NCBI RefSeq assembly: GCF_013201545.1
Contig: NZ_CP053746.1
Location: forward strand, 4,168,501 to 4,232,500
DNA: 64,000 nt
Direction: 5' to 3'
Source: Pseudomonas graminis
GTDB lineage: Bacteria; Pseudomonadota; Gammaproteobacteria; Pseudomonadales; Pseudomonadaceae
In this document: in pieces, positions 1 through 64,000 of the stretch
How positions within the stretch are numbered: position 1 is the first letter of the stretch
How the letters are laid out: each line of letters starts with the position of its first letter
Notes under the pieces: generated by a model
Told to the model about the DNA's origin: nothing
The model's input: the letters and a program-made list of their open reading frames with translations, nothing else
Databases searched by the model: none
Translations under genes and position numbers: made by a program

Positions 1-705
1 GCACAGAAACAGGGTGAGTTCCCCTAGCTGCGAAGGCGTCACGAATTCCAGCGACGGCTGCTTCTCCGCCAGCAGGTCGTGCTTGGCCTGCTCCACATCA
101 CCCGTCTGCGCAGCCCGATCATCGATCTGCTTCTGGACAAGCGGCGTCAGCACCCACCCGGGGCAGATGGCGTTGCAGGTGACATTGCTGGCGACCGTCT
201 CCAGGCCGACCACCTTGGTTAGACCAATGACGCCATGCTTGGCCGCCACGTAGGCCGCCTTGCCCGTCGAACCCACCAGGCCATGGACCGACGCAATGTT
301 CACGATGCGCCCCCAGCCCTTGGCACGCATGCCCGGCAGGCACAACCGTGTGCTGTGGAACACCGACGACAGGTTGATGGCAATGATCTTGTCCCAGCTC
401 TCGACGGGGAAGTCCTCCACCGCGTCGACGTGCTGAATCCCCGCGTTGTTGACCAGAATGTCGACGCCGCCGAATTCACGTTCGGCGTAGGCAATCATGT
501 CGGCGATCTGCGCCACATCACTGACGTCCGCGGGGTGATGACCGACCTTGCCGCCATATTGCTTGACCTGCTCGATCACCGCCGATGCATCGCCGAAACC
601 GTTGAGCAGCAGATTTGCACCGGCCTTGGCCAGTGTCATCGCGATGCCCAGGCCGATGCCGCTGGTGGAGCCGGTGACCAGTGCGGTTTTGCCTTGCAGA
701 CTCAT
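1..705 (-). CDS. bdhA: 3-hydroxybutyrate dehydrogenase (C-terminus cut by window edge)
   Basis: Short-chain dehydrogenase that oxidises 3-hydroxybutyrate to acetoacetate with NAD+ in the cytoplasm. The 235 codons present contain the glycine-rich cofactor motif TGSTSGIG near the N-terminus, the NNAG motif, the catalytic serine in NIASVHG, and the YVAAK catalytic Tyr-Lys pair. The later stretch CPGWVLTPLVQKQI is typical of BdhA. The ATG at 705 follows GAGGAATTGAAC, a good ribosome site. It lies 10 bases after the permease gene, so the two form an operon that imports and oxidises hydroxybutyrate. Roughly the last 20 residues fall outside the window. Family confidence is high; substrate rests on family resemblance and context. 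Confidence 0.93.
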   Translation of the reverse strand, partial: MSLQGKTALVTGSTSGIGLGIAMTLAKAGANLLLNGFGDASAVIEQVKQYGGKVGHHPADVSDVAQIADMIAYAEREFGGVDILVNNAGIQHVDAVEDFPVESWDKIIAINLSSVFHSTRLCLPGMRAKGWGRIVNIASVHGLVGSTGKAAYVAAKHGVIGLTKVVGLETVASNVTCNAICPGWVLTPLVQKQIDDRAAQTGDVEQAKHDLLAEKQPSLEFVTPSQLGELTLFLC

Positions 706-715
706 GTTCAATTCC

Positions 716-2107
716 TCATACAATGCCGGTTGCATAGAAAACCCCGATCACCACAAACACCGCCAGGGTCTTGATGATCGTGATGCCGAAGATGTCCTTG
801 TAGGCCTCGCGGTGGGTCAGGCCGGTGACCGCCAGCAAGGTGATGACCGCGCCGTTGTGCGGCAGCGTGTCCATTCCGCCGCTGGCCATGGCCGCGACCC
901 GGTGCAACACTTCCAGCGGGATGTTCGCCGCATGGGCCGCCGCGATGAAGCTGTCGGACATCGCTGCCAGGGCAATGCTCATGCCTCCGGACGCCGATCC
1001 GGTGATGCCGGCCAGCAAGGTCACGGTAATCGCTTCGTTGACCAGCGGATTGGGAATGCTTTTCAGCCCGTCCGCCAGCACCAGAAATCCGGGCAACGAA
1101 GCAATCACAGCGCCAAAACCGTATTCCGACGCGGTGTTCATCGCCGCCAGCAGGGCACCGCTGACCGCACCTTTGCTACCCTCGGCCAGCTTCGATTTCA
1201 CCGTGCGGAAGGCAAACAGCAGCACGAAGAGAATGCCCACCAGCAACGCCGCCTCCACGGCCCAGATCGCGGTGATCTTGGCGATGTCGGTCTGCACCGG
1301 CGTCGCCATACCCGCCAGCGCGAGGGTGTGGGTCTTGCCGTACCACTGGGGAATCCACTGGGTGAACAGCAGGTTCATGATCCCGACCAGCAACAGCGGC
1401 GCCAACGCGATCCACGGGTTGGGCAGGGCGATATCGTCCGGAGTGTCCGGCTCGTTGCGCAGTTCGGTGCCATAACCTTCGCCGGCACGCTGGGCCCGGT
1501 TGCGCTGGCGCTGCAGAAACAGCATGCCGACGCTGAACACGAACGCCGTGCCGATCAGCCCCAGCCACGGCGCCGCCCACGCCGTGGTGTTGAAGAAAGT
1601 TGAGGGGATGATGTTCTGGATCTGCGGTGTGCCGGGCAGGGCGTCCATGGTGAACGAGAATGCGCCCAGGGCAATGGTCGCCGGAATCAGGCGCTTGGGA
1701 ATGTTGCTCTGGCGGAACATCTCCGCGGCGAACGGGTAGACCGCAAACACGACCACGAACAGCGACACGCCGCCGTAGGTCAGCAGCGCGCAGACCAGCA
1801 CGATCACCAGCATCGCCTGGCGGGTGCCAAGCAAGCGAATGGCAGCCGCCACGATGGAGCGCGAGAAGCCCGACAGCTCAATCAGCTTGCCGAACACGGC
1901 ACCCAGCAGAAACACCGGAAAGTAGAGTTTGACGAAGCCGACCATCTTGTCCATGAACACGCCGGTGAAGGCGGGCGCCACGGCTGATGGGTCGGTGAGC
2001 AGCACGGCGCCGAGGGCCGCGATGGGGGCAAAGAGGATAACGCTGTAACCCCGGTAGGCAGCCAGCATCAGCAGCGTAAGCGCCGCTAAAGCGATGATCA
2101 CACTCAT
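716..2107 (-). CDS. GntP-family permease, probably for 3-hydroxybutyrate
   Basis: A 463-residue polytopic inner-membrane transporter of the gluconate:H+ symporter (GntP) family. It is almost entirely hydrophobic, with about a dozen predicted spans and typical stretches such as GGVSLFVVVFAVYPFAAEM and GGMDTLPHNGA. The ATG at 2107 is chosen over an upstream start because GGAGACACTCG precedes it and the N-terminus (MSVIIALAAL) starts directly with a membrane segment. It is the first gene of an operon with the dehydrogenase. The promoter at 2165-2180 is of the sigma-54 type and the next gene upstream encodes a sigma-54 activator. Gluconate is the alternative substrate, but the neighbour argues for hydroxybutyrate. 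Confidence 0.88.
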   Translation of the reverse strand: MSVIIALAALTLLMLAAYRGYSVILFAPIAALGAVLLTDPSAVAPAFTGVFMDKMVGFVKLYFPVFLLGAVFGKLIELSGFSRSIVAAAIRLLGTRQAMLVIVLVCALLTYGGVSLFVVVFAVYPFAAEMFRQSNIPKRLIPATIALGAFSFTMDALPGTPQIQNIIPSTFFNTTAWAAPWLGLIGTAFVFSVGMLFLQRQRNRAQRAGEGYGTELRNEPDTPDDIALPNPWIALAPLLLVGIMNLLFTQWIPQWYGKTHTLALAGMATPVQTDIAKITAIWAVEAALLVGILFVLLFAFRTVKSKLAEGSKGAVSGALLAAMNTASEYGFGAVIASLPGFLVLADGLKSIPNPLVNEAITVTLLAGITGSASGGMSIALAAMSDSFIAAAHAANIPLEVLHRVAAMASGGMDTLPHNGAVITLLAVTGLTHREAYKDIFGITIIKTLAVFVVIGVFYATGIV

Positions 2108-2164
2108 CGAGTGTCTCCTGTTGTTTTTATTTTGGGTGCGGCGAGGCCGCGCAACAGGAGGTAT

Positions 2165-2180
2165 AGCCAGTTTCATGCCA
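2165..2180 (-). promoter_or_regulatory. sigma-54 (-24/-12) promoter for permease-dehydrogenase operon
   Basis: Read on the minus strand, the sequence TGGCATGAAACTGGCT has GG and GC separated by exactly ten bases, against the sigma-54 consensus TGGCACG-N4-TTGCW. It lies about 58 bases before the permease start and next to an activator gene with a GAFTGA motif. Confidence 0.72.
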
Positions 2181-2219
2181 TTACGCTAACTGGCTGATTT
2201 TTAACGATTTATTTTGATG

Positions 2220-2234
2220 GCGTGAGCATCACGC
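2220..2234. promoter_or_regulatory. Palindrome, possible activator site
   Basis: GCGTGA-GCA-TCACGC is a perfect 6-3-6 inverted repeat about 40 bases upstream of the -24 element. The position suits an enhancer-like site for the neighbouring sigma-54 activator. This is inferred from symmetry and position only. Confidence 0.45.
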
Positions 2235-2364
2235 GGCTGATCTGTCCAGAAAATGAGACCACTCCTGTGCAAGCGGGCGTATGCCAAGTCAGTTGCCCTG
2301 CCTCGCAACCGCTCTGGATCGGGATACCTGAGGCTGATTCCAGATTCGTAGACGGACAGTCTCT

Positions 2365-3792
2365 CTATTGAGACTCGGCGATCCCCAATGCCGCCATCTT
2401 CTTGTACAGCGTCGAACGCCCCAGCCCCAATTGCCGGGCCGCGAGAATCACGTTACCCGCGCACTGCGCCAGCTTCGCCTGAATCAGTTCCCGGTCGAAA
2501 TGCTGCCGAGCCTCGCTGTAGGTCTGATCATTGGATGCCAAGGGGCCGGTTGCCGGCGGGCTGGTCACCGGCACCAGCGTGCCGATGGCCGCGCGGATGT
2601 CGCCGGGATTGAGCTGCAGATCGTCGCTGAGCAATGCCGCACGTTCGAGCACGTTGCGCAGCTCGCGAATGTTGCCCGGCCAGGCATGCTGTGCGAGGGC
2701 GGCCATGGCTGCCGGCGCCAGTTCGTGCTGGCTGCGCAGGTCCTCGAGAATCGCTTCGGTCAACGCCGGAATATCATCCAGACGCTCGCGCAACGGCGGC
2801 ACCTGGATGGGCAACACGCTCAACCGGTAATACAGGTCAGCACGAAACTCGCCACGCTTGATCGCGGCTTCGAGATCCGTGGAGGTTGCGGCGATCAGGC
2901 GGACATCGCTTTTGATCATCTCGTTGGAGCCTACGGGCTCGTATTCCTTTTCCTGCAGTACGCGCAGCAGCTTGCTCTGCAACGGCAGGGGCATGTCGCC
3001 GATCTCATCAAGAAACAGCGTGCCGCCCTCGGCCAGGTGCAATTTGCCCTGGCGCCCCTTACGGTCGGCGCCGGTGAATGCGCCAGGGGCGGTGCCAAAG
3101 AACTCCGCCTCAAGCAACGCTTCGGGGATCGCTGCGCTGTTGATGCTGATGAAGGGTTTGTGGGCGCGGGACGAACTGTTGTGCACCGCGTGGGCGAGCA
3201 GCTCTTTGCCGGTACCGGTCTCACCCAGCAGCAGCACCGGGGAATCGGTGCTGGCGCTACGCCGTGCCCGGCGTTTGACTTCCAGGCTGGCGGCACTGGT
3301 GCCGATGAAGTGGGCAAAGCTGTATTTGGCCTGGCGTGCGCGCAGCAGCGAGCGGGTCGAGGCCAGCTCCTGCTGCATGCTCGCATAGCGCTTGAGCAGC
3401 GGCGACAAGGCCTGCAGCTCATCGAACAGCGCGAAACCGATGGCGCCGATCACCGCGCCGCCGTCGTCGTGGATTGGCAGGCGCATGACCACCAGTGGGT
3501 CCTTCGCCGTGTCCATCATGTCCAGCAGAATAGGTTGGCCGTTGCTCGCCACCTGCCGCAGCAGGCTGCCGGGAATCACCTGCTCACAGGGCTGACCCAC
3601 CGCTCGGCCCGGGTCTTCGAGGCCAAAGCGGCGTGCGTAACGCTCGTTGATCCAGACGATGCGGGCGTCCCGGTCGACGATGACCGTGCCTTCGCTGGAC
3701 TGCTCAATGATCTCGAAGAGCGAACGGATCGCCAGTCGCCGAACGCGTCGGTAGTCCTTCAGGCTCTCACTGTCTTTCATGAGCGGTTCCAT
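2365..3792 (-). CDS. sigma-54-dependent activator, PAS-AAA+-Fis
   Basis: A 475-residue enhancer-binding protein. An N-terminal PAS-type sensor spans roughly residues 25-130. A central AAA+ domain follows with Walker A GETGTGKE, the sigma-54 contact loop GAFTGA and Walker B LFLDEIGD. A C-terminal Fis-type helix-turn-helix (AARQLGLGRSTLYKKMAALGI) ends it. There is no receiver domain, so a small ligand rather than a histidine kinase probably controls it. It is encoded just upstream of the permease-dehydrogenase operon, whose promoter is sigma-54 type, and most likely activates it. Two starts are possible, 3792 and 3780; the first sits closest to GAGGAACAGG. Confidence 0.9.
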   Translation of the reverse strand: MEPLMKDSESLKDYRRVRRLAIRSLFEIIEQSSEGTVIVDRDARIVWINERYARRFGLEDPGRAVGQPCEQVIPGSLLRQVASNGQPILLDMMDTAKDPLVVMRLPIHDDGGAVIGAIGFALFDELQALSPLLKRYASMQQELASTRSLLRARQAKYSFAHFIGTSAASLEVKRRARRSASTDSPVLLLGETGTGKELLAHAVHNSSSRAHKPFISINSAAIPEALLEAEFFGTAPGAFTGADRKGRQGKLHLAEGGTLFLDEIGDMPLPLQSKLLRVLQEKEYEPVGSNEMIKSDVRLIAATSTDLEAAIKRGEFRADLYYRLSVLPIQVPPLRERLDDIPALTEAILEDLRSQHELAPAAMAALAQHAWPGNIRELRNVLERAALLSDDLQLNPGDIRAAIGTLVPVTSPPATGPLASNDQTYSEARQHFDRELIQAKLAQCAGNVILAARQLGLGRSTLYKKMAALGIAESQ

Positions 3793-3843
3793 CCATCCTG
3801 TTCCTCGGCATCTGGCCGCACAGACTACAGATTCAAAATGGCT

Positions 3844-5427
3844 TCAGTTGAAACCGGGGTGCGCCGCCGCCAGCAATTCCCGGGTGTAGGGATGCTGTGG
3901 CGCATCGAACACGTCGTGGCTCGCACCGCGCTCGACCACCTTGCCGTCCTTGACCACGATCAGGTCATGGGCCAGCGCCTTGACCACGGCCAGGTCGTGG
4001 CTGATGAATAGATAAGTCAGGCCATGACGTTCCTGCAACTGACGCAACAACGCGACGACCTGTTTCTGCACGGTGCGATCCAGCGCAGAGGTCGGTTCGT
4101 CGAGCAATATCAAGGCAGGTTTGAGCACAAGGGCGCGGGCAATGGCGATACGTTGACGCTGGCCACCGGAAAATTCGTGGGGATAGCGGTGCCGGCTCGA
4201 CGGGTTGATGCCGACTTCCTCCAGCGCGCGAATCACTTCGGCCTCACAGCTGGCCTTGTCCAGGTCGCTGTGAACTTCCAGGCCCTCGCTGATGATCTGT
4301 GCCACCGACATGCGCGGGCTGAGGCTGCCGTAAGGGTCCTGAAAAACCACCTGCATCTGCTTGCGCCATGGGCGCATCTGCTTCTGATTGAGGCTGTCCA
4401 GCGCATGACCCTTGAAGCGGATACTGCCACGGGACTCCAGCAAGCGCAGGATGGCCTGACCAAGTGTCGACTTGCCCGAGCCGGATTCGCCGACGATTCC
4501 CAGGGTTTTGCCGCGCTCGATGCTCAGGCTGATGTCGTCGACGGCTTTCAGGTATTCGCGGTGCCGGTTGAAAATCCCGCCCCCGAGGGAGAACCAGACC
4601 CGCAGGTTATCGACCTCCAGCACCTTCTCGCGGGTGTCACGGGGTAACGGCTCGCCCGCCGGTTCCGCGTCCAGCAGCAGACGGCTGTAAGGGTGTTGCG
4701 GGTTCTTGAACAACAGCTGGCAATTGGACTGCTCGACGATTTCCCCGGCGCGCATCACGCACACCCGCTGGGCGATGCTGTGCACCAGATTCAGGTCGTG
4801 GCTGATCAGCAGCAGCGACATGTTCAGCCGTTGCTGCAGCTGTTTGAGCAGCAGCAGGATCTTACGCTGCACCGTCACGTCCAGCGCCGTGGTGGGCTCA
4901 TCGGCAATCAGCAGTTCCGGCTCGCAGGCGAGGGCCATGGCGATCATCACCCGCTGACGCTGGCCGCCGGATAACTCGTGGGGGTAGGCCTTCAGGCGCT
5001 TTTTCGGGTGTTGAATGCCGACCAGCTCCAGCAGCTCGATGATCCGCGCCTGGGCCGCCTTGCCCGTCAGGCCCTTGTGCAGCAGCAAGGTTTCGCCGAT
5101 CTGCCGGGACACCGTGTGCAGCGGGTTCAAAGAGGTCATCGGCTCCTGAAAGATCATCGCGATCTGATTGCCGCGCAGCTCGCGCATGACATTGCCATCG
5201 GCGCCGAGCAGTTCCTTGCCGCGGTAGCGAATGCTGCCGGTGCTCAGTGTGCCGGCCTGGGGCAGCAGTTGAAGGATCGAGTGAGCAGTCACCGACTTGC
5301 CCGAGCCCGACTCGCCGACCAATGCCAGGCACTCGCCGGCCGGAATGTCCAGGCTCAGGTGCTTGACCACAGTATGGCCGTTGAACGACACCGAGAGGTC
5401 GCGGATTTCGATCAGGTTTTCGGACAT
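3844..5427 (-). CDS. yejF: Peptide ABC transporter, fused double ATPase YejF
   Basis: The 527-residue ATPase of an oligopeptide (microcin C type) importer, with two full ABC domains in one chain. Each half has a Walker A (GESGSGKS, twice), a signature (LSGGQRQR and FSGGQRQR) and a Walker B ([16 protein letters not shown]). An OppF-like tail occurs after each domain. It binds the YejB and YejE permeases at the inner face of the membrane. The ATG at 5427 is one base past the yejE stop (TGA-C-ATG), so translation is coupled. The order yejA-yejB-yejE-yejF matches the enterobacterial operon. Confidence 0.93.
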
Positions 5428-5428
5428 G

Positions 5429-6454
5429 TCAGGACCTCGGGTCGAAGGCATCCCGCAGGGCCTCGCCAATAAACACCAGCAGCGACAGGATCAGCGCCAG
5501 TGTGAAAAATGCCGTGAAGCCCAGCCATGGCGCCTGCAGGTTCTGCTTGCCCTGGGCAATCAGCTCGCCCAGTGACGCGCTGCCGGCGGGCATGCCGAAG
5601 CCGAGGAAATCCAGCGCGGTCAGCGTGGAAATCGCCCCGGTGAGGATGAACGGCAGATAACTCAGGGTGGCGTTCATCGCGTTGGGCAGGATGTGCCGCA
5701 GGATCACTTTGCGATCATCCAGCCCCAGCGCCCGCGCCGCTTTGACGTATTCCAGATTGCGCCCGCGCAGGAATTCGGCGCGCACCACGTCCACCAGCGC
5801 CAGCCACGAAAACAGCGCCATAATCCCCAGCAGCCACCAAAAATTTGGCTCGACGAAGCCCGACAGGATGATCAGCAGGTACAGCACCGGCAGACCGGAC
5901 CAGACTTCCAGCAGGCGCTGACCGATCAAATCCACCCAGCCGCCGTAATAGCCCTGCAATGCGCCGGCGGCGATGCCGATCAGCGCACTGATGAAGGTCA
6001 GCGCCAAGGCAAACAGAATCGACACCCGCGCGCCGAAAATGACCCGGGCCAGCACGTCCCGAGCCTGATCGTCGGTGCCCAGCCAGTTGATCGAGGAGGG
6101 CGGGCTTGGTGCGGGTTTGTTCAGGTCATAGTTGGGTGTGTCATCGCTGAACGGGATCGGCGGAAACAGCATCCAGCCGTCGCCCTTGCTGATCAACTGG
6201 CGCACGTAATCGCTGCGGTAATCCGGCTGAAACGGCAGCTGGCCGCCGAATTCCTGCTCGGTGTGGCGCTTGAAGGCGGGGAAATACAGCTCATGCTGAT
6301 AACTCAGCACCAGGGGTTTGTCGTTGGCAATCAGCTCGCCGCATAGGCTGAGGATGAACAGCCCACAGAACAGCCACAACGACCACCAGCCCCGGCGGTT
6401 ATTGCGAAAGCGCTCGAAGCGACGGCGTGCCACCGGAGACAGTCTGCGCATCAC
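5429..6454 (-). CDS. yejE: Peptide ABC transporter permease YejE
   Basis: A 341-residue inner-membrane permease of the DppC/OppC class. It starts with a basic cytoplasmic segment and one membrane span, then a large loop containing [21 protein letters not shown], the hallmark of this class. A five-span domain follows with the EAA coupling loop ([25 protein letters not shown]). The start overlaps the yejB stop (ATGA). Its partner is YejB in the heterodimeric channel. Confidence 0.93.
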
Positions 6455-7515
6455 GCATTCCTCGCGCTGAAGTCGATTCGGGGGTCAACCAGGGTGTAGC
6501 AGATGTCCCCGACCAGCTTTATCAGCAACCCGAACAGCGTGAAGATGAACAGCGAACCGAACACCACAGGGTAATCCCGTGACACCGCGGCTTCGTAACT
6601 CATGCGGCCGAGGCCATCGAGGGAGAAGATCACTTCGATCATCAACGAACCTGCAAAGAACACACTGATGAACGCCTGGGGGATGCCGGCAACGATCAGT
6701 AGCATGGCGTTGCGGAACACGTGGCCGTACAGGACGCGCCGCTCGCTCAGGCCTTTAGCGCGGGCGGTGACCACGTACTGGCGGGTGACTTCGTTCAAGA
6801 AGAAGTTTTTGGTCAGGATGGTCAGCGTCGCGAAACCGCCGATCACCAGTGACGTCACCGGCAACACCAGGTGCCAGAAGTAGTCGGCGATCTTGCCCAG
6901 GGTGCTCAATTGATCAAAGTTTTCGGACACCAGCCCGCGCACCGGGAACCAGCTCAGCGAGGTGCCTCCCGCGAATAGCACCACCAACAGCATGGCGAAC
7001 AGAAAGGCCGGCATCGCGTAACCGATGATGATTGCCGTGCTGCTCCAGATGTCGAAGTGGCTGCCGTGCTTGACCGCCTTGCGGATGCCCAGGGGTATCG
7101 ACACCAAGTAGGTAATCAATGTGGCCCATAGCCCCAGTGAGATAGAGACGGGCATTTTCTGCAGGATCAGGTCCGTCACCTTGGCGCCGCGAAAGAAGCT
7201 GTTGCCGAAATCCAGCTGCGCGTAGTTCTTCAGCATCAGCCACAAGCGCTCATGCAAGGGTTTGTCGAAGCCGTATTGATGCTCGATTTCCTTGATCAGC
7301 TTGGGGTCAAGCCCGCGACTGGCCCGGGACTGCCCGGCGTTCATGGTTTCGGTGTGGCCTGCGCCAATGGTGCCGCCGGCGACGCCTTGCAGCTTGGCGA
7401 TGGCTTGCTCGACCGGGCCGCCGGGCGCGGCCTGTACGATGAAGAAGTTCACCAACAGAATGCACAGCAGCGTCGGAATGATCAGCAGCAGGCGCCTCAT
7501 CAGGTAGCCGAGCAT
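6451..7515 (-). CDS. yejB: Peptide ABC transporter permease YejB
   Basis: A 354-residue inner-membrane permease of the DppB/OppB class ([19 protein letters not shown] at the N-terminus). The EAA loop reads [22 protein letters not shown]. The start at 7515 overlaps the yejA stop (TAATG), which argues against a longer upstream start. It pairs with YejE and takes substrate delivered by YejA. Confidence 0.93.
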
Positions 7516-9383
7516 TACTTGACCTCCGAGGGGATGGCCGAAGCGCCCCGTTGTCGGGCGAACTCTTCGTTGGTCAGTGCCTGGGGGCTGACTTCCCACC
7601 AGGTGTCGATGGCCTCACTGTTGCTGGCCTGCACCTTGGGAATGCCGAAGCGGTTCCACCACACCGTGGACGAGCCGGGCGGGTAATAGTTGGGAATCCA
7701 GTAGAAGCCCCACTGCAGCACCCGGTCCAGGGCATGGGCGTAATCGATCATCGCGGGCTTGCTGTCGGCCTTTGCCAGGCCCTCGATCAGCGTGTCGACT
7801 GCCGTGTCGCGCAGGACCATGTAGTTGCTGGAGCCGGAATCGGTCGCGACTTTCGAGCCGAAGTTGTTGTACAGCTCCATGCCGGGGGAGGTCGAGACGC
7901 CGTAGCCGGTGACGATCATGTCGTAATCCCGGGCCATGACCCTGTTCAGGTACTGTGCCGAGTCGATGCGGCGGATTTCGAAATCGATGCCGATCTGCGC
8001 CAGATTGCGCTTGTAGGGCAGCAGGATTTTCTCGAAGCCGCTCTGGCCGTTGAGAAAAGTAAAACTCAACGGTTCGCCCTGGGTGTTGACCAGCTTGTCA
8101 CCCTGGGGCATCCAGCCTGCTTCTTCGAGCAACGCAAGGGCCTGCAGCTGTTTGTCGCGGATGAAACCGCTGCCATCGGTTTTCGGGGTCTGGAACACCG
8201 TGGTGAAGACTTCCGGCGGCACCTGACCGCGCAGCGGCTCAAGAATCTTCAGCTCGGACTCGGTGGGCAGCGCTGTCGCCGCCAGATCACTGTTGGAGAA
8301 GTAACTGTTCTGGCGCACATAGACGTTGCGCATCATCTGTTTGTTGGTCCACTCGAAGTCCCACAGCATCGCCAGCGCCTGACGCACGCGACGGTCCTGA
8401 AATTTCGGACGGTCCAGATTGAAGATAAAGCCCTGGGAACTCTGCACCGCGCCCTTGGCCAGGTGCGCCCGCTGCAGACGGCCTTCGGTCAACGCCGGGC
8501 CGTCATAGCCGATGGAATAACCGGTGGCGGAATATTCACGGTTGTAATCATAGCCGCCACCGCGCAGCACCTGACGGGCGACATCGGTGTCGCCGAAATA
8601 CTCGACGCTGAAATGATCGAAGTTGTACTGGCCGCGATTGACCGGCAGGTCCTTGCCCCACCAGTCGGGGTTGCGCTCGAAGGTGACGCTGCGACCCGGG
8701 TCGACCTTGCCGATGCGATACGGGCCGCTGCCCACCGGGATCTCGAAGCCGCCGCCGTTGGCGAAGTCGCGGTCCTTCCACCAATGTTCGGGAAATACCG
8801 GCAGCGAGGCCAGATCCAGCGGCAGGGTGCGGCTTTCGCTGCTTTTGAAATCAAAGCGGATCTGCGTCGGCGACTCGACTTCCACGCCTTTGACGTCTTG
8901 AAACTCGGTGCGATACGACAGGCTGCCCTGGGTCATCAGCAGGTTGTAGGTGTAGCGCACGTCTTCGGCGGTGATGGGCGAGCCGTCGGAGAATTTCGCT
9001 TTAGGGCTCAGGTAGAAACGCAATGACATGCCGTCGGCAGCGCGCTCCATTTTCTCTGCGATCAGGCCATACACGGTGTAGGGCTCGTCCAGCGACTTGA
9101 CTGCCAGGGGCGAGTAAAGCAAGCCATTGACCTGGGAGACGCCGGTGCCTTTGTCGAGGTACGGCATGATGTGATCGAACTGGCCGATTTCCTGCGCCGA
9201 GCGGCGCATGCTGCCGCCTTTCGGGGCGGCGGCATTGACGTAATCGAAGTGTCCGAAATTAGCCGGATAGCGCGGCGCCTCACCGTAAACGGTCAACGCG
9301 TGTTGCGGGGCGGCGGACAAAACCTGAAAACCAGAAACGAAGACGAGTGTTGCGACCATCAGCGATGACAAAACAAAACGCAT
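7515..9383 (-). CDS. yejA: Periplasmic peptide-binding protein YejA
   Basis: A 622-residue family 5 extracellular solute-binding protein with an N-terminal signal peptide ([20 protein letters not shown], cleavage near LSA-AP). It captures oligopeptides in the periplasm for YejBEF. Family features include the [12 protein letters not shown] region and the C-terminal [13 protein letters not shown]. The ATG at 9383 is preferred over one 21 bases upstream because AGGA lies 8 bases ahead and the signal peptide then starts at once. It is the first gene of yejABEF. Confidence 0.92.
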
Positions 9384-9548
9384 TGCACGAATCCTGACTG
9401 ACATTGGCGAGCAACATCAGGGTTGAAGGTCATGACGGCGCGGGTGGCCGGTCCGGTTTTTTATTGATTACCCCGGTGGCAAGGTACCGCAAAGCCGGAG
9501 TCTTTGTAACCGGACAATACAGCTCTGGAGCAAGGATTCGATAAACAA

Positions 9549-9574
9549 ACGGCCCGCTTTCAAGGGCGGGCCGT
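9549..9574 (-). terminator. Rho-independent terminator of ppiC
   Basis: A nine-pair stem (ACGGCCCGC with GCGGGCCGT) and an eight-base loop. Read on the minus strand it is followed by TTTGTTTAT. It lies 20 bases past the ppiC stop. Confidence 0.8.
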
Positions 9575-9594
9575 TCGTGCAGCAGCGCGGAGGA

Positions 9595-9876
9595 TCAGTC
9601 CTGGCGGCTGGTCACTTCCAGCAGGTGGTAACCGAACTGGGTTTTCACCGGGCCCTGGACGACGTTCACCGGTGCGCTGAACACCACGGTGTCGAATTCC
9701 TTGACCATTTGACCGGGGCCGAAAGAGCCGAGGTCGCCGCCTTGACGGCTGGACGGGCAGCTGGAGTTCGATTTTGCGACTTCGGCAAAATCAGCGCCGC
9801 CTTCGATCTGCGCCTTGAGTTCGTTGCACTTCTCTTCGCTGGATACGAGGATGTGGCGGGCAGTGGCTTTGGCCAT
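9595..9876 (-). CDS. ppiC: Parvulin-type peptidyl-prolyl isomerase PpiC
   Basis: A 93-residue single-domain rotamase that speeds cis-trans isomerisation of prolyl bonds in the cytoplasm. It has the parvulin hallmarks RHILV near the N-terminus, the SCPS..GGDLG loop, and FGYHLLEV at the end. There is no signal peptide. The ATG at 9876 gives the family's usual length of about 92 residues; a longer reading to 9978 has no family support. It is probably a single transcription unit. Confidence 0.92.
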   Translation of the reverse strand: MAKATARHILVSSEEKCNELKAQIEGGADFAEVAKSNSSCPSSRQGGDLGSFGPGQMVKEFDTVVFSAPVNVVQGPVKTQFGYHLLEVTSRQD

Positions 9877-9984
9877 GGGGTTGACTCCTGTGAAAAAAAA
9901 AGAAACGAGCGTACCGGAATAAGGGCCGCGTTTCCCGAGAAAGTTCAGGCGCCTTTGTCTTGCCGTGACAGACGACATCGTCGC

Positions 9985-10866
9985 TCAAAGACCTTTGCTG
10001 AACAGCAGACCGGCATGTTCAACGTACAGCTTTACCGGATCGACCTGCTTGCGCACCAGACCGGCGCTCTGATTGATCGAGTCCACATGGTCCATCGGGT
10101 AGTCGGAGCGGATCACCTTGCCCAGGTGGGAGCTGAAGCGGCCGACCAGACCGTCGTTGGATGCAGTCTCCTTCTCAAACAGCAGCGCGTAACTGCGCAA
10201 CGCCAGGTGCAGGGGGTCTAAGGCATTGCGGCCTTCGGAAAACAGTGAGCCGTCGATGCAGCCGCTCCACGAGTAATAGTGAACGCCGTTGACCCGTTCA
10301 GCGCCTTCGCCGCCCCACGTCGATGGCAGCCCTTGGGAATACTTGCGGTTGAACACCGCGACGCCCTCGGTCGTCAGCGCATCCAGCGCCTGAACCGGGT
10401 CTTGGGGAAGGTCCGAGTTGCCGCTCAGCAGCGCAAGGAAGTGAGCGAAACCTGCAGTCATCCGCGAAGCCACGGCTTCAGGCATCTCCCCGGGCGTCAG
10501 AGCCCGGCGCACCCGGTCTGCTACCTCCGAGCCGCGATTGGGGCCGCTCACGGAAGTGACCGACGCCACGATGTCGGGGCGCAGCGCGGCAGCATAGCGT
10601 GAGGTCAACGCGCCCTGGCTATGTCCGATCAGGTTGACCTTTAGGTAACCGGTGCGGCGCAGGAAGCGTTCGATCTGATCAATCAACTGCTCGCCGCGGG
10701 TTTCGTTGTCGTGGACGCCAGACAACGCCGGCACGTGAACCCTGCAGCCAGCTTTCTCCAATGCCTGAGGGATGGCATGGAACATTTCAGCGTTGCCGAT
10801 CCGGTCAAAACCGAACAAACCGTGGACCAGCAAGAGGGGGTACTTGGTGGTGACTTCCTTGTACAT
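9985..10866 (-). CDS. Triacylglycerol lipase, family I type, no signal peptide
   Basis: A 293-residue alpha/beta hydrolase. It has the oxyanion segment LLLVHGLFGFDR, the nucleophile elbow GHSQG, and further Pseudomonas lipase motifs (SVSGPNRGSEVAD, NDGLVGRFSSHLG, and a late MDHVDSINQ that holds the catalytic His). No signal peptide is visible, unlike secreted LipA, so it resembles the leaderless P. fluorescens/P. fragi lipases. Without a foldase gene nearby it may act in the cytoplasm or leave by another route. The ATG at 10866 follows AAGGAGTGATCGAC; a GTG nine bases earlier would overlap that site. Confidence 0.9.
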   Translation of the reverse strand: MYKEVTTKYPLLLVHGLFGFDRIGNAEMFHAIPQALEKAGCRVHVPALSGVHDNETRGEQLIDQIERFLRRTGYLKVNLIGHSQGALTSRYAAALRPDIVASVTSVSGPNRGSEVADRVRRALTPGEMPEAVASRMTAGFAHFLALLSGNSDLPQDPVQALDALTTEGVAVFNRKYSQGLPSTWGGEGAERVNGVHYYSWSGCIDGSLFSEGRNALDPLHLALRSYALLFEKETASNDGLVGRFSSHLGKVIRSDYPMDHVDSINQSAGLVRKQVDPVKLYVEHAGLLFSKGL

Positions 10867-11203
10867 GTCGATCACTCCTTGGATATAAAAGAAGGATCGA
10901 GCTTAACCAGCGAAAGTCATGGGCGGAGGGGGTCGCGGGGTGTGGCCATGCGCCGGTTAGTGCAGGCTGTGGGGAGCGTTGCACCGCTTCAGGCCTTTTG
11001 TTCCGGAGAGGCTGGAAAAGGCGCTGGCGCTGCGGTGCAAATACACCCGGCGCGCGGGGCGCTTTCCCACGACGGGCGTCTTCGCTGCCACGGGCCGCCG
11101 CTGATGGCGACGACGATTAGGCGGGAAGCCGGCGACATGGCCGGCACCGGCTTCCTGTTTGCAGACGTTACTGGAAAGGCGGCTGGACACGTAACTGCAT
11201 GAG
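10867..11203. other. Intergenic stretch without a recognisable gene
   Basis: No reading frame here has family features or a convincing ribosome site. It holds a nine-pair inverted repeat (GGAAGCCGG at 11124-11132 with CCGGCTTCC at 11147-11155) downstream of the DAHP synthase. The repeat lacks a T-run on either strand, so I cannot call it a terminator. Confidence 0.5.
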
Positions 11204-12289
11204 TTACCTGTAGCGCAGTTTGTTCACGGCATCGCGCAGCAGGTCCTCGGTGGACGCCCAACCCAGGCACGCGTCCGTCACCGACACACCGTATTTAAGG
11301 GAAGCACTCAGCGGCTGGCAGCCTTCGAACAGATGGCTCTCCAGCATCATGCCGATCAGTGTTCGGTCGCCGGCCAGCCGTTGCTGCAGCACGTCGTTGA
11401 ACACGGCCGGCTGACGCAGCGGATCCTTGCCGCTGTTGGCGTGACTGCAATCGACCATGATGCGGGCGGCCATGCGGTGCTTCGCCAGGCTGGCATTCAC
11501 CGCTGCAACGCTCTCCGCGTCGTAGTTGGGACCGCCGTGACCGCCCCGCAGTACGATGTGGGTGTCCGGATTGCCCGACGTCTCGACGATCGCTGGGTGG
11601 CCCTGGGAGTCCATGCCGAAATGGCGGTGGGCGTGGGCCGCCGAGCGAATGGCGTCGCAGGCCACGGAGATGCCGCCGTCGGTGCCATTCTTGAAGCCCG
11701 TGGGCACGCCGAGGCCGCTGGCCATTTCCCGATGGATCTGCGATTCGGTTGTCCTTGCGCCAATCGCCACCCAACTCAGGACGTCATCGAAGTAACCCGC
11801 CGCCATTGGTTGCAGCAGCTCTGTGGCGATCGGCAGGCCGAGCCGGACCATTTCACGCATCAGCTGCCGCGACAGGGCCAGGCCCTCGGCCATGTCGTCA
11901 CTGCCATCCAGCGCGGGGTCGTACGCGAGGCCTTTCCAGCCGACCGTGGTGCGGGGCTTCTCGACATAAGCGCGCATCACCAGCAGCATCTGGTCGCTGA
12001 CTTCGGCGGCCAAGCGCGCCAGGCGCTCGGCGTATTCGAGGGCGGCGTGGGGATCGTGGATCGAGCACGGGCCGACAACGACCAGCAGGCGCGAATCTTC
12101 ACCGTTGAGAATGGCGCGGATCGAATGGCGGTGGGCAGCGACCTGGGCTGTCTGGGCAGCATCCAGCGGCAGCTGATGTTTCAGCGCGAACGGCGTGGGC
12201 AGGCGTTTCGGGGCAGGGCGGCTGTCATCCAGGATGACGGCGCCGGACGGAAGATCGATGAGGGTATTGCTGACGACGGGCGAATTCAT
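11204..12289 (-). CDS. Class I DAHP synthase (aromatic amino acid entry enzyme)
   Basis: A 361-residue enzyme that joins phosphoenolpyruvate and erythrose 4-phosphate to give DAHP, the first step of the shikimate pathway. Clear AroF/AroG/AroH features are LLVVVGPCSIHDPHAALEYA, MRAYVEKPRTTVGWKG, GFKNGTDGG, RGGHGGPNYD and the metal-binding DCSHANSGKDP. The ATG at 12289 follows AGGAAGCCAGC. Which feedback type it is (Tyr, Phe or Trp) cannot be told safely from the sequence, so no symbol is given. Upstream lie a 50-codon ORF, a strong terminator and an aromatic-rich leader peptide, so expression is probably controlled by attenuation. Confidence 0.93.
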   Translation of the reverse strand: MNSPVVSNTLIDLPSGAVILDDSRPAPKRLPTPFALKHQLPLDAAQTAQVAAHRHSIRAILNGEDSRLLVVVGPCSIHDPHAALEYAERLARLAAEVSDQMLLVMRAYVEKPRTTVGWKGLAYDPALDGSDDMAEGLALSRQLMREMVRLGLPIATELLQPMAAGYFDDVLSWVAIGARTTESQIHREMASGLGVPTGFKNGTDGGISVACDAIRSAAHAHRHFGMDSQGHPAIVETSGNPDTHIVLRGGHGGPNYDAESVAAVNASLAKHRMAARIMVDCSHANSGKDPLRQPAVFNDVLQQRLAGDRTLIGMMLESHLFEGCQPLSASLKYGVSVTDACLGWASTEDLLRDAVNKLRYR

Positions 12290-12327
12290 GTGCTGGCTTC
12301 CTGGTCGGCGGGTAGTCCCGCGCGGAC

Positions 12328-12480
12328 CTACTGGGGTGTTCGACAATTGGCCGGATTGGCTGTGAGCAGGGCGATGCCACCTGTCAGTGACCGATCGGAG
12401 GCGGCAGGCTGTCCCGAACGGAGGTTGCTAAATCGCCAGGCGAGGTCGGTGTCGTTGCGGTAATAGTGGTTGCGGTTCAT
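12328..12480 (-). CDS. Small 50-residue ORF between attenuator and DAHP synthase
   Basis: The ATG at 12480 is preceded by GAGGAGCAACAC, one of the best ribosome sites in the region. The frame runs 50 residues (beginning MNRNHYYRNDTDLAWRF) to a TAG, 38 bases before the DAHP synthase start. The early HYY pair and WRF give it aromatic codons. It lies downstream of the terminator, so it is transcribed only on read-through. It may be a second regulatory peptide or a small protein; I know no family. The ribosome site supports translation but not function. Confidence 0.55.
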   Translation of the reverse strand: MNRNHYYRNDTDLAWRFSNLRSGQPAASDRSLTGGIALLTANPANCRTPQ

Positions 12481-12520
12481 GTGTTGCTCCTCGAATCAAT
12501 CAGTCAGAAATGTGTGGCCC

Positions 12521-12559
12521 AGAAAAACAAAACCCCCGGTCGGGAAGCCGACCGGGGGT
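12521..12559 (-). terminator. Attenuator terminator in DAHP synthase leader
   Basis: A perfect 12-pair stem (ACCCCCGGTCGG / CCGACCGGGGGT) with a four-base loop. On the minus strand it is followed by TTTTGTTTTTCT. It lies 50 bases after the aromatic leader peptide and 230 bases before the enzyme, so it should stop most leader transcripts unless an alternative fold forms. An imperfect hairpin at about 12577-12599 (GGCGTCCCGAA / TTCAGGGCGCC) lies between peptide and terminator and could be part of that switch. Confidence 0.85.
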
Positions 12560-12608
12560 GAGAGTTATCTCTGGTGGGCGTCCCGAAGTTCAGGGCGCCG
12601 TGTGGGTA

Positions 12609-12752
12609 TCAGGCGCGCCAGTGGCTAAACCAATACCCATAAAAATAAGAAGCAGGAGCGTTAGACGTCGTCGCATTCCAGGCAGCCGCACGCTCAGCCA
12701 GACGTGAACCGTCTGCGGCGCTGAACAGCTGGGTGGAAAGGGAAGGCAACAT
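12609..12752 (-). CDS. Aromatic leader peptide for attenuation of DAHP synthase
   Basis: A 47-codon ORF with a good ribosome site (ACGGAGACAGACC-ATG). Its C-terminus reads SYFYGYWFSHWRA: three Tyr, two Phe and two Trp within the last 12 residues, and a further Trp at 25. Such clustering of the regulating amino acids just before a terminator is the classic layout of trp/phe-type leader peptides. Ribosome stalling at these codons when charged Tyr, Phe or Trp tRNA is scarce would favour read-through into the DAHP synthase. The role is inferred from layout; which amino acid dominates is unknown. Confidence 0.75.
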   Translation of the reverse strand: MLPSLSTQLFSAADGSRLAERAAAWNATTSNAPASYFYGYWFSHWRA

Positions 12753-12874
12753 GGTCTGTCTCCGTGGAATGCCGCCGAGCTTACTTCAGACCCGTCGGGT
12801 TCTTCAATTGGAAATTGCAATGGAAGTGATTGGGGCCCTATAAGAAGCAATGCTTAAAGCGGCAACAAGCCAAT

Positions 12875-13105
12875 TCAGTCCTCGGGCAATTCCGAAGACC
12901 CGGCTTCATGGGGTATCACGCCGATCTTCATTCCCAGCAGCACCGCGACTTTGTGCGACTCGCCCCGGCGCCCCTTCTTGCGCCCGGATAACACTTGATA
13001 GGTTGTCGCCGGGTCCACGTTGTGCTCCCTGGCAAACTCTTGAACTGATTTGCCTTGCTGTTCCAGCCATGCCTTGGCTTGTGCGGCAGTACGGATTCCG
13101 GGCAT
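12875..13105 (-). CDS. Small HTH DNA-binding protein
   Basis: A 76-residue protein (MPGIRTAAQAKAWLEQQGKS...) with a helix-turn-helix-like stretch (QEFAREHNVDPATTYQVLSGRKKG) and an acidic tail. Length and fold suggest a Cro-like regulator. It is divergent from the XRE gene at 13187, with 81 bases between the two starts that hold a palindrome. No clear ribosome site precedes the ATG. The pair looks like a phage-derived regulatory switch left in the chromosome. Confidence 0.65.
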   Translation of the reverse strand: MPGIRTAAQAKAWLEQQGKSVQEFAREHNVDPATTYQVLSGRKKGRRGESHKVAVLLGMKIGVIPHEAGSSELPED

Positions 13106-13148
13106 AGTTCAAAACCGTTCAAGTTCGTTCAAATTATTTCGATTCTAT

Positions 13149-13162
13149 CACTCAAAAGAGTG
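13149..13162. promoter_or_regulatory. Probable operator between two divergent HTH genes
   Basis: CACTC-AAAA-GAGTG is a perfect inverted repeat with a four-base spacer. It lies midway between the starts of the divergent regulators at 13105 and 13187. Near-repeats of GTTCAA flank it at 13108-13133. Confidence 0.45.
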
Positions 13163-13186
13163 GTGTCAACAAGGCTATGCATCCAA

Positions 13187-13537
13187 ATGAGTGGAATAGG
13201 TGCCCGAATTAGGGAAGAGCGCGAGCGCTTGGGGCTTTCACAGCGCGCATTCGGTGAAATAGGTGGCGTGGAAGCCAACGCTCAGGGCAAGTACGAAAAC
13301 GGTGAACGCACCCCCAAGGCTGATTATCTTGCCCGCGTTGCACCTCGCGGTGTTGACGTGTTGTACGTGCTGACGGGGTCTCGTACGCCGGTGCCCATCG
13401 TCGGTCTGAGCGAAAACGAGGAGTGGATGGTGGGCAGTTATCGCACGCTGGGCAAGGAAGAGCAGGATGCCATCTGCCGGTTGACTACCACCCTGGCGGA
13501 ATACCAGAGCAGCTACGCCCCAGACAAGAAGCCATAG
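13187..13537 (+). CDS. XRE-family regulator
   Basis: A 116-residue protein with an N-terminal XRE helix-turn-helix (ARIREERERLGLSQRAFGEIGGVEANAQGKYENGERTP), followed by a C-terminal part without a peptidase domain. It probably represses from the palindrome upstream and controls the divergent small HTH gene. The ATG at 13187 is the only start that gives a compact XRE protein. It lies about 190 bases before gacA. Similar genes occur in Pseudomonas prophages, but no other phage gene is visible here. Confidence 0.75.
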   Translation: MSGIGARIREERERLGLSQRAFGEIGGVEANAQGKYENGERTPKADYLARVAPRGVDVLYVLTGSRTPVPIVGLSENEEWMVGSYRTLGKEEQDAICRLTTTLAEYQSSYAPDKKP

Positions 13538-13729
13538 GGCATTTCGAGCGATGCAGCGGTCGGGCGTTTGAAGATTTTTATCAAGTTTTTGGGTCGATGA
13601 TGATAGTTTGTCGGCATCGTTACAGATCATCTGGCACACATGCACAAGCAGTGCTCCAGAGCAGGTCGCTTACTTTCTTTTTGTTAACGTGGCGGGTAGT
13701 CGTCATGAATTGCTCGGTGAGGTGTCTGC

Positions 13730-14374
13730 TTGATTAGGGTGCTGGTTGTCGATGACCACGATCTGGTTCGGACAGGTATCACGCGCATGTTGGCCGACAT
13801 TGAAGGCTTGCAGGTGGTGGGACAGGCCGAGTCCGGCGAAGAGTCGTTGCAGAAGGCCCGCGAGCTGAAACCCGATGTCGTGCTGATGGACGTCAAGATG
13901 CCCGGCATCGGCGGGCTGGAAGCCACGCGCAAACTCATCCGCAGCCACCCCGACATGAAGGTGGTGGCGGTCACGGTGTGCGAAGAAGACCCGTTTCCCA
14001 CACGGCTGCTGCAAGCCGGCGCGGCGGGATACATGACCAAGGGCGCCGGTCTGACCGAAATGGTTCAGGCCATTCGCCTGGTGTTCGCGGGGCAACGCTA
14101 CATCAGCCCGCAGATCGCCCAGCAACTGGCGCTCAAGTCGTTCCAGCCGCAGACCAGCAACTCGCCGTTCGATCTCTTGTCCGAGCGGGAAATCCAGATT
14201 GCCCTTATGATTGTTGGCTGCCAGAAAGTGCAGACAATATCCGACAAGCTCTGCCTGTCCCCCAAAACCGTGAATACCTACCGGTACCGCATATTCGAGA
14301 AGCTGTCGATTAGCAGTGACGTTGAGCTGGCCCTGCTGGCCGTTCGTCACGGCATGGTCGACGCCAGCGCATAA
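13730..14374 (+). CDS. gacA: Global response regulator GacA
   Basis: A 214-residue NarL/FixJ-type response regulator of the GacS/GacA system. The receiver domain has the acidic pair D8-D9, phosphoacceptor D54 (VLMDVKMPG) and K104. The LuxR-type DNA-binding helices lie at about 148-205 (LSEREIQIALMIV...KTVNTYRYRIFEKL). In Pseudomonas GacA drives transcription of the RsmX/Y/Z small RNAs, which sequester RsmA/E (CsrA) proteins. The start is TTG at 13730, as known for this gene in pseudomonads, with GGTGAGGTG upstream. It abuts uvrC (TAA then ATG). Confidence 0.97.
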   Translation: MIRVLVVDDHDLVRTGITRMLADIEGLQVVGQAESGEESLQKARELKPDVVLMDVKMPGIGGLEATRKLIRSHPDMKVVAVTVCEEDPFPTRLLQAGAAGYMTKGAGLTEMVQAIRLVFAGQRYISPQIAQQLALKSFQPQTSNSPFDLLSEREIQIALMIVGCQKVQTISDKLCLSPKTVNTYRYRIFEKLSISSDVELALLAVRHGMVDASA

Positions 14375-16198
14375 ATGACCCAACCGTTTGATCCCAGTGC
14401 TTTTCTGTCCACCTGCAGTGGCCGCCCCGGCGTATATCGAATGTTCGATATCGACGGCAAGCTGCTGTACGTCGGCAAGGCCAAGAATTTAAAGAAACGG
14501 CTCGCCAGCTATTTCCGCAAGACCGGCCATGCCCCGAAAACCGGTGCGCTGGTCGCGCGGATCGCCCAGGTTGAAACCACCATCACCGCCAACGAAACCG
14601 AGGCGCTGCTGCTGGAACAAACCCTGATCAAGGAGTCGCGTCCGCCGTACAACATCCTGTTGCGCGACGACAAGTCCTACCCCTATGTGCACCTGTCCGA
14701 CGGCGAATTTCCCCGGCTGAGCATTCATCGTGGTGCCAAAAAGGCCAAGGGCCGCTACTTCGGGCCTTACCCTAGCGCCGGTGCGATTCGCGAAAGCCTG
14801 AGCATTCTGCAGAAGACCTTCCATGTTCGTCAGTGCGAAGACAGCTTCTACAAGAACCGCACCCGGCCTTGCCTGCAGTATCAGATCAAGCGCTGCAAGG
14901 CGCCCTGCGTGAACCTCGTCGAGCCTCAGGTCTACAACGAGGACGTGCGTCACTCGGTGATGTTTCTTGAGGGGCGCAGCAATGCGCTCACTGACGAGCT
15001 CAACGCGCTGATGGAAAAGTCGGCCATGAACCTCGATTTCGAGCATGCGGCTGAGCTGCGAGATCAGATCGGGCTGCTGCGCCGTGTTCAGGACCAGCAG
15101 AGCATGGACGGCGGCACCGGCGACGTTGACGTGGTGGCGGCGTTCGTCAATCCGGGCGGCGCCTGCGTACACCTGATCAGCGTACGTGGCGGGCGGGTGC
15201 TTGGCAGCAAGAACTTCTTCCCCCAGGTCGGTATCGAGGAGGAGGTGGGCGAGGTCATGTCCGCATTCCTGGCTCAGTATTTCCTGGGCGGCGGCGAGCG
15301 CGAATTGCCGGGCGAAGTCATCGTCAACGTGGTCGGCGAGGATTTTCCGGCGCTGATCGACGCAATTGATGCTTCGCGCGGCCGCGAAATCATCATCAGC
15401 CATCGGGTGCGTGGCACTCGTGCGCGCTGGCAGCAACTCGCCGTGACCAATGCCGAGCAGGCGCTGATGGCGCGGCTCGCCAATCGCCAGCACGTCACTG
15501 CGCGTTTTGAGGCGTTGGCTCAAGTGCTCAAACTCGAGGAGCCGCCGCAGCGTCTGGAATGCTATGACATCAGCCATTCCAGTGGCGAAGCCACGGTGGC
15601 GTCGTGCGTGGTGTTCGGGCCCGAGGGTCCGATCAAATCTGATTACCGCCGCTACAACATCGAAGGCGTTACGGCGGGAGATGACTACGCCGCCATGCAC
15701 CAGGCGCTCACCCGTCGCTTCAGCAGAATCAAGGACGGCGAAGGCAAATTGCCGGACATCCTCCTGGTGGACGGCGGCAAGGGCCAGTTGAGCATGGCCC
15801 GTGACGTGATGAACGAACTGGCCATACCCGATCTGATTCTATTGGGTGTCGCCAAAGGTGCTACGCGCAAAGCCGGTTTCGAAACGCTTTACTTGAATGA
15901 CGCGGCCCATGAGTTCACCCTCAAGGGCGATTCCCCCGCGCTGCACCTGATCCAGCAAATCCGCGACGAGGCGCACCGGTTCGCGATCACCGGGCACCGT
16001 GCGCGGCGTGGCAAAACCCGTCGCACTTCAACCCTGGAAGGGGTGGCAGGCGTAGGCCCGACCCGTCGTCGCGATCTGCTCAAGCACTTCGGTGGCCTTC
16101 AAGAATTGTCCCGGGCCAGCATCGAAGAAATCGCCAAGGCGCCGGGAATCAGCAAAAAGCTCGCAGAGTCGATTTATGCAAACCTGCACAGCGAGTAG
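14375..16198 (+). CDS. uvrC: Excinuclease ABC subunit C
   Basis: A 607-residue nucleotide-excision repair nuclease that makes both incisions around a lesion after loading by UvrA and UvrB. It has an N-terminal GIY-YIG domain ([25 protein letters not shown]), a UVR motif that binds UvrB at about 203-238, the RNase H-like C-terminal endonuclease ([25 protein letters not shown]) and two helix-hairpin-helix units at the end ([29 protein letters not shown]). Length is normal. The start directly follows the gacA stop. Confidence 0.97.
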
Positions 16199-16230
16199 AA
16201 TGCTCGCTCACCTCGTAGCCAGTTGTGCCG

Positions 16231-16791
16231 ATGAATATCCCTAATCTGATCACCGTATTACGTGTCCTGCTGATTCCGATCTTCATTCTGTTGTTCTATC
16301 TGCCGTACCACTGGAGCTACATGGCTGCCAGTTCGGTATTCGCACTGGCAGCCGCGACCGATTGGCTGGACGGTTACCTGGCCCGACGTCTGGAGCAAAG
16401 CACGCCGTTCGGCGCCTTTCTCGATCCGGTGGCCGACAAACTGATGGTGGCCGTTGCGCTGGTATTGCTGGTGCAAGCTCACGCCAACCTCTGGCTGACC
16501 CTGCCAGCTGCCGTGATCATCGGGCGCGAGATCGTCATCTCCGCTTTGCGCGAGTGGATGGCTGAACTGGGTGCTCGGGCACAGGTGGCCGTATCAAATC
16601 TGGGCAAATGGAAAACCGCTGCGCAGATGCTCGCGCTGGTCATTCTGCTGGCCAATCCCCCTGCGTTCACCTTTTGGGTTGTGTTGGGTTACGTGCTGTT
16701 GATGATCGCGGCGGGCCTGACGCTGTGGTCGATGGTGCAGTACCTGCGGGCCGCATGGCCGCATCTGCGCACGACCACCGATGAAAAATAA
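16231..16791 (+). CDS. pgsA: Phosphatidylglycerophosphate synthase
   Basis: A 186-residue integral membrane CDP-alcohol phosphotransferase. It makes phosphatidylglycerol phosphate from CDP-diacylglycerol and glycerol 3-phosphate. The catalytic motif reads D-G-x2-A-R-x8-G-x3-D-x3-D ([28 protein letters not shown]), and four or more membrane spans are visible. The ATG at 16231 is preferred to the GTG six bases earlier because the family begins MNIPNLIT. The order uvrC-pgsA-tRNA is conserved in Pseudomonas. Confidence 0.95.
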
Positions 16792-16810
16792 GTATTTTTA
16801 AATCAAGGGG

Positions 16811-16838
16811 TTGACGGGGTCATTTGAGTGTATAGAAT
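16811..16838 (+). promoter_or_regulatory. Sigma-70 promoter for tRNA-Gly/tRNA-Cys
   Basis: TTGACG at 16811 and TAGAAT at 16833, separated by 16 bases, end 14 bases before the mature tRNA-Gly. Both hexamers are close to consensus. Confidence 0.75.
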
Positions 16839-16852
16839 GGCGCCCACACAAA

Positions 16853-16928
<76 letters not shown>

Positions 16929-16973
16929 GTTTGTATGCGTTTAGCGGTAGTGGTTGGATCGTTGAGCGTTTGA

Positions 16974-17047
16974 GGCCGAGTAGCAAAATGGTTATGCCGC
17001 GGATTGCAAATCCGCTTACGCCGGTTCGATTCCGACCTCGGCCTCCA
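16974..17047 (+). tRNA. tRNA-Cys (GCA)
   Basis: A 74-nt cloverleaf with GGCCGAG/CTCGGCC acceptor stem, anticodon GCA in GGATTGCAAATCC, GTTCGATTC T-loop, and an encoded CCA. It lies 45 bases after tRNA-Gly in the same transcript. Confidence 0.97.
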
Positions 17048-17053
17048 CATTTA

Positions 17054-17087
17054 AAGCCCGTAAGATCAACGTCTTACGGGCTTTTTT
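17054..17087 (+). terminator. Terminator of the tRNA-Gly/Cys unit
   Basis: A 12-pair stem (AAGCCCGTAAGA / TCTTACGGGCTT) with a six-base loop, followed by a T-run. Confidence 0.92.
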
Positions 17088-17221
17088 GTGGGTTGCGTTT
17101 GGTGAATTGCTTCCGCAACTCCAACTATCGCACCCGCAACACGCCAAGAAACGATAGCCCGCATCCCAGCCCACTCTTCTCCATTACCGGGTCAGCTGAC
17201 GCCAAGCGCGCTTTAGCTCGA

Positions 17222-17740
17222 TCAGATAACACCGCACGCCATGCGATCACCGCCACCGCCCAATGGCATAGGCTTGTCGGAGTGGTTGTCGCCGCCGACA
17301 TGGATCATGAGCGCGTGACCTTTGATGTCGGAAATCTTTTTCAGGCGGGGTGCGAGCACTGGATAGTTGGCCACCCCATCAGCGTTGACGTAGACCGCGG
17401 GCAGATCGCCCAGGTGGCCATCGCCGTATGGCCCCAGATGCTTGGCGGTGCTGGCCGGGTCAAAATGGCCGCCTGCTGCGAGTGCCGCGACTTTTTTGCC
17501 GTCTTTCATGCCCGAATCGCAACTCGCCTTTTCGTGCACATGAAAACCATGAATCCCGGCGGGCAGCGATTTTAGCTCGGGGGTAAACACCAACCCGTAA
17601 GCGGTCTCGCTGATGGTCACCTCGCCAACAGGCTGTGGGGCGCCGTCAGCGCTCACCAGGTTCATTGGGACATTGAGCGACGCCGCCTGAGCGCTCACCG
17701 TAAATGCTCCAATCAGGCCAAGCCACAAAGCGGATTTCAT
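17222..17740 (-). CDS. sodC: Periplasmic Cu/Zn superoxide dismutase
   Basis: A 172-residue enzyme that dismutates superoxide in the periplasm. It has an N-terminal signal peptide ([21 protein letters not shown]). Copper and zinc ligands are visible in [34 protein letters not shown] and the late [13 protein letters not shown]. The disulphide cysteines are in ASCD and MACGVI. The ATG at 17740 follows GAGGTGTCT and begins the signal peptide; a longer reading upstream adds no family sequence. The gene stands alone between the tRNA units. Confidence 0.95.
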
Positions 17741-17879
17741 AGACACCTCATTTAATTCTTCGAAGAAAGTAGCAAGACAGCCGCACAGAGGGTTGCCCTG
17801 TGTGGGGAGAGAGCATAGACAAGCTATCGCCCTTGCGACGACAAACAAACGTAACCAATTGAATCCGAAAGCTTTGAAC

Positions 17880-17908
17880 TTGCCTCCAGGGCCCGGGGTG
17901 TATATATT
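17880..17908 (+). promoter_or_regulatory. Possible promoter of tRNA-Leu
   Basis: TTGCCT at 17880 and TATATT at 17903 are separated by 17 bases. They lie about 63 bases before the mature tRNA. The call is by hexamers and spacing only. Confidence 0.5.
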
Positions 17909-17971
17909 CCCCACTCTTGTCGGCTGGCCTCGCGATACGACGCGCGAAGGTCAAGGCTGATATGTGCTACC

Positions 17972-18058
17972 GCCCTGATGGTGAAATTGGTAGACACACC
18001 GGACTTAAAATCCGTCGTCCGAAAGGATGTGCCGGTTCGACTCCGGCTCGGGGCACCA
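17972..18058 (+). tRNA. tRNA-Leu (UAA), prophage attachment site
   Basis: An 87-nt class II tRNA with a long variable arm, acceptor stem GCCCTGA/TCGGGGC, anticodon TAA in GACTTAAAATC, and an encoded CCA. A tyrosine integrase gene begins 163 bases downstream. Integration into the 3' half of this tRNA, a common phage target, is therefore likely. The matching repeat at the other prophage end is outside the window. Confidence 0.96.
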
Positions 18059-18092
18059 TATTCGATTCTCATGCCCTCTCAGGCATGCTCAG

Positions 18093-18125
18093 AAAACCCC
18101 GCTGGCGCAGGCCACGCGGGGTTTT
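18093..18125 (+). terminator. Terminator after tRNA-Leu
   Basis: A ten-pair stem (AAAACCCCGC / GCGGGGTTTT) with a 13-base loop. T-rich sequence follows on the plus strand. Confidence 0.75.
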
Positions 18126-18221
18126 CTGTTCTTAGGCATCCGCAACTCTTCTCACGCCTGCTCAGAATTTTTAGTACATTTACCAGCACATACTCAATTC
18201 GATTAATCTGGTGATGTACTA

Positions 18222-19448
18222 ATGCCCCTCACTGACACTGCCGTCCGGCAAGCGAAGCCCCGCGACAAGGACTACAGCCTCACTGACTCGGCCGGGCTGT
18301 CGCTCTTCGTTGCTGCAAAGGGCGCGAAGTCGTGGCATTTTCGGTTCTCCTGGCACGGCCGCCAACCGCGCATCTCCCTCGGCACCTACCCTGAAGTCAG
18401 CCTCAAGCAAGCACGCGAACGCCGGGACCAGGCCCGCTCGCTCATAGCAAAAGGAGTAGATCCGCGATCCGCCCGGCGTGAAGAAAAGCTGACCGCCAGC
18501 ACCGGTGCAGTGAAAACCTTCGAAGTTGTCGCTGAAGAATGGCATGCCTTCAAGTCACCGCGCATGACGGCGGCCCGGAAAGGCGGTGCAACTCAATCGC
18601 GCATGTACTTGGACAAAGACCTCATTCCGTCGCTAGGCAAGTTGCCGATATCTGATATCCGTCGCAGCGATGTGCTGTCGACCATGCGAAGGGTTGAGGC
18701 CCGGGGCGCGTTGAATGTCGCGAGGAAGTGCCGCTCGTGGCTGAATGAGATATTCCGGTTCGCGATCGCCTCCGGCTACATAGAGCACAACCCTGCGTCC
18801 GACCTGGACATCGTCGCGGTGAAGGAGCCGCCCGAGAAGCACAACCCGATGCTTCGGCTGGCTGAGCTTCCCGAGTTTCTCAATGCGCTGCGGACATTCA
18901 CCGGCGCCGAGTACACGCGCAGCGCGGTGAGGATATTGCTGTTGACCGGCGTTCGCACTGGCGAGCTTCGGTTCGCTACCCGCGATCAGTTCGACCTGGA
19001 CGGCGGGCTGTGGACGATTCCGCCCTCAGGCGTGAAGCAGTTGCAGAAGCTTATTCGAGGAAAAGATGGGGCAAAGGTGCCGCCTTATCTGGTGCCGCTG
19101 TCGCGGCAGGCGGTGGAGGAGATACGCAACGTCATGGAAATGACCGGCGCTTACACACTGCTACTGCCGGGCCGAAGTGACCCGGCAAAGCCGATAAGCG
19201 ACGGAACGGTCAACATGGCGCTTAAGCGTATGGGATATGAGGGCCGACTGACCGGGCACGGGATCCGCGCGACGATTTCGACTGCCCTGAACGAGATGGG
19301 GTACAACGAGGACTGGATCGAGGCGCAGCTGTCGCACGCAGGATCAAGCAAGATCCGGAAGACGTACAACCATGCCGAGTACGTGGAACAGCGGCGGGAG
19401 ATGATGCAGAACTGGGCTGACTACCTGGACAAGGTCGAGGCCATTTAA
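18222..19448 (+). CDS. Tyrosine-recombinase integrase
   Basis: A 408-residue integrase of the P4-like class that inserts and excises the prophage. It has an N-terminal arm-binding domain (DUF4102-like, residues 1-90), a core-binding domain (about 98-185) and a catalytic domain. Catalytic residues are visible as R245 (LLTGVRTGELRF), H346-x-x-R349 (GHGIRA), H372 (SHAG) and the nucleophile Y382 (KTYNHAEY). It lies directly beside tRNA-Leu. It converges on the AlpA-like gene, and their stops overlap. Confidence 0.95.
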   Translation: MPLTDTAVRQAKPRDKDYSLTDSAGLSLFVAAKGAKSWHFRFSWHGRQPRISLGTYPEVSLKQARERRDQARSLIAKGVDPRSARREEKLTASTGAVKTFEVVAEEWHAFKSPRMTAARKGGATQSRMYLDKDLIPSLGKLPISDIRRSDVLSTMRRVEARGALNVARKCRSWLNEIFRFAIASGYIEHNPASDLDIVAVKEPPEKHNPMLRLAELPEFLNALRTFTGAEYTRSAVRILLLTGVRTGELRFATRDQFDLDGGLWTIPPSGVKQLQKLIRGKDGAKVPPYLVPLSRQAVEEIRNVMEMTGAYTLLLPGRSDPAKPISDGTVNMALKRMGYEGRLTGHGIRATISTALNEMGYNEDWIEAQLSHAGSSKIRKTYNHAEYVEQRREMMQNWADYLDKVEAI

Positions 19449-19660
19449 GGCACGCGCTTGCGCGCCTCAGCCTTGCTTGCCGCCCATTGCTCGACCTCTG
19501 AGCGTATCCAGGCAACAGCTTGTTCGCCGACCTTCGCCTGGCGGGGGAATCTCCCGCCGACGGCCATGCGGTAAATGGTTGCGGTGCTGAGCCCGGTGAT
19601 GCGCCGCACCTCCGGCAAGCGGATGTACTCGATTGGTTCGACTTTTTGAGCTGTGTTCAT
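19445..19660 (-). CDS. alpA: AlpA-type regulator / excisionase
   Basis: A 71-residue MerR-like winged-helix protein of the AlpA family (EYIRLPEVRRITGLSTATIYRMAVGGRFPRQAKVG). Such proteins act as excisionases or as activators of the integrase gene. It stands next to the integrase on the opposite strand. It is the last gene of the long leftward operon. Confidence 0.85.
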   Translation of the reverse strand: MNTAQKVEPIEYIRLPEVRRITGLSTATIYRMAVGGRFPRQAKVGEQAVAWIRSEVEQWAASKAEARKRVP

Positions 19661-19681
19661 GTTGGCTACTCCGTCCGGGGT

Positions 19682-19939
19682 CTATACGTGGTTCAGGGGT
19701 TGTGCGGCAACCCACTTAATCAGGCAGGCCTCGTCATCCTCGTGGTGCTTCAGTTGGCTCCAGCTCAGGCCTTGAATGATGCCGAGGATTTCGCAGGCGT
19801 TCATCCCGCCGCGTTCGGCCAGCCGCTGCAAAGACTGGCTGTGATTGCGCAGCGCCTGCTTCTCGAATGGCTGCAGCAGTCGCATCGGAATCTGCTTGAT
19901 GTTAACGCCGCGCATGACGGGCATGTTTTCGATGAACAT
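19682..19939 (-). CDS. Hypothetical phage protein
   Basis: An 85-residue protein of unknown function (MFIENMPVMRGVNIKQIPMR...). It has a predicted helical middle (LLQPFEKQALRNHSQSLQRLAERGG) and no motif I recognise. It lies between the AlpA-like gene and a run of overlapping genes on the same strand, so expression in the leftward early operon is likely. Confidence 0.6.
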   Translation of the reverse strand: MFIENMPVMRGVNIKQIPMRLLQPFEKQALRNHSQSLQRLAERGGMNACEILGIIQGLSWSQLKHHEDDEACLIKWVAAQPLNHV

Positions 19940-19993
19940 GAAAATTCCTCACCCGCCGTGCACCGGCAGGCATGTGGATAGATGGGGAAGGGG

Positions 19994-20224
19994 TTAGTCC
20001 AGCAGGTCTGGCGGTGGGCGCTTGGCCCGGCGAAGTGGAAGGTTGTGCTTCGGAAAAAAATTGCGCCGCGCTGACAGCCAAGCCTTGTAAGCCCAGCCAC
20101 TGCGCGAGCTGTAGGGGTACGATTCGTCGATAGCCTTGCTGATAGCTGCAGCATCCATGCCTTCAGCCTTGCATCGCGAGTAAACGGAATCCATACGCTG
20201 CCAGCTTTCTGTGTACCAGGTCAT
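19994..20224 (-). CDS. Hypothetical phage protein
   Basis: A 76-residue protein starting MTWYTESWQRMDSVYSRC. The start overlaps the stop of the gene upstream (ATGA), which fixes it over the ATG 12 bases earlier. It is rich in aromatic and basic residues (SGWAYKAWLSARRNFF) and may bind nucleic acid. No family is recognised. Confidence 0.6.
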   Translation of the reverse strand: MTWYTESWQRMDSVYSRCKAEGMDAAAISKAIDESYPYSSRSGWAYKAWLSARRNFFPKHNLPLRRAKRPPPDLLD

Positions 20225-20610
20225 GACCGCGACCACTTGAACGCGACCGGCTCGGGCGGAAAGAACAGGTGCCGCATGTTGGCGACGTTCAAGATGTCGA
20301 CGTCCGCAGGGAAAACCTCCAGCGCGTCCTTATTGCCTCTGCCGCACTCACGCTTCAGTTGCATCAGTTCATCCCAAGTGATTTTGTCTACCCAGCTTTC
20401 ACTGTTGTGATGTGCCCGGCACACGCTCATACGCTGGAAATCCCTGGGCTCGCTGTATATCTGGACGAGAAAACCGCGTGATCTCCAGACCTCGATCAGA
20501 TCCGGCGGGCCGAGATTCGGCCACCGCTTGCGCGGCACAAGTTGAAGCGAGGACGGTTGCTTGGCGTTTTCCTTGGCGAGAATGCGCCGCTGGTTTCGAG
20601 ATGGCTTCAT
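20221..20610 (-). CDS. Hypothetical phage protein with conserved MSVCRAHHNSE motif
   Basis: A 129-residue protein with a basic N-terminus (MKPSRNQRRILAKENAK). The segment RMSVCRAHHNSESWVDKITWDELMQLKRECGRGN resembles a small phage family of unknown function (DUF7694-like, from memory). It is coupled at both ends by ATGA overlaps: upstream with the HNH gene and downstream with the 76-residue gene. Function unknown. Confidence 0.65.
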   Translation of the reverse strand: MKPSRNQRRILAKENAKQPSSLQLVPRKRWPNLGPPDLIEVWRSRGFLVQIYSEPRDFQRMSVCRAHHNSESWVDKITWDELMQLKRECGRGNKDALEVFPADVDILNVANMRHLFFPPEPVAFKWSRS

Positions 20611-21158
20611 AACGTCACTGTCTCGAAATAGAACACCACAGGTGCCGCCGTCTCGACGACCAGGCCGTATGCCTTTGCCAGTCGGTAGATGGGGTGGTAT
20701 AGGTTCAGGCTGTTGACGTGCCGGGCAATCCACGTGCGCCAAACCTCAAGACTCTGGCTGCCTTTGCTTATGTTGCAGGGCGCGCAAGCCGGCATCATGT
20801 TCCCGATGTGGTCGTTCTCAGGCCTGAGCGGTTTCCCGGCGTCCAGCCGCCATGTGCCGTTGGCATTTTGCTTTGGGATCAACTCCCGCGTGACAGGCTC
20901 CAAATGGTCAGCGTGCCAACGGCCACCAAGTTCGATTCCACAATATGTGCAGCGGCCGCCGTATTTCATGCGGACCTGCTCGCGCTCCAGCTTTTTCAGG
21001 CGCACAGATATCTCCTCGCTGCATACGCAGCAGGCAATGGGGGTGTGAAACGAGCTCTCTTGGGAGTCGGGCGCCATGACGAGCGCAGCGTGTTGAGCGC
21101 GCAGACCATCGAGCATTACTGTCAGCGCATCGTCGACTCGGATTAGCAAATCAGCCAA
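20607..21158 (-). CDS. HNH endonuclease
   Basis: A protein of up to 183 residues with an HNH nuclease core: C70-x2-C73 (CTYCG), the H-x-D-H of RWHADHLEP at 82-85, and a second zinc pair C124-x2-C127 (MPACAPCNISKGS). It should cut DNA with a metal ion. Its phage role is unclear, since this prophage has separate terminase, NinB and NinG genes. The start is uncertain: the open frame begins with TTG at 21158 and the first ATG is 42 bases later. Neither has a good ribosome site. Confidence 0.8.
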   Translation of the reverse strand: MADLLIRVDDALTVMLDGLRAQHAALVMAPDSQESSFHTPIACCVCSEEISVRLKKLEREQVRMKYGGRCTYCGIELGGRWHADHLEPVTRELIPKQNANGTWRLDAGKPLRPENDHIGNMMPACAPCNISKGSQSLEVWRTWIARHVNSLNLYHPIYRLAKAYGLVVETAAPVVFYFETVTL

Positions 21159-21169
21159 CCGAGAAATTC

Positions 21170-21253
21170 ATGAAGCGACTCACCAATCTGGTCAATCTGC
21201 TTGTTGCCGTGCTAGCCGTCATCGAGTCGCTTGTGCGTTTGGGCTGGCTGTGA
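21170..21253 (+). CDS. Possible 27-residue membrane peptide, antisense to the operon
   Basis: ATG at 21170 opens a 27-codon frame on the plus strand between two minus-strand genes. The peptide (MKRLTNLVNLLVAVLAVIES... ending RLGWL) has two basic residues and then a near-perfect hydrophobic helix. That shape is shared by small inner-membrane peptides and type I toxins. The ribosome site is weak (GAGAAATTC). It may equally be chance. Confidence 0.28.
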   Translation: MKRLTNLVNLLVAVLAVIESLVRLGWL

Positions 21254-21258
21254 GCAAG

Positions 21259-23448
21259 TTACGCTGCGGCTGCCTGCTCTGCCGCCACTCGCCAAGGATC
21301 GTTCGCGCGGGCGAGGGCGGCCATCGGCGGCGGGCTGACGCTGTTGCCGCACATGTGGACCTGCTCCGTCTTCGTGAATGGCTTGCCGTCTGCGCCATGG
21401 GTGATGATGTAGTCCGGCGGAAAGCCCTGCGCCCGGTACAACTCGGCCGGTTGCAGCATCCGCAGTCGGATGTCGACGATCACGTAGGGCGTGCCCTTGA
21501 CCATGACGGTGACCAGGCCGAGACGATCCTTTGTGGTGATCGTCGGAGCGGGCTGGTCGCAGCTGCTCATGTTCTCCGTGCCGTAGTAACTGATCAGGAA
21601 GGCGGCAACACGCAACGCTCCTTCTTCGTGCTCTGGCGACAACTCAAAGCTGACCAGCGAACTCTTGCCTCCGCCGCCGGCCGTGATGGTCGGTGCGGGT
21701 TCATCCAGGTGCTGGCCAACACTGGCGCCAAACTGACGCTCTATGAAAGCGGTGACGAGTCCGTGGTGTGTGCCGCCGGCGCTGACCGTGTGGAGTGGAT
21801 CGGCGGCTGCGCGGGCGTCGCAGTTGCCACGCAGGTGCAGGAGGTGCGCCGTGGCGAGCATGTGGTGCTGCCCGGTCGTGAGCGTAGGTACCGGTCCTTC
21901 GATATCTGAAGGGGCGTGGCCGGTCGTGTTGGTGACCAGCGTTGCCGTCACCAGCTGTTGCTGGCTGCCAGTGTTCGTCACTGTGGTTACCGGGTCCTCA
22001 AGACTTTTCGCGACAGTGGTGTTGAATCCGCCGTTCATCTGCGCCATGAAAGCGGTGGCGATGCCCATGGCGTGCGCGGCGCCGGCAGGACGCTGGTAGT
22101 TGCCGCCGCTAGTGATGGTTGGCAGCGGTTCGTCCAGCGATTTGCCCTCGTCGTTGAATCTGAACTTCACCAGGTGCGCCGCAGCGAGTGCGTGCTTTAT
22201 GCCTCCAGCGACGACGGTCCCCAGCGGCTGATCCAATCCCGGCACGCGCGGTTGCTGGCCCGCGCGCTCCCCGTAGCCGGTCTGAACCAGCGTAGGACTG
22301 ATCAATGTCAGTTCGCCGCGGTTGGCGCAGGTCACAGTCGGCAGCGGCTCAAGTGGATCGTTGATACGGTCACTGCCCTGATGCGTGGCCGGTGCGATGA
22401 TTGGGCTCACCACCGAGAACGCCCCGCCTTTCGGGTAAGACGTCACGGTGCGCAGCGGCTCGTTCAGCGACTGTACCGTCTCAGTCGACCAGTTCGCGAT
22501 CGGCACAATAAACGGGGCAGGGTGGTCGATGACGAACTTCCTCATGCCCTTGGCGATTCGGCGTTTGGTGGCGTCGGCCAGCTCATCCTTGCGGCCGAAA
22601 ATGCTCTTACCCAAATCGCTGAAGTCGATGCACTCGGCGGCGGTGCGGTACTTCAGCTGGCCCTTGCCGGGCTTCTTCGCGTGGGTCGGCTCCGGCCAGA
22701 CGATCGGCAGTCCGTCGCACCGAGCGATCATGAACAGGCGTTCCCGGTTGGTGGGCGCGCCGAAGTCGCACGCCTTGATCACTTGCCACTCGACCACGTA
22801 ACCGTGCTGCTCCAGCAGCTCCACGAAACGTTGCCACGTGCTGCCTTTGCGCTTGGGGTTTGGGACCAAGAACTGCTCACCGACAGGAACGATCTCGCCG
22901 GGTTCAGCAACTACCTTCACCAGCACTTCTTTGCCCTTTTTGTTCACGCCTGGCACCAGCTTGATGATGCGGCCGGTCGCTTTGTCGCGCTTGGCGATCA
23001 GCGGGCCCCATTGCAGGATCTGCTTCACGTTTTCCAGACTGATGACTCGAGGCTTCTTCTTGCCTGCCCACTTCAGCCCGATCCACGACAGGTTGCGGAT
23101 CTCGCGCTTACGCGGCTGTCCGCCGGCGGCCTGGCTGTGATGGGTGCAGTCCGGCGACATGTGGAACCAGCCCACCGCCTTTCCGCCGCACTCGGTGTCC
23201 GGATCACCATCGAACACGTCGGTCGTGAAATGCTTGGCGCCCGGGTGGTTGATGGTGTGCATGCTGATCGCTTTGGCACTGTGGTTCTTCGCCACGCTGA
23301 CCTTGCGACCGAGGCCCATCTCCAGCCCGGTACCGGCGCCGCCACCGCCGCAGAAGAAGTCCACGACGATCTCATCGTCTTGCGGGTCGAAGCCTAGGCC
23401 GTACTGAGTTTTGAAATCGAGGGGGTGTTTCTTCTGATGTGCGGACAT
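21259..23448 (-). CDS. Large DNA cytosine-C5 methyltransferase with nine PTIT-type modules
   Basis: A 729-residue DNA methyltransferase. Motif I is VDFFCGGGGAGTGLEMGL (about 29-46). The catalytic cysteine C101 sits in SPDCTHHS instead of the usual PPCxxFS. ENVKQIL is motif VI, KACDFGAPTNRERLF motif VIII, and GNSVSPPP at 701 motif X. Between about 325 and 640 the pattern [LI]-[DE]-x-P-x-x-T-[IVL]-[TSV] recurs nine times, at about 328, 365, 405, 438, 483, 516, 548, 581 and 630. It would modify phage DNA and protect it from restriction. The ATG at 23448 follows AGGATCCCCT. A typical enzyme of this class is 350-450 residues, so the repeat block explains the excess. Confidence 0.9.
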   Translation of the reverse strand: MSAHQKKHPLDFKTQYGLGFDPQDDEIVVDFFCGGGGAGTGLEMGLGRKVSVAKNHSAKAISMHTINHPGAKHFTTDVFDGDPDTECGGKAVGWFHMSPDCTHHSQAAGGQPRKREIRNLSWIGLKWAGKKKPRVISLENVKQILQWGPLIAKRDKATGRIIKLVPGVNKKGKEVLVKVVAEPGEIVPVGEQFLVPNPKRKGSTWQRFVELLEQHGYVVEWQVIKACDFGAPTNRERLFMIARCDGLPIVWPEPTHAKKPGKGQLKYRTAAECIDFSDLGKSIFGRKDELADATKRRIAKGMRKFVIDHPAPFIVPIANWSTETVQSLNEPLRTVTSYPKGGAFSVVSPIIAPATHQGSDRINDPLEPLPTVTCANRGELTLISPTLVQTGYGERAGQQPRVPGLDQPLGTVVAGGIKHALAAAHLVKFRFNDEGKSLDEPLPTITSGGNYQRPAGAAHAMGIATAFMAQMNGGFNTTVAKSLEDPVTTVTNTGSQQQLVTATLVTNTTGHAPSDIEGPVPTLTTGQHHMLATAHLLHLRGNCDARAAADPLHTVSAGGTHHGLVTAFIERQFGASVGQHLDEPAPTITAGGGGKSSLVSFELSPEHEEGALRVAAFLISYYGTENMSSCDQPAPTITTKDRLGLVTVMVKGTPYVIVDIRLRMLQPAELYRAQGFPPDYIITHGADGKPFTKTEQVHMCGNSVSPPPMAALARANDPWRVAAEQAAAA

Positions 23449-23499
23449 AGGGGATCCTCGCGGGTATATTGCGATTTGGAATTTCTGAGGGGGAAAAGG

Positions 23500-23928
23500 A
23501 TGTTGCCGAATTACGTGCAGTACCGCGTCGAGCTGTTTAAGCACCGGCGAGATGCCAATGCTCTACGCAAAAGCGAGCCGCCGGACAGCGAGCAATCTTA
23601 CGAAAGCGGTGAAATGGCGGACTATGTTCGAAGGTGGGAGCTTTCTGAACAGTGGAGAGCTTCGATACAAACCAGTTATTACCGTAGAAAAGCCGAATCA
23701 CTCCTAGTGCAAATGCCTGACGAGTCAGATTCATCTTTTTTTTCCCGTGTCGATTGGGATGTCCACCCTGACGAACCCTACTATCTGACGCCGCTTGGAT
23801 TGCGAACGGTTAGGGATTTAATAAGAGCAGAGCAAAAGCAACGCAGAGAGTCGGTAGGGTATTGGTTCGGCATGGCCGTGGGTTTAATCGGAGCGGTTAC
23901 CGGGTTGGTTTCTGCTTTCAAAGGCTGA
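23500..23928 (+). CDS. Hypothetical protein with C-terminal membrane anchor
   Basis: A 142-residue protein with a charged, helical soluble part rich in Arg, Glu and Ser. One hydrophobic helix lies at the extreme C-terminus (YWFGMAVGLIGAVTGLVSAFKG), as in tail-anchored proteins. The ATG at 23500 follows TGAGGGGGAAAAGG. It lies on the plus strand inside a leftward operon and is less GC-rich than its neighbours, which suggests inserted cargo with its own promoter. Function unknown. Confidence 0.65.
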   Translation: MLPNYVQYRVELFKHRRDANALRKSEPPDSEQSYESGEMADYVRRWELSEQWRASIQTSYYRRKAESLLVQMPDESDSSFFSRVDWDVHPDEPYYLTPLGLRTVRDLIRAEQKQRRESVGYWFGMAVGLIGAVTGLVSAFKG

Positions 23929-24107
23929 CGCAACCGCTGCAGAAACACGCGATGGCGTCTTCGGGGTCGGCCAACATGTCGAATTGGGGGGCGGAGTAAT
24001 CTAGCTTATCCTGATACCTCGCGCCGGCCGAAGCGCAACAGCGCCGTCGCTGGTCACCCCGGTTGGTGACACCGCGGCTGAAAGCTAACTGGAGTCATTT
24101 CGAACAT
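23918..24107 (-). pseudogene. Possible frameshifted Cys-rich small phage gene
   Basis: On the minus strand ATG at 24107 opens MFEMTPVSFQPRCHQPG and then meets TGA. One base further on, another frame continues without a start as DQRRRCCASAG, ARYQDKLDYSAPQF and DMLADPEDAIACFCSGC to a stop at 23918. Joined, they would give a protein of about 62 residues with six cysteines, like a small zinc-binding phage protein. A single extra base would explain the break. The joined reading is my inference, and the stretch may be noncoding. Confidence 0.3.
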
Positions 24108-24187
24108 CTCGAAAGCGTGACATAACGTATCCTCGCTTCTCGTACCCACAATATCGGTCGGCTGAAATCACTGAACTAGGAATTTTA

Positions 24188-24970
24188 ATGAAAAATGGAC
24201 GTTGTGGTCTCTGTAAAAAGGACGGAATTCTGCACAATAGCCATTTGGTGCCCAAAGCGGTGTACAAGCTTGTACGTGATCCGAAAAGCCAAGGTGGTAG
24301 TTCACCTTTGAAAGTCGATACTTCCTTGCGCAAAGCAGGTAGGACGGATAAACAGGTTACCGCTCATTTTCTATGTGGTGCCTGTGAAATAAAATTTTCC
24401 AAATTTGGTGAGACCCCGGCGTCGAAACTTTGGGGGAATTTCTTTGATTTTCCTATGCTTGACCTTTTAATTAGGCAAGGGCCGTCCGCCCATCATCAGC
24501 GGAGAGCTATTTATGCTACGGCTGATGTGCCGATTAATATAGTGGATTCACTTTATTACTTTGCTTTAAGTGTTGTGTGGCGAGCAGCTGTATGGCCTAC
24601 GACTTTTGCAAAAGTGAATAGCTGTAAGGGAGCCATGCTTCCGCCAGTACTGACTGCTATCGAAGAATTTTTGCTAGACCCGAAGGGAAGGGTAAGTGAT
24701 ATCTTCATGGTCGTGGATGTCAATACACATAAGGCGTTGAACGGGATATTTTCTTTCCCTGCTCGAATTAAGGCTGCAGAGGTAGAAGGGTTTCAGTTCG
24801 ACTTACTTGGTTTTCGATTTATGGTGTTCCTTGGGCCTGTTTTCCCGAGTGAAATTCAGTTGCTCATGCACAGTTTTGATCGTGATATTTTATTTACAAC
24901 TTCCAACCACATGGATAGTAGCGCTACCAAGCAAATAGCGAAATATTTATATGAAAATGACATAGATTAG
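24188..24970 (+). CDS. AT-rich cargo gene, HNH-like zinc-motif protein
   Basis: A 260-residue protein with an N-terminal CGLCKK, then LHNSHLVPKAVYKL, then FLCGACEIKFSKFGE. The CxxC / SHxxP / CxxCExxfS arrangement is seen in many uncharacterised prophage and defence-island proteins. It resembles an HNH-type (treble-clef) zinc core, so a nuclease activity is possible but not shown. The rest has no motif I know. The gene is clearly AT-richer than its surroundings and reads against the operon, both signs of recent acquisition. The ATG at 24188 follows AGGAATTTTA. Confidence 0.7.
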   Translation: MKNGRCGLCKKDGILHNSHLVPKAVYKLVRDPKSQGGSSPLKVDTSLRKAGRTDKQVTAHFLCGACEIKFSKFGETPASKLWGNFFDFPMLDLLIRQGPSAHHQRRAIYATADVPINIVDSLYYFALSVVWRAAVWPTTFAKVNSCKGAMLPPVLTAIEEFLLDPKGRVSDIFMVVDVNTHKALNGIFSFPARIKAAEVEGFQFDLLGFRFMVFLGPVFPSEIQLLMHSFDRDILFTTSNHMDSSATKQIAKYLYENDID

Positions 24971-25155
24971 GTGAGCAGCTTACGTATCATCTCGTGCACT
25001 CGCCGACCAGAATCTGATGCTGCTGGGTCATGGTTCGATTCCATGCGATTTATGCAGGGTTGTGGATGTGACGTTATGGCAGGCCGGGCAACTGATCATC
25101 GAACGGTCATTAGTCCGTCGTAATGAGCATTGATGCGCTGCCGACGATCCACTGA

Positions 25156-25929
25156 TCACATGCTGGCTACTATGTCGGCTTCAGCAATTTCGCAGAAAAA
25201 GGAGCAGGTTGGAATCTTCTCGTTCCGCCGTACCGGCCCGTCGCCCAAGTTCCTTAGCGAGAAACGCTCATTGGTAATGCGGTTTCTGTGAAGGTACGAG
25301 CCTGGGCCCAGCAGGTCCTGCAAGTGGCAGAGCGATTCGAACTGTTCTGGGAAGTCTTCACGGATGGCTCGGAAATATCCTTCTCCGCCTTTCACACAGC
25401 CGATGCAGTTTGCGTTGTCGTAGCCAAGTCGGTACATGAAGGGCAGTTTGATACCAGCTCGTTCGACCATCGCCTTGCAGTCTTCCTTGCCCAGCCCGCG
25501 ATCGATCAGCGGCGCTATGACAGCGCGATCAGGATTCCGCTCTCGGAAGGTGTCCAGCCGATCCTGCTCTTCGGCGGTGTAGCCAAACACCATTACGTCG
25601 CCTGGTTGCTTCCATGCATCGAGTAACCGGCGCTTGAGCAGCTTGGTGCAAGGGGCTCCAAACTGATTTTTCACGTAACGCTCGCGCCGGAAAACTTCGT
25701 TAATATCGGCGCCGTATTTGGTGTCACGCAGAACCGTGATCGGCCTGCCGAACCAGGTTTCACAGTCAGCGAGGAATCGCCGATTGTCTTCGTGCTCGTT
25801 GGCAATGAAGGCATTGATGATCTGCACGTCATGCGTGCCGCCGTAGTCGGCGAGTGCCAGCCTGGATGCGACCGCAGATGCAGCGCCGCAGCTGAACTGG
25901 CAGACGATTCTCGTTGATTCTGTGGGCAT
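25156..25929 (-). CDS. PAPS-reductase-like PP-loop protein
   Basis: A 257-residue protein of the phosphoadenylylsulphate reductase (PP-loop ATP pyrophosphatase) superfamily. The N-terminal nucleotide loop is FSCGAASAVASRLAL. Later cysteines occur in GAPCTKLLKRR, NCIGCVKGGEG and CSFFCEI, which could hold a metal or Fe-S cluster. Phage members are common and of uncertain role; proposals include sulphur-based DNA or tRNA modification (compare DndC). It lies with two DNA methylases, which makes nucleic-acid modification a fair guess. Confidence 0.82.
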   Translation of the reverse strand: MPTESTRIVCQFSCGAASAVASRLALADYGGTHDVQIINAFIANEHEDNRRFLADCETWFGRPITVLRDTKYGADINEVFRRERYVKNQFGAPCTKLLKRRLLDAWKQPGDVMVFGYTAEEQDRLDTFRERNPDRAVIAPLIDRGLGKEDCKAMVERAGIKLPFMYRLGYDNANCIGCVKGGEGYFRAIREDFPEQFESLCHLQDLLGPGSYLHRNRITNERFSLRNLGDGPVRRNEKIPTCSFFCEIAEADIVASM

Positions 25930-25984
25930 AGTACGTACCTAGGATTATGATGGGCCGACAGGTCCAATAACCATGGAGTAAGGT

Positions 25985-26632
25985 GTGAAGTACGAAACGT
26001 CAGTTGTTTATCTCGAACAGATCCCAAAAGTGGTCGTTGATACCGGGTTCGATTGGTCGAATCTCTGGACCTTCTTAGGTACAATCTGCATCTTTATGCT
26101 TGGTACTTATCTTACTATTCGGAATTTCAATAAGACTGTACAAAGTCAAGAGAAAGTGGCTGCTCAGAACTTTACCCTTCAGCGAGATGCGGTAGCTACT
26201 CAGGAACGAATAGCCAACCAGAATTCTTTAAAGGCAAGTCGCCAGGACTGGATAAACGATCTGCGTAACACGTGCGCGGCCTATATAGCTGAAGCGCTTA
26301 ATGTCCAGCGACTTAATATTTACTGGGAGTCTGCTCAGCCCAAATATCGCTTGTACTCGCGGACAGAGCCATCAATTGCTCATCAAATGCATGCCGACTG
26401 GGCCGCATCTCACGTACAGGCGATGAAAGACTTGATAAGTTTGAAGTCCAAAATTGAGTTGCTTATTAATCCTGATGAGACGGATTCGAAGGAACTTATG
26501 AAGGCGGTTATTGAGCTGTACTTTGAGTGCGACCGGGCTGCCGGTTCCGCCAAGAAACTCGCTGAGAGCGTAGTTTACTGGTGTCAGCATATACTCAAAC
26601 AAGAGTGGGAAAAAGCTAAAGCTGGAAAGTGA
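25985..26632 (+). CDS. Membrane-anchored coiled-coil protein, unknown function
   Basis: A 215-residue protein. One membrane helix at about 27-48 (NLWTFLGTICIFMLGTYLTI) is followed by a polar helical stretch likely to be coiled coil (KTVQSQEKVAAQNFTLQRDAV) and a long soluble helical part. The start is GTG at 25985 behind GGAGTAAGGT. It is divergent from the PAPS-reductase-like gene and AT-richer than its neighbours, so it looks like inserted cargo. Proteins of this plan (TM, coiled coil, helical domain) occur widely as hypothetical genes in Pseudomonas. Confidence 0.65.
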   Translation: MKYETSVVYLEQIPKVVVDTGFDWSNLWTFLGTICIFMLGTYLTIRNFNKTVQSQEKVAAQNFTLQRDAVATQERIANQNSLKASRQDWINDLRNTCAAYIAEALNVQRLNIYWESAQPKYRLYSRTEPSIAHQMHADWAASHVQAMKDLISLKSKIELLINPDETDSKELMKAVIELYFECDRAAGSAKKLAESVVYWCQHILKQEWEKAKAGK

Positions 26633-26694
26633 CGCCGCTTTCAGGACACTAATGTCCGCCAGTGGCGTGTTTCAAGGTTGGATAGGGTTACGGC

Positions 26695-27549
26695 TCACAC
26701 GCGTTCGCCGAGATCCAGACCGAGCTGACTTACTCGCTCCGCACAGGCCGGGTTCAGCCAGATGCACTCGGTCCGGTTTGCGGTGCCACGCCCTGCGGAT
26801 ATCCGCGCAGATGTGCTGTAACAGCTCCAGTCCGTAAGCAGCTCGCTATAAAGCTCGCTCGGGTAACCGGAAAGAACGACCATTCCTTCTAGCTCGAGCA
26901 AAACGCCGAGCAGCTTGCTGTGTTCTTCGTCGTCCATCTCATGCCGGTAATACCGTCCAGTCGATGCGCCCTTGTACCTGGTGTCGTGCAGGTAAGGCGG
27001 GTCGACGTAATGCAGTGTCGTCGCTGCGTCGTGTGCGGTGATGACCTCAATGGCAGGCCTGTTCTCGATCAAGACGCCGGACAGCCTTTGACCAACCGCC
27101 GCGAGCGAGTCGGGGTATTCGGCCCAGAGTGACTGGGCGGTGCCATACTGACGCTTCGTGTCTATGCGAAAGCCGGTGACACCCTTCGTCGCGCCGGCTG
27201 AGCCGAACCCCATCTGTGCGCGAATGATCGTCCGCCGGGCGCGCTCAATCGTATCGCTGGCCGGCTCCCACGAAAGCTCAAACTCGGCTCGCGAGTAGGG
27301 CGTCAGCACCAGTCGCTCGACAAGCGCCGTCCGCGTTGCTGGGTCTTGAAGCACCCGGAACAGGTTCACGATGTCCCCATCCAGGTCGTTGTAAACCTCG
27401 GCGTAGGACCGCGGTTTCTGCATGAGTACGCCGGCAGCGCCGCCGAATGATTCGACGTAGCAGGTATGAGGGGGGAAGTGCTGCAGCACCCACGGTGCGA
27501 GTCTGAACTTCGCGCCGTGGTAGCGAATTACAGGAGCAGAGATGGTCAT
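26695..27549 (-). CDS. Dam-type DNA adenine-N6 methyltransferase
   Basis: A 284-residue class D12 methyltransferase. The N-terminal IRYHGAKFRLAPWVLQHFP and the AdoMet motif ESFGGAAGVLMQKP are followed by YNDLDGDIVNLFRVLQ and the catalytic DPPY (LHYVDPPYLHDTRY). The likely target is an adenine in a short palindrome such as GATC, but specificity cannot be read off. It probably protects phage DNA from restriction together with the cytosine enzyme. Confidence 0.92.
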   Translation of the reverse strand: MTISAPVIRYHGAKFRLAPWVLQHFPPHTCYVESFGGAAGVLMQKPRSYAEVYNDLDGDIVNLFRVLQDPATRTALVERLVLTPYSRAEFELSWEPASDTIERARRTIIRAQMGFGSAGATKGVTGFRIDTKRQYGTAQSLWAEYPDSLAAVGQRLSGVLIENRPAIEVITAHDAATTLHYVDPPYLHDTRYKGASTGRYYRHEMDDEEHSKLLGVLLELEGMVVLSGYPSELYSELLTDWSCYSTSARISAGRGTANRTECIWLNPACAERVSQLGLDLGERV

Positions 27550-27574
27550 GGCAGTCCTTGAATCTGCTCCACGG

Positions 27575-28588
27575 TTACCGCTCTAAACTGGCGCGCTTGA
27601 TTTGATCGGTCAGAAGAGTCGGCACGCCGTTAATGACGAGCGTGTCATCGTTCTTGTCGTACTTCACCTTCGTGCCAAGCAGGTGCGCTTCAAAGCTGAT
27701 GGACAGCCCTTCCACGCGCCCGGTGAAGCGTTGGAATCGGTTGAGCGTTCGCTTATCGGCAGGGATCGCCGGGGACAACCCATAGTCCTTGTTGCGGATA
27801 TGGTCGTAAAAAGACCTGGGTTTATCTTCATCCACCAGCCCCGACAGTTCCTCAAGGATGATTGGCTCGCCCAATTTGGTCTGACTCATCGCATAGTCCA
27901 CCAGGGTGCGTGTCTTCTCCCGCGCCGCCTCTTCAGGCAGATCCTCGTTTTCCACAAAGTCGCTGAACGCCCTGAGCAACGTACGGGTTTCGCCAGGAGC
28001 ATCGATGGCTTCCTGACAGCCGATGAAGTCACGGAAGTATTCCGTAGCTTTCCTGCCGTTTTTGCCCTTGATAAACGAGATGTACTGCCGAGACGCCGGA
28101 TTGTTCTGCCATTCGGACAGGTTGATCCGCCCGGCCAGGTGGAGGTGATCGAGGTCGAGATATTTAGCTGTGATGGTCCGGAGGTCTTCGCCAACTGCGA
28201 TGCCTTCCGATTGCTGAATAACCGCAATGGAAAGGTACTCGGTCATGCCCTGCTGATAGTGCACGAAGAGGACGTGCCCTCCGATGGCGAGGTTTGATTC
28301 TTCCATCAAGTGCTGCAAATGCTCGACGGCAACCAGGCTGAACTCTTGAAAGCTGATCTCATCGGCGATGTACTTGCTCAGCCAGCCCCGGAGCGGGTGC
28401 GCGCCGGACTCCGCGTGGAACAGGCCCCAAGCCTTACCTTGCTTAGCGTTGTAGCTCTCGTTCAAACGCCATAACAGATCTTCATTTGATTGAGACTCGA
28501 GCAGCAGTTCGCTCGCTGCATGCAGCACGGCGGGGGCCCCGTCGGGCTTTTTGTCGATCATGTGCATGATGATTTTGCGGATTGGCAT
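27575..28588 (-). CDS. ndpA: Nucleoid-associated protein NdpA/YejK
   Basis: A 337-residue NdpA-family protein, full family length. It begins [14 protein letters not shown] and has family features such as [40 protein letters not shown] and [22 protein letters not shown]. Host YejK binds the nucleoid and contacts type II topoisomerases. A phage copy could reshape host DNA or help phage replication. The ATG at 28588 follows TGAGGTAATTGAA. It is the gene before the Dam-type methylase on the same strand. Confidence 0.88.
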
Positions 28589-28689
28589 TTCAATTACCTC
28601 AGGCGAGTTGATGCCTCCGAAGGTTCGGTGGCGAATTGGTTGGTAGTGGGCTATACGATTGGTCCGGTATTGGGCCGGATATAGGAGTG

Positions 28690-28902
28690 ATGATGGACGA
28701 TCAGAAATTTCTGGATGAGTACACAAAACTCACCGGAGAGATGCACGAGAAACTAACAGCGTCCAACGATTTTGTCGCGAACGCTGATCCTGGTCGCCCA
28801 GGTTGGGATGAAGAATTTCGTATAATTCAAGAAGAGCTCGCACACGCGATCTTTGAAGTAGAGGAAATGTGGAAGCGCCTCCGGGGAGGTCGTCCCAAAT
28901 AA
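28690..28902 (+). CDS. Small acidic protein, unknown function
   Basis: A 70-residue protein (start M-M-D-D-Q) that is acidic and helical ([27 protein letters not shown]). AGGAG precedes it; of the two adjacent ATGs the second is better spaced. It lies on the plus strand within the leftward operon, divergent from ndpA. Its size and charge fit a DNA mimic or an antitoxin-like protein, but nothing specific supports either. Confidence 0.55.
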
Positions 28903-29113
28903 TCGTGTCACGCTTAGGAGGTCCAACCGCTCTGGTCACGGATGATATTTTTCAACGACGCGGTCAAGAAACGCTCGCGCCACGATCCGTGATCTCAACA
29001 CCTGGCGCGAGCTGAGTACAGGACTCGCGTCACCATCAAAAGATGACTGCTCGCCGAACGCTGCGCCCAAGGGCGTTCGCCGCGGCTGCAGGCGAAGCAG
29101 CCTGAGCTCCTGT

Positions 29114-29356
29114 TCATACCACCCGCGCCCTCCGCTGAAGCCGGCCGCGCTCCGCCGCCGACAACACACGAGGCCTGCGCTTGAGCACCGTCTCCGGATC
29201 AATCCAATCCCGCCGCTTCGGCGGGATCGGATTTCCCGTGAAGCATTCACCCTGCAAAATCTGACCACCCCGGCTCTCAAACTCCGCCACGGCCTCCGCC
29301 AGTTCGGCCGACTTGATGCGGTTCTGCGCATCAGGGTTCAAGCTGAAGCTGATCAT
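29114..29356 (-). CDS. Hypothetical small basic phage protein
   Basis: An 80-residue protein. The N-terminal part is helical (AQNRIKSAELAEAVAEFESRGG) and the C-terminus very basic (LKRRPRVLSAAERGRLQRRARVV), suggesting nucleic-acid binding. The start overlaps the exonuclease stop (ATGA), so it is translated with the recombination genes. No family recognised. Confidence 0.65.
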   Translation of the reverse strand: MISFSLNPDAQNRIKSAELAEAVAEFESRGGQILQGECFTGNPIPPKRRDWIDPETVLKRRPRVLSAAERGRLQRRARVV

Positions 29357-31002
29357 GCCGCCACCTGCTGCAGCTCGACGCCGTCCATGGTGAAGGCGTC
29401 GCCGTGAATGAGGACCAGGTCATCCAGCGCCGCCCAGTTCACGGTCAGCACCGCAAACGGGGCACGGCCTTCGTAAACAGCTTTCACCAGCGCCTCCAGA
29501 TCGGTGACTTTCGCCTCGAGTTTGGTCGGCTTCGGCGGCACCTTCGCCGAGGGTGCGGCGGAGGTGACGCGACGCGCGGGCGGCTGGGCCGTGTTGGCAG
29601 CAGGAGCAGACGTCTGTGTTTTCCCCGCAGCGTTTGCCGCCTCCGCCAGCTCGTTCGCTTCCCGCTCCAATCGCCGCGCCTTTTCCTGACGAATCTGCTC
29701 GCGCTGCGCTTCGAGACGAATCTCTTCGGCGCGCTGGTGCTCGCTGATGCGCACCTTGATCAGCGGGACCAGGTCCTCGTTCTCCTTCAGCACCAGTTGC
29801 TGCAGATCGTTGAACAGAAATACGTAGTCAGCCGCGAGCTCAGCGAAGCTGTCCAGATTGGTGCGCATTTTGTCGCCGGTTTGGCTGGCCTCGATCTTCG
29901 CCCGGGCCAGTTCGCTGTCCGCCGCATCGCGCAGGCTGGCGATCGTCTTTTTGCCTTTGATGGCGCCGGCGAAGTCAGCGGCGATCTTCGGCATCCGCGC
30001 CTTGCCGCCCAGGGTGTTATTGATCTGGTCGATGTGAACCTGCAGGGACTTTGCTGCGGTCATCACGATGTCTTCCCTGATCGCGGTTTTGCGTGCCTTG
30101 ACCAGCTTGTCGAGCTCCAGCCGTTTGGCGCGCGCCTCGCTGCTGATCTCGTCAATCGCGCGGAAGAGGGCGTCGATGCTTTCGGTTTGACTCAGCGCGA
30201 GGTGCTTCGCCGCTGCCAGTCGATCTTCGACCTCGCCGCACCATTTCACCGTCTTCTCGGCGTCGGCGAAATGCTGGTCGGTCTGCAGGTCGGTATTGAT
30301 GGCGGCGAATACCGCCAGCGAGTGGGCCTTGAATTGTTCCAGGTTGCTGGCGGTCACCATGCCCGTGACTTCGATGCGTAACGCTGGCAGCGCGTCCGGC
30401 GTTTTACCTATAGCCTCGGCCGCGGGTTCGCCCGGCTCATAGGCGGCCAGATCTGCTTCAAATTGCTTCCAGCCGGCAACCAGCTTTGCAGCGCGGCCGG
30501 GCACGGGGAAGTACTCCATCGAGACGAAATTCTCTTCGGTACCGTCGGAGCAGACGAAGATGACTTTTTCAGCGCCGGAGACGAGCAACTGCTGTTCGAG
30601 CTGCCAGTAGTAATGGGCGTCCAGCTCACCGGCGCGCACGTCCGCGGCGAGCTGCTCGTTCCACATTTTGTGCTCGAACAGAATCTCGCCCAGCACGGTG
30701 CAGCCATCGAGGGAGGCCAGCAGGTCGCCCTCGGTACCGACGATGGGGAACAGGTCTTCATCCAGGCGGGCCTCAAGTATCGGCCGGGCGCTGGCTTCGG
30801 CTTCATGGCCTTTGTCGAAGAGGTACTTCTGCACCCACCACGAGATATCGCGATCGAGGCCGGTCTTCTTCGCGTGCAGCAGCTCGGTGCGTTTCAACTG
30901 CTTCGAAGCGCCCATCATCGCCGGGGCTTCCGATGCGGTGTGGTAGTTGGCGCGCAGCGCGTGCCATTCGGGGCTTCCCTGCGCGACGTTATGGATTTTC
31001 AT
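29353..31002 (-). CDS. YqaJ-family recombination exonuclease with long C-terminal extension
   Basis: A 549-residue protein. The N-terminal 200 residues are a lambda-exonuclease-like YqaJ nuclease (VAQGSPEWHALRANYHTASEAPAMMG, LGEILFEHKMWNE with the catalytic Glu, ELDAHYYWQLEQQLLVSGAEKVIFVCSDG). It should degrade one strand of double-stranded ends to load RecT. The rest is a long helical, charged region (TESIDALFRAIDEISSEARA, then a coiled coil rich in Arg and Glu near 450-490) that ordinary family members of about 200-300 residues lack. The start is fixed by the ATGA overlap with recT and a GAAGGAG ribosome site. Confidence 0.88.
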   Translation of the reverse strand: MKIHNVAQGSPEWHALRANYHTASEAPAMMGASKQLKRTELLHAKKTGLDRDISWWVQKYLFDKGHEAEASARPILEARLDEDLFPIVGTEGDLLASLDGCTVLGEILFEHKMWNEQLAADVRAGELDAHYYWQLEQQLLVSGAEKVIFVCSDGTEENFVSMEYFPVPGRAAKLVAGWKQFEADLAAYEPGEPAAEAIGKTPDALPALRIEVTGMVTASNLEQFKAHSLAVFAAINTDLQTDQHFADAEKTVKWCGEVEDRLAAAKHLALSQTESIDALFRAIDEISSEARAKRLELDKLVKARKTAIREDIVMTAAKSLQVHIDQINNTLGGKARMPKIAADFAGAIKGKKTIASLRDAADSELARAKIEASQTGDKMRTNLDSFAELAADYVFLFNDLQQLVLKENEDLVPLIKVRISEHQRAEEIRLEAQREQIRQEKARRLEREANELAEAANAAGKTQTSAPAANTAQPPARRVTSAAPSAKVPPKPTKLEAKVTDLEALVKAVYEGRAPFAVLTVNWAALDDLVLIHGDAFTMDGVELQQVAA

Positions 31003-31904
31003 GCGGATTCTCCTTCGATGGGCGCGAGGTTGTTGATCTGCTCGATCTGTTGCTCGCTCAGGGTGTATTTGCTGCTGATGGTGGCGATCAGGTGCCCGGG
31101 GGATGACTTGCGGTCGTCGACGGACTTTTGCCACTTGGGCAGGTTCTCGGCGAACTTGGCCTCCGGATAGGGCGGCAGGCCCGCCGGTTCACCGCTGCGG
31201 GGAGGGGAAACGTCGCGGACGCGCGGGGCGCTTTCTTCCAGTTCGTCGGGGCTGTACACGCCGAGGATCACGTCCGGGCAGTAGAGGCGTGACCAGCGCT
31301 TGGTCGCGAGGTAGGCGAGTTGCTGGCGCGGATCGTCAGCCCACAGCGTGCTGTTGCGCGTTCGTGCCTGGGCCAGGAGTAGTTCGAGCACGCGCGGCTC
31401 GTCCTCGCCTCGAAAGGTCGCCCAGACCTTCACGCCGAGCCCTTCCTCGTCGGCCATCTTCCAGCCCGGCACGCGGTACTCGCCTTTGTCGCCGGACTTG
31501 ATCGTGAATTTGCCGATCACCTTTTCCCAAGCGCCGAACCACTCGTAGTGCAGCCGATCAAGGACCGGCGCGCAGGTCGTGATGACGGCGTTGACGAGCT
31601 GCGCTTCATAGCCGAGGACGCCGTTCACCAGGTGGGTTTTCTGGGCTACGGCGAAGGGGTTCATCTTCCATTGCATCGACTGCATCACCACGGCGAGGCA
31701 ATCGGCGGCATTGCCGTTGAAGTGTTTCGGCATCGTTGCGCGGCCGCCGGCCATGACTTCTGCCAGCCGCATCATCTTGTCGAGGCTGTCGCCATCCAGC
31801 ACCAGGGCGCTGGTGGTGGTCGCGGCGTGGGTAATGAGGTTGAGCTGCTGCTCATGCGCCACGGGGGCGGTGTTTGGTGCGGACACGGTTGCTCCTTGCG
31901 CCAT
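30999..31904 (-). CDS. recT: RecT-family single-strand annealing protein
   Basis: A 301-residue recombinase that anneals complementary strands and pairs with the exonuclease. Family features include FNGNAADCLAVVMQSMQWKMNPFAVAQKTHLVNGVLGYEAQLVNAVI and ARTRNSTLWADDPRQQLAYLATKRWSRLYCPDVILGVYSPDEL. The C-terminus is disordered and then ends in a small helical piece. The ATG at 31904 has no clear ribosome site, so the exact start is unsure; a frame upstream lacks family sequence. It overlaps the exonuclease start. Confidence 0.9.
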   Translation of the reverse strand: MAQGATVSAPNTAPVAHEQQLNLITHAATTTSALVLDGDSLDKMMRLAEVMAGGRATMPKHFNGNAADCLAVVMQSMQWKMNPFAVAQKTHLVNGVLGYEAQLVNAVITTCAPVLDRLHYEWFGAWEKVIGKFTIKSGDKGEYRVPGWKMADEEGLGVKVWATFRGEDEPRVLELLLAQARTRNSTLWADDPRQQLAYLATKRWSRLYCPDVILGVYSPDELEESAPRVRDVSPPRSGEPAGLPPYPEAKFAENLPKWQKSVDDRKSSPGHLIATISSKYTLSEQQIEQINNLAPIEGESA

Positions 31905-31941
31905 GCCATTGCCGGCGCGCTGCGATGAAACGGGGAGGGGG

Positions 31942-32055
31942 TTACTGGGTGATGTGCTCGGCGTAGGCGCTGACCAACATCCACAAAATGCAAACAAGAA
32001 AGGTGACTGCCGAACCGCGCCAGTAAGCCGCGCGCCGGACTCGCTGACGGCTCAC
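31942..32055 (-). CDS. 37-residue single-span membrane protein, GTG start
   Basis: GTG at 32055 overlaps the stop of the previous gene (GTGA) and opens a 37-codon frame. The peptide has a very basic head (VSRQRVRRAAYWRG) and one membrane helix (SAVTFLVCILWMLVSAYA). The overlap matches the coupling used by the four genes upstream, which is the best evidence that it is real. It is too short to assign; small membrane proteins in phage early operons often inhibit host targets. Confidence 0.5.
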   Translation of the reverse strand: MSRQRVRRAAYWRGSAVTFLVCILWMLVSAYAEHITQ

Positions 32056-32255
32056 ACTGAACTCCACTGCGCGTCGTTCAGTTCAGGGCGGGGATCGCGA
32101 TAACCATCCACCCGGCAGCGTTGCTGGGGCAGCATGATGGTCGGATTGGCGCGCGGCCGGAGGCGTTTGCATTCCGGGCATTCGATGCCGAACATCGCCT
32201 GCAATCGTTTCTTGTGATCCTTGATCGCGCTTTGCATTTCGCCGAAGTCACTCAT
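32052..32255 (-). CDS. Small zinc-motif phage protein
   Basis: A 67-residue protein with a helical N-terminus (MSDFGEMQSAIKDHKKRLQAM), then CPECKRLRP and later QQRCRVDGYRDPRPEL. The cysteine spacing may bind zinc. The ATG at 32255 follows GAGGTGCGCA and lies within the end of the previous gene (7-base overlap). Function unknown. Confidence 0.65.
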   Translation of the reverse strand: MSDFGEMQSAIKDHKKRLQAMFGIECPECKRLRPRANPTIMLPQQRCRVDGYRDPRPELNDAQWSSV

Positions 32256-32472
32256 TGCGCACCTCATACGCCAAGGTCCATTCGCCGCACAGACAAGTGC
32301 GCCGGCTCCAGGCCTCAGGGTTGGAAATGTGGGCCTGCTCAGCAGCACGCATCGCGTCCCGCATCGTCAGCCCCTTGAACACCATCAGCACGCGATCGGG
32401 TGCTACGGCCAGGTGACGCGGCAGCTCGCAAATCTGCTCACTGAAAAGCGGTTGGCCAATGGAAGTGGTCAT
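32248..32472 (-). CDS. Hypothetical phage protein
   Basis: A 74-residue protein (MTTSIGQPLFSEQICELPRHL...) with a CLCGEWTL motif near the end. It is coupled to the previous gene by ATGA at 32472. No family recognised; composition and codon use fit the operon. Confidence 0.65.
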   Translation of the reverse strand: MTTSIGQPLFSEQICELPRHLAVAPDRVLMVFKGLTMRDAMRAAEQAHISNPEAWSRRTCLCGEWTLAYEVRNE

Positions 32473-32705
32473 GCCGAATCCCTCTCGTCTGACGTCCCCA
32501 AGAAGCGCGCGTCGATGTCGCGGATCCGCTCGCAGTAGCGTTTGAATTCGTCTCCGGTGATGGCCTGCAGCTCGTGGCTGACGTTGACCGCGGTGTAGGC
32601 AGCGTTCGAGTAGACCAGGTGCATTTCGGCATGCCCGGTCGCCAGTGTGCTGATGGCCGTGTCGATCAAGGCGACGGCTTTGGTGTGGCTGGACTCGGCA
32701 CTCAT
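32469..32705 (-). CDS. Hypothetical helical phage protein
   Basis: A 78-residue protein from ATG 32705 (MSAESSHTKAVALIDTAIST...), predicted to be mostly helical. Both ends overlap neighbours by ATGA, so it is the second of a chain of tiny coupled genes. No recognised motif. Confidence 0.65.
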   Translation of the reverse strand: MSAESSHTKAVALIDTAISTLATGHAEMHLVYSNAAYTAVNVSHELQAITGDEFKRYCERIRDIDARFLGTSDERDSA

Positions 32706-32989
32706 GCCGCCCACCGTGATCGATGCATGCGGCTGTCGATCTCGTGCCAGAGCGCAACGCGAATGGCGGTGTCGTGCTGTGCGCCGACGGTGCGCAGGTC
32801 GAAAGGTTGGACGTCCTGCGGCTTACCGTTGCGGTCATAAGTGATGCCTGCCAGCAAGAGGTAATCAAGCTCGCGAGTGCCCATGCAGTCCCAGTCGCTG
32901 TCGCAGTTATCAGGCTGGGGCGGCGTGTTTTCGCAATGAGTCACCTCCACCTCGAGGACGAACTCTTCAACAATTATTTCGTAAGTCAT
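32702..32989 (-). CDS. Hypothetical acidic phage protein
   Basis: A 95-residue acidic protein (MTYEIIVEEFVLEVEVTHCE...). The middle NCDSDWDCMGTRELDYLLLAG is followed by a histidine-rich end (TAIRVALWHEIDSRMHRSRW). It has an excellent ribosome site (CCAGGAGGCGACC-ATG) and starts the chain of coupled small genes behind csrA. Function unknown. Confidence 0.7.
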   Translation of the reverse strand: MTYEIIVEEFVLEVEVTHCENTPPQPDNCDSDWDCMGTRELDYLLLAGITYDRNGKPQDVQPFDLRTVGAQHDTAIRVALWHEIDSRMHRSRWAA

Positions 32990-33041
32990 GGTCGCCTCCT
33001 GGGCGAGCTGGTTGAGCGGCCTCCACGGCCGCCGCTTTGGG

Positions 33042-33245
33042 TTATGAGGCCAGCTGGTTCGCAGGTTGGGCGGGGCTCAACAGCTGCTCTTGAATGCGCT
33101 GGTAGATTTCTTCCCTGTGCACCTGAATTTCGCGGGGGGCGGTGATCCCGATCCAGACTTGCTGGCCTTGAGTTCGGGTGACGGTGATCTGGATGTCGTC
33201 GTTGATGCGGATGGTTTCGCCGGGCCGGCGGGTGAGGATGAGCAT
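33042..33245 (-). CDS. csrA: CsrA/RsmA-family RNA-binding regulator
   Basis: A 67-residue CsrA protein: [20 protein letters not shown], then [26 protein letters not shown]. The RNA-contact residues L4 and R44 (VHREEIY) are present. It should dimerise and bind GGA motifs in mRNA leaders to block translation. Its own ribosome site sits in GAAG-GAA-CTTC just upstream of the ATG, so self-repression is plausible. It is the promoter-proximal gene of the leftward early operon. It differs clearly from core Pseudomonas RsmA (MLILTRKCAESL...), so it is a phage paralogue that could tap into the host Gac/Rsm system. Confidence 0.92.
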
Positions 33246-33275
33246 CTTGAAGTTCCTTCTGACGGTGGTTTCCCA

Positions 33276-33299
33276 ATGCAGCCTGTAGCCAGGCTGCAT
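33276..33299 (-). promoter_or_regulatory. RNA hairpin in the csrA leader
   Basis: A perfect ten-pair inverted repeat (ATGCAGCCTG / CAGGCTGCAT) with a four-base loop, 30 bases before the csrA start. No T-run follows on either strand, so it is more likely a structural or regulatory RNA element than a terminator. Confidence 0.5.
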
Positions 33300-33650
33300 C
33301 AGTGAAATCGCTTTCAGGGCCGCGATCCGCTACTGGCGTCGATCGCGGGTATGTATCGGATGTGTTCCTCGCCAAAACGCCGGCGTGCCGGACGCTCTAG
33401 CTGAAGGAGTCGCTTCGATCCGCTGTTACTCGCCACCTGCGGATTGGGCGCTGATTTCTTTCCATACGTTTTCGGTTTGGGCCTTCAGGACTACTCGGAT
33501 ACGGCGCATCAAGGTGGGTATCGCCCACGCTCGATGCGTTAGTCCTTTTGCTGGCTGAAGGCCTTTGAACGGTTTGGTTTTTAAAGAGCGACCCAAAGAG
33601 GGCGGGCCGCTGGCCCTTCGCTGCGCAACCCGTCGCGCTTCGATGGACGT
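33300..33650 (-). other. Leader of the leftward early operon, no clear gene
   Basis: About 350 bases between the leftward promoter and the csrA hairpin. The only frame of note is 27 codons at 33426-33509 (MRRIRVVLKAQTENVW...), without a good ribosome site. I see no terminator. A long leader at this position could hold antitermination signals, but no boxB-like hairpin stands out to me. Confidence 0.4.
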
Positions 33651-33679
33651 AAACTAACCGCCGGTTTCTGGATCGTCAA
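33651..33679 (-). promoter_or_regulatory. Leftward early promoter (PL analogue)
   Basis: On the minus strand TTGACG (33679-33674) and TAGTTT (33656-33651) are 17 bases apart. Two repressor operators overlap or abut it. It would drive the csrA-recT-exonuclease-methylase operon. Confidence 0.72.
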
Positions 33680-33691
33680 TACCGGCGGTTA
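33655..33691. promoter_or_regulatory. Left operators OL1 and OL2
   Basis: TAACCGCCGGTT at 33655-33666 and TACCGGCGGTTA at 33680-33691 are copies of the TAACCG..CGGTTA palindrome found three times at 37448-37509. Their centres are 25 bases apart. They lie over the -10/spacer and just upstream of the -35 of the leftward promoter, as lambda OL does. Confidence 0.8.
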
Positions 33692-34005
33692 ATTTATCTC
33701 GCGTGGCGAGACGGTACCGCGCCTGATTCTGTATGAATCCACAGTGGTAATGCCTAGTGCGGGCGAATTGCCCTGCATTAGTGAAAAGACGTGCGTTCGT
33801 CTGGATGACCTGGTGGGTTGGGGTCTCATGGGCTCCGGCTAGTCAATCAAGCCGTTGGGGGGCCCCAGCAGTGGTTGGCCATCCAGCGCCTAGATGCTCA
33901 AGCGGTCTTTTCGAGCGCCCACCACTTTGTTCCTAGCTTGGGTGTTGGGCGACAGCCCGGCTTGTTAAAATCGACTGGAAATTTCGCTGATCAAGGATGA
34001 GCTTC
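33692..34005. other. Noncoding stretch between OL and SPOR gene
   Basis: No frame here is convincing. It contains an imperfect inverted repeat at 33754-33781 (CTAGTGCGGGC / GCCCTGCATTAG, one bulge and one mismatch). The lipoprotein promoter must lie here or just downstream, but I cannot fix it. Confidence 0.45.
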
Positions 34006-34791
34006 ATGGATTCGAAAACACGGCTTTTTGTCTTCTCTGTCAGCTTGATAGCGATCTCTCTAGCCGGTTGCGATGTCAGCCAAGACATGGCTGTAGAGAA
34101 GGGGAAAGAGATGGTGGCTTCGGCGCTAAAAGATCCCGCTTCGGCCACATTCGGCAGGGTCTTCATGGTTGAGAATCAAACCATTGGTGACTCGCATTAT
34201 GGCCTGTTATGTGGCGAGGTTAATTCAAAAAACTCGTTTGGTGGATTCACAGGTTTTCGCCGGTTCGTGGCGAATTTCAGTTATTCGAAACGCGGCGCGC
34301 TTGAGGTCAGCTACGTTACCCTCGAGGAGGGTGACAGAGCTGCGTTTAACCGAGCAGGAATCTCCTATTTCCAGGACGTATATTGGGATGGGAAATGTGA
34401 GCCACGTGCGCAACCTCCCGCTACAGCAAAAACAGAAGTTCAGACGCCTTTAGTACCTGTGAACCCTGCGCCCCCGCCAACCAAGGCGGCACATCCAGTG
34501 AAGAGCCGGACTCCCAGTCCCCCTCTAGAAGCCAGTGTGCCTACAGCACCTTCGGAGAAGAAAATTTCTGGATGGTCCGTACAGGTTGCCTCTGTTGCGG
34601 ATCGGAGAAAAGCAACATCCATTCGCGACCAGTTGGACTCATCCGGATCGTTGGCTTATGTCACCAGTGCGGCAGGCGTCTATCGCGTATTCTCCGGCCC
34701 CTACGAAACCAGAGCCTTGGCGGAGGCCGCGCTGGCTTCTTTAATGAGAACGCAACAGTTGAGGGGGATCGTAGTTAGAGCTGGGGACTGA
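34006..34791 (+). CDS. Lipoprotein with C-terminal SPOR domain
   Basis: A 261-residue lipoprotein. The signal peptide ends in the lipobox ISLAGC (lipidated C22). The middle segment (about 30-130) has a conserved feel (ALKDPASATFGRVFMVENQ, YGLLCGEVNSKNSFGGFTGFRRF). A Pro-rich linker follows, then a SPOR domain at about 185-261 (GWSVQVASVADRRKATSIRDQL...YRVFSGPYETRALAEAAL). SPOR domains bind peptidoglycan stripped of stem peptides, mainly at the division septum. It should therefore sit in the envelope of the lysogen. The ATG at 34006 is better spaced from AAGGA than the one nine bases earlier. It is isolated on the plus strand in the immunity region, as expected of a lysogenic-conversion gene. 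Confidence 0.8.
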   Translation: MDSKTRLFVFSVSLIAISLAGCDVSQDMAVEKGKEMVASALKDPASATFGRVFMVENQTIGDSHYGLLCGEVNSKNSFGGFTGFRRFVANFSYSKRGALEVSYVTLEEGDRAAFNRAGISYFQDVYWDGKCEPRAQPPATAKTEVQTPLVPVNPAPPPTKAAHPVKSRTPSPPLEASVPTAPSEKKISGWSVQVASVADRRKATSIRDQLDSSGSLAYVTSAAGVYRVFSGPYETRALAEAALASLMRTQQLRGIVVRAGD

Positions 34792-34806
34792 TTTTGAGCG
34801 AACAAA

Positions 34807-34830
34807 AAAAGCCCGCTTCGCGGCGGGCTT
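34807..34830. terminator. Terminator between SPOR and DUF3037 genes
   Basis: Stem GCCCGC/GCGGGC with a short loop, flanked by AAAAAAA on one side and TTTC on the other. It lies between two convergent genes and can serve both, being stronger on the minus strand (long T-run). Confidence 0.75.
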
Positions 34831-34879
34831 TCAATGTGCTAAGCGTTGCCGCGATAGCAAAGGCTAAAGCTAAAGGATT

Positions 34880-35707
34880 CTAATGCAGGATTGGGTGATC
34901 AGCGCCCGCCAAACGGGCCATAAGATTCAGATAGGCCTTTTCTTCCTGCTTGGAAGCGATGTTGAAAATGGAGCTACTGTAATCTTCGGCCAGATTAAGA
35001 TGAGATTGAATTTCTTTTTCTCTGGCGCTCGATGCGGAGTAAACGAAATAGCATCCCGAATCTTGTCCTAAATGCTTTTTGCCCTCCATGAATGTCATGA
35101 CCTTGAGGGTGGTTTCCTTAAACTTTGCTGATAAGTCGTTGACATTGTAGTCAATGACTTCGCTGATATGAAACTTTCCATTTTTCAACAAAAAATCAGC
35201 TGTGAATCCGGACTTATCACTAAAGTTATAGTTCTGAACTACCTTGTGAAAGCTAAGTTCTTCGGCGCTTTTCGCAAGCAGATTCATTGCTTCGAATTTG
35301 TGTTTAATCAGTGTTTGTATTCTTGAAGACTTTTTCACGCCTTCTCTGGTGCTGAATGGCTTGACGAGTTCGTTGAACAGCCGGTTTATCTGCGACTCAT
35401 ATTGTGATTCGTGATCAATTGAAAACGTTGCTTTGGTGCTTATCTTAAAAGCATTCTTGAACATTGCTAAAAACTCTAGCGTAGCCGCCTGTGTTCTACA
35501 TATGCTCTTGGCCTGCTCGAGCACATATTCGAATTCAGTAAGGTCACTTAGGCTGGATGCCCCATCGAGCAGTCGTAGCTTGGCTGCTCCATTTAGGACT
35601 CTAAACTCCATACCATCTTTGCCAAAAATGATTAGCCCGATATTTACAATCTCGCCACGCTTAGGGTTGGGCATGTATCTTATGAGAGAGTAATCATAGG
35701 TAATCAT
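34880..35707 (-). CDS. DUF3037-family protein, partner of the HipA-like kinase
   Basis: A 275-residue protein starting MITYDYSLIRYMPNPKRGEIVNIGLIIFGKDG, the hallmark of DUF3037. A helical remainder follows without catalytic motifs I can name. DUF3037 genes are known as neighbours of small HipA-like kinase genes; their role is not established. It begins two bases past the kinase stop; a TTG at 35713 is better spaced from AAGGA and would add two residues. The gene is AT-rich. It lies downstream of the repressor and kinase on the same strand, so the lysogen probably expresses all three together. Confidence 0.8.
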   Translation of the reverse strand: MITYDYSLIRYMPNPKRGEIVNIGLIIFGKDGMEFRVLNGAAKLRLLDGASSLSDLTEFEYVLEQAKSICRTQAATLEFLAMFKNAFKISTKATFSIDHESQYESQINRLFNELVKPFSTREGVKKSSRIQTLIKHKFEAMNLLAKSAEELSFHKVVQNYNFSDKSGFTADFLLKNGKFHISEVIDYNVNDLSAKFKETTLKVMTFMEGKKHLGQDSGCYFVYSASSAREKEIQSHLNLAEDYSSSIFNIASKQEEKAYLNLMARLAGADHPILH

Positions 35708-35709
35708 GA

Positions 35710-36525
35710 TCAAAGCATTCCTTTCAAAAATTCAATTCTTTCCACTCGTGCATGGGAGCCCCACCAATCTAGGAACATTCCGCGGTTCTCTGCAGGCATC
35801 CACTCAGCTGGAAAGTTCGAAATGATAGTATCGATATCGTCGACCGTCAATAAATGGATTTTGTCAAGGCATTTCTCTGCCTCACGTTTATCATATTGTC
35901 CGTAATGGCGGATTGCGTTGATGCCCGTGAAGGTGTTGCAATCTTCCGTGGCTTCGAATCCGAAAGGATTGAATGCAAACCACGCGCGACTAAAATCAAA
36001 CGCTAGTCCGATCTTCCCGCTATAACTCGGGCGGAATATGTAATTGCCGAAATGCCGGTCGACGTTGTTAACAAAAAGATCTAACGCATATACTTTGCTG
36101 AAAAAGGCTTTAAGCCCCACAATTGGAATCTCGCCTGAGAGGATACGGATTATTTCCGTGCGATCCTTGAGAGTTTCAACTCCACCCTCCCAAGCGGATC
36201 CGAATGCTAAAGAACCGTCGTGAAGCTCAATAACATCAAAATCGGGGGTGCCTATGAGAATGCGACGCGCAAGTTGATAGCAGAAAGCTTCTGAAGCGGG
36301 GACCATTCCATTGCCGTCGCTAATTGTCTTGACAGCATAATCCTTGCCATTCTCGGCAAGACCGATCATGCCTAGATCCGCAGACCCTTGGTCGTTCGGA
36401 TACGTGTTGATCAAGGCTATTGGAAATAGCTGCCTCTGAAACATTTGAGGACGCTGCTCAAGTGAGTCATTCACGTCATCTGGCTTTTGTTCTTGCGGCT
36501 GGGCGTCGTCTGTTCTGCTTGTCAT
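35710..36525 (-). CDS. HipA-like kinase in the immunity region
   Basis: A 271-residue protein of the compact HipA-like kinase type. It has an ATP-binding lysine in KDYAVK (K66), the catalytic loop FVNNVDRHFGNYIF (D156, N161) and a metal-binding AFDFSRAW (D177). It would phosphorylate a protein target. HipA relatives phosphorylate aminoacyl-tRNA synthetases or other translation proteins and cause growth arrest. There is no HipB-like antitoxin gene beside it; the neighbours are the phage repressor (40 bases upstream) and DUF3037 (downstream). Low GC marks it as foreign to both phage and host. The position matches lambda rexA. Confidence 0.8.
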   Translation of the reverse strand: MTSRTDDAQPQEQKPDDVNDSLEQRPQMFQRQLFPIALINTYPNDQGSADLGMIGLAENGKDYAVKTISDGNGMVPASEAFCYQLARRILIGTPDFDVIELHDGSLAFGSAWEGGVETLKDRTEIIRILSGEIPIVGLKAFFSKVYALDLFVNNVDRHFGNYIFRPSYSGKIGLAFDFSRAWFAFNPFGFEATEDCNTFTGINAIRHYGQYDKREAEKCLDKIHLLTVDDIDTIISNFPAEWMPAENRGMFLDWWGSHARVERIEFLKGML

Positions 36526-36564
36526 GGTCAAATTCCGTTTTGTGGTAATGAGGAGGTTAAGTGG

Positions 36565-37437
36565 CTAAATTAAAGTCGCGTTCCAGACAAGAAGCGCGCG
36601 AGCCTGGATGTCAGCATCTTTCGCCCGGATCGATTGCGGAGGAAAGCGGGTGTCGTCTGAAATCATGCTTAACTCCCCTTCGCCAACCCACTGCAGTCGC
36701 TTTATGTAATGACGATCTTCCCAGCAGAACATGTAGATCCCATCCCCGGCGAACTCCCGCACGCTCGTATCCACCAGCATTGGGTCGCGATGCTTGATGG
36801 TCGGTGCCATCGACTGACCCCAGCCCGTAACCAGCTTCAGGTCACGAGGCTCTCTGAACTCTACCCCCATATCGCGAAGATGACGCGGACTGACGCGCAC
36901 ATCTTGCAAAATTTCCGGATAATGGTGTGGGGTGTATGCGCCACCCACTGCTGCACGCATATCCAAGTGGGTAATCCACACTTCGTCCCCAACAGCACCT
37001 GGCCTGCACGAGTCGTGCTCCATGACTTCGCCTCGATCAGCTGATTTAGCAGCAGCAAGCAACCTTGCCTTGACGTCTTCAGCAATACCTTTGCCCTGCT
37101 TATCCAGCAGTTGGCGGACTAGATCCAAAGCCGTAGCGCTCTCCCCACGTTCAACAGCCTGCTCACTGGCGACGGTCAGGCCGTTAATTTCTTTGGCGAG
37201 ACGCTTGCTGAATTTCTCAACTGGCACACCGAGCAAACGCGAGAAGACTACTGCGAATTTCGCGTTCAGCGGGTTGGTGCCGTTCAGATACATGGCGACC
37301 GCTGCCGCAGAGATGTCAGCTGACTCCGCAAGGCTGGCTTGGGTGAGTCCGAGGGCATTCTTTCTCGACACGAATAGCGCCTTGGCGGCGTCGCACTCGG
37401 CTTTCAGCTCCGGGGATAATTCTTTCTTTTTACTCAT
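36565..37437 (-). CDS. CI-type repressor with S24 peptidase domain
   Basis: A 290-residue prophage repressor. The N-terminal XRE helix-turn-helix is at about 20-75 (LGLTQASLAESADISAAAVAMYLNGTNP) and the C-terminal LexA-like S24 domain has S209 (TGWGQSMAPTIKHRDPML) and K246 (RHYIKRLQW). On DNA damage, RecA should trigger self-cleavage and induction. The cleavage site is probably in the AAVGG segment near 162-166. It should bind the TAACCG..CGGTTA operators on both sides. There is no ribosome site before the ATG, and the likely promoter places the transcript start at the ATG itself. Confidence 0.92.
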   Translation of the reverse strand: MSKKKELSPELKAECDAAKALFVSRKNALGLTQASLAESADISAAAVAMYLNGTNPLNAKFAVVFSRLLGVPVEKFSKRLAKEINGLTVASEQAVERGESATALDLVRQLLDKQGKGIAEDVKARLLAAAKSADRGEVMEHDSCRPGAVGDEVWITHLDMRAAVGGAYTPHHYPEILQDVRVSPRHLRDMGVEFREPRDLKLVTGWGQSMAPTIKHRDPMLVDTSVREFAGDGIYMFCWEDRHYIKRLQWVGEGELSMISDDTRFPPQSIRAKDADIQARALLVWNATLI

Positions 37438-37444
37438 GCGCGAA

Positions 37445-37450
37445 ATTTAA
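37445..37450 (-). promoter_or_regulatory. Probable repressor-maintenance promoter (-10)
   Basis: On the minus strand TTAAAT lies seven bases before the repressor ATG, so the transcript would start at or next to the A of ATG (leaderless, like lambda cI from PRM). The -35 region (GCGCAA) is poor and sits beside the middle operator, as expected for a promoter activated by repressor. Confidence 0.5.
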
Positions 37451-37509
37451 CCGTTGGTTACATTATTTGCGCTAACCGGCGGTATTGCTCATAAGCTAAC
37501 CGGCGGTTA
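37448..37509. promoter_or_regulatory. Right operators (three sites)
   Basis: TAACCGTTGGTTA (37448-37460), TAACCGGCGGTA (37473-37484) and TAACCGGCGGTTA (37497-37509) are spaced about 24.5 bases centre to centre between the divergent repressor and Cro-like genes. This is the lambda OR layout. The same palindrome recurs at OL, 3.8 kb to the left. Confidence 0.87.
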
Positions 37510-37513
37510 ATAT
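37485..37513 (+). promoter_or_regulatory. Rightward early promoter (PR analogue)
   Basis: TTGCTC at 37485 and TAATAT at 37508 are separated by 17 bases. The operator at 37497-37509 covers the spacer and -10, so bound repressor would block it. It would drive cro, cII, O and the genes beyond. Confidence 0.78.
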
Positions 37514-37544
37514 CTACAAACAAACCGCTTGTCGAGGCAGAGAA

Positions 37545-37751
37545 ATGAAAAAGATCCCATTGCCAGAGCTGGTCGAGCGAATGGGGCAGTCCGCAGTGGC
37601 CAAAGGTCTCGGCGTCAGCGCTCCAGCTATTTCAAAAGCCCTGAAAGCAGCCCGGGAAATTCTCGTTGTCGAACACGAAAACGGGACGATGACAGCGGAA
37701 GAAATTCGTCCGTTCCCGTGCCAGCTCGCGCCCCAGCGAACCGCCGCCTGA
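37545..37751 (+). CDS. Cro-like repressor
   Basis: A 68-residue protein (MKKIPLPELVERMGQSAVAKGLGVSAPAISKALKAA...) with a Cro-type helix-turn-helix. It is the first gene of the rightward operon and divergent from the repressor. By position it should turn down repressor synthesis from the right operators and favour lytic growth. The ATG at 37545 follows GAGGCAGAGAA. Confidence 0.85.
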   Translation: MKKIPLPELVERMGQSAVAKGLGVSAPAISKALKAAREILVVEHENGTMTAEEIRPFPCQLAPQRTAA

Positions 37752-38018
37752 ACGTGCTGCGCGCTGAGCGAGAACGTCGCTCTTTCGAAGTCTCGGAGAG
37801 CCTTTCGGGCCTCTAGATCATGCGCCTCGTTTGCCGTCGCGCAAGGTGATTCGACACGCGTTTAGATCTGGGGCAGGGCGGATCCCACGGGGCCAACCTC
37901 ACAGCGCAGTGCTTGGGTTTTGAAGAGTTGTTCACTGGTACCCAAGCGAGCAAGTCGCAGGCCAATGATCAGGTAACTGGTGACACTCCACCACGCGAGA
38001 AAAACAGAGGTTTTCGCA

Positions 38019-38450
38019 ATGGAAGATTTTGAAAGAACGCTTCACCGCGAGGTGAAGGCCGGCGGCGGTACCGCGCTGGCCAAGCGTATAGGCGTCAACG
38101 AAACACGACTGCTGGACTGCGCCAACCCGAACAGGGAAGCGCACCGCATGAACCTGGAGCTGTTCGGCCAGGTGCTCACGCATCTGTCTGACGCCGGGCG
38201 CCGTAGCGTGCTGGCTGCGCTGGCGAATGAGTTCGGCTTCGACATCATCCCCAGAGTGACGCCGCCGCCTCAGGCGCTCACTGCGTCGTTGATCAACGTC
38301 GGCAAGGAAGTCGCCGATCTGACGATCGCGGTTCACCAGGCGCTGGGCGACAACCACGTCAGCACCTTTGAGAAATCCCAGATCCGCGTCGAGATAGACC
38401 ACGTTCGCAAGAGCCTGGACGTGATGGACGCATCGGTTCGGGCAGCCTGA
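38019..38450 (+). CDS. Phage CII-type regulator
   Basis: A 143-residue protein of the phage regulatory CII family (MEDFERTLHREVKAGGGTALAKRIGVNETRLLDCANPNREAHRMNLELF). The N-terminal helix-turn-helix reads like a recogniser of direct repeats, and a helical tail may form the oligomer. By position it should activate lysogeny promoters during infection. About 270 bases without a clear gene precede it. Confidence 0.82.
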   Translation: MEDFERTLHREVKAGGGTALAKRIGVNETRLLDCANPNREAHRMNLELFGQVLTHLSDAGRRSVLAALANEFGFDIIPRVTPPPQALTASLINVGKEVADLTIAVHQALGDNHVSTFEKSQIRVEIDHVRKSLDVMDASVRAA

Positions 38451-38465
38451 ATTTCGGACATAAAA

Positions 38466-38487
38466 AAACCGCCGGGCAGGGCGGTTT
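38466..38487. terminator. Hairpin between CII and O genes
   Basis: AAACCGCC / GGGCGGTTT with a five-base loop. A seven-A run precedes it on the plus strand, so it would terminate best in the leftward direction. Rightward termination would be partial, like lambda tR1. Confidence 0.6.
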
Positions 38488-38513
38488 GATCAAAACGGTA
38501 AGCGAGAAAAATC

Positions 38514-39359
38514 ATGACAAACATTGTCTCCTTTGACAAGTCCCGAGGGTTTACCCGGATGGACAACGATTTGATGGACGCCTTGATGGCCATCGACTTG
38601 CCAGGCCGGGAGCTGAAGGTCGCGCTGTTCATCGCCAAGGCCACGATCAACTTCCAGATGGGTGCATTGCGGATCAAGGCCACAGACGTCGCCAAAGCGA
38701 CCCACCTGCATCCTGACGTCGCATCCAAGGCGATCAGTCATCTGCTCAAGCGCAGGGTCATCTATCGAGAGGGCGGGTCGCGCGGTGACATCGGGCTTTG
38801 CGACACGAAGGAGTGGGTTTATGCCGAGCGTCCGAGTCGGATCAACCGGTCTGACTCGGATCAAATGGGCCGAGTCGTACTTTTCGCGAGTCAGACCAAA
38901 ACCGACGACTCCCTTCTCTATTCCAAGAAATCGAACCCCAAAGTAACTCTTCCTTCGGAAGAGGTTACTTGCCCCCCGCAGCAGCCGTCGGCTGAGAAAA
39001 CCGAGCGCAAGAAGCCGTTCGGCAAGCGCGACATGCTCGCCGCCAACCCCCACGGAATTCCCGAGCCGCTGCTGGACGATTACCTCGCTGTGCGGAAGGC
39101 CAAGCGTGCGCCGATCACCGCACGCATCTGGTCCACCCTGAACACCAAGCTCGCTGGGTGCAAAGCTTTCGGCATCGGCGCCGAGCAGGCGCTGACCATC
39201 GCCGTCGACTCGGGGTGGCAAGGCTTCGAAGTGGACTGGGTCACCCGCCGCATCGGTGGTCACTCCCACGCCGCACCGTCCCGTCACACCGCGCTGGGCC
39301 AGATCGACCACCACGCCAACCTGGGGGAGGCAAACGCCGATGGCTCGTACCGCATCTGA
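38514..39359 (+). CDS. O-like replication initiator
   Basis: A 281-residue protein whose N-terminal 110 residues are a replication protein O winged-helix domain (KSRGFTRMDNDLMDALMAIDLPGRELKVALFIAKATINFQMG, ATHLHPDVASKAISHLLKRRVIYREG). It should bind origin iterons, which in lambda lie inside the O gene; four spaced repeats occur here at 38834-38895, in the coding part for the linker. The C-terminal part probably contacts the helicase loader encoded next. The start of that loader gene lies inside the end of this gene. Confidence 0.88.
   Translation: MTNIVSFDKSRGFTRMDNDLMDALMAIDLPGRELKVALFIAKATINFQMGALRIKATDVAKATHLHPDVASKAISHLLKRRVIYREGGSRGDIGLCDTKEWVYAERPSRINRSDSDQMGRVVLFASQTKTDDSLLYSKKSNPKVTLPSEEVTCPPQQPSAEKTERKKPFGKRDMLAANPHGIPEPLLDDYLAVRKAKRAPITARIWSTLNTKLAGCKAFGIGAEQALTIAVDSGWQGFEVDWVTRRIGGHSHAAPSRHTALGQIDHHANLGEANADGSYRI
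38834..38895. repeat. Possible origin iterons inside the O gene
   Basis: GAGTCGGATCAA (38834), GACTCGGATCAA (38853), GAGTCGTAC (38872) and GAGTCAGAC (38888) recur at spacings of 19, 19 and 16 bases. They lie in the linker of the O-like protein, as in lambda. The match weakens in the last two copies. Confidence 0.5.
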
Positions 39360-40158
39360 GGTTGTGAGCCTGGTCGGGACGCTGGGCCAGGTGCTCAAGT
39401 CCGAAAAGCGCAGCTGCGCCACCCACGGCGACTACACCGATCACCTGACCGGTTTGGGCAAAGCCCGGTCCGCTGCCTGGCATGGCTGCAATCGCTGCAA
39501 TGCGGCAAACCGCGCTGAAGACACGCGTCGGGAACAGCAAAGGCTGATTCGCGACAACTTGCGGCGATCGATTGAGGGCCGGGTAGGACGCTCCTGCATT
39601 CCGCGGCGTTTTTCGGACCGGTCACTGGCTGGATTCTGCGTAGACGGGGAAGGGCAGGCCAGTGCACTCCGAATCTGCACGGATTACGCGGAGAACTTTC
39701 TCGCCCACGCTCGAATGGGCCGTAGCCTGATGCTGCTCGGGACCGTTGGCACGGGTAAAACTCACTTGGCGACGGCGATCGGCAACCACGTCATACGCCG
39801 CTTGGGCATGACAGCGCTGTACCTGACCGCCAGTTCGGCGTTCCGCCACGTCAAGGCATCCTTCGGCAGCGACAGCCCTCACACCGAGGTGCAGGCCTAC
39901 GCGCTTTTCGAGTCGCCGGACCTGCTGATCCTCGACGAGGTGGGCGTTCAGAACGTGACCGAGTTCGAGAGGACGGTGATGTTCGAGATGATCAACTCAC
40001 GCTACGAAGCCATGAAACCCACCATTGTGATTTCCAACCGGGGCAAGGACGAGCTGCCGACTTACATGGGTGACCGCGTCGTGGATCGCCTGCGCGAGAA
40101 CGGCGGGAAGCTGGTGCTGTTCACTTGGGAGTCGCAGCGCGGCAAGGAGGATGTTTGA
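39340..40158 (+). CDS. DnaC-like helicase loader
   Basis: A 272-residue AAA+ ATPase that should load host DnaB helicase at the phage origin. The N-terminal half has a zinc-like CATHGDYTDHL...HGCNRCNAANR. The ATPase has Walker A GTVGTGKTHLA, Walker B LLILDEVG and sensor 1 PTIVISNRG. The ATG at 39340 lies inside the O gene's end behind GGGGGAGG. Together with O it replaces the lambda O-P pair. Confidence 0.92.
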   Translation: MARTASEVVSLVGTLGQVLKSEKRSCATHGDYTDHLTGLGKARSAAWHGCNRCNAANRAEDTRREQQRLIRDNLRRSIEGRVGRSCIPRRFSDRSLAGFCVDGEGQASALRICTDYAENFLAHARMGRSLMLLGTVGTGKTHLATAIGNHVIRRLGMTALYLTASSAFRHVKASFGSDSPHTEVQAYALFESPDLLILDEVGVQNVTEFERTVMFEMINSRYEAMKPTIVISNRGKDELPTYMGDRVVDRLRENGGKLVLFTWESQRGKEDV

Positions 40159-40361
40159 TGGCTGACTATTCGAAATTGAAGGCGCTGGCTCAGAAACAGG
40201 TCAACCCCGCGAACTGGTTTCAACCTGGCGAAGTGGTCGCGGGCATAGAGCCTGAAGACCTGGAGTACATCGCGGCCGCTAATCCAGCAGTGGTGCTGAA
40301 GCTGATCACCGAAGTCGAAGCCCTGCGTGCGCAGATCCAGACCCTGCAGGCTTCACCATGA
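40158..40361 (+). CDS. Small hypothetical phage protein
   Basis: A 67-residue protein (MADYSKLKALAQKQVNPANWFQPGEVVAGIEPEDLEYIAAANP...) with a C-terminal helix. The start overlaps the loader stop (TGATG) and the end overlaps ninB (ATGA). It resembles the N-terminal part of Ea22-type phage proteins from memory. Function unknown. Confidence 0.65.
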   Translation: MADYSKLKALAQKQVNPANWFQPGEVVAGIEPEDLEYIAAANPAVVLKLITEVEALRAQIQTLQASP

Positions 40362-40759
40362 CTGAGTTCGCCCTCAAGTCGCCTGCCGATATCGCCCGCA
40401 TCGTGGGCTATCTGCACGGTACCGATCTGTCCAAGCCGAAGCTGGTTGTGATCAAGGACGAGAAACGCCCGGATATCAGCAATCGCAAGATGTGGGCGAT
40501 GCTGCGCGACGTGTCACAGCAGGTCGACTGGTACGGCAAGAAGCTCTCGGATGAGGACTGGAAACACGTTTTCAGCGCCTCGGTCGAGAAGCAGCGCGCA
40601 GTGCCTGGGCTCGATGGCGGGTTTGTCGTTCTCGGCATCTCTACCCGCAAGCAGTCGCAGCAGTGGTTCAGCGATCTGTTCGAAGTCATGCATGCGTTCG
40701 GCGCGGAGCATGGGGTGCGGTGGACGCAGGCTGATCTGTGGGGTGGCCGGTATGACTGA
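40358..40759 (+). CDS. ninB: NinB-family recombination protein
   Basis: A 133-residue protein of the NinB (Orf) family (KPKLVVIKDEKRPDISNRKMWAMLRDVSQQVDWYGKKLSDEDWKHVFSA, then GGFVVLGISTRKQS). In lambda Orf binds single-stranded DNA and can replace RecFOR in phage recombination. Coupled by ATGA to the gene before and overlapping the 32-codon gene after. Confidence 0.92.
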   Translation: MTEFALKSPADIARIVGYLHGTDLSKPKLVVIKDEKRPDISNRKMWAMLRDVSQQVDWYGKKLSDEDWKHVFSASVEKQRAVPGLDGGFVVLGISTRKQSQQWFSDLFEVMHAFGAEHGVRWTQADLWGGRYD

Positions 40760-40850
40760 GTTGGCCAAGGTCTTCCATCAGGCCGGCGCCATGCTCGCGC
40801 GCCTTCATGACTTGCCTCCCGGCCGCCGATGGTCTGGAGGTGAGTTGTGA
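40752..40850 (+). CDS. 32-residue ORF coupled to ninB and ninG
   Basis: ATG at 40752 lies inside the ninB end and the frame runs 32 residues (MTELAKVFHQAGAMLARLHDL...) to a TGA that overlaps the GTG of ninG. The coupling at both ends suggests it is translated. Function unknown. Confidence 0.5.
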   Translation: MTELAKVFHQAGAMLARLHDLPPGRRWSGGEL

Positions 40851-41443
40851 TCGGACAGGCAGCTAAGAAGTCGCCGCTGACGCGCAGGAAACGCCAGTGC
40901 GCCAATCCCGCATGCACTGCTGAGTTCGTTCCGTTCCAACTGGGCCAGAAGGTTTGCACTTGGCAGTGCGGCCTGGCCATCGCCGTTACGAATCAGGATA
41001 AGGCCCGCAAGGCGCTCGCCCAGCGCGAGCGGCGGGAGGTCAGGGCGCGAAAGGAAAAACTGAAGTCCAGATCCGAGCACCTGAAGGACACGCAAGCAGC
41101 CTTCAACGCTTGGGTGCGCGCCCGTGACGCCGGACAGCCTTGCATCAGTTGCGGCCGCTTCCACCAAGGCAAGAACGACGCCGGGCACTACCGCACTGTG
41201 GCAAGCGCGCCAGAGCTCCGCTTCGAGCCGCTGAATTGCCATCTGCAGTGCTCGCCATGCAACACGCACAAGTCGGGCGACATCGTGAACTACCGGATCA
41301 GCCTGGTGCTGCGCATCGGTGCGGAGAAGGTCGCGTGGCTGGAAGGTCCGCACGCGCCGAAGAAATACACGGTCAGTGACCTCAAGGCGCTGACTGCGCA
41401 TTACCGGGAACTGACCAGAGCACTTAAGAGGGGAGCAGCATGA
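40847..41443 (+). CDS. ninG: NinG-family recombination protein
   Basis: A 198-residue NinG (Rap) protein, in lambda a nuclease that cuts branched recombination intermediates. Zinc-like motifs are CANPACTAEFVPFQLGQKVC near the N-terminus and CISCGRFHQGKNDAGHY...CHLQCSPCNTHKSG later. The GTG start overlaps the gene before. Full family length. Confidence 0.92.
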   Translation: MIGQAAKKSPLTRRKRQCANPACTAEFVPFQLGQKVCTWQCGLAIAVTNQDKARKALAQRERREVRARKEKLKSRSEHLKDTQAAFNAWVRARDAGQPCISCGRFHQGKNDAGHYRTVASAPELRFEPLNCHLQCSPCNTHKSGDIVNYRISLVLRIGAEKVAWLEGPHAPKKYTVSDLKALTAHYRELTRALKRGAA

Positions 41444-42021
41444 AGATTTTCTCCGCACGTCAGGCGTGGCATGACTGCACTTACAACCCGGCGCCGGGAC
41501 AGCGCTCGGACGTGGTGCAGCTCGGCGTTGTCGTCCAGAGCACGAAACGCGGACCCACGGCGAATCATGCAATCCACAGCGCGTTGGCCGGGCACATTCA
41601 ATCAGTGATCGCCAAGCTCCATCCGCAGGTCCGCGTGTTCGGCGAATACATGTACGCCGCCAACCGGGACGACGATATCTGTGAGGCTGCGGAGGAGGTC
41701 GTCTTTGGGATGGTCGTCTCGAAGTCCAAGCGCATGACCGCCGCCAAGCGCGAGAAGCTGGAGTACGTGGTGAAGGGCGTGATGTTCCGGTACCGCTACA
41801 TGCACCAGGGCGGGCAGTCGGCGAACGAGGACCCATTGATCAAGCCGGAGGGTTTTCGTGGCTGGTTGATGGCCGAGTACGGCGTGCGCCTCGAGTCATG
41901 CAACTGGGACCGCGATTGGCAGTGCTTTGTGAGGTTGGCTTTTGATTGCTGCGAGGATTTGGATCGGATGGCGTTAAGCCCGGTAGGGGCGGTGATCTAT
42001 TCGATGAAGGCGGCCGCTTGA
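41440..42021 (+). CDS. Hypothetical protein at the antiterminator position
   Basis: A 193-residue protein (MKIFSARQAWHDCTYNPAPG...), coupled to ninG by ATGA and followed by a strong terminator. Lambda's late antiterminator Q lies at this point, after the nin genes and before lysis. I see no zinc motif or clear Q signature, so the Q role rests on position alone. Confidence 0.6.
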   Translation: MKIFSARQAWHDCTYNPAPGQRSDVVQLGVVVQSTKRGPTANHAIHSALAGHIQSVIAKLHPQVRVFGEYMYAANRDDDICEAAEEVVFGMVVSKSKRMTAAKREKLEYVVKGVMFRYRYMHQGGQSANEDPLIKPEGFRGWLMAEYGVRLESCNWDRDWQCFVRLAFDCCEDLDRMALSPVGAVIYSMKAAA

Positions 42022-42324
42022 CTTCATGTGCGGCTGAGGGCATCATTTTGTCACATTGAGTATTTTGCCTCCGGCAAGTTGCTTCAAAAACCTGCCCTGA
42101 GCAGGTTTTTTTTGGCCTTTTTTTGGAAAAGGTTAGCAAGTCATGACGCCGAATTCAGCACCTTCGTTAACTGCCGGTCCAAGGTGCTCAGGTCTACAAG
42201 GCCACAGCACTGTGGACAGTTGCGACCGAGTTAATCCGAGCTGCCCTTGGCCTGCGTCGTCGAAATCAAGATTCTGGTAAACATGCCGATAAATCCTGAT
42301 ATCCAATTCAGGGAAGACAGGATC
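42022..42324. other. Short gene-free stretch before the lysis region
   Basis: Apart from the terminator at 42087-42113 I see no gene. In lambda the late promoter PR' lies at this point; I could not pick a convincing -35/-10 pair. Confidence 0.4.
42087..42113 (+). terminator. Terminator after ninG operon
   Basis: AAAACCTGC / GCAGGTTTT with a five-base loop, then a run of eight Ts. A late antiterminator would have to read through it to reach the lysis and head genes, unless a late promoter follows. Confidence 0.87.
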
Positions 42325-42744
42325 ATGTTCGGATTTCTCGCAGATAAAGCAAAAGCATTCGGTGAAGCCGTTGGAGAAAAGGTCGGGTCTGCTAAAGACG
42401 CCGTCTTGGAAGGAGTGGGTGGGGGCGCGTCCGCGACGATCGGATACGTTGAACAGCACTGGACCGACATTGAGCGGGTCGTCGTTGACGGTCTGCTGAC
42501 CGTCACTCACGACCGACTTCAGGATGATGAGGTTTTTCTGATGGCGGTTGAAAAGGTTTTTGAGTTGTTGCCAATGCCGATCCGATTGGTTTTACCTCGA
42601 ACAGCCTTTCAGAAGCACAGCTTGCAGCACAGAGAATCCATCGTTCGCCAAATCGAGGCGAAGCGAGCGCAGCGGCTTGGTATCTGCGCTCCGGAAAATC
42701 CAATTCCTGGTGGCGAAGATTCTTTCGTAAAAAGCCCGGCGTAG
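42325..42744 (+). CDS. Hypothetical helical protein
   Basis: A 139-residue protein with an amphipathic N-terminus (MFGFLADKAKAFGEAVGEKVGSAKDAVLEGVGGG), then TVTHDRLQDDEVFLMAVEKVFELLPMPIRLVLP. The glycine-alanine helical start recalls proteins that lie on membranes. It is isolated between two terminators and convergent with the HicB-like gene, like a moron. No family recognised. Confidence 0.6.
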   Translation: MFGFLADKAKAFGEAVGEKVGSAKDAVLEGVGGGASATIGYVEQHWTDIERVVVDGLLTVTHDRLQDDEVFLMAVEKVFELLPMPIRLVLPRTAFQKHSLQHRESIVRQIEAKRAQRLGICAPENPIPGGEDSFVKSPA

Positions 42745-42753
42745 CACCGGGCT
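42733..42753 (-). terminator. Terminator of the HicB-like gene
   Basis: AGCCCGG / CCGGGCT with a seven-base loop. On the minus strand TTTTTACG follows. It also overlaps the end of the convergent gene at 42744. Confidence 0.8.
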
Positions 42754-42759
42754 CTCTGA

Positions 42760-43473
42760 TCATTTGAGCCGAAGAATCCCAGCAGGCTGGCCCGGCGCCT
42801 TTGGCAGATAATCGAATTTGCCCGTCGAAACGATCGCCTCGATCACGGCTTGTACTGCCTGCATGGTATTTGGATTCTTGGCGTACCGGGTGCGCAGGAA
42901 ATAATCCAGCGACTCAGGTCGGATCTGATCCAGATTGCTCTTTACCGCCCCAATCAACATCTCCTGGTTGGATCGAGTGCGAAGCTCATCGGCGAGACGA
43001 CCTACGTAAAACCCTGCCTGACCCCCTCCATGGGGCAAGTTGATCCATTCGGAATCGTTTGGCGTCACACGTACAGATGCGTTCAATGCGTCCAAGGCTT
43101 TCTCCAGTTGTTCCATTTTTGAAGTGTGAGTGAAGTCCACGAGTCGATCCCCTGTAGTTTGGGATACGCCCAGTAACCTGCATAAATCCGCTTTTTTCAG
43201 GTCTCGCTTCATCATCTCGTTCCACAGCGCAATCTTGGTGATTGTGACGGCTGACAAATGCACGACGTGCTCGCCGTTTTCAGGCGGAGTGGCTTCTGGA
43301 ATTACCCGCCGCTCATCGACGTAAAGAGAAAGCGTGGACTCTAACCCGTCCACCGCTTCCTTCAGCGCATGTTGCTCATCGTCGCCATAGCTGTGGAACT
43401 CTGGTAGATCCCGGCAGAAAACCGCGAGCCCTGGCACATCTTCCCGGATGAATCGAATCGCATAGTCGAACAT
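42760..43473 (-). CDS. HicB-like antitoxin with C-terminal extension, no toxin beside it
   Basis: A 237-residue protein. The first 75 residues are a HicB fold (MFDYAIRFIREDVPGLAVFCRDLPEFHSYGDDEQHALKEAVDGLESTLSLYVDERRVIP). A helix-turn-helix follows at about 80-125 (VTITKIALWNEMMKRDLKKADLCRLLGVSQTTGDRL). A further 110 residues have no motif I know. HicB antitoxins are usually 70-150 residues and are encoded next to a 60-residue HicA toxin. No HicA frame exists in the flanking sequence. It may act as a solitary regulator. It faces against the lysis genes. Confidence 0.75.
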   Translation of the reverse strand: MFDYAIRFIREDVPGLAVFCRDLPEFHSYGDDEQHALKEAVDGLESTLSLYVDERRVIPEATPPENGEHVVHLSAVTITKIALWNEMMKRDLKKADLCRLLGVSQTTGDRLVDFTHTSKMEQLEKALDALNASVRVTPNDSEWINLPHGGGQAGFYVGRLADELRTRSNQEMLIGAVKSNLDQIRPESLDYFLRTRYAKNPNTMQAVQAVIEAIVSTGKFDYLPKAPGQPAGILRLK

Positions 43474-43636
43474 GGTCACTTCTCGTTGATCGTTTGTGTT
43501 CCGACGGTCTTGAGCAGGTCTTAGAAGTCGACCAGCGCCGGACGTTATCAGGCATGGGGCCGACTATACATCAAATATGTGGTATTACAACAGAAATGTG
43601 GTACTCCGCTTTAAGTCTGCTTGGAGCCATGAGCGC

Positions 43637-43966
43637 ATGGAGTTTTTACACCGCCTGCTCGACAAGCTCGACTGGCTGATTGCAGGTCTGATGGGGGCAA
43701 TCGTCGCCAGCTGGTGGCACAAGGACGACCTCAAGGACCTCTGGTCCTGGGTGATTTTTCTAGTCACCGGGATTGCCTGCGCGTTTTACCTCACCAGTAT
43801 CGTGTGCGACCAGCTCAGCGTCGTCGACCCTAGCGATGTAGCGGGTATGGCGTTTCTGCTCGGGGCGTTCGGCGGGTCGCTTATGGCGGCGACCAACCGA
43901 GCCATCAAAGCCGCTGATCTTTGGGCGCTGATTCGTCAGCGGTTTGGGGGAGGTAATCCACCATGA
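43637..43966 (+). CDS. Putative phage holin
   Basis: A 109-residue membrane protein from ATG 43637 (GGAG eight bases ahead). It has two or three membrane segments (WLIAGLMGAIVASWW, LWSWVIFLVTGIACAFYL, DVAGMAFLLGAFGGSLMAAT) and a short basic tail. It is coupled by ATGA to a second membrane gene. Size, topology and position before the terminase genes fit a holin, the protein that opens the inner membrane for lysis. Confidence 0.7.
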   Translation: MEFLHRLLDKLDWLIAGLMGAIVASWWHKDDLKDLWSWVIFLVTGIACAFYLTSIVCDQLSVVDPSDVAGMAFLLGAFGGSLMAATNRAIKAADLWALIRQRFGGGNPP

Positions 43967-44325
43967 ACCTCGAACTGATCAACTCCATCGCGTGCGGGCT
44001 AATCGCGTTGTGGGCTACCTGGTGCGTGTTGAGTGGAAAGGTGCGCGACGGGATCATCGGCAAGATCATCTATTCGGCGATCGCCATTAGCGGGTTTGTC
44101 GTGATGACGCGCGATCAGGCATTGTTCATCGGCGCGACGAATGCCGGGCTGACGTTTCACGCGTCCCTTTGCCTCGCTGGGATGCGCCATATGTTCATGG
44201 TCACGTACTGGCAGGCAGTGAAGAAATGGATCTGCTTTAAGCTTAGCAGTGAGCACTGCCTTCGCGATCGGCGTGCGACCATCCAATCGCCCAGTATTGA
44301 TCACCGCCGCAATCATCCGAGATAG
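43963..44325 (+). CDS. Second holin-like membrane protein
   Basis: A 120-residue protein with at least two membrane helices (INSIACGLIALWATWCVLSG, IIGKIIYSAIAISGFVVMT) and a basic tail. It starts within the stop of the first holin-like gene. It could be a second holin or an antiholin. Confidence 0.6.
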   Translation: MNLELINSIACGLIALWATWCVLSGKVRDGIIGKIIYSAIAISGFVVMTRDQALFIGATNAGLTFHASLCLAGMRHMFMVTYWQAVKKWICFKLSSEHCLRDRRATIQSPSIDHRRNHPR

Positions 44326-44388
44326 GCGAACCAACCACCAAAAAATCGAAGCCACCGGTTAGGGCGACAAGCCGCTGCAGCTGAGCCG

Positions 44389-44934
44389 CTAGAAAAGGGC
44401 GTAGCTAAAGCCGGTTCGGGAAATCGGTTTCGTAATCATTCTTCCTTCGTGGTAGGACTGGCCAGCGATTATCAACCTCTCTCTGATCATCTCTGGAATG
44501 TCTTTCTCGTCATGCAAGAAGATACCCAGCGCCCAGATTGATCGCATGTCCAACTCGGACTTGCGCATTTTGGCGACCTTTGCGAGGTCGGACACCATAT
44601 TGTTAATGCAGTTACCTGCGTTAACGTGCTGCTTGATCTCAAGCGCAATCCATCGGTCGACAGCCGATCCCTTTTTCCTGATGAGGAAGTCGGCCTTAAG
44701 AAAATTCCTGGTCTTCTCGCGCCGATAATCAAACTCGATAGGCCACTCACGAGCCCAGTCGAGCTTTGATTCGTGCGCTGCCAAAAACCGAGCGAACTCA
44801 ACCTGAAACCAGATTTCCCACCCGGTTATGCCTGCTTCCTCTATGACCTTGAGGGACGATCGGATGGCCGGACGTTTGAAGAACTCCTCAATAAGGTCCC
44901 GCATGTATTCAAAATCTACTTGTGGCTTCTTCAT
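44389..44934 (-). CDS. Possible PD-(D/E)XK nuclease on the opposite strand
   Basis: A 181-residue protein. The middle has the spacing of a PD-(D/E)XK core: E46 in the helix WEIWFQVEFARFL, D82 in FLKADFLIRKK, then E99-x-K101 in WIALEIKQH. No other family fits that I know. It stands alone on the minus strand, in the gap between holin-like and terminase genes. That is a classic place for a moron, so a defence or DNA-processing role is possible. The ATG at 44934 follows AAGGGATGT. The fold call is by eye. Confidence 0.6.
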   Translation of the reverse strand: MKKPQVDFEYMRDLIEEFFKRPAIRSSLKVIEEAGITGWEIWFQVEFARFLAAHESKLDWAREWPIEFDYRREKTRNFLKADFLIRKKGSAVDRWIALEIKQHVNAGNCINNMVSDLAKVAKMRKSELDMRSIWALGIFLHDEKDIPEMIRERLIIAGQSYHEGRMITKPISRTGFSYALF

Positions 44935-45014
44935 ACATCCCTTTGATCCGGAAGCTGCTGCAAAAAGCAGGCACAGATACCGGCATTCAGCCACTATTTC
45001 AAGTGCGAAGTGTA

Positions 45015-45629
45015 ATGGACAGACCGATGCCGCCAGGACTATTGGTTGAGCTGCACGACTTAACCATAAGGCTTGGGCCAGCACCCGAGGTCTGGGATTG
45101 GGTTGAAATGGAGATCCTCGCCGACACCGGCAGCATCCACAACCCCGACCACGCCCACCTCATCGACGCTGACATCGCCGTCATGTGGGCATCGTCTAGC
45201 TTCGAAAAGGCGGGGCGTCGCGTGCTGGGCCAGGCCGAACAGGTCGCCTTCCGCGCCGGTGGTTGGCAGAAGGCACGCATGGAGCAACAGATGCGTGATT
45301 GGTTCTGCGATGTGCCGGCTTTCATCATCACCCTGGCGGCTGACTACTGCTCGACCTGCAGCGACACCGAGTTCTGCGCCTTAATCGAGCACGAGCTGTA
45401 TCACTTGGCTCACGCCACCGACAAGTACGGTCAGCCTGCTTTCACTCAGGAAGGCGGACCCAAGCTGAAGCTCCAGGGTCACGACGTCGAAGAGTTTGTC
45501 GGTGTGGTCCGCCGCTATGGCGCGAGCGCCGAGGTTCAGGCGTTGGTCGATGCAGCAAACAAACCCGCCGAGGTGGGCAAACTGAATATTTCGAGGGCCT
45601 GCGGAACCTGTCTACTCAAGTCTGCCTGA
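45015..45629 (+). CDS. Putative phage metallopeptidase
   Basis: A 204-residue protein with a zinc-protease HELYH motif at 126-130 (CALIEHELYHLAHATD), an additional CSTC, and the front segment DADIAVMWASSSFEKAGRRVLGQAE. Phage proteins with this layout are annotated as putative metallopeptidases and commonly lie just upstream of the small terminase gene, as here. The substrate is unknown. A second in-frame ATG at 45027 is possible. Confidence 0.82.
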   Translation: MDRPMPPGLLVELHDLTIRLGPAPEVWDWVEMEILADTGSIHNPDHAHLIDADIAVMWASSSFEKAGRRVLGQAEQVAFRAGGWQKARMEQQMRDWFCDVPAFIITLAADYCSTCSDTEFCALIEHELYHLAHATDKYGQPAFTQEGGPKLKLQGHDVEEFVGVVRRYGASAEVQALVDAANKPAEVGKLNISRACGTCLLKSA

Positions 45630-45660
45630 CCCCTGACAGACCCCAGACGGAATCCAGCCT

Positions 45661-46137
45661 ATGGCCACCCTGAACAACGAGGTGAAGGCCTTTATCGTTC
45701 AGGCCCTGGCGTGCTTTGACACCCCCTCGCAGGTCTCGGCCGCCGTCCGAGAAGAATTCGGCATTGAAGTGCCTCGGCAGAAGTGCGAAGCCCATGACCC
45801 GACCAAGCGTGCCGGACGAGATTTGGCCAAGCGCTGGGTCACGCTTTTTGAGGACACCCGCAAGAGGTTCCGCGAAGAGACTGCCGATATCCCGATCGCC
45901 AATCGTGCCTATCGCCTGCGCGCCATGAACAGGTTCGTCGAGCGCGCCGAGAAAACGAAAAATATCGGGCTCGCAATGCAGATCCTGGAGCAGGCCGCCA
46001 AAGAAGCGGGCGACATGTACGTCAACCGGCAGAAGAAGGCCGATGCAGACGATGAGCCCGTTGTCCCAACCGCAGTGTCGGTTCATGTGATTGACGCGAG
46101 GAAGCGGGATGCCGAGCCTGAACGTTCCCCAGGCTGA
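45661..46137 (+). CDS. Terminase small subunit (DUF2280 type)
   Basis: A 158-residue protein (MATLNNEVKAFIVQALACFDTPSQVSAAVREEFGIEVPRQKCEAHDPTK) of the DUF2280 family. It has an N-terminal helix-turn-helix that should bind the packaging site. A helical oligomerisation region and an acidic tail follow. Its end overlaps the large-subunit gene, its partner in packaging. Confidence 0.87.
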   Translation: MATLNNEVKAFIVQALACFDTPSQVSAAVREEFGIEVPRQKCEAHDPTKRAGRDLAKRWVTLFEDTRKRFREETADIPIANRAYRLRAMNRFVERAEKTKNIGLAMQILEQAAKEAGDMYVNRQKKADADDEPVVPTAVSVHVIDARKRDAEPERSPG

Positions 46138-47410
46138 CTTCCTGCAACTGCCGCACAAGTTTCGTGGATTCGTCGCAGGGTTCGGTTCTGGCAAGACGTG
46201 GGTGGGCTGCGCGGCGCTGTGCAAACACGTGTGGGAATGGCCGGGCATCAACTCTGGGTATTTCGCGCCGACCTACCCGCAGATCCGAGACATCTTCTTC
46301 CCGACCATTGAAGAAGTGGCCTACGACTGGGGCCTCAAAGTACGGACCAAGGAAAGCGACAAAGAGGTCGATTTCTACAGCGGCAGGCAGTACCGCAGCA
46401 CAACGATCTGCCGGTCGATGGAGAAGCCGCAAACCATCGTTGGCTTCAAGATCGGTCATGCGCTGGTCGATGAGCTCGATGTGTTGCCGTCGCTCAAGGC
46501 GCAGCACGCCTGGCGCAAGATCATCGCGCGGATGCGCTACAACGTGCCCGGGCTAAAGAATGGCGTCGATGTCACGACGACGCCGGAAGGCTTCAAGTTC
46601 GTGTTCCAGCAGTTCGTCAAACAGCTCCGCGAGAAGCCGGCGCTGACCAGCATGTACGGCCTGGTGCAAGCGAGCACGTTCGACAACGAGTTGAACCTGC
46701 CAGACGACTACATACCGTCGTTGATGGAGTCTTACCCGGAGCAGTTGATCCGGGCCTATCTGAACGGTCAGTTCGTCAACCTGACGTCCGGGTCGATCTA
46801 CCACGCGTACGACCGCAAGATGAACCAATGCTTCGACACGGTCCAGGCGGGCGAGCCGCTGTTCATCGGCATGGACTTCAACGTTGGCAAGATGGCAGCG
46901 ATCACCCACGTGAAGCGCGATCAGGGCATGCCCCGCGCGGTCGACGAGTTCACCAACGGTTACGACACGCCGGACATGATCAAGCGTATCAAGGAGCGGT
47001 ACTGGCGGTACAACGGCAACACGTTTGAAAAGACCTGTGAGATTCGGATTTACCCGGACGCGTCGGGCGACTCGCGCAAGTCGGTGAACGCCAGCCTCAC
47101 CGATATCGCCATGCTCAAGCAGGCGGGGTTCACGGTCATCGCGCCGGCCGCTAACCCGCCGGTGAAGGACCGCATCAACGCGATGAACGCCATGTTCTGC
47201 AACGCCCAGGGCGAGCGTCGTTACCAGGTCAACCCCTTCACGTGCCCGACGTACGCCGATGGCCTTGAGCAGCAGATCTGGGCGCCAAACGGCGAACCCG
47301 ATAAGAGCCAGGGCAACGACCACGCGAACGACGCGGGCGGCTACTTCATTCACAAAGACTTCCCGATCATTAAACCGGTCACCACCTTGAACATGGGGTT
47401 CGCGCGCTGA
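46109..47410 (+). CDS. Terminase large subunit
   Basis: A 433-residue packaging motor. The N-terminal ATPase has Walker A-like GFGSGKTWVG and Walker B HALVDELDVLP. The C-terminal RNase H-like nuclease has FIGMDFNVGKMA and RIYPDASGDSRKS with acidic metal ligands. It pumps DNA into the prohead and cuts the concatemer. The ATG at 46109 follows GAGGAAGCGGG; overlap with the small subunit supports it. Confidence 0.94.
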   Translation: MPSLNVPQADFLQLPHKFRGFVAGFGSGKTWVGCAALCKHVWEWPGINSGYFAPTYPQIRDIFFPTIEEVAYDWGLKVRTKESDKEVDFYSGRQYRSTTICRSMEKPQTIVGFKIGHALVDELDVLPSLKAQHAWRKIIARMRYNVPGLKNGVDVTTTPEGFKFVFQQFVKQLREKPALTSMYGLVQASTFDNELNLPDDYIPSLMESYPEQLIRAYLNGQFVNLTSGSIYHAYDRKMNQCFDTVQAGEPLFIGMDFNVGKMAAITHVKRDQGMPRAVDEFTNGYDTPDMIKRIKERYWRYNGNTFEKTCEIRIYPDASGDSRKSVNASLTDIAMLKQAGFTVIAPAANPPVKDRINAMNAMFCNAQGERRYQVNPFTCPTYADGLEQQIWAPNGEPDKSQGNDHANDAGGYFIHKDFPIIKPVTTLNMGFAR

Positions 47411-48876
47411 TGGCTAACGACGTCACCTTCACTCGCCCGGAGTACGACGCGGCGAAGAGCCGCTGGCGGCTGGTGCGTGACGTGTGCAAAGGCTCGGAAA
47501 CCATTAAGGCGGCTGGCGAGCTGTATCTGCCCAGGCCCAACGCCCACGACCTCAGCGACGAGAACAAGGAGCGGTACAAGGGCTACAAGGCGCGCGCGGT
47601 GTTCTTCAACGCCACCGGCCGCACCAAACACAGCCTGGTCGGCGCCGTATTCCGGACGTGGCCAACGCTGACCCTGCCGGGCGCGCTCGACTACGTTTCC
47701 CGGGATATCGACGGGCAGGGCGTCAGCATCTACCAGCAGTCCCAGTCGGTGATCGGGCATCTGCTGGAGGTGGGACGCCATGGCCTGTTGGTGGACTACG
47801 CCGCTGTCGAGGCTGGCACCGTCAGCCGGGCCGATGAAATCGCCGGTCGCGCCCGATCAAGCGTCAGCAGCTACCCGGCCGAGGCCATCCGAAACTGGAA
47901 GACCCGTCGGGTGGGTGGGCAGCATCTGCTGAGTCTCGTGGTGCTGCGCGAAACCGTAGACGTCGACACCGAGGACGGTTTTGGCAGTGAGCAGGTGACC
48001 CAATACCGCGTGCTCCGGCTCGACGCAGCGGGGATCTACACGCAGGAGATCTGGCAGCAGGGGAAATCGGCGACGGAGCTGGTCACGCCGCCCTTCGCGC
48101 CGCTGAACGGGTCAGGCTTGCCGTGGACGGTGATCCCGTTTCAGTTCCTCGGGAGCGAGAACAACGACACCAGCATTGACGATTCGCCGCTGTATGACAT
48201 GGCCGAGGTCAACATCGGTCATTACCGCAACAGCGCCGATTACGAGGACGCGGCGTTCTTGATGGGCCAGCCTCAGGTGTTCATGGCCGGACTGGACGAG
48301 CAGTGGGTCAAGCTGCTGGAAGAGAAGGGCATCTACTTCGGCTCCCGGGCGATCCTGCCACTGCCGGCGAATGGCTCGGCGGGCATTCTGCAGGCCCAGG
48401 CCAACACCATGATCAAAGAGGCCATGGACGCCAAGGAAGAGCAGCTCGTCGCCCTCGGCGCGCGGCTGATCGAGCGTGGTAGCGCGGTGAAAACCGCCAC
48501 CCAAGCCGACAGCGACAGTGCCGCCGAACACAGCGTGCTTTCGCTGGTGGTCAACAACGTCAGCGAGGGTTACACGCAGTGCCTGGCGTGGATGGTTGAG
48601 TTCACCGGTGCAACTGGCGAGGCCGAGTACAAGCTGAATCAGGATTTCACCCAGATCAGCCTCGACGCCAACATCATGGCCGGGCTGTTTAACGCCGTGC
48701 AGGGCGGCCGCCTGCCGGTGACCGACTTCTGGCAATACCTGCGCGATCGCGGTGTTATCAATCCCGAGAAGGATGACGACCAGATCCGCGATGAGCTGCA
48801 GACCGATGCCACCGGTTTGAATCTGGATGACGAGACTGGGGTGAAAGCTGATGGCCGCCAATCAAGCGATCCTTGA
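47410..48876 (+). CDS. Portal protein (DUF4055 type)
   Basis: A 488-residue protein of the DUF4055 portal family (RPEYDAAKSRWRLVRDVCKGSETIKAAGELYLPRP, then VGAVFRTWPTL and LPWTVIPFQFLGSENND). It forms the ring at one capsid vertex through which DNA passes. The ATG shares a base with the terminase stop. The C-terminus overlaps the minor head gene by 26 bases. Confidence 0.88.
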   Translation: MANDVTFTRPEYDAAKSRWRLVRDVCKGSETIKAAGELYLPRPNAHDLSDENKERYKGYKARAVFFNATGRTKHSLVGAVFRTWPTLTLPGALDYVSRDIDGQGVSIYQQSQSVIGHLLEVGRHGLLVDYAAVEAGTVSRADEIAGRARSSVSSYPAEAIRNWKTRRVGGQHLLSLVVLRETVDVDTEDGFGSEQVTQYRVLRLDAAGIYTQEIWQQGKSATELVTPPFAPLNGSGLPWTVIPFQFLGSENNDTSIDDSPLYDMAEVNIGHYRNSADYEDAAFLMGQPQVFMAGLDEQWVKLLEEKGIYFGSRAILPLPANGSAGILQAQANTMIKEAMDAKEEQLVALGARLIERGSAVKTATQADSDSAAEHSVLSLVVNNVSEGYTQCLAWMVEFTGATGEAEYKLNQDFTQISLDANIMAGLFNAVQGGRLPVTDFWQYLRDRGVINPEKDDDQIRDELQTDATGLNLDDETGVKADGRQSSDP

Positions 48877-49939
48877 CGCGACCTTGCGGCATGCGGTCTT
48901 CCTGGAGCAACTGAAGTCAGGCGAGGTGGGGAAGTTTGCGCCGTTCCTGAAAGAGATCGATCGCAGTCTCCGCGACCGCCTGAGCAGAGCCGATCTGACC
49001 GAGTACACGGTGGCACGCCTTGAACGTTTGTTGAAGGAAGTCGACAGCCTGTTGCTCGGCATTTTCGGACGGTTCAGCGAGCAGTTGCATCTCGACCTGG
49101 TGGATATCGCCAGCTACGAGGCGCAGTTTGAAGCGACCAGCCTGACGAGGGCTGCGCCGCCGAGCATCACCTTCGATGCTGCGTTGCCCGGAACTGCGGC
49201 AATTCGCGCGGCCATCCTCACCAACCCACTGAGCGTGCGCGGCGCGGACGGCGGCAAGCTGCTCAGCTCATTTATCGAAGGCTTCACCTCTACGGAACGG
49301 CAACGCCTGACCGGTGCAATCAGGCAGGGCTTCTTCGAAGGCCAGACCAACCTTCAGATCATCAAGAACATCCGCGGCACCAAGGCGCTCAACTACAACG
49401 ACGGCATCCTCGCCACGACTCATCGCAATGCCGGTTCGGTTGTCCGCACGGCGGTCCAGCACGTCGCCTCCCAGGCGCGGATGGAGACGCTGAAGGCTAA
49501 CAGCGACGTGGTGCTGGCGGTGGAGTGGGTCAGCATGCTTGACTCGAAAACCACCGCCCAGTGCAGGACGCTGGATGGCCGACGCTTCAAGCTGGCAGAG
49601 GGGCCTCGGCCGCCGATCCACATCAACTGCCGGTCCACGGTGGCGGCGATCACCCGATTCAGCGTGTTGCTTTCCAAGGACGGCACGCGGGCCTCGATCG
49701 GTGGCAGCGGTGCGCAGCAGGTCAGGGCTGACCTTAGCTATTACGAATGGCTGGTGCTGCAGCCGGCCGCGTTTCAGGACAAGGCGATTGGGCCGGTGCG
49801 AGCAAGGCTGTTGCGCGATGGGGGGCTCAGTGTCGAGCGGTTCTCCGAGCTGCAGCTGGGCCGAAATTTCTCACCGCTGACACTTCAGCAGATGAAGGCG
49901 CTGGAGCCGATAGCGTTCGAGCGCGCAAACATTCGATGA
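48851..49939 (+). CDS. Minor head protein (Mu gpF / SPP1 gp7 type)
   Basis: A 362-residue protein. The C-terminal half carries the family signature WVSMLDSKTTAQCRTLDGRRF...PRPPIHINCRSTVAAI. The N-terminal half is helical. In SPP1 and Mu the relatives join the portal early in prohead assembly. The ATG at 48851 is inside the portal gene's end. Confidence 0.88.
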   Translation: MAANQAILDATLRHAVFLEQLKSGEVGKFAPFLKEIDRSLRDRLSRADLTEYTVARLERLLKEVDSLLLGIFGRFSEQLHLDLVDIASYEAQFEATSLTRAAPPSITFDAALPGTAAIRAAILTNPLSVRGADGGKLLSSFIEGFTSTERQRLTGAIRQGFFEGQTNLQIIKNIRGTKALNYNDGILATTHRNAGSVVRTAVQHVASQARMETLKANSDVVLAVEWVSMLDSKTTAQCRTLDGRRFKLAEGPRPPIHINCRSTVAAITRFSVLLSKDGTRASIGGSGAQQVRADLSYYEWLVLQPAAFQDKAIGPVRARLLRDGGLSVERFSELQLGRNFSPLTLQQMKALEPIAFERANIR

Positions 49940-50026
49940 CCAGATAGGAGAGGCTATGAGCAGCTTGAAAATATCGGTTGCGGTCCTCATCTTGAATTGA
50001 GCCAACACACACAAGGAGCGGCTCGC

Positions 50027-50434
50027 ATGAAATCGGGTGAAGACAAAATCTCTGCAGACAACCTCAGAACTTTTACATCCATCTCGGCTATGGATGGAAG
50101 GATAGGCTGGGATCAGGACCAGCGTGCTTCTCTTATCCAAGGCATGGCTGATAGCGAAAAAGTTTCTTTTGCTGGCTGTCTTGCGGATACTTTCGGGTTG
50201 GAAGACCCCAAGATTTTTTCAGTTGGCCCGCTGGTACGGATCATTGCCCTCCCTAATCCGATCCACATGGAAAATTTGAGCGAAGACATTAAAACGTTCG
50301 CGAGCTACTACGGTTACGCAGCGGTGATCTCCGGGCACGGAATATTTGGCGCAGAGATTATCTTCATCAATCACGGTGCTCTCGCTCTAGCTACTGCCGT
50401 AGAGGCTCTTGCAAAACTGAATCTCCTAAGCTGA
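50027..50434 (+). CDS. Hypothetical protein between head genes
   Basis: A 135-residue protein (MKSGEDKISADNLRTFTSISAMDGRIGW...) without a family I know. The C-terminal half looks alpha/beta (YYGYAAVISGHGIFGAEIIFINHGALALATAVEALAKL). It has its own good ribosome site (AAGGAGCGGCTCGC) and is followed by its own terminator. It is less GC-rich than the head genes, so it looks like an inserted moron. Confidence 0.65.
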   Translation: MKSGEDKISADNLRTFTSISAMDGRIGWDQDQRASLIQGMADSEKVSFAGCLADTFGLEDPKIFSVGPLVRIIALPNPIHMENLSEDIKTFASYYGYAAVISGHGIFGAEIIFINHGALALATAVEALAKLNLLS

Positions 50435-50449
50435 TCATAAAGTGCGTCT

Positions 50450-50475
50450 AGCCCCGGCATCCCCGGGGCTTTTTT
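50450..50475 (+). terminator. Terminator before the scaffold gene
   Basis: AGCCCCGG / CCGGGGCT with a short loop and six Ts. It closes the inserted gene at 50027-50434, and late transcription must pass it to reach the capsid gene. Confidence 0.85.
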
Positions 50476-50551
50476 ATGCCCGCGATTCCTCCCCAGCTCT
50501 GCTTTGAGCGGAGTTTTTTATCTCTGCACCCTCGTCTCTGGGAGACATCCA

Positions 50552-51268
50552 ATGCTGAAATTCCAACTCGACACCCTCGATGGCGTCGACGAATCCGTGC
50601 GCCCGCTCTACACCGAAAAAGACGGCAAATTCGTGTTGGCGGTCGATGGCTTGCCACAACCGGAGGACGTGACCGGCCTGAAAGCCAAGGTCGATGAGCT
50701 GCTGGGCGAGAAGAAAACCGCCGAGCGAGCCCGCAAAGAAGCTGAGGAGACCGCCCGCCAAGAGCGCGAGGAAGCCGCTCGAAAGTCCGGAAACGTCGAA
50801 GAGCTCGAAAAGTCCTGGTCGGAAAAGTACGACCGCCTCCAGGCCGAGCTTGGTGGCCAGCTGGAGCTGGAGCGCACCGGCTTGCAGGGCCAGATCAGGG
50901 ATCTGACCGTGGGCCGCACGGCGACCGACATCGCCGCAACGTTAGCCATCCCGGGCAGTGCGGAGGCGCTGTTGCCTCACATCGAACGCCGCCTGAGCGT
51001 CGAGCAGCGCGACGGTAAACCGGTCGTTGTCGTTCTCGACAAGCAGGGCAAGCTTTCGGCCTCCACCCTGGATGAGCTGAAAGCCGAGTTCGCAAATAAC
51101 CCTGCGTTTGCGCCGGTGATCGCAGGTAGCAAGGCATCGGGCGGCGGGGCCGCCGGTGCAAAAATCGGCGGCGGGGCCGCGCTCAAACGTTCCGAAATGT
51201 CCTCCGTCGCCAAGCGTGAATACATCACCGCGCACGGGCAGGACGCCTATCTCAAATTGCCCAAATAG
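50552..51268 (+). CDS. Head scaffolding protein
   Basis: A 238-residue protein that is highly charged with a coiled coil at about 50-110 (DELLGEKKTAERARKEAEETARQEREEAARK) and a Gly/Ala-rich, then basic C-terminus. It immediately precedes the major capsid gene. Both features are typical of scaffolds that shape the prohead and then leave. The ATG at 50552 follows GGGAGACATCC. Confidence 0.82.
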   Translation: MLKFQLDTLDGVDESVRPLYTEKDGKFVLAVDGLPQPEDVTGLKAKVDELLGEKKTAERARKEAEETARQEREEAARKSGNVEELEKSWSEKYDRLQAELGGQLELERTGLQGQIRDLTVGRTATDIAATLAIPGSAEALLPHIERRLSVEQRDGKPVVVVLDKQGKLSASTLDELKAEFANNPAFAPVIAGSKASGGGAAGAKIGGGAALKRSEMSSVAKREYITAHGQDAYLKLPK

Positions 51269-51278
51269 GGAGTAACCC

Positions 51279-52244
51279 ATGGCGACCACCGTCAACACGG
51301 ACATGATCGTTTACAACGACCTTGCCCAAACCGCGTACCTGGAGCGCATTCAGGATGTCATCGATGTGTTCAACGCATCCTCCAACGGAGCGCTGGTGCT
51401 CGACAACGAGCTGATCGAGGGCGATCTGCGCAAGCGCGCGTTTTACAAACTCGGCGGCGCGATTGCGCACCGTGATGTGAACTCGACTGCGGTGGTCGCC
51501 GGCCAGAAGATTGGTTCCGGGGAAGTCGTCGGCGTGAAAGTCCCGTTCAAATACGGCCCGTATGAAACAACCGAAGAGGCGTTCAAGCGCCGGGCTCGTT
51601 CGCCGGAAGAGTTCTCGGAGCTGGTCGGCCAGGACTACGCCGACGCGGTGCTGGAAGGCTACATTCAGTACGCCATGGCCGCGCTGAAAGCCGCCATCGG
51701 CGCAAACCCCAACATGGTTGCCTCGGCCAGCTTCGCAACGGACGGCAAGAAAGCGCTCACCAAGGGCATGCGCAAATTCGGTGACCGCTTCGGCCGCATA
51801 GCACTGTGGACGATGGATTCGGCGACTTACTTCGACATGGTCGACCAGGCTATCACCGAGAAGGTGTACGAAGAGGCGGGCGTGGTCATCTATGGCGGCC
51901 AGCCGGGCACCATGGGCAAGCCAGTTCTGGTGTCCGACACCATCCCGGCCGAAACCATCTTTGGCTTGCAAGCTGGGGCGATCAAGATCACCGAATCCCA
52001 GGCGCCTGGCTTCCGCTCGTACAACATCGACAATCAGGAAAACCTGGCGATGGGCTTCCGCGCTGAAGGCACCTTCAACCTCGATCTGCTGGGTTACAGC
52101 TGGAAAGACTCCACTGGTGGGGTGAACCCGAATCTGGCCTCCGTCGGCAGCGGCGCCAACTGGACCAAGTACGCGACAAGCGACAAGGTCACGGCCGGCG
52201 TTCTCATCGATCTGTCCGCCCCGCAAGCAGGCGGAGGCGAATAA
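51279..52244 (+). CDS. Major capsid protein
   Basis: A 321-residue protein (MATTVNTDMIVYNDLAQTAYLERIQDVIDVFNASSNGALVL...), probably with the HK97 fold, as judged by place and length. Family-like parts are KRRARSPEEFSELVGQDYADAVLEGYIQYAMAALKAAIG and GKPVLVSDTIPAETIFGLQAGAIKI. It builds the capsid shell. It directly follows the scaffold gene (ten-base gap). Confidence 0.87.
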   Translation: MATTVNTDMIVYNDLAQTAYLERIQDVIDVFNASSNGALVLDNELIEGDLRKRAFYKLGGAIAHRDVNSTAVVAGQKIGSGEVVGVKVPFKYGPYETTEEAFKRRARSPEEFSELVGQDYADAVLEGYIQYAMAALKAAIGANPNMVASASFATDGKKALTKGMRKFGDRFGRIALWTMDSATYFDMVDQAITEKVYEEAGVVIYGGQPGTMGKPVLVSDTIPAETIFGLQAGAIKITESQAPGFRSYNIDNQENLAMGFRAEGTFNLDLLGYSWKDSTGGVNPNLASVGSGANWTKYATSDKVTAGVLIDLSAPQAGGGE

Positions 52245-52286
52245 GACACCAACCCGCGGCTTTGACGAGCCGCATTGGAGCGCGTC

Positions 52287-52637
52287 ATGGAACTCGTTTA
52301 CACCTCTCAAAAATCAAACTTCGACCCCGCCAAGCGCTACCGCAATCCTGAATACTTTGAACGCCCGGAAGCCGGTGTCGCGAAGGTGACGCTCATCGGC
52401 GACTGGCCTGCGGTGGCTGAAGCGTACAAAGCCGCGAATGTCGAAGTCGCCATCGTGAAAACGGCGAAGCCGAAAAAGGCCGCGGCGAACAAACCAGCCG
52501 TTAAACGCATCATTACGGCTGCGGAGGTAGCGGACGGCAAGTGGGTGCTGAATGCCGACGGCAAGGTGCTCGGCGACCCGTTCGATTCGCAGGACTTGGC
52601 TGAAGCAGAAGCAAAACGGTTGACTGAGGCGGAGTGA
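52287..52637 (+). CDS. Small head protein, possibly capsid decoration
   Basis: A 116-residue protein (MELVYTSQKSNFDPAKRYRNPEYFERPEAGVAKVTLIGDWP...) with a Lys/Ala-rich middle. It lies between the capsid and connector genes, where phages place head-completion or decoration proteins. No domain recognised beyond that. The ATG at 52287 follows TTGGAGCGCGTC. Confidence 0.65.
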   Translation: MELVYTSQKSNFDPAKRYRNPEYFERPEAGVAKVTLIGDWPAVAEAYKAANVEVAIVKTAKPKKAAANKPAVKRIITAAEVADGKWVLNADGKVLGDPFDSQDLAEAEAKRLTEAE

Positions 52638-52640
52638 CAG

Positions 52641-53141
52641 ATGCTCATCATTGAAGACGGCGCCGGTGTGCCGGAGGCGGAGAGCTATGCCTCGGCGGCT
52701 GAACTGGGTGTCTACGCTGGAAAGTTTGGCGTGACCGTACCGGTGGAGGAGGCTGCCCAAGAGGCGCTTTTGCGTCGGGCCGCTTTGGTGATGGAGGGCA
52801 TGAACTGGAAGGGCAAGAAGACGTCAAGCGATCAGGCTCTGGCCTGGCCCCGGCGCGGTGTCGAGCTGGATCGGGCGATCCAAGCGGACAACTACCTGCC
52901 AGTCCGGATCAAGTGCGGGCAGATGGCACTGGCCGCTGAGATCCATGCCGACGATATCGACCCAATCGAGCAGCGCAAAGGCGCGGTAACGAAGGAGAAG
53001 GTCGACGGCGCTGTTGAGCGTGACTACGCCGTGATCAACACCACCAGCCCAAGGCTCACGGCGGCTGCGCCGGATCGGCCCAGCGTTACGCAGTTTGCTG
53101 ATTACCTTCTCAGGCGTGGGCTTTTCGCTGTTCGGGCCTAG
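52641..53141 (+). CDS. Head-tail connector (DnaT-like SSB fold family)
   Basis: A 166-residue protein (GAGVPEAESYASAAELGVYAGKFG, then MNWKGKKTSSDQALAWPRRGV). It belongs to the family often annotated as DnaT-like single-strand binding protein. In phage structural operons it acts as a head-tail adaptor. Position after the capsid supports the adaptor reading. Confidence 0.8.
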   Translation: MLIIEDGAGVPEAESYASAAELGVYAGKFGVTVPVEEAAQEALLRRAALVMEGMNWKGKKTSSDQALAWPRRGVELDRAIQADNYLPVRIKCGQMALAAEIHADDIDPIEQRKGAVTKEKVDGAVERDYAVINTTSPRLTAAAPDRPSVTQFADYLLRRGLFAVRA

Positions 53142-53175
53142 TGGTAGCCTCGATCTCCCACTACAGGAGGTTCGT

Positions 53176-53358
53176 ATGACCGCAGAAGAAAAGCAGGTTT
53201 GGGATATTTATTTTGCAGCAGCAGCGTCGGCCGAGTTATCGAAGCCTGCGCAAACTGGCTCTGGGCCGCTGTCTGGCTTGGCTGGAACTGCGCAGGCTCG
53301 CATCAATCGAGCTGCACAAGCTGCGGATCTGATGCTCGAAGAGCGCAGAAAACGATGA
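53176..53358 (+). CDS. Small hypothetical phage protein
   Basis: A 60-residue helical protein (MTAEEKQVWDIYFAAAASAELSKPAQ...) with a very good ribosome site (CAGGAGGTTCGT-ATG). It lies in a run of head-tail connector genes. No family recognised. Confidence 0.65.
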   Translation: MTAEEKQVWDIYFAAAASAELSKPAQTGSGPLSGLAGTAQARINRAAQAADLMLEERRKR

Positions 53359-53379
53359 AGTAAAACCGCAGGAGCAACC

Positions 53380-53751
53380 ATGGCCACCTTCTACAATGAG
53401 ATGGCCGTGATGGCCCTCGACCTAATCACCGAATTCGGTCAGCCGGTCACCCTTCGCGACACCATCAAAGGCGAGTACGACCCGGCCACCGGTAGCACCG
53501 GACCAGACACGGTCATCGAGCGCTCGGCCCACGGCATCCTGCTCGATTTCACCGGTCAGGAATTCCAGGCCAACAACCTCATCACCGCTGGCGACAAGAA
53601 GCTGAAGATCGCCGCGAGCGGGCTCAATGCGCCGCCAACGCTCCTCAGCAAAGCGATCGTTCAGGGCAAGACCTGGTCGATCATCCCCCCGTTGAAAGAG
53701 ATCAACCCGGCGGGCACGCCCCTGTTGTATGAGCTGCAGGTGCGCGCGTGA
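53380..53751 (+). CDS. Head-tail joining protein
   Basis: A 123-residue protein (MATFYNEMAVMALDLITEFGQPVTLRDTIKGEYDPATGSTG...) that resembles phage stoppers of the small-barrel type. It fits the usual order connector, stopper, gp10-like, tail terminator. Its end overlaps the next gene. Confidence 0.75.
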   Translation: MATFYNEMAVMALDLITEFGQPVTLRDTIKGEYDPATGSTGPDTVIERSAHGILLDFTGQEFQANNLITAGDKKLKIAASGLNAPPTLLSKAIVQGKTWSIIPPLKEINPAGTPLLYELQVRA

Positions 53752-54404
53752 GCCGTGCAGGTGGCGGGCGGTCCGGTAGCTTCGCCTTGAGCCTCGCCCA
53801 ATTTGCCGAGCAGGCCAATCAAGCCATCAACGCCAGCCTGCGCGAGATCATCATTGAGGTCGGCAATAGCGTCATCCGCATGTCCCCGGTCGGCAACCCG
53901 GAGATCTGGGCCGCAAACGTCGCGCACCGCGAACAGAACACGCGCGCCGCTGATGACTACGACTTCAAAGTGGCCGTGCGTAACACAGTCATCAATCTGG
54001 ACGATAGCAACTTCACCAGGTCCGGCAAGCTCCGAAAAGGCGTCAAGTACGCCAAGCCACTCACCAAGGCGGAGAGGGTGCAAAACTTCAACGTGAACGG
54101 TTTGGTCGCTGGCCGTGGCTATGTCGGCGGGCGCTTTCGTGGCAACTGGATGTTCAGCATCGGCAGCCCGGACAACACCACGGCTGATGACGTCGACCCG
54201 AGCGGGCGCAACGCTTCGGCGCGCATCGTGAATGGCGCGCTCGAGTTCAAAGCGGGAGAGACGGCCTACATCACCAACTCACTGCCCTATGCCATCCCGC
54301 TGGAATACGGCCACTCAACCCAGGCGCCGGGCGGCATGGTGCGCATCACCGTCGCGCGCTTTCAGCAGATCGTGCTGGAGGCCATCAGGAACAATCAGCT
54401 ATGA
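53748..54404 (+). CDS. HK97 gp10-like tail protein
   Basis: A 218-residue protein (GTG start overlapping the gene before). It has a gp10-like opening, SLAQFAEQANQAINASLREIIIEVGNSVIRMSPVG, and a closing ITNSLPYAIPLEYGHSTQAPGGMVRITVARFQQI. It is needed for head-tail joining in relatives. The next gene overlaps its end by ATGA. Confidence 0.8.
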   Translation: MSRAGGGRSGSFALSLAQFAEQANQAINASLREIIIEVGNSVIRMSPVGNPEIWAANVAHREQNTRAADDYDFKVAVRNTVINLDDSNFTRSGKLRKGVKYAKPLTKAERVQNFNVNGLVAGRGYVGGRFRGNWMFSIGSPDNTTADDVDPSGRNASARIVNGALEFKAGETAYITNSLPYAIPLEYGHSTQAPGGMVRITVARFQQIVLEAIRNNQL

Positions 54405-54811
54405 GCCACAAAATCATTCGCTCGCTGTTCGAGCAACGCCTTGCCGCGTGGGCCGGCGCGCGCAATCTGCGCATCGCCTATCAGGGCGTAAGCTTCAGTC
54501 CCTCACCCGATGAAACCTACCTCGCGGCTTTCACGCTGCCTGCCGGCACGAGCGCCAACACGCTGGCCGGCGACCACCGCGTCTATACCGGCGTGTTTCA
54601 AGTCAACATCATCACGCCCGCCGGCAACGGCGCCGGTGATGCGGAAGGGCTGGCGGACGAACTCGCCGATCTGTTTCCCGTGTACCTGCGCCTGAGCCAA
54701 GCCGACTTCAGAGTCATGGTGCTGACCCCCGTTGAGCCGGGCCCTGCCGTCCAGGCTGACAACACGCTCGCCGTGTCCGCGTCGTTCCAGTACCGGGCCG
54801 ACGCCGACTAA
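54401..54811 (+). CDS. Tail terminator-like protein (DUF4128 type)
   Basis: A 136-residue protein (SLFEQRLAAWAGARNLRIAYQGVSFSPSPDETYLAAFTLPAG...) of the DUF4128 family. Such proteins resemble lambda gpU, which caps the tail tube. The position just before the tail tube gene agrees. Confidence 0.8.
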   Translation: MSHKIIRSLFEQRLAAWAGARNLRIAYQGVSFSPSPDETYLAAFTLPAGTSANTLAGDHRVYTGVFQVNIITPAGNGAGDAEGLADELADLFPVYLRLSQADFRVMVLTPVEPGPAVQADNTLAVSASFQYRADAD

Positions 54812-54833
54812 TCGCCCATGGGGCACATCTCAA

Positions 54834-54855
54834 CCTCGCCGCGTGCGGGGTTTTT
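54834..54855 (+). terminator. Weak hairpin with T-run before the tail tube gene
   Basis: CCTCGC / GCGGGG (one G-T pair) with a five-base loop and five Ts. If active it would be partial, since essential tail genes follow. Confidence 0.45.
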
Positions 54856-54880
54856 CATTTCTGCACGAGGATAAAACCCA

Positions 54881-55531
54881 ATGAGCGCGATTCTTCCCAA
54901 CGGCGCGATCTTCGAGATTGCCGCCACAAACAGCCCGCCGACAGACTTCACCGCGATTACCAACGCCAAACCGCCGGAGGTCACTGCGCCCGGCCACGGA
55001 TTCAAGGACGGAGACGTGCTGGTTGTGACCTCCGGCTGGACCCGTCTCAACGACAAGGTCGTACGTGTCGCAGCCTCCACCGATGACGCCTTCACGCTGG
55101 AAGGCATCGACACCACGAAAACCACTGTTTACACAGCCGGGTCGGGCATCGGTGCAGTTCGAGCGGCCACCGGTTGGGCGCAGATCAGCCAGGTCACCGA
55201 CAACAACAGTTCGGGTGGCGAACAGCAGTTCGCGACGTTCGGTTTTCTGGAGGAGTCGGACGATCGTCAGCTGCCAACCACCAAGAACCCCATCACCCTG
55301 ACCCTTACCGTCGCCGATGACGATAGCCTGCCGTACGTCGCACCTGTCGAGGCTGCGGATGACGATCGCGAGCCGCGCGTGCTTCGTTTGACCCTGCCGA
55401 ACGGTGCGACCATTTACTACAACGCCTACGTGTCGATCACGCCGACCCCGACGCTCACCCGCAACAACGTCATGGCACGCGTCATCACCCTGTCGTTGGC
55501 CTCCCGCCCGACGCGTTACAAGGGGGCTTGA
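54881..55531 (+). CDS. Major tail tube protein
   Basis: A 216-residue protein (MSAILPNGAIFEIAATNSPPTDFTAITNAKPPEVTAPGHGFKDGDVLVVTSGWTRLNDKVVRV...) with a beta-rich composition. The C-terminal part (RVLRLTLPNGATIYYNAYVSITPTPTLTRNNVMARVITLSLASRPTRY) is typical of lambda gpV-like tail tubes. It polymerises along the tape measure. It is followed directly by the tail chaperone. Confidence 0.87.
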   Translation: MSAILPNGAIFEIAATNSPPTDFTAITNAKPPEVTAPGHGFKDGDVLVVTSGWTRLNDKVVRVAASTDDAFTLEGIDTTKTTVYTAGSGIGAVRAATGWAQISQVTDNNSSGGEQQFATFGFLEESDDRQLPTTKNPITLTLTVADDDSLPYVAPVEAADDDREPRVLRLTLPNGATIYYNAYVSITPTPTLTRNNVMARVITLSLASRPTRYKGA

Positions 55532-55534
55532 TCC

Positions 55535-55927
55535 ATGGCGACCAGGTTCAAGATCGCCCAGGCCGCGACGTTCACGGCAGACGTCGAAATCCCCCGCGTT
55601 GGTGGCACCACGATCAAGGTGTCATTCGAGTTCAGGTACCGCGACCGCAAGGCGCTGGCGAAGCTGTTCGCCGGCTGGCATCAGGCTGCAGAGCGTGATC
55701 AAGAGCGCTTCAAGCAGAACGGCGACGAGGTCACGTTGATCGACCTCACCGACGCCCACATCGAGCGCCAGATCGAGCAGGTCAGCGAGTTGGTCGTGGG
55801 CTGGGGCTTCGACGACGCGTTCACCCCGGACGCAGTTCGTGCCTTGGTGGAGACCTCTGCCGGCGCCGGTGATGCCATCGTCACGGCTTACCAGAACGCG
55901 TTCGCGGTGGCACGCCTGGGAAACTGA
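55535..55927 (+). CDS. Tail assembly chaperone (lambda gpG analogue)
   Basis: A 130-residue protein (MATRFKIAQAATFTADVEIPRVGGTTIKVSFEFRYRDRKALAKLF...) of the tail chaperone type. It lies between tail tube and tape measure. The last three codons (GGA AAC TGA) sit in the heptamer G-GGA-AAC, a perfect -1 slippery site. Frameshifting would join it to the DUF1799 frame to give a protein of about 234 residues, the G/GT arrangement. Confidence 0.87.
   Translation: MATRFKIAQAATFTADVEIPRVGGTTIKVSFEFRYRDRKALAKLFAGWHQAAERDQERFKQNGDEVTLIDLTDAHIERQIEQVSELVVGWGFDDAFTPDAVRALVETSAGAGDAIVTAYQNAFAVARLGN
55918..55924 (+). promoter_or_regulatory. Programmed -1 frameshift site GGGAAAC
   Basis: The heptamer is in the right phase (X XXY YYZ with zero-frame codons GGA AAC), one codon before the stop of the chaperone gene. 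After a -1 shift the codons CTG AGA ACG GTT GCG CGC CGG lead without a stop into the ATG at 55945. This matches lambda's G-GT shift site in kind and place. Confidence 0.85.
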
Positions 55928-56238
55928 GAACGGTTGCGCGCCGGATGTACGAGGCCGGGCCGTCCGACGCCGACCTCGCGGCTTTCGGGCTGACCCGCGC
56001 CGATGTTCCGGATGAAGAGTTCGGGGTCTTTCCCGATGCCTGGCCGGCATTCGTGACGTTCAACGCGCTGTCCACGCAGTGGCGCACCGGCTTCGGCGGC
56101 GCCGTTGGCCTGGACTACGGCGTCATCGGCGACGTGACCACCTTCCTCGGCTTCAGCAAAAAACAGACGGCGACGCTTTTTCCGGACCTTCAGGTGATGG
56201 AGGCCGAAGCGTTGCTCGTCATGAGCGAATCGAAATAG
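55924..56238 (+). CDS. DUF1799-type tail chaperone extension (GT part)
   Basis: The frame open from the slip site runs through ATG 55945 (MYEAGPSDADLAAFGLTRADVPDEEFGVFPDAWPAFVTFNALSTQW) to 56238; from that ATG alone it would be 97 residues. It matches the DUF1799 family, always found between a tail chaperone and the tape measure. I find no good ribosome site before the ATG, so it is probably made only as the frameshift fusion, which holds the tape measure protein during tail assembly. Confidence 0.82.
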   Translation: MRTVARRMYEAGPSDADLAAFGLTRADVPDEEFGVFPDAWPAFVTFNALSTQWRTGFGGAVGLDYGVIGDVTTFLGFSKKQTATLFPDLQVMEAEALLVMSESK

Positions 56239-56248
56239 CGGAGCACGC

Positions 56249-59200
56249 ATGTCGGGAACAATCGCAGAACTGGGCATCGCGGTTGACTCCGGGGATGCCG
56301 TCCAGGCCGCGACCGATCTGGATAAATTGACGGAGGCCGGCAACAAGGCGGAGAAAGCCGCCGACGATGTCACGGCCGGCTTCAAAAAGACTGCCGATGC
56401 GGCAGACAAGCTGGCCGAAGCCGAGGCCCGGGCGGCGCAGGCGACGGCTGATGCGAAGGCTCGACTGCTTGAGACCGCTACTGCCTCGCTGAAGAACAGC
56501 GAGTATTACCAGCGGCTGACCACCAGCGTGACCGGCACCGCCACTGCGATGGACGCGAGCCGGGATTCGACGGCGAGCCTTGCCGCGCTGCAAAAACGCC
56601 TTCAGGCCGAATCGGACGCGCTCGTAGGAACCAATCAACAGGCTGCCCGGGCCGCGAAAGAGGCCGCTGCCGCTACTGGGGTTCAGGCTGACGGATTGCA
56701 GGCGCTGTTGGGCAAGATCAGCCCGGCCATGGCTGCACTGCAAAAACTCGACGACCAGCAAGAGCAACTGAACAAACATCGCAAGGCCGGGACCATTGGC
56801 GAGGACGAGTTCAAGACCTATTCGGCCGACATTGACGCCGCGCGGCAGAGGATTAAGGGGCTGGGCGATGAAACGTCGACGTTTAGCCTCAAGACCAAAC
56901 GCGCGCGGGAAAGTGTGCTCCAGTTGGGCAATGCGTTGGCTGAAGGCGACTTCCGTGTTGCGGCTCACAACCTACTCGAAATTGGCACAAGCGCCGGTGC
57001 TTCAGCCCTGCGCCTGGCGGGCATGCTCGCGCCCATCGCTGCAGTGGGCGCGGTGGTGGCTACGCTGGGCATTGCGTACTACAAGGGCGCGGAAGAAGCC
57101 AACCAGTTCAACCAGTCACTGATCACGACGGGCCATGCGGCGGGTGTCAGTGCCGGGCAGCTGGGTGCGCTTGCTCGGCAGGTCAGCGCAATCGTGGGCA
57201 CCACCGGTGCCGCGGCTGAGGTACTTGCCACGCTGGCGGGCAACGGCAAGATCGCCGGGGAGAGTTTCGGCGCGATCACTCAGGCCGCTGTCGGCTTGCA
57301 GGAGGCGACCGGCGCCGCAGTCAACGCGACCATCGCCGAGTTTGTGAAGCTGGCAGACGACCCGGTCAAAGCCTCCGCCGCGCTGAACGAGCAATATCAC
57401 TACCTCACGGCCTCCGTGTACTCGCAGATTGCCGCGCTTCAAGAGCAGGGCGATCACGCCGGCGCCGTCAAACTTGCGACCGAGCAGTACGCGGAAGCGA
57501 TCAACGAGCGTACCCCGAAGATCCTCGAGAACCTGAGCATCTGGGAGCGCGCCTACCTGAAAGTGGCAAAGGCCGCCGACACGCTAAAAAATCTCGGCCG
57601 ACGGGACCTCGACTCGGATATCCAGAACGCAAAGGCGAGTCTTCTCGAAGCGCAGAGCATGGATGGTCTGTTTCAGTCCAAAACGTCCAAGGATGCCCTT
57701 GTCGAGTTTCGCCAATCCCAGCTCAATTACTTGGTCCTGCAGCGCGATGCCGAGGCCTCCCGGACCGAATACCTAGGCAAACAAGCGAAGCTGGAGCAGG
57801 ACTCGATCACGGCGATGGGCAAGGTCGATGCCCTGGAGAAATCGTCGCTGACGAACGAGCAAAAACGCACCGAGGCTCTTGAGGATTACAAGAAGTCCCT
57901 GGACGCTATCCGCGAGACGGATCCGAACGACCCGCGGCTGGCTCAGACGGCGATCGACAAGAACGTCGCCAACATCAAGAACAAATTCAAAGACCCCAAA
58001 GCCGCGTCCACTCAGCCGGACCTGACCGGGTTCAACGATGCTCAGAACCGCCTGAAGTCGATCACCGGCTATTACCAGAACCTGGAAAAGGAACTGGAAG
58101 CGGCACAGAAAGCCGGCCTGGTATCTGCCGAGTCTTTCAGCAGCCAGCGCATCGCGATCGCCGAGCAGCGAAAGGGCGACGTGACGGCGGCGTATGAGGC
58201 GGAGATCGCGGCCCTCGATTCAACACGCGGTAAGTCTTCGACCACTGCTCAGCAGCGCATCCAGCTGGACCAGAAGATCGCCGATGCGCGTACCAACATG
58301 GTCAAGGCTCAGAAGGATGCTGACTCCCACCTCACGGTACTGGCGACCAAGGAGGAAGGCAGGCTTGCGAAGCAAACGCGGTCGGTCGATGCCTACGTTC
58401 AGGCGCTGGGGCAGCAGCAAAAAGCGATCGCGCTCGCGGGTCAACGCGCCGTCGTAGGTGTGGGCCGCGGCGATCGCCAGAACGCGCTGGACGGTGAGCT
58501 GAACAGCCAGCAAGACCGGTTCGCCCAGCAGGCGCTGGCTTTGGAAAATCAACGGTCCGACCCCTCCCGCGACATGTCGGATCATGAGTACGCCCAGAAG
58601 TCTCAGGCCTTGGCCGATGCCAACAAAAAGGCCACCGACCAGATTCGCCAGAACTACGCCGACGTCGAAGCCGCGCAGGGCGATTGGACCAATGGCGCGA
58701 CCTCAGCCTGGGAAAACTATCTCGACAGTGCCCAGAACGTTGCCGGGCAAACGAAGAGCCTGTTCACCAATGCTTTCAGCGCCATGGAAGACGCGGTGGT
58801 CAACTTCGCGCTGACCGGCAAGTTGTCGTTTTCGGACTTCACCAAATCCATCATCTCGGATATGGCACGCATTGCGGCCCGGCAGGCGGCGTCCTCGCTG
58901 CTCGCCTCATTGGTCGGGGCCGGAATGAGCTACTTCGGAGGCGGCGGGGCCGGCGTCGGTGCTCAATCGCTGGGAGGGAGCCAGGCCGGCTATTCGTCGA
59001 GTTATTTCCCCCAGGCCAAAGGCGGCGCCTGGATGGATGGCGTGCAGATGTTCGCCAAGGGCGGGGCGTTCAGCAACGGCATTGTCAGCTCACCAACCGC
59101 GTTCGGCATGGCTGGCGGCGGTAAAGGCGTGATGGGCGAAGCGGGCCCGGAAGCCATCGTCCCGCTGACCAGAACCAGCAGTGGGGCGCTTGGGATTCGC

Positions 59201-59401
59201 TCAGTCGGCGGTGGCGGGTCAACGATCCAAATCAATGCGCCCGTAAGCGTCGTCACCGAGGACCGCAGCTCCGAAGGCATGGAGCTTGATCAGACCGCGC
59301 TGGCGCAGAACCTTCAGACACAAATCAAACAGGCCGCCGAGAAGGCCGTCGCGGATTCGTGGCGTCCCGGCGGCGTGAGCTTCCGGCAGTCGAGGACCTG
59401 A
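56249..59401 (+). CDS. Tail tape measure protein
   Basis: A 1050-residue protein with long helical stretches, a lambda-like N-terminus (AELGIAVDSGDAVQAATDLDKLTEAGNKAEKAADDV) and membrane-active segments near 260-280 (LRLAGMLAPIAAVGAVVATLGIAYY). The C-terminal domain has MEDAVVNFALTGKLSFSDFTKSIISDMARIAARQAASSLL. Its length sets tail length: at roughly 0.15 nm per residue the tail would be about 150 nm. It follows the G/GT-type chaperones. Confidence 0.95.
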   Translation: MSGTIAELGIAVDSGDAVQAATDLDKLTEAGNKAEKAADDVTAGFKKTADAADKLAEAEARAAQATADAKARLLETATASLKNSEYYQRLTTSVTGTATAMDASRDSTASLAALQKRLQAESDALVGTNQQAARAAKEAAAATGVQADGLQALLGKISPAMAALQKLDDQQEQLNKHRKAGTIGEDEFKTYSADIDAARQRIKGLGDETSTFSLKTKRARESVLQLGNALAEGDFRVAAHNLLEIGTSAGASALRLAGMLAPIAAVGAVVATLGIAYYKGAEEANQFNQSLITTGHAAGVSAGQLGALARQVSAIVGTTGAAAEVLATLAGNGKIAGESFGAITQAAVGLQEATGAAVNATIAEFVKLADDPVKASAALNEQYHYLTASVYSQIAALQEQGDHAGAVKLATEQYAEAINERTPKILENLSIWERAYLKVAKAADTLKNLGRRDLDSDIQNAKASLLEAQSMDGLFQSKTSKDALVEFRQSQLNYLVLQRDAEASRTEYLGKQAKLEQDSITAMGKVDALEKSSLTNEQKRTEALEDYKKSLDAIRETDPNDPRLAQTAIDKNVANIKNKFKDPKAASTQPDLTGFNDAQNRLKSITGYYQNLEKELEAAQKAGLVSAESFSSQRIAIAEQRKGDVTAAYEAEIAALDSTRGKSSTTAQQRIQLDQKIADARTNMVKAQKDADSHLTVLATKEEGRLAKQTRSVDAYVQALGQQQKAIALAGQRAVVGVGRGDRQNALDGELNSQQDRFAQQALALENQRSDPSRDMSDHEYAQKSQALADANKKATDQIRQNYADVEAAQGDWTNGATSAWENYLDSAQNVAGQTKSLFTNAFSAMEDAVVNFALTGKLSFSDFTKSIISDMARIAARQAASSLLASLVGAGMSYFGGGGAGVGAQSLGGSQAGYSSSYFPQAKGGAWMDGVQMFAKGGAFSNGIVSSPTAFGMAGGGKGVMGEAGPEAIVPLTRTSSGALGIRSVGGGGSTIQINAPVSVVTEDRSSEGMELDQTALAQNLQTQIKQAAEKAVADSWRPGGVSFRQSRT

Positions 59402-59402
59402 C

Positions 59403-59741
59403 ATGGCCATTGAGACGTTCACCTGGCCGACCCAGTTTGGCGATACGCCGGACATAAGCTGGCGCACCCGCAAATCCCGGTTCGGCAATGGCTACAAGCA
59501 GATTGCAGGCGATGGCCCGAACAACAAGGAACAGTCGTTCCCCATCACTTACACCGGCACCAGAGCGACAGCGGTGAAGATCATGGCGTTTCTAGACCGT
59601 CACGGCGGCGCCAAGGCATTTTTGTGGACTAACCCTCTCGGCGAGCTGGGCCTCTACACCTGCGAAAAGGCCGCGCCGACGCCCATCGGGGGCGGCCAGT
59701 TCAAAGTCACCGCCACATTCGAACAAGCCTTCCACCCTTGA
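59403..59741 (+). CDS. Minor tail protein, lambda gpM type
   Basis: A 112-residue protein (MAIETFTWPTQFGDTPDISWRTRKSRFGNGYKQIAGDGPNNKEQSFPITYTG...) of the minor tail protein M family. It takes part in building the tail tip after the tape measure. One base separates it from the tape measure stop. Confidence 0.88.
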   Translation: MAIETFTWPTQFGDTPDISWRTRKSRFGNGYKQIAGDGPNNKEQSFPITYTGTRATAVKIMAFLDRHGGAKAFLWTNPLGELGLYTCEKAAPTPIGGGQFKVTATFEQAFHP

Positions 59742-59750
59742 GAAACCGAT

Positions 59751-60500
59751 ATGCCCTTGATCAGCGACCTGCAGGTCCTAGAGCCAGGCAGCGAGGTGCT
59801 GTTGTTTGAGCTGGATGGCTCCGACTACGGCGCGGACGTACTGCGCTTCCACGGCCATTCCATTCCGCACAGCCCCGAAGAGTTACAGGCGGCCGGCGTC
59901 GATGCCGATCAGCTTCCCGCGAAGTCGATCTGGTGGCAGGGCGAAGAGTACGGCGCCTGGCCAATGCAGATCGACGGCATCGAAGCCAACGGTGACGGCA
60001 CCGCCGTGCGCCCGACGCTCTCCGTCGGCAACGTCAACGGACGGATCACTGCGCTGTGCCTCGCATTCGATGATCTGCTGCAGTTCAAGCTGACAATGCG
60101 GCACACGCTGGCGCGCTACATCGATCCGGCGAACTTCCCGGCCGGCAACACCGAGGCCGATTCCACCCAGGAATCGATCGAGGTCTGGTACATCGACCAG
60201 AAGGTCAACGAGGACGGCGAGACAGTTTCGTGGGAGTTGGCCAGCCCGGGTGATGTGGGTGGCGAGTCGATCGGACGGCAGATGACCACGCTGTGCCACT
60301 GGTGCCTGACCGGCGGATATCGCGGACCTGACTGCGGCTACACCGGCCCGTACTTCGACATGAACGGCAACCCCACGGACGACCCTGAGCACGACGAGTG
60401 CAACGGTCTGCTCACCACCGGCTGCGAGCCGCGCTGGGGCGCGAACAACGAACTTCCCTTTGGCGGCTTCCCGGCCGTATCCCTCATCGCCCGGAGCTGA
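59751..60500 (+). CDS. Minor tail protein, lambda gpL type
   Basis: A 249-residue tail-tip protein of the gpL family. Near the C-terminus four cysteines occur in CHWCLTGGYRGPDCGY and then CNGLLTTGC. In lambda gpL such cysteines bind an Fe-S cluster. The N-terminal DLQVLEPGSEVLLFELDGSDYGADVLRFHGH is typical. Order M-L-K is as in lambda. Confidence 0.9.
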   Translation: MPLISDLQVLEPGSEVLLFELDGSDYGADVLRFHGHSIPHSPEELQAAGVDADQLPAKSIWWQGEEYGAWPMQIDGIEANGDGTAVRPTLSVGNVNGRITALCLAFDDLLQFKLTMRHTLARYIDPANFPAGNTEADSTQESIEVWYIDQKVNEDGETVSWELASPGDVGGESIGRQMTTLCHWCLTGGYRGPDCGYTGPYFDMNGNPTDDPEHDECNGLLTTGCEPRWGANNELPFGGFPAVSLIARS

Positions 60501-60501
60501 C

Positions 60502-61299
60502 ATGCGCAAACACATTCTCAAGGCGGTGCAGGCGCATGCGGCCGCTGAATACCCGCGGGAATGCTGTGGCTTGATCGTCGCCGTCGGCCGGGGGCATCGT
60601 TATATCCCATGCGAGAACACCGCGACTGACCCGAATGAAAAGTTTCGCATCGCGCCGGAGGATTACGCGGCGGCCGAGGACATGGGCGAGGTGATCGGCA
60701 TCGTTCACTCGCACCCCGATGCGACGAGCCGACCGTCGCCGCGTGACCTGGCGATGTGCGAAGCCACGGAATTGCCCTGGCACATTCTCAGTTGGCCAGA
60801 GGGGGATTGGCGCACGATCGCGCCCACCGGGAATACGCCGCTGGTGGGCCGTCCGTTCGTGCACGGGGCTTGGGATTGCTGGCAGGTTTGCGCGGACTGG
60901 TACAAGCGCGAGTGGGGGCTGGAGTTTGAGGCCTTCAAGCGGGAGGACGGTTGGTGGGAACAGGCGGATGGTCCGAGTCTTTATGAGCAGGCTTACGAGG
61001 CAGCGGGGTTTGAGCGTGTGGGCACTCCGCAGCGGGGCGACATGATCGTGATGGAAGTAGGGCGGACGAAGCATCCGAACCATGCGGGGATCTATCTTGG
61101 GTCAGATGCGAGGTTGCCTGGCGAACCGGCTGCTGTTCACGGCGGTGGCCCGTTTCTGCTTCACCACGTGTACGGCAGGCCGTCAGAGATTGTTGTGTTT
61201 GGCGGGCCATGGCATGACAGAACGCGCTTGGTCCTAAGGCATAAAAATGCAATTTCCGGCTTTGAAGGCTTACACGGCGGGCGTGGTTCCGGCAATTAA
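60502..61299 (+). CDS. Tail tip peptidase, lambda gpK type (JAMM + NlpC/P60)
   Basis: A 265-residue protein with two catalytic domains. The first is a JAMM/MPN metalloprotease with E20 (YPRECCG) and HSHP at 69-72, then D82. The second is an NlpC/P60 cysteine peptidase with C126 (GAWDCWQV) and H194 (HPNHAGIY). In relatives it helps mature the tail tip and may cut peptidoglycan during entry. The start is the ATG right after the gpL stop. The gene that normally follows, gpI, is displaced by 2.2 kb. Confidence 0.92.
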   Translation: MRKHILKAVQAHAAAEYPRECCGLIVAVGRGHRYIPCENTATDPNEKFRIAPEDYAAAEDMGEVIGIVHSHPDATSRPSPRDLAMCEATELPWHILSWPEGDWRTIAPTGNTPLVGRPFVHGAWDCWQVCADWYKREWGLEFEAFKREDGWWEQADGPSLYEQAYEAAGFERVGTPQRGDMIVMEVGRTKHPNHAGIYLGSDARLPGEPAAVHGGGPFLLHHVYGRPSEIVVFGGPWHDRTRLVLRHKNAISGFEGLHGGRGSGN

Positions 61300-61857
61300 A
61301 GCGGCAGCCCGTCTGGTGTAATGGAAGATCCGTTCGCCTCTCCCGTTGTGCGTCAGCTTGATGAGTCCGAGAGCGAGCAATTGGTTCAGGTCATCCTCAA
61401 TGAACTGCCCTTCGTCGGCCAGCCAGCCACCGTGTCCGTCAAGAGAATGAAATGTTGTGCCTTGTAGGCTGTGGGTTTCAAGGAGTTTCCCCGAGCCGCT
61501 CGATTCATAAAACCGGAGAAGATCTAGGGCTTGCTCGGAAAGTGCAGAGTCGGGATTAGTGCTGGCGGCCAGCGCCTCGAACCCTTCGACCGCGCTCGTA
61601 TAGCCAGCTAAAGCGGTTTCGATGCGTGCGAGTCTTTCGATGAAGTCGGCACGTTGCACATTCAAAAGAGCTTTGATACTGACAGACGTGCTGTGATTGG
61701 CTTCTATTGCGAGTTTCAAGTCATCTTGACCCGACTGTATGAGCCAAGTCAGGAATGCATCAAAGTCCTTGCCCGACGCTGCATCGCGACTGGATTTGTA
61801 CTGGCCCATGAGGCCAACCAAAGTTGCTAGGGTGCCGGCAGCGCTTAACGGATCCAT
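61270..61857 (-). CDS. Hypothetical helical protein in the K-I insert
   Basis: A 195-residue protein (MDPLSAAGTLATLVGLMGQYKSSRDAASGKDFDAFLTWLIQSGQDD...). It has a hydrophobic first helix, a long helical middle and a C-terminal winged-helix-like end (FIEDDLNQLLALGLIKLTHNGRGERIFHYTRRAAALIAG). It lies on the minus strand, and its end overlaps the gpK gene by 30 bases. It is AT-richer than the tail genes. Function unknown; a lysogen-expressed cargo gene is likely. Confidence 0.65.
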   Translation of the reverse strand: MDPLSAAGTLATLVGLMGQYKSSRDAASGKDFDAFLTWLIQSGQDDLKLAIEANHSTSVSIKALLNVQRADFIERLARIETALAGYTSAVEGFEALAASTNPDSALSEQALDLLRFYESSGSGKLLETHSLQGTTFHSLDGHGGWLADEGQFIEDDLNQLLALGLIKLTHNGRGERIFHYTRRAAALIAGTTPAV

Positions 61858-62096
61858 CTGTCTCTCCCCAGAATGTGAGTGGACAAAGCTACTACGGGCA
61901 GATCCGATTCAGCTACTGAGCGTTTGTCCAGCGCTGGACGGGCAGACAGGATGGAATTTAGCCGATAGTGATAGCGGCTTCGGGGAGTGCTGGCTATTTG
62001 ACTTGACTTATGTTCATCATTAGATTGCGAGCGCTTAAACCGACACTAAGGCCAGAGATATCCTCGGGCCAAGTCTTAAAATTCTAAGGAAAGAAA

Positions 62097-62282
62097 TTGG
62101 CAAAACTAATGTGGATCGTTACCGTAATTATGTCGTTCGTCGGCGCAATTATCGGTTTCACAGGCATCTCAGCTGCCAACGGAGCACCTCAAGAGGCAGC
62201 GGCCGCCGCCATGGGGCTTGCGTGTGCTGTAATCCCCTACTGTGCAGCGCGGGCATTCAGCGAGCTCCGCTCTAAACCCTGA
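62097..62282 (+). CDS. Small two-span membrane protein
   Basis: A 61-residue protein starting with TTG at 62097, close behind AAGGAAAGAAA; an ATG four codons later is worse placed. It has two hydrophobic helices (LMWIVTVIMSFVGAIIGFTGI and AAAAMGLACAVIPYCAARAF). Similar small membrane proteins are common in proteobacteria, of no known role. It has its own terminator. Confidence 0.6.
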   Translation: MAKLMWIVTVIMSFVGAIIGFTGISAANGAPQEAAAAAMGLACAVIPYCAARAFSELRSKP

Positions 62283-62306
62283 CACTAGCAAACGCTCTAT
62301 CAGTCT

Positions 62307-62327
62307 AGCCCAGCCCCGCGCTGGGCT
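62307..62327 (+). terminator. Terminator in the K-I insert
   Basis: AGCCCAGC / GCTGGGCT with a five-base loop and ATTTGATG after it. It separates the plus-strand 61-residue gene from the convergent membrane gene. Confidence 0.7.
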
Positions 62328-62345
62328 ATTTGATGTGGGTATAAT

Positions 62346-62852
62346 TTATCGCTGGAAGCGCCAGATTTTAACTTTTTGCCGGTAATCGACAATCCTGTTT
62401 GCACGGGTCGATCTATAAAGCCAAATCATCTCGAAGATATATGCTGGAAAAGCAGAGATGAAGACTGTGGTCGAATCCGACGCTAGTCGTTCACCCGAGA
62501 TCACCATCACTTCCTTGAGGCCCAACGCCATCAACCAAAAGCCAGCGCTGACGCCAAATAAAACTAGCGCAGTGTTGCCCCTGCTGATCTCCCTGGCGAT
62601 CCACATGTCGTTAAAACGGAACCTGCGAATTTGACGTAGATCATTCAGCTTGAGTTTCCGAAGATATGCCACCGGGCTATTTTGTTTACGGGAGCGGGTT
62701 CGGATAGCAGTCGGAAGCTTCGCAATTAAATCACGCAGCTTCTTAGATCCTCTGGTTATGACCAAAAGGCACACACCGCCCCAAATTCCTGCGGCGCCGT
62801 TTTCCCAAAGCCAGGCGAGGAGCGCCGTGAGACTGTTTGTGTCGATAGGCAT
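62346..62852 (-). CDS. Hypothetical membrane protein in the K-I insert
   Basis: A 168-residue protein with one membrane span near the N-terminus (GAAGIWGGVCLLVITRG), a basic cytoplasmic stretch rich in Arg and Lys, two further spans (TALVLFGVSAGFWLMALGL, TTVFISAFPAYIFEMIWLY) and a basic tail. It is on the minus strand and AT-rich. No family known to me. Phage membrane proteins here may block DNA entry of rival phages, but nothing specific shows it. Confidence 0.6.
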   Translation of the reverse strand: MPIDTNSLTALLAWLWENGAAGIWGGVCLLVITRGSKKLRDLIAKLPTAIRTRSRKQNSPVAYLRKLKLNDLRQIRRFRFNDMWIAREISRGNTALVLFGVSAGFWLMALGLKEVMVISGERLASDSTTVFISAFPAYIFEMIWLYRSTRANRIVDYRQKVKIWRFQR

Positions 62853-63091
62853 GAGTAGTGATTCGTCGGAGAGCTTGATGATGACACGGCCTTGGGGCCG
62901 AATTTTTGCGAGGAGCTAGTCGCAGTGTCCGCAAATTCTATCTCACCCATGTTTTGATGACGAATTCTCAAAGTCAGCTACGTCGAATTTTTCTTTCCCT
63001 CGCGCGCGTCCTGCTTTCCTGCTCGTTATCAAAGTTTTCATGAGTGTCATAGCACTGGTACAGTGCGGCCAAATCACGATGAGGGATCATA

Positions 63092-63523
63092 ATGCGAATT
63101 TTGATAGGGACGCTTACAGTTGCGCTTTTAACTGGCTGCACCACAAACCAGACCACTTACGAGCAGGCAACCCCGGTTGAAAGCTCACGGCTTCTTGCGT
63201 ACCAGTCTCCAGTCGACGGGCCTTCGGGTGTGCTGCTCGTCACACGCGACGGAGGGATGCTCGGGTCGGGGTGTTATTTGGGCGTGTTTGTGAACGGAAA
63301 GCTGTCAGCACGGATAGGACCGGGTGAAAGAGCACAATTCCTGGTCCCCGCAGGCGAAAATCTGATTGGCTCAGGTGGCGACCCGAAAGGTAATGGCTTG
63401 TGCGGGATTGGCGGTATCACCGTCAGAGAAGTAGCTGCCTCAGCCAAATCAGGTGAGATCAAGCGCTTCAGAATATCCGGCGATACGAACTCAGGATTCT
63501 CACTTTCACCAAGCTCGTTTTGA
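63092..63523 (+). CDS. Small lipoprotein in the K-I insert
   Basis: A 143-residue lipoprotein with lipobox LLTGC (lipidated C16). The mature part contains GSGCYLGVFVNGKLSARIGPGERAQFLVPAGENLIGSGGDP and NGLCGIGG, a small beta-rich domain with two cysteines. It resembles widespread short Pseudomonas lipoproteins. Next to tail tip genes, a role in receptor blocking (superinfection exclusion, like Cor) is conceivable. It is followed by its own strong terminator. Confidence 0.7.
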   Translation: MRILIGTLTVALLTGCTTNQTTYEQATPVESSRLLAYQSPVDGPSGVLLVTRDGGMLGSGCYLGVFVNGKLSARIGPGERAQFLVPAGENLIGSGGDPKGNGLCGIGGITVREVAASAKSGEIKRFRISGDTNSGFSLSPSSF

Positions 63524-63536
63524 GCAAAGTTGACTG

Positions 63537-63558
63537 GCCACCTTCGGGTGGCTTTTTT
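63537..63558 (+). terminator. Terminator after the lipoprotein gene
   Basis: GCCACC-TTCG-GGTGGC followed by six Ts; the TTCG loop makes the hairpin very stable. Confidence 0.9.
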
Positions 63559-63572
63559 ATTGGGAGGCCAGA

Positions 63573-64000
63573 ATGGCCGCGCTTGCCGAAATGTGTAACC
63601 CCATGACGACGGTTCTCCTCTCAGGATCGCTTGCCAAGAAATTTGGCCGTGTGCATCGCAGACAGATCGACTCCGGTCAGGTGTGGGAGGCTTTCAGAGC
63701 TTTGAAGGCCACGCTTGCGGGATTCGAGCACGAAATCAAAAGGCTCGACCGGCTAGGAATGCGCTTCACCATTTTCCGTAACCGCAAGAACGTGTCCGCT
63801 GACAGCTTCGAACTCGGCGGCACCCGCGAGCTTCGCATTGTCCCCGTGGTGTCCGGGAGCAAGCGTGCAGGGATTCTGCAAACAATCATCGGGGCAGTGA
63901 TATTCGTTGCGTCGTTCTACGTGCCAGGCATGCAAGGCTGGGGACAATCGCTGGGTGTGTCTCTGATGGTGGGAGGTGTGATGCAGATGCTCAGCCCTCA
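63573..64000 (+). CDS. Tail assembly protein, lambda gpI type (cut by window edge)
   Basis: The first 142 codons of a tail tip assembly protein (MTTVLLSGSLAKKFGRVHRRQIDSG, then VWEAFRALKATLAGFEHEI and a later GGTRELRIVPVVSGSKR). A glycine/hydrophobic region near 100-140 (AGILQTIIGAVIFVAS, GWGQSLGVSLMVGGVMQML) is typical of gpI. It would be followed by the gpJ host-specificity protein outside the window. The ATG at 63573 follows GGGAGGCCAGA. A second in-frame ATG at 63603 also fits the family start. Confidence 0.85.
   Translation, partial: MAALAEMCNPMTTVLLSGSLAKKFGRVHRRQIDSGQVWEAFRALKATLAGFEHEIKRLDRLGMRFTIFRNRKNVSADSFELGGTRELRIVPVVSGSKRAGILQTIIGAVIFVASFYVPGMQGWGQSLGVSLMVGGVMQMLSP

Follow-up and report, generated by a model that had tools for sequence, protein, structure and literature searches.

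A HipA-like kinase gene and a DUF3037 gene lie directly behind the CI-type repressor gene of a prophage of Pseudomonas graminis, and the pair is probably (with a probability of about 0.7) a lysogen-expressed toxin–antitoxin module that aborts infection by other phages. The window, i.e. the whole stretch of DNA that was analysed, comprises 64,000 nucleotides. Neither the defence identity of such pairs nor the status of the site as a defence hotspot is new, as published work on HipAD/PDC-M66, BstA, rexAB and RexABpp already covers both this type of system and this type of location. New here are the tally of how often the pair recurs behind repressors, the E. coli pairs at the place of rexAB, and the variability of the slot. 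Across phages whose repressors differ, these results connect the kinase/DUF3037 system, a form of defence described recently, with the classical rexAB slot. The locus also offers a simple genetic set-up for the question of how the kinase is triggered, and of how an induced prophage escapes its own defence.

Organization of the immunity region

The features of the region are given below in window positions.

33655..33691, left operator-like region, two sites with the same palindrome (33655-33667 and 33679-33691)
33997..34791, plus strand, convergent SPOR-domain gene, within the immunity region and outside the operon (Pfam, PHROGs)
34807..34832, minus strand, terminator-like hairpin (10 pairs, 6 G-C) and T run after the DUF3037 gene
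34880..35707, minus strand, DUF3037 protein gene, 275 aa from the ATG at 35707, predicted as probable antitoxin/sensor
35710..36525, minus strand, HipA-like kinase gene, 271 aa from the ATG at 36525, predicted as probable toxin/effector
36565..37437, minus strand, CI-type repressor gene (HTH_3 and Peptidase_S24; Pfam, PHROGs), first gene of the putative operon
37448..37509, right operator-like region between cI and cro, three palindromic sites (37448-37460, 37473-37485 and 37497-37509)
37545..37751, plus strand, Cro (PF09048, E 1.8e-20)
37980..38450, plus strand, CII-like regulator (CP76; Pfam)

On the minus strand the order is cI (37437-36565), kinase and DUF3037. The open reading frames and the Pfam matches confirm the two genes, their order and their strand as claimed in an earlier, sequence-only reading of this DNA; its claim of closeness to CI on the same strand also stands, with the gap corrected from 40 bases to 39 bases between the CI stop codon and the kinase ATG. 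The two genes had further been called AT-rich, which agrees with GC contents of 47.5% (kinase) and 42.4% (DUF3037) versus 55.6% for CI and 59.0% for the window, and this lower GC content suggests an outside origin of the pair.

An operator palindrome, TAACCGNCGGTTA, was derived from the cI-cro sites and searched for with at most 2 mismatches. The window contains nine occurrences, as compared with a mean of 1.14 and a maximum of four in 100 shuffles. Three of the nine are the source of the pattern (spaced 24–25 bases) and four are scattered, each with two mismatches, whereas the remaining two, at 33655 and 33679 (24 bases apart), form the left region and constitute the independent evidence for operators. 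The right and left operators of lambda have the same kind of layout. The arrangement suggests a lambda-type immunity region that encloses the kinase/DUF3037 pair. The pair occupies a rexAB-type position: it lies on the cI strand in the interval from cI to the left operator-like sites, with operators and terminators recognised by pattern only. This placement had been proposed in the sequence-only reading, and it is supported by the operator-like sites on both sides as well as by relatives at repressor-linked sites, including six E. coli prophages.

Pattern scans between 34600 and 37700 gave four terminator-like sites on both strands, compared with 3.2 in shuffles. The sole minus-strand site among them (34832-34807) lies directly after the pair and is weak evidence, because the whole-scan count is near chance. 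In the gap between cI and the kinase, the scan, at this near-chance level, gave no promoter-like site at all and nothing terminator-like on the minus strand, in agreement with the earlier statement that no terminator is visible there. Promoter-like sites numbered six, compared with 3.3 in shuffles. The gap holds no such site, but three minus-strand ones, near chance level, lie inside the pair, one in the kinase gene upstream of the DUF3037 gene (35850-35822, 10 of 12 matches) and two within the DUF3037 gene (35625-35598 and 35172-35144). A separate DUF3037 message could arise from the site at 35850-35822.

A HipB-type antitoxin is not found adjacent to the pair, whose neighbour upstream is the phage repressor, and the claim that HipB is lacking was thus correct; the kinase itself is flanked by CI and DUF3037. 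With the HipB-like model TIGR03070, CI scores 21.2, far under the cut-off of 71.65. The replication O protein lies beyond Cro and CII, on the other side of the switch (Pfam, PHROGs), and the prophage around the pair further encodes a RecE-like exonuclease, a helicase loader, terminase, portal and head proteins, and has a tape measure gene. A tRNA-Leu followed by an integrase, at 17972-19448, is a likely attachment end of the prophage. Two other genes may be mentioned: the SPOR-domain gene (33997-34791) sits between the left operator-like sites and the DUF3037 gene, and a phage-borne CsrA-like regulator is encoded at 33042-33299, leftward of the left operator-like sites.

The kinase and its DUF3037 partner

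In a numbering that begins at the ATG (36525; there is also an in-frame TTG at 36531), the kinase contains K66, VDRHFGN with D156 and N161, and DFS at 177 with D177, i.e. the motifs that the sequence-only reading had named. In an alignment of 32 kinases including that of the window (A5, compiled without L016, the fragments L024 and L041, loci L072-L076 from E. coli and plasmids, and any locus that duplicated or nearly duplicated another), no variation occurs at the D and N of the catalytic loop or at the D of DFS, and the lysine (K66) is nearly invariant. A HipA-like kinase directly followed by a DUF3037 protein is the feature that marks membership of the HipA/DUF3037 group, and this arrangement is present here with a kinase score of 25.0 bits for HipA_2 (PF20613), slightly under the Pfam cut-off of 27. 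At E ≤ 0.01, HipA_2 is matched by every one of the 32 aligned kinases and HipA_C by 28 of them. The kinase of the window matches phrog_3162 in PHROGs (E 1.5e-26), and a profile of the 32 kinases matches HipT(Lp) of Legionella (PDB 8ezr, E 8.2e-5) and CtkA (3akj, E 6.5e-4). In PADLOC, the kinase gives weak matches to PDC-M03A alone (best E 1.9e-4) and no match to a PDC-M66 model at E 0.01. The host chromosome encodes two more HipA_C genes beyond the window (G000:C1:3552519-3553184 and 811716-812291).

The partner is identified by PF11236 (DUF3037) at 38.5 bits, well over the cut-off of 22.6, and matches PDC-M66B in PADLOC (E 8.3e-8) and phrog_5137 in PHROGs (E 3.3e-25). DUF3037 is likewise matched by 32 of the 33 partner proteins, including that of the window, in an alignment (A6) from which L016, loci L072-L076 (E. 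coli and plasmids) and repeated or almost identical loci were omitted. Two starts are available to the gene: a TTG at 35713 that overlaps the kinase stop codon and gives a 4-base overlap with the kinase gene, and the ATG at 35707, two bases past that stop. A DUF1829 domain was not found in the window's protein at E values up to 10, a threshold at which the HMMER filters still drop most weak matches, nor, with the same caveat, in the E. coli relative and three plasmid relatives. Conserved residues occur in the C-terminal half of the DUF3037 protein (e.g. A172, D173, E185, D188 and E200). They had suggested a nuclease-like or DNA-binding domain in this half, a reading that is not adopted here, as profile searches against the PDB gave chance-level matches alone. 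On one viral contig (L041:3965-5115), the DUF3037 gene is intact and the kinase match extends over just 59 aa, reflecting either loss of the toxin with the partner kept or a sequence error.

Recurrence of the pair behind repressors

The pair is rare, as indicated by matches in one of 369 genomes of the class sample (the window's own) and in 5 of 398 genomes of the phylum sample. Searches with the kinase in the genus sample and with DUF3037 in the family sample matched 5 and 6 of 398 genomes, respectively, each including the window's own. Combined, the two samples yield the pair in six members of the window's genus. Each of these carries it behind a same-strand CI-type repressor, within 80 bases in five and at 633 bases, with a small ORF between, in the sixth (L016). 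Two further genomes of the family differ in what they offer: in one (G887) the pair has no repressor upstream, and the other (G968) has only 760 bases of upstream sequence to judge from.

Relatives pooled from viral and genome contigs and from genome, plasmid and E. coli matches amounted to 79 kinase loci, many of them duplicates, which form 38 clusters at 90% identity. A same-strand repressor lies at most 700 bases upstream in 25 of the 38 clusters, including the window's, and at most 200 bases upstream in 19; in six of the 25 the distance is 292-633 bases, mostly with a small ORF between. Ten clusters have no repressor despite at least 900 bases of upstream sequence, and three have too little upstream sequence. 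The association of the pair with prophage repressors, which the sequence-only reading had suggested looking for, is therefore found in 25/38 clusters and is not universal, given the 10/38 that lack one. The repressors were recognised with a set seeded with 12 repressors of the same loci (10 checked by Pfam, two taken from annotation), the regulator upstream in L084 was counted without a Pfam check, and the listing of upstream genes omits duplicates of the same contigs and L042, in which no kinase was found. As a control, 375 other genes with a length of 100 aa or more were examined, from one locus per cluster, and such a repressor preceded one of them; this contrast is inflated because at most one gene per locus can directly follow the repressor. 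As viral contigs favour prophages, the whole-genome searches were also tallied alone: of 17 clusters, eight have a repressor, six have none and three are too short upstream, and outside the window's genus a repressor is present in 2 of 11.

By single linkage, the 25 repressors fall into 5, 10 and 19 groups at 30, 40 and 60% identity, respectively. On contig L007, the kinase and DUF3037 protein are 85% and 83% identical to those of the window, whereas the CI is only 57% identical, which indicates that the pair and the repressor are not evolving as one block. Amino-acid divergence in the pair is low, with dN for both genes at 0.11 relative to L007 and 0.15 relative to L008; dS was returned as -1, which we take as saturation. 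A collection of 50,697 phage records contained no match to the window's kinase or DUF3037 protein, nor to an enterobacterial kinase.

A DNA search with an enterobacterial member matched 24 of 5426 complete E. coli genomes, and all matches are chromosomal. The six prophages inspected share one gene order: repressor, kinase, DUF3037, cell division inhibitor (kil-like), gam, bet and lambda-type exonuclease. Lambda has the same gene order, with rexAB at the place of the pair. The kinase/DUF3037 pair thus occupies the rexAB place in the six inspected E. coli prophages (of the 24 genomes), in all of which the kinase is annotated as hypothetical. The two proteins are ∼30% identical to those of the window. 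One repressor is common to five of the six, and the sixth carries an S24 repressor distinct from theirs, together with a CII gene. Between two of these lambdoid prophages (L072 and L087) the pairs are 99.7% identical in DNA, the repressors differ, and the regulators downstream are of the YdaT type and CII, respectively. Three plasmid matches were also obtained, one among phage genes with an S24 gene upstream, the second adjoining a type I restriction system and the third beside neither.

Relation to known systems

Relatives of both genes have been characterised experimentally. According to the available text of PMC13092281, the system DS-6, renamed HipAD, consists of a HipA-family kinase and a DUF3037/DUF1829 protein and protects E. 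coli, and this defence is lost on mutating a predicted catalytic residue of the kinase; its authors hypothesise a toxin–antitoxin mechanism, and they cite Brenes and Laub (2025), whose title puts such systems in E. coli prophages. For the genes beside Retron-Sda1, the accessible part of PMC12548924 reports that deletion of the kinase abolished defence against Bas51 and that deletion of the DUF3037 gene was toxic, and it gives PDC-M66 as the PADLOC label for HipA/DUF3037 pairs. The identity of the DUF3037 protein had been recognised correctly in the sequence-only reading, but its description as an unexplained neighbour of such kinases does not hold, given the function published in these two papers. 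The proposed role of DUF3037 as a restraint agrees with the toxic deletion beside Retron-Sda1, and the proposed defence role matches what these papers, as far as available, report for relatives and would by extension apply to the window's copy.

The pair is a relative of HipAD, with which it shares the two-gene composition of a HipA-like kinase and a DUF3037 protein, the lack of HipB and, judging from the cited title, a prophage setting in E. coli. It is perhaps a distinct branch, as DUF1829 was not found and the kinase was not recognised as PDC-M66. DS-6B is described with both DUF3037 and DUF1829, the latter undetected here, although this comparison is by description alone, and the accessible text of PMC12548924 makes no mention of DUF1829 for the partner beside Retron-Sda1. 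With that Sda1 pair the window's genes share the same two domains in a two-gene unit, and the DUF3037 protein of the window matches PDC-M66B; they differ in the kinase, which has no match to a PDC-M66 model, and in their setting behind a phage repressor, whereas the Sda1 pair accompanies a retron RT in Sphingobacterium. HipBA and HipBST also have a HipA-like kinase, and the profile matches to HipT of Legionella and CtkA reflect this likeness; unlike them, the pair has no HipB found adjacent to it and has DUF3037 as its partner.

In position, the pair resembles lambda RexAB and RexABpp of a P. putida prophage, which are likewise two genes downstream of a CI-type repressor with presumed expression from the repressor promoter, although the effector there is a membrane protein and here a kinase. 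RexABpp, as described in the available part of PMC12894663, lies in the operon of a CI-like repressor, separated from it by two further genes, which sets it apart from the window's pair. Neither gene matches a Rex family in Pfam or PHROGs, and RexA does not appear in the PDB profile searches with the kinase or DUF3037. BstA is a further lysogen-expressed defence gene encoded downstream of prophage repressors (PMC8585504, in the text available), and its protein is unrelated to the pair; the same paper refers to the cI-n region as a hotspot of mosaic diversity in which rexAB also lies, with Degnan (2007) among the works it cites. The terms 'DUF' and 'prophage' are absent from the main text of Gerdes (2021; PMC8262856) as accessible, and a few-term search of the available text of PMC13190303 and PMC12945033 gave nothing on the pair apart from a citation. 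No paper on the pair in Pseudomonas prophages was noticed, which says little, as most subscription papers lie outside the search.

The cargo slot behind this CI family

The genes behind cI were surveyed in viral-contig relatives of the window's CI, of which 80 (56-77% identity) were kept from a total of 121; for 77 of the 80, the downstream sequence extends for 1 kb or more. With genes shorter than 100 aa excluded, the same-strand gene runs in these loci (L090-L169) comprise 51 gene families, and some of these families may be spurious because the ORF calls are mechanical. The kinase and DUF3037 are absent from the up to four downstream genes listed in all 80 loci, and since 80 of 121 relatives were kept, the pair behind a more distant CI (e.g. 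L007, CI 57%) falls outside this set. Among the 51 family representatives, 23 matched Pfam at E ≤ 0.001, and of ten representatives examined singly four were without a Pfam match. PADLOC models matched include BstA (E 3.9e-119), PD-Lambda-5_B (1.6e-110), PDC-S42 (5.9e-102) and 'beta' (5.7e-156), as well as AAA ATPase and methyltransferase models; altogether 126 models matched and, among 25 listed, all but one did so in a single member. Behind this CI family the slot is thus hypervariable. Known defence genes are carried there too, and the window's pair is one cargo among many. It is a varied, mostly uncharacterised store of candidate defence genes and a possible source of new ones. Over the 2.5 kb examined, 52 of the 80 loci show the start of a conserved convergent gene of ∼105 aa; a counterpart in the window was rejected, its match reaching only E 0.042.

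Proposed mechanism and alternatives

The two genes are cargo of a lambda-like prophage and would be expressed in the lysogen by the promoter that drives the repressor itself. In lambda, rexAB is transcribed in the lysogen from the repressor promoter. A HipA-like kinase toxin would be restrained by the DUF3037 protein, both being made from one message with probable coupling of translation, given the 4-base overlap or 2-base spacing of the genes. Infection by another phage may then disturb DUF3037, or the balance between kinase and DUF3037, and the freed kinase would phosphorylate a target in the host, which on the precedent of HipA and HipT may be an aminoacyl-tRNA synthetase. Growth would stop and the infection would be aborted. 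In favour of this reading are the gene identities, the catalytic motifs, the operator-like sites, the recurrence behind repressors and the published results for relatives. Weighing against it are the HipA_2 score below the cut-off, the missing PDC-M66 match of the kinase, the DUF1829 difference from DS-6B, the ten clusters with no repressor, the tally of whole-genome searches alone, the promoter-like site inside the kinase gene and the lack of matches among the phage records.

The best rival is that the pair serves mainly as an addiction module on the repressor promoter: cells that lose the prophage or leave lysogeny would be penalised, and any protection from phages would be incidental. Toxin and antitoxin logic, as reported for a relative in the accessible part of PMC12548924, fits this view, as do the recurrent coupling to repressors and the location in the immunity region. 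We regard it as rather unlikely, because relatives defend against phages in two published studies (PMC13092281 and PMC12548924, as available), relatives also occur away from prophage repressors, such as the plasmid copy beside the type I restriction system, and defence-gene matches also occur in the slot of loci whose CI is related to this one. Quite doubtful, in turn, is a dead-man switch in which the kinase is paired with a short-lived DUF3037 antidote that is supplied only while CI is made. Anything that closes the repressor promoter would free the kinase, be it cleavage of CI in the SOS response, an antirepressor brought by an invader, a halt of host transcription or prophage loss, so that the trigger would be the status of the repressor and not a specific phage protein. 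Such a switch would account for the repeated recombination of the pair behind different repressors.

An action of the kinase on the prophage's own lysis-lysogeny switch (e.g. on CI, Cro or host translation at induction), modulated by DUF3037, would agree with the place of the pair beside cI in many phages, where the genes are presumably expressed together. Two observations nevertheless speak against a dedicated partner in the switch: the pair is combined with 10 repressor groups at 40% identity and 5 at 30%, and in E. coli nearly identical pairs stand behind two different repressors. This explanation is very improbable. Least credible of all is a neutral or decayed passenger, which the GC content, lower than that of the surroundings, would suit as a sign of outside origin. 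Against it stand the intact catalytic residues, the dN of ∼0.11-0.15 in both genes where dS is not computable and taken as saturated, and the better conservation of both genes than of CI relative to L007.
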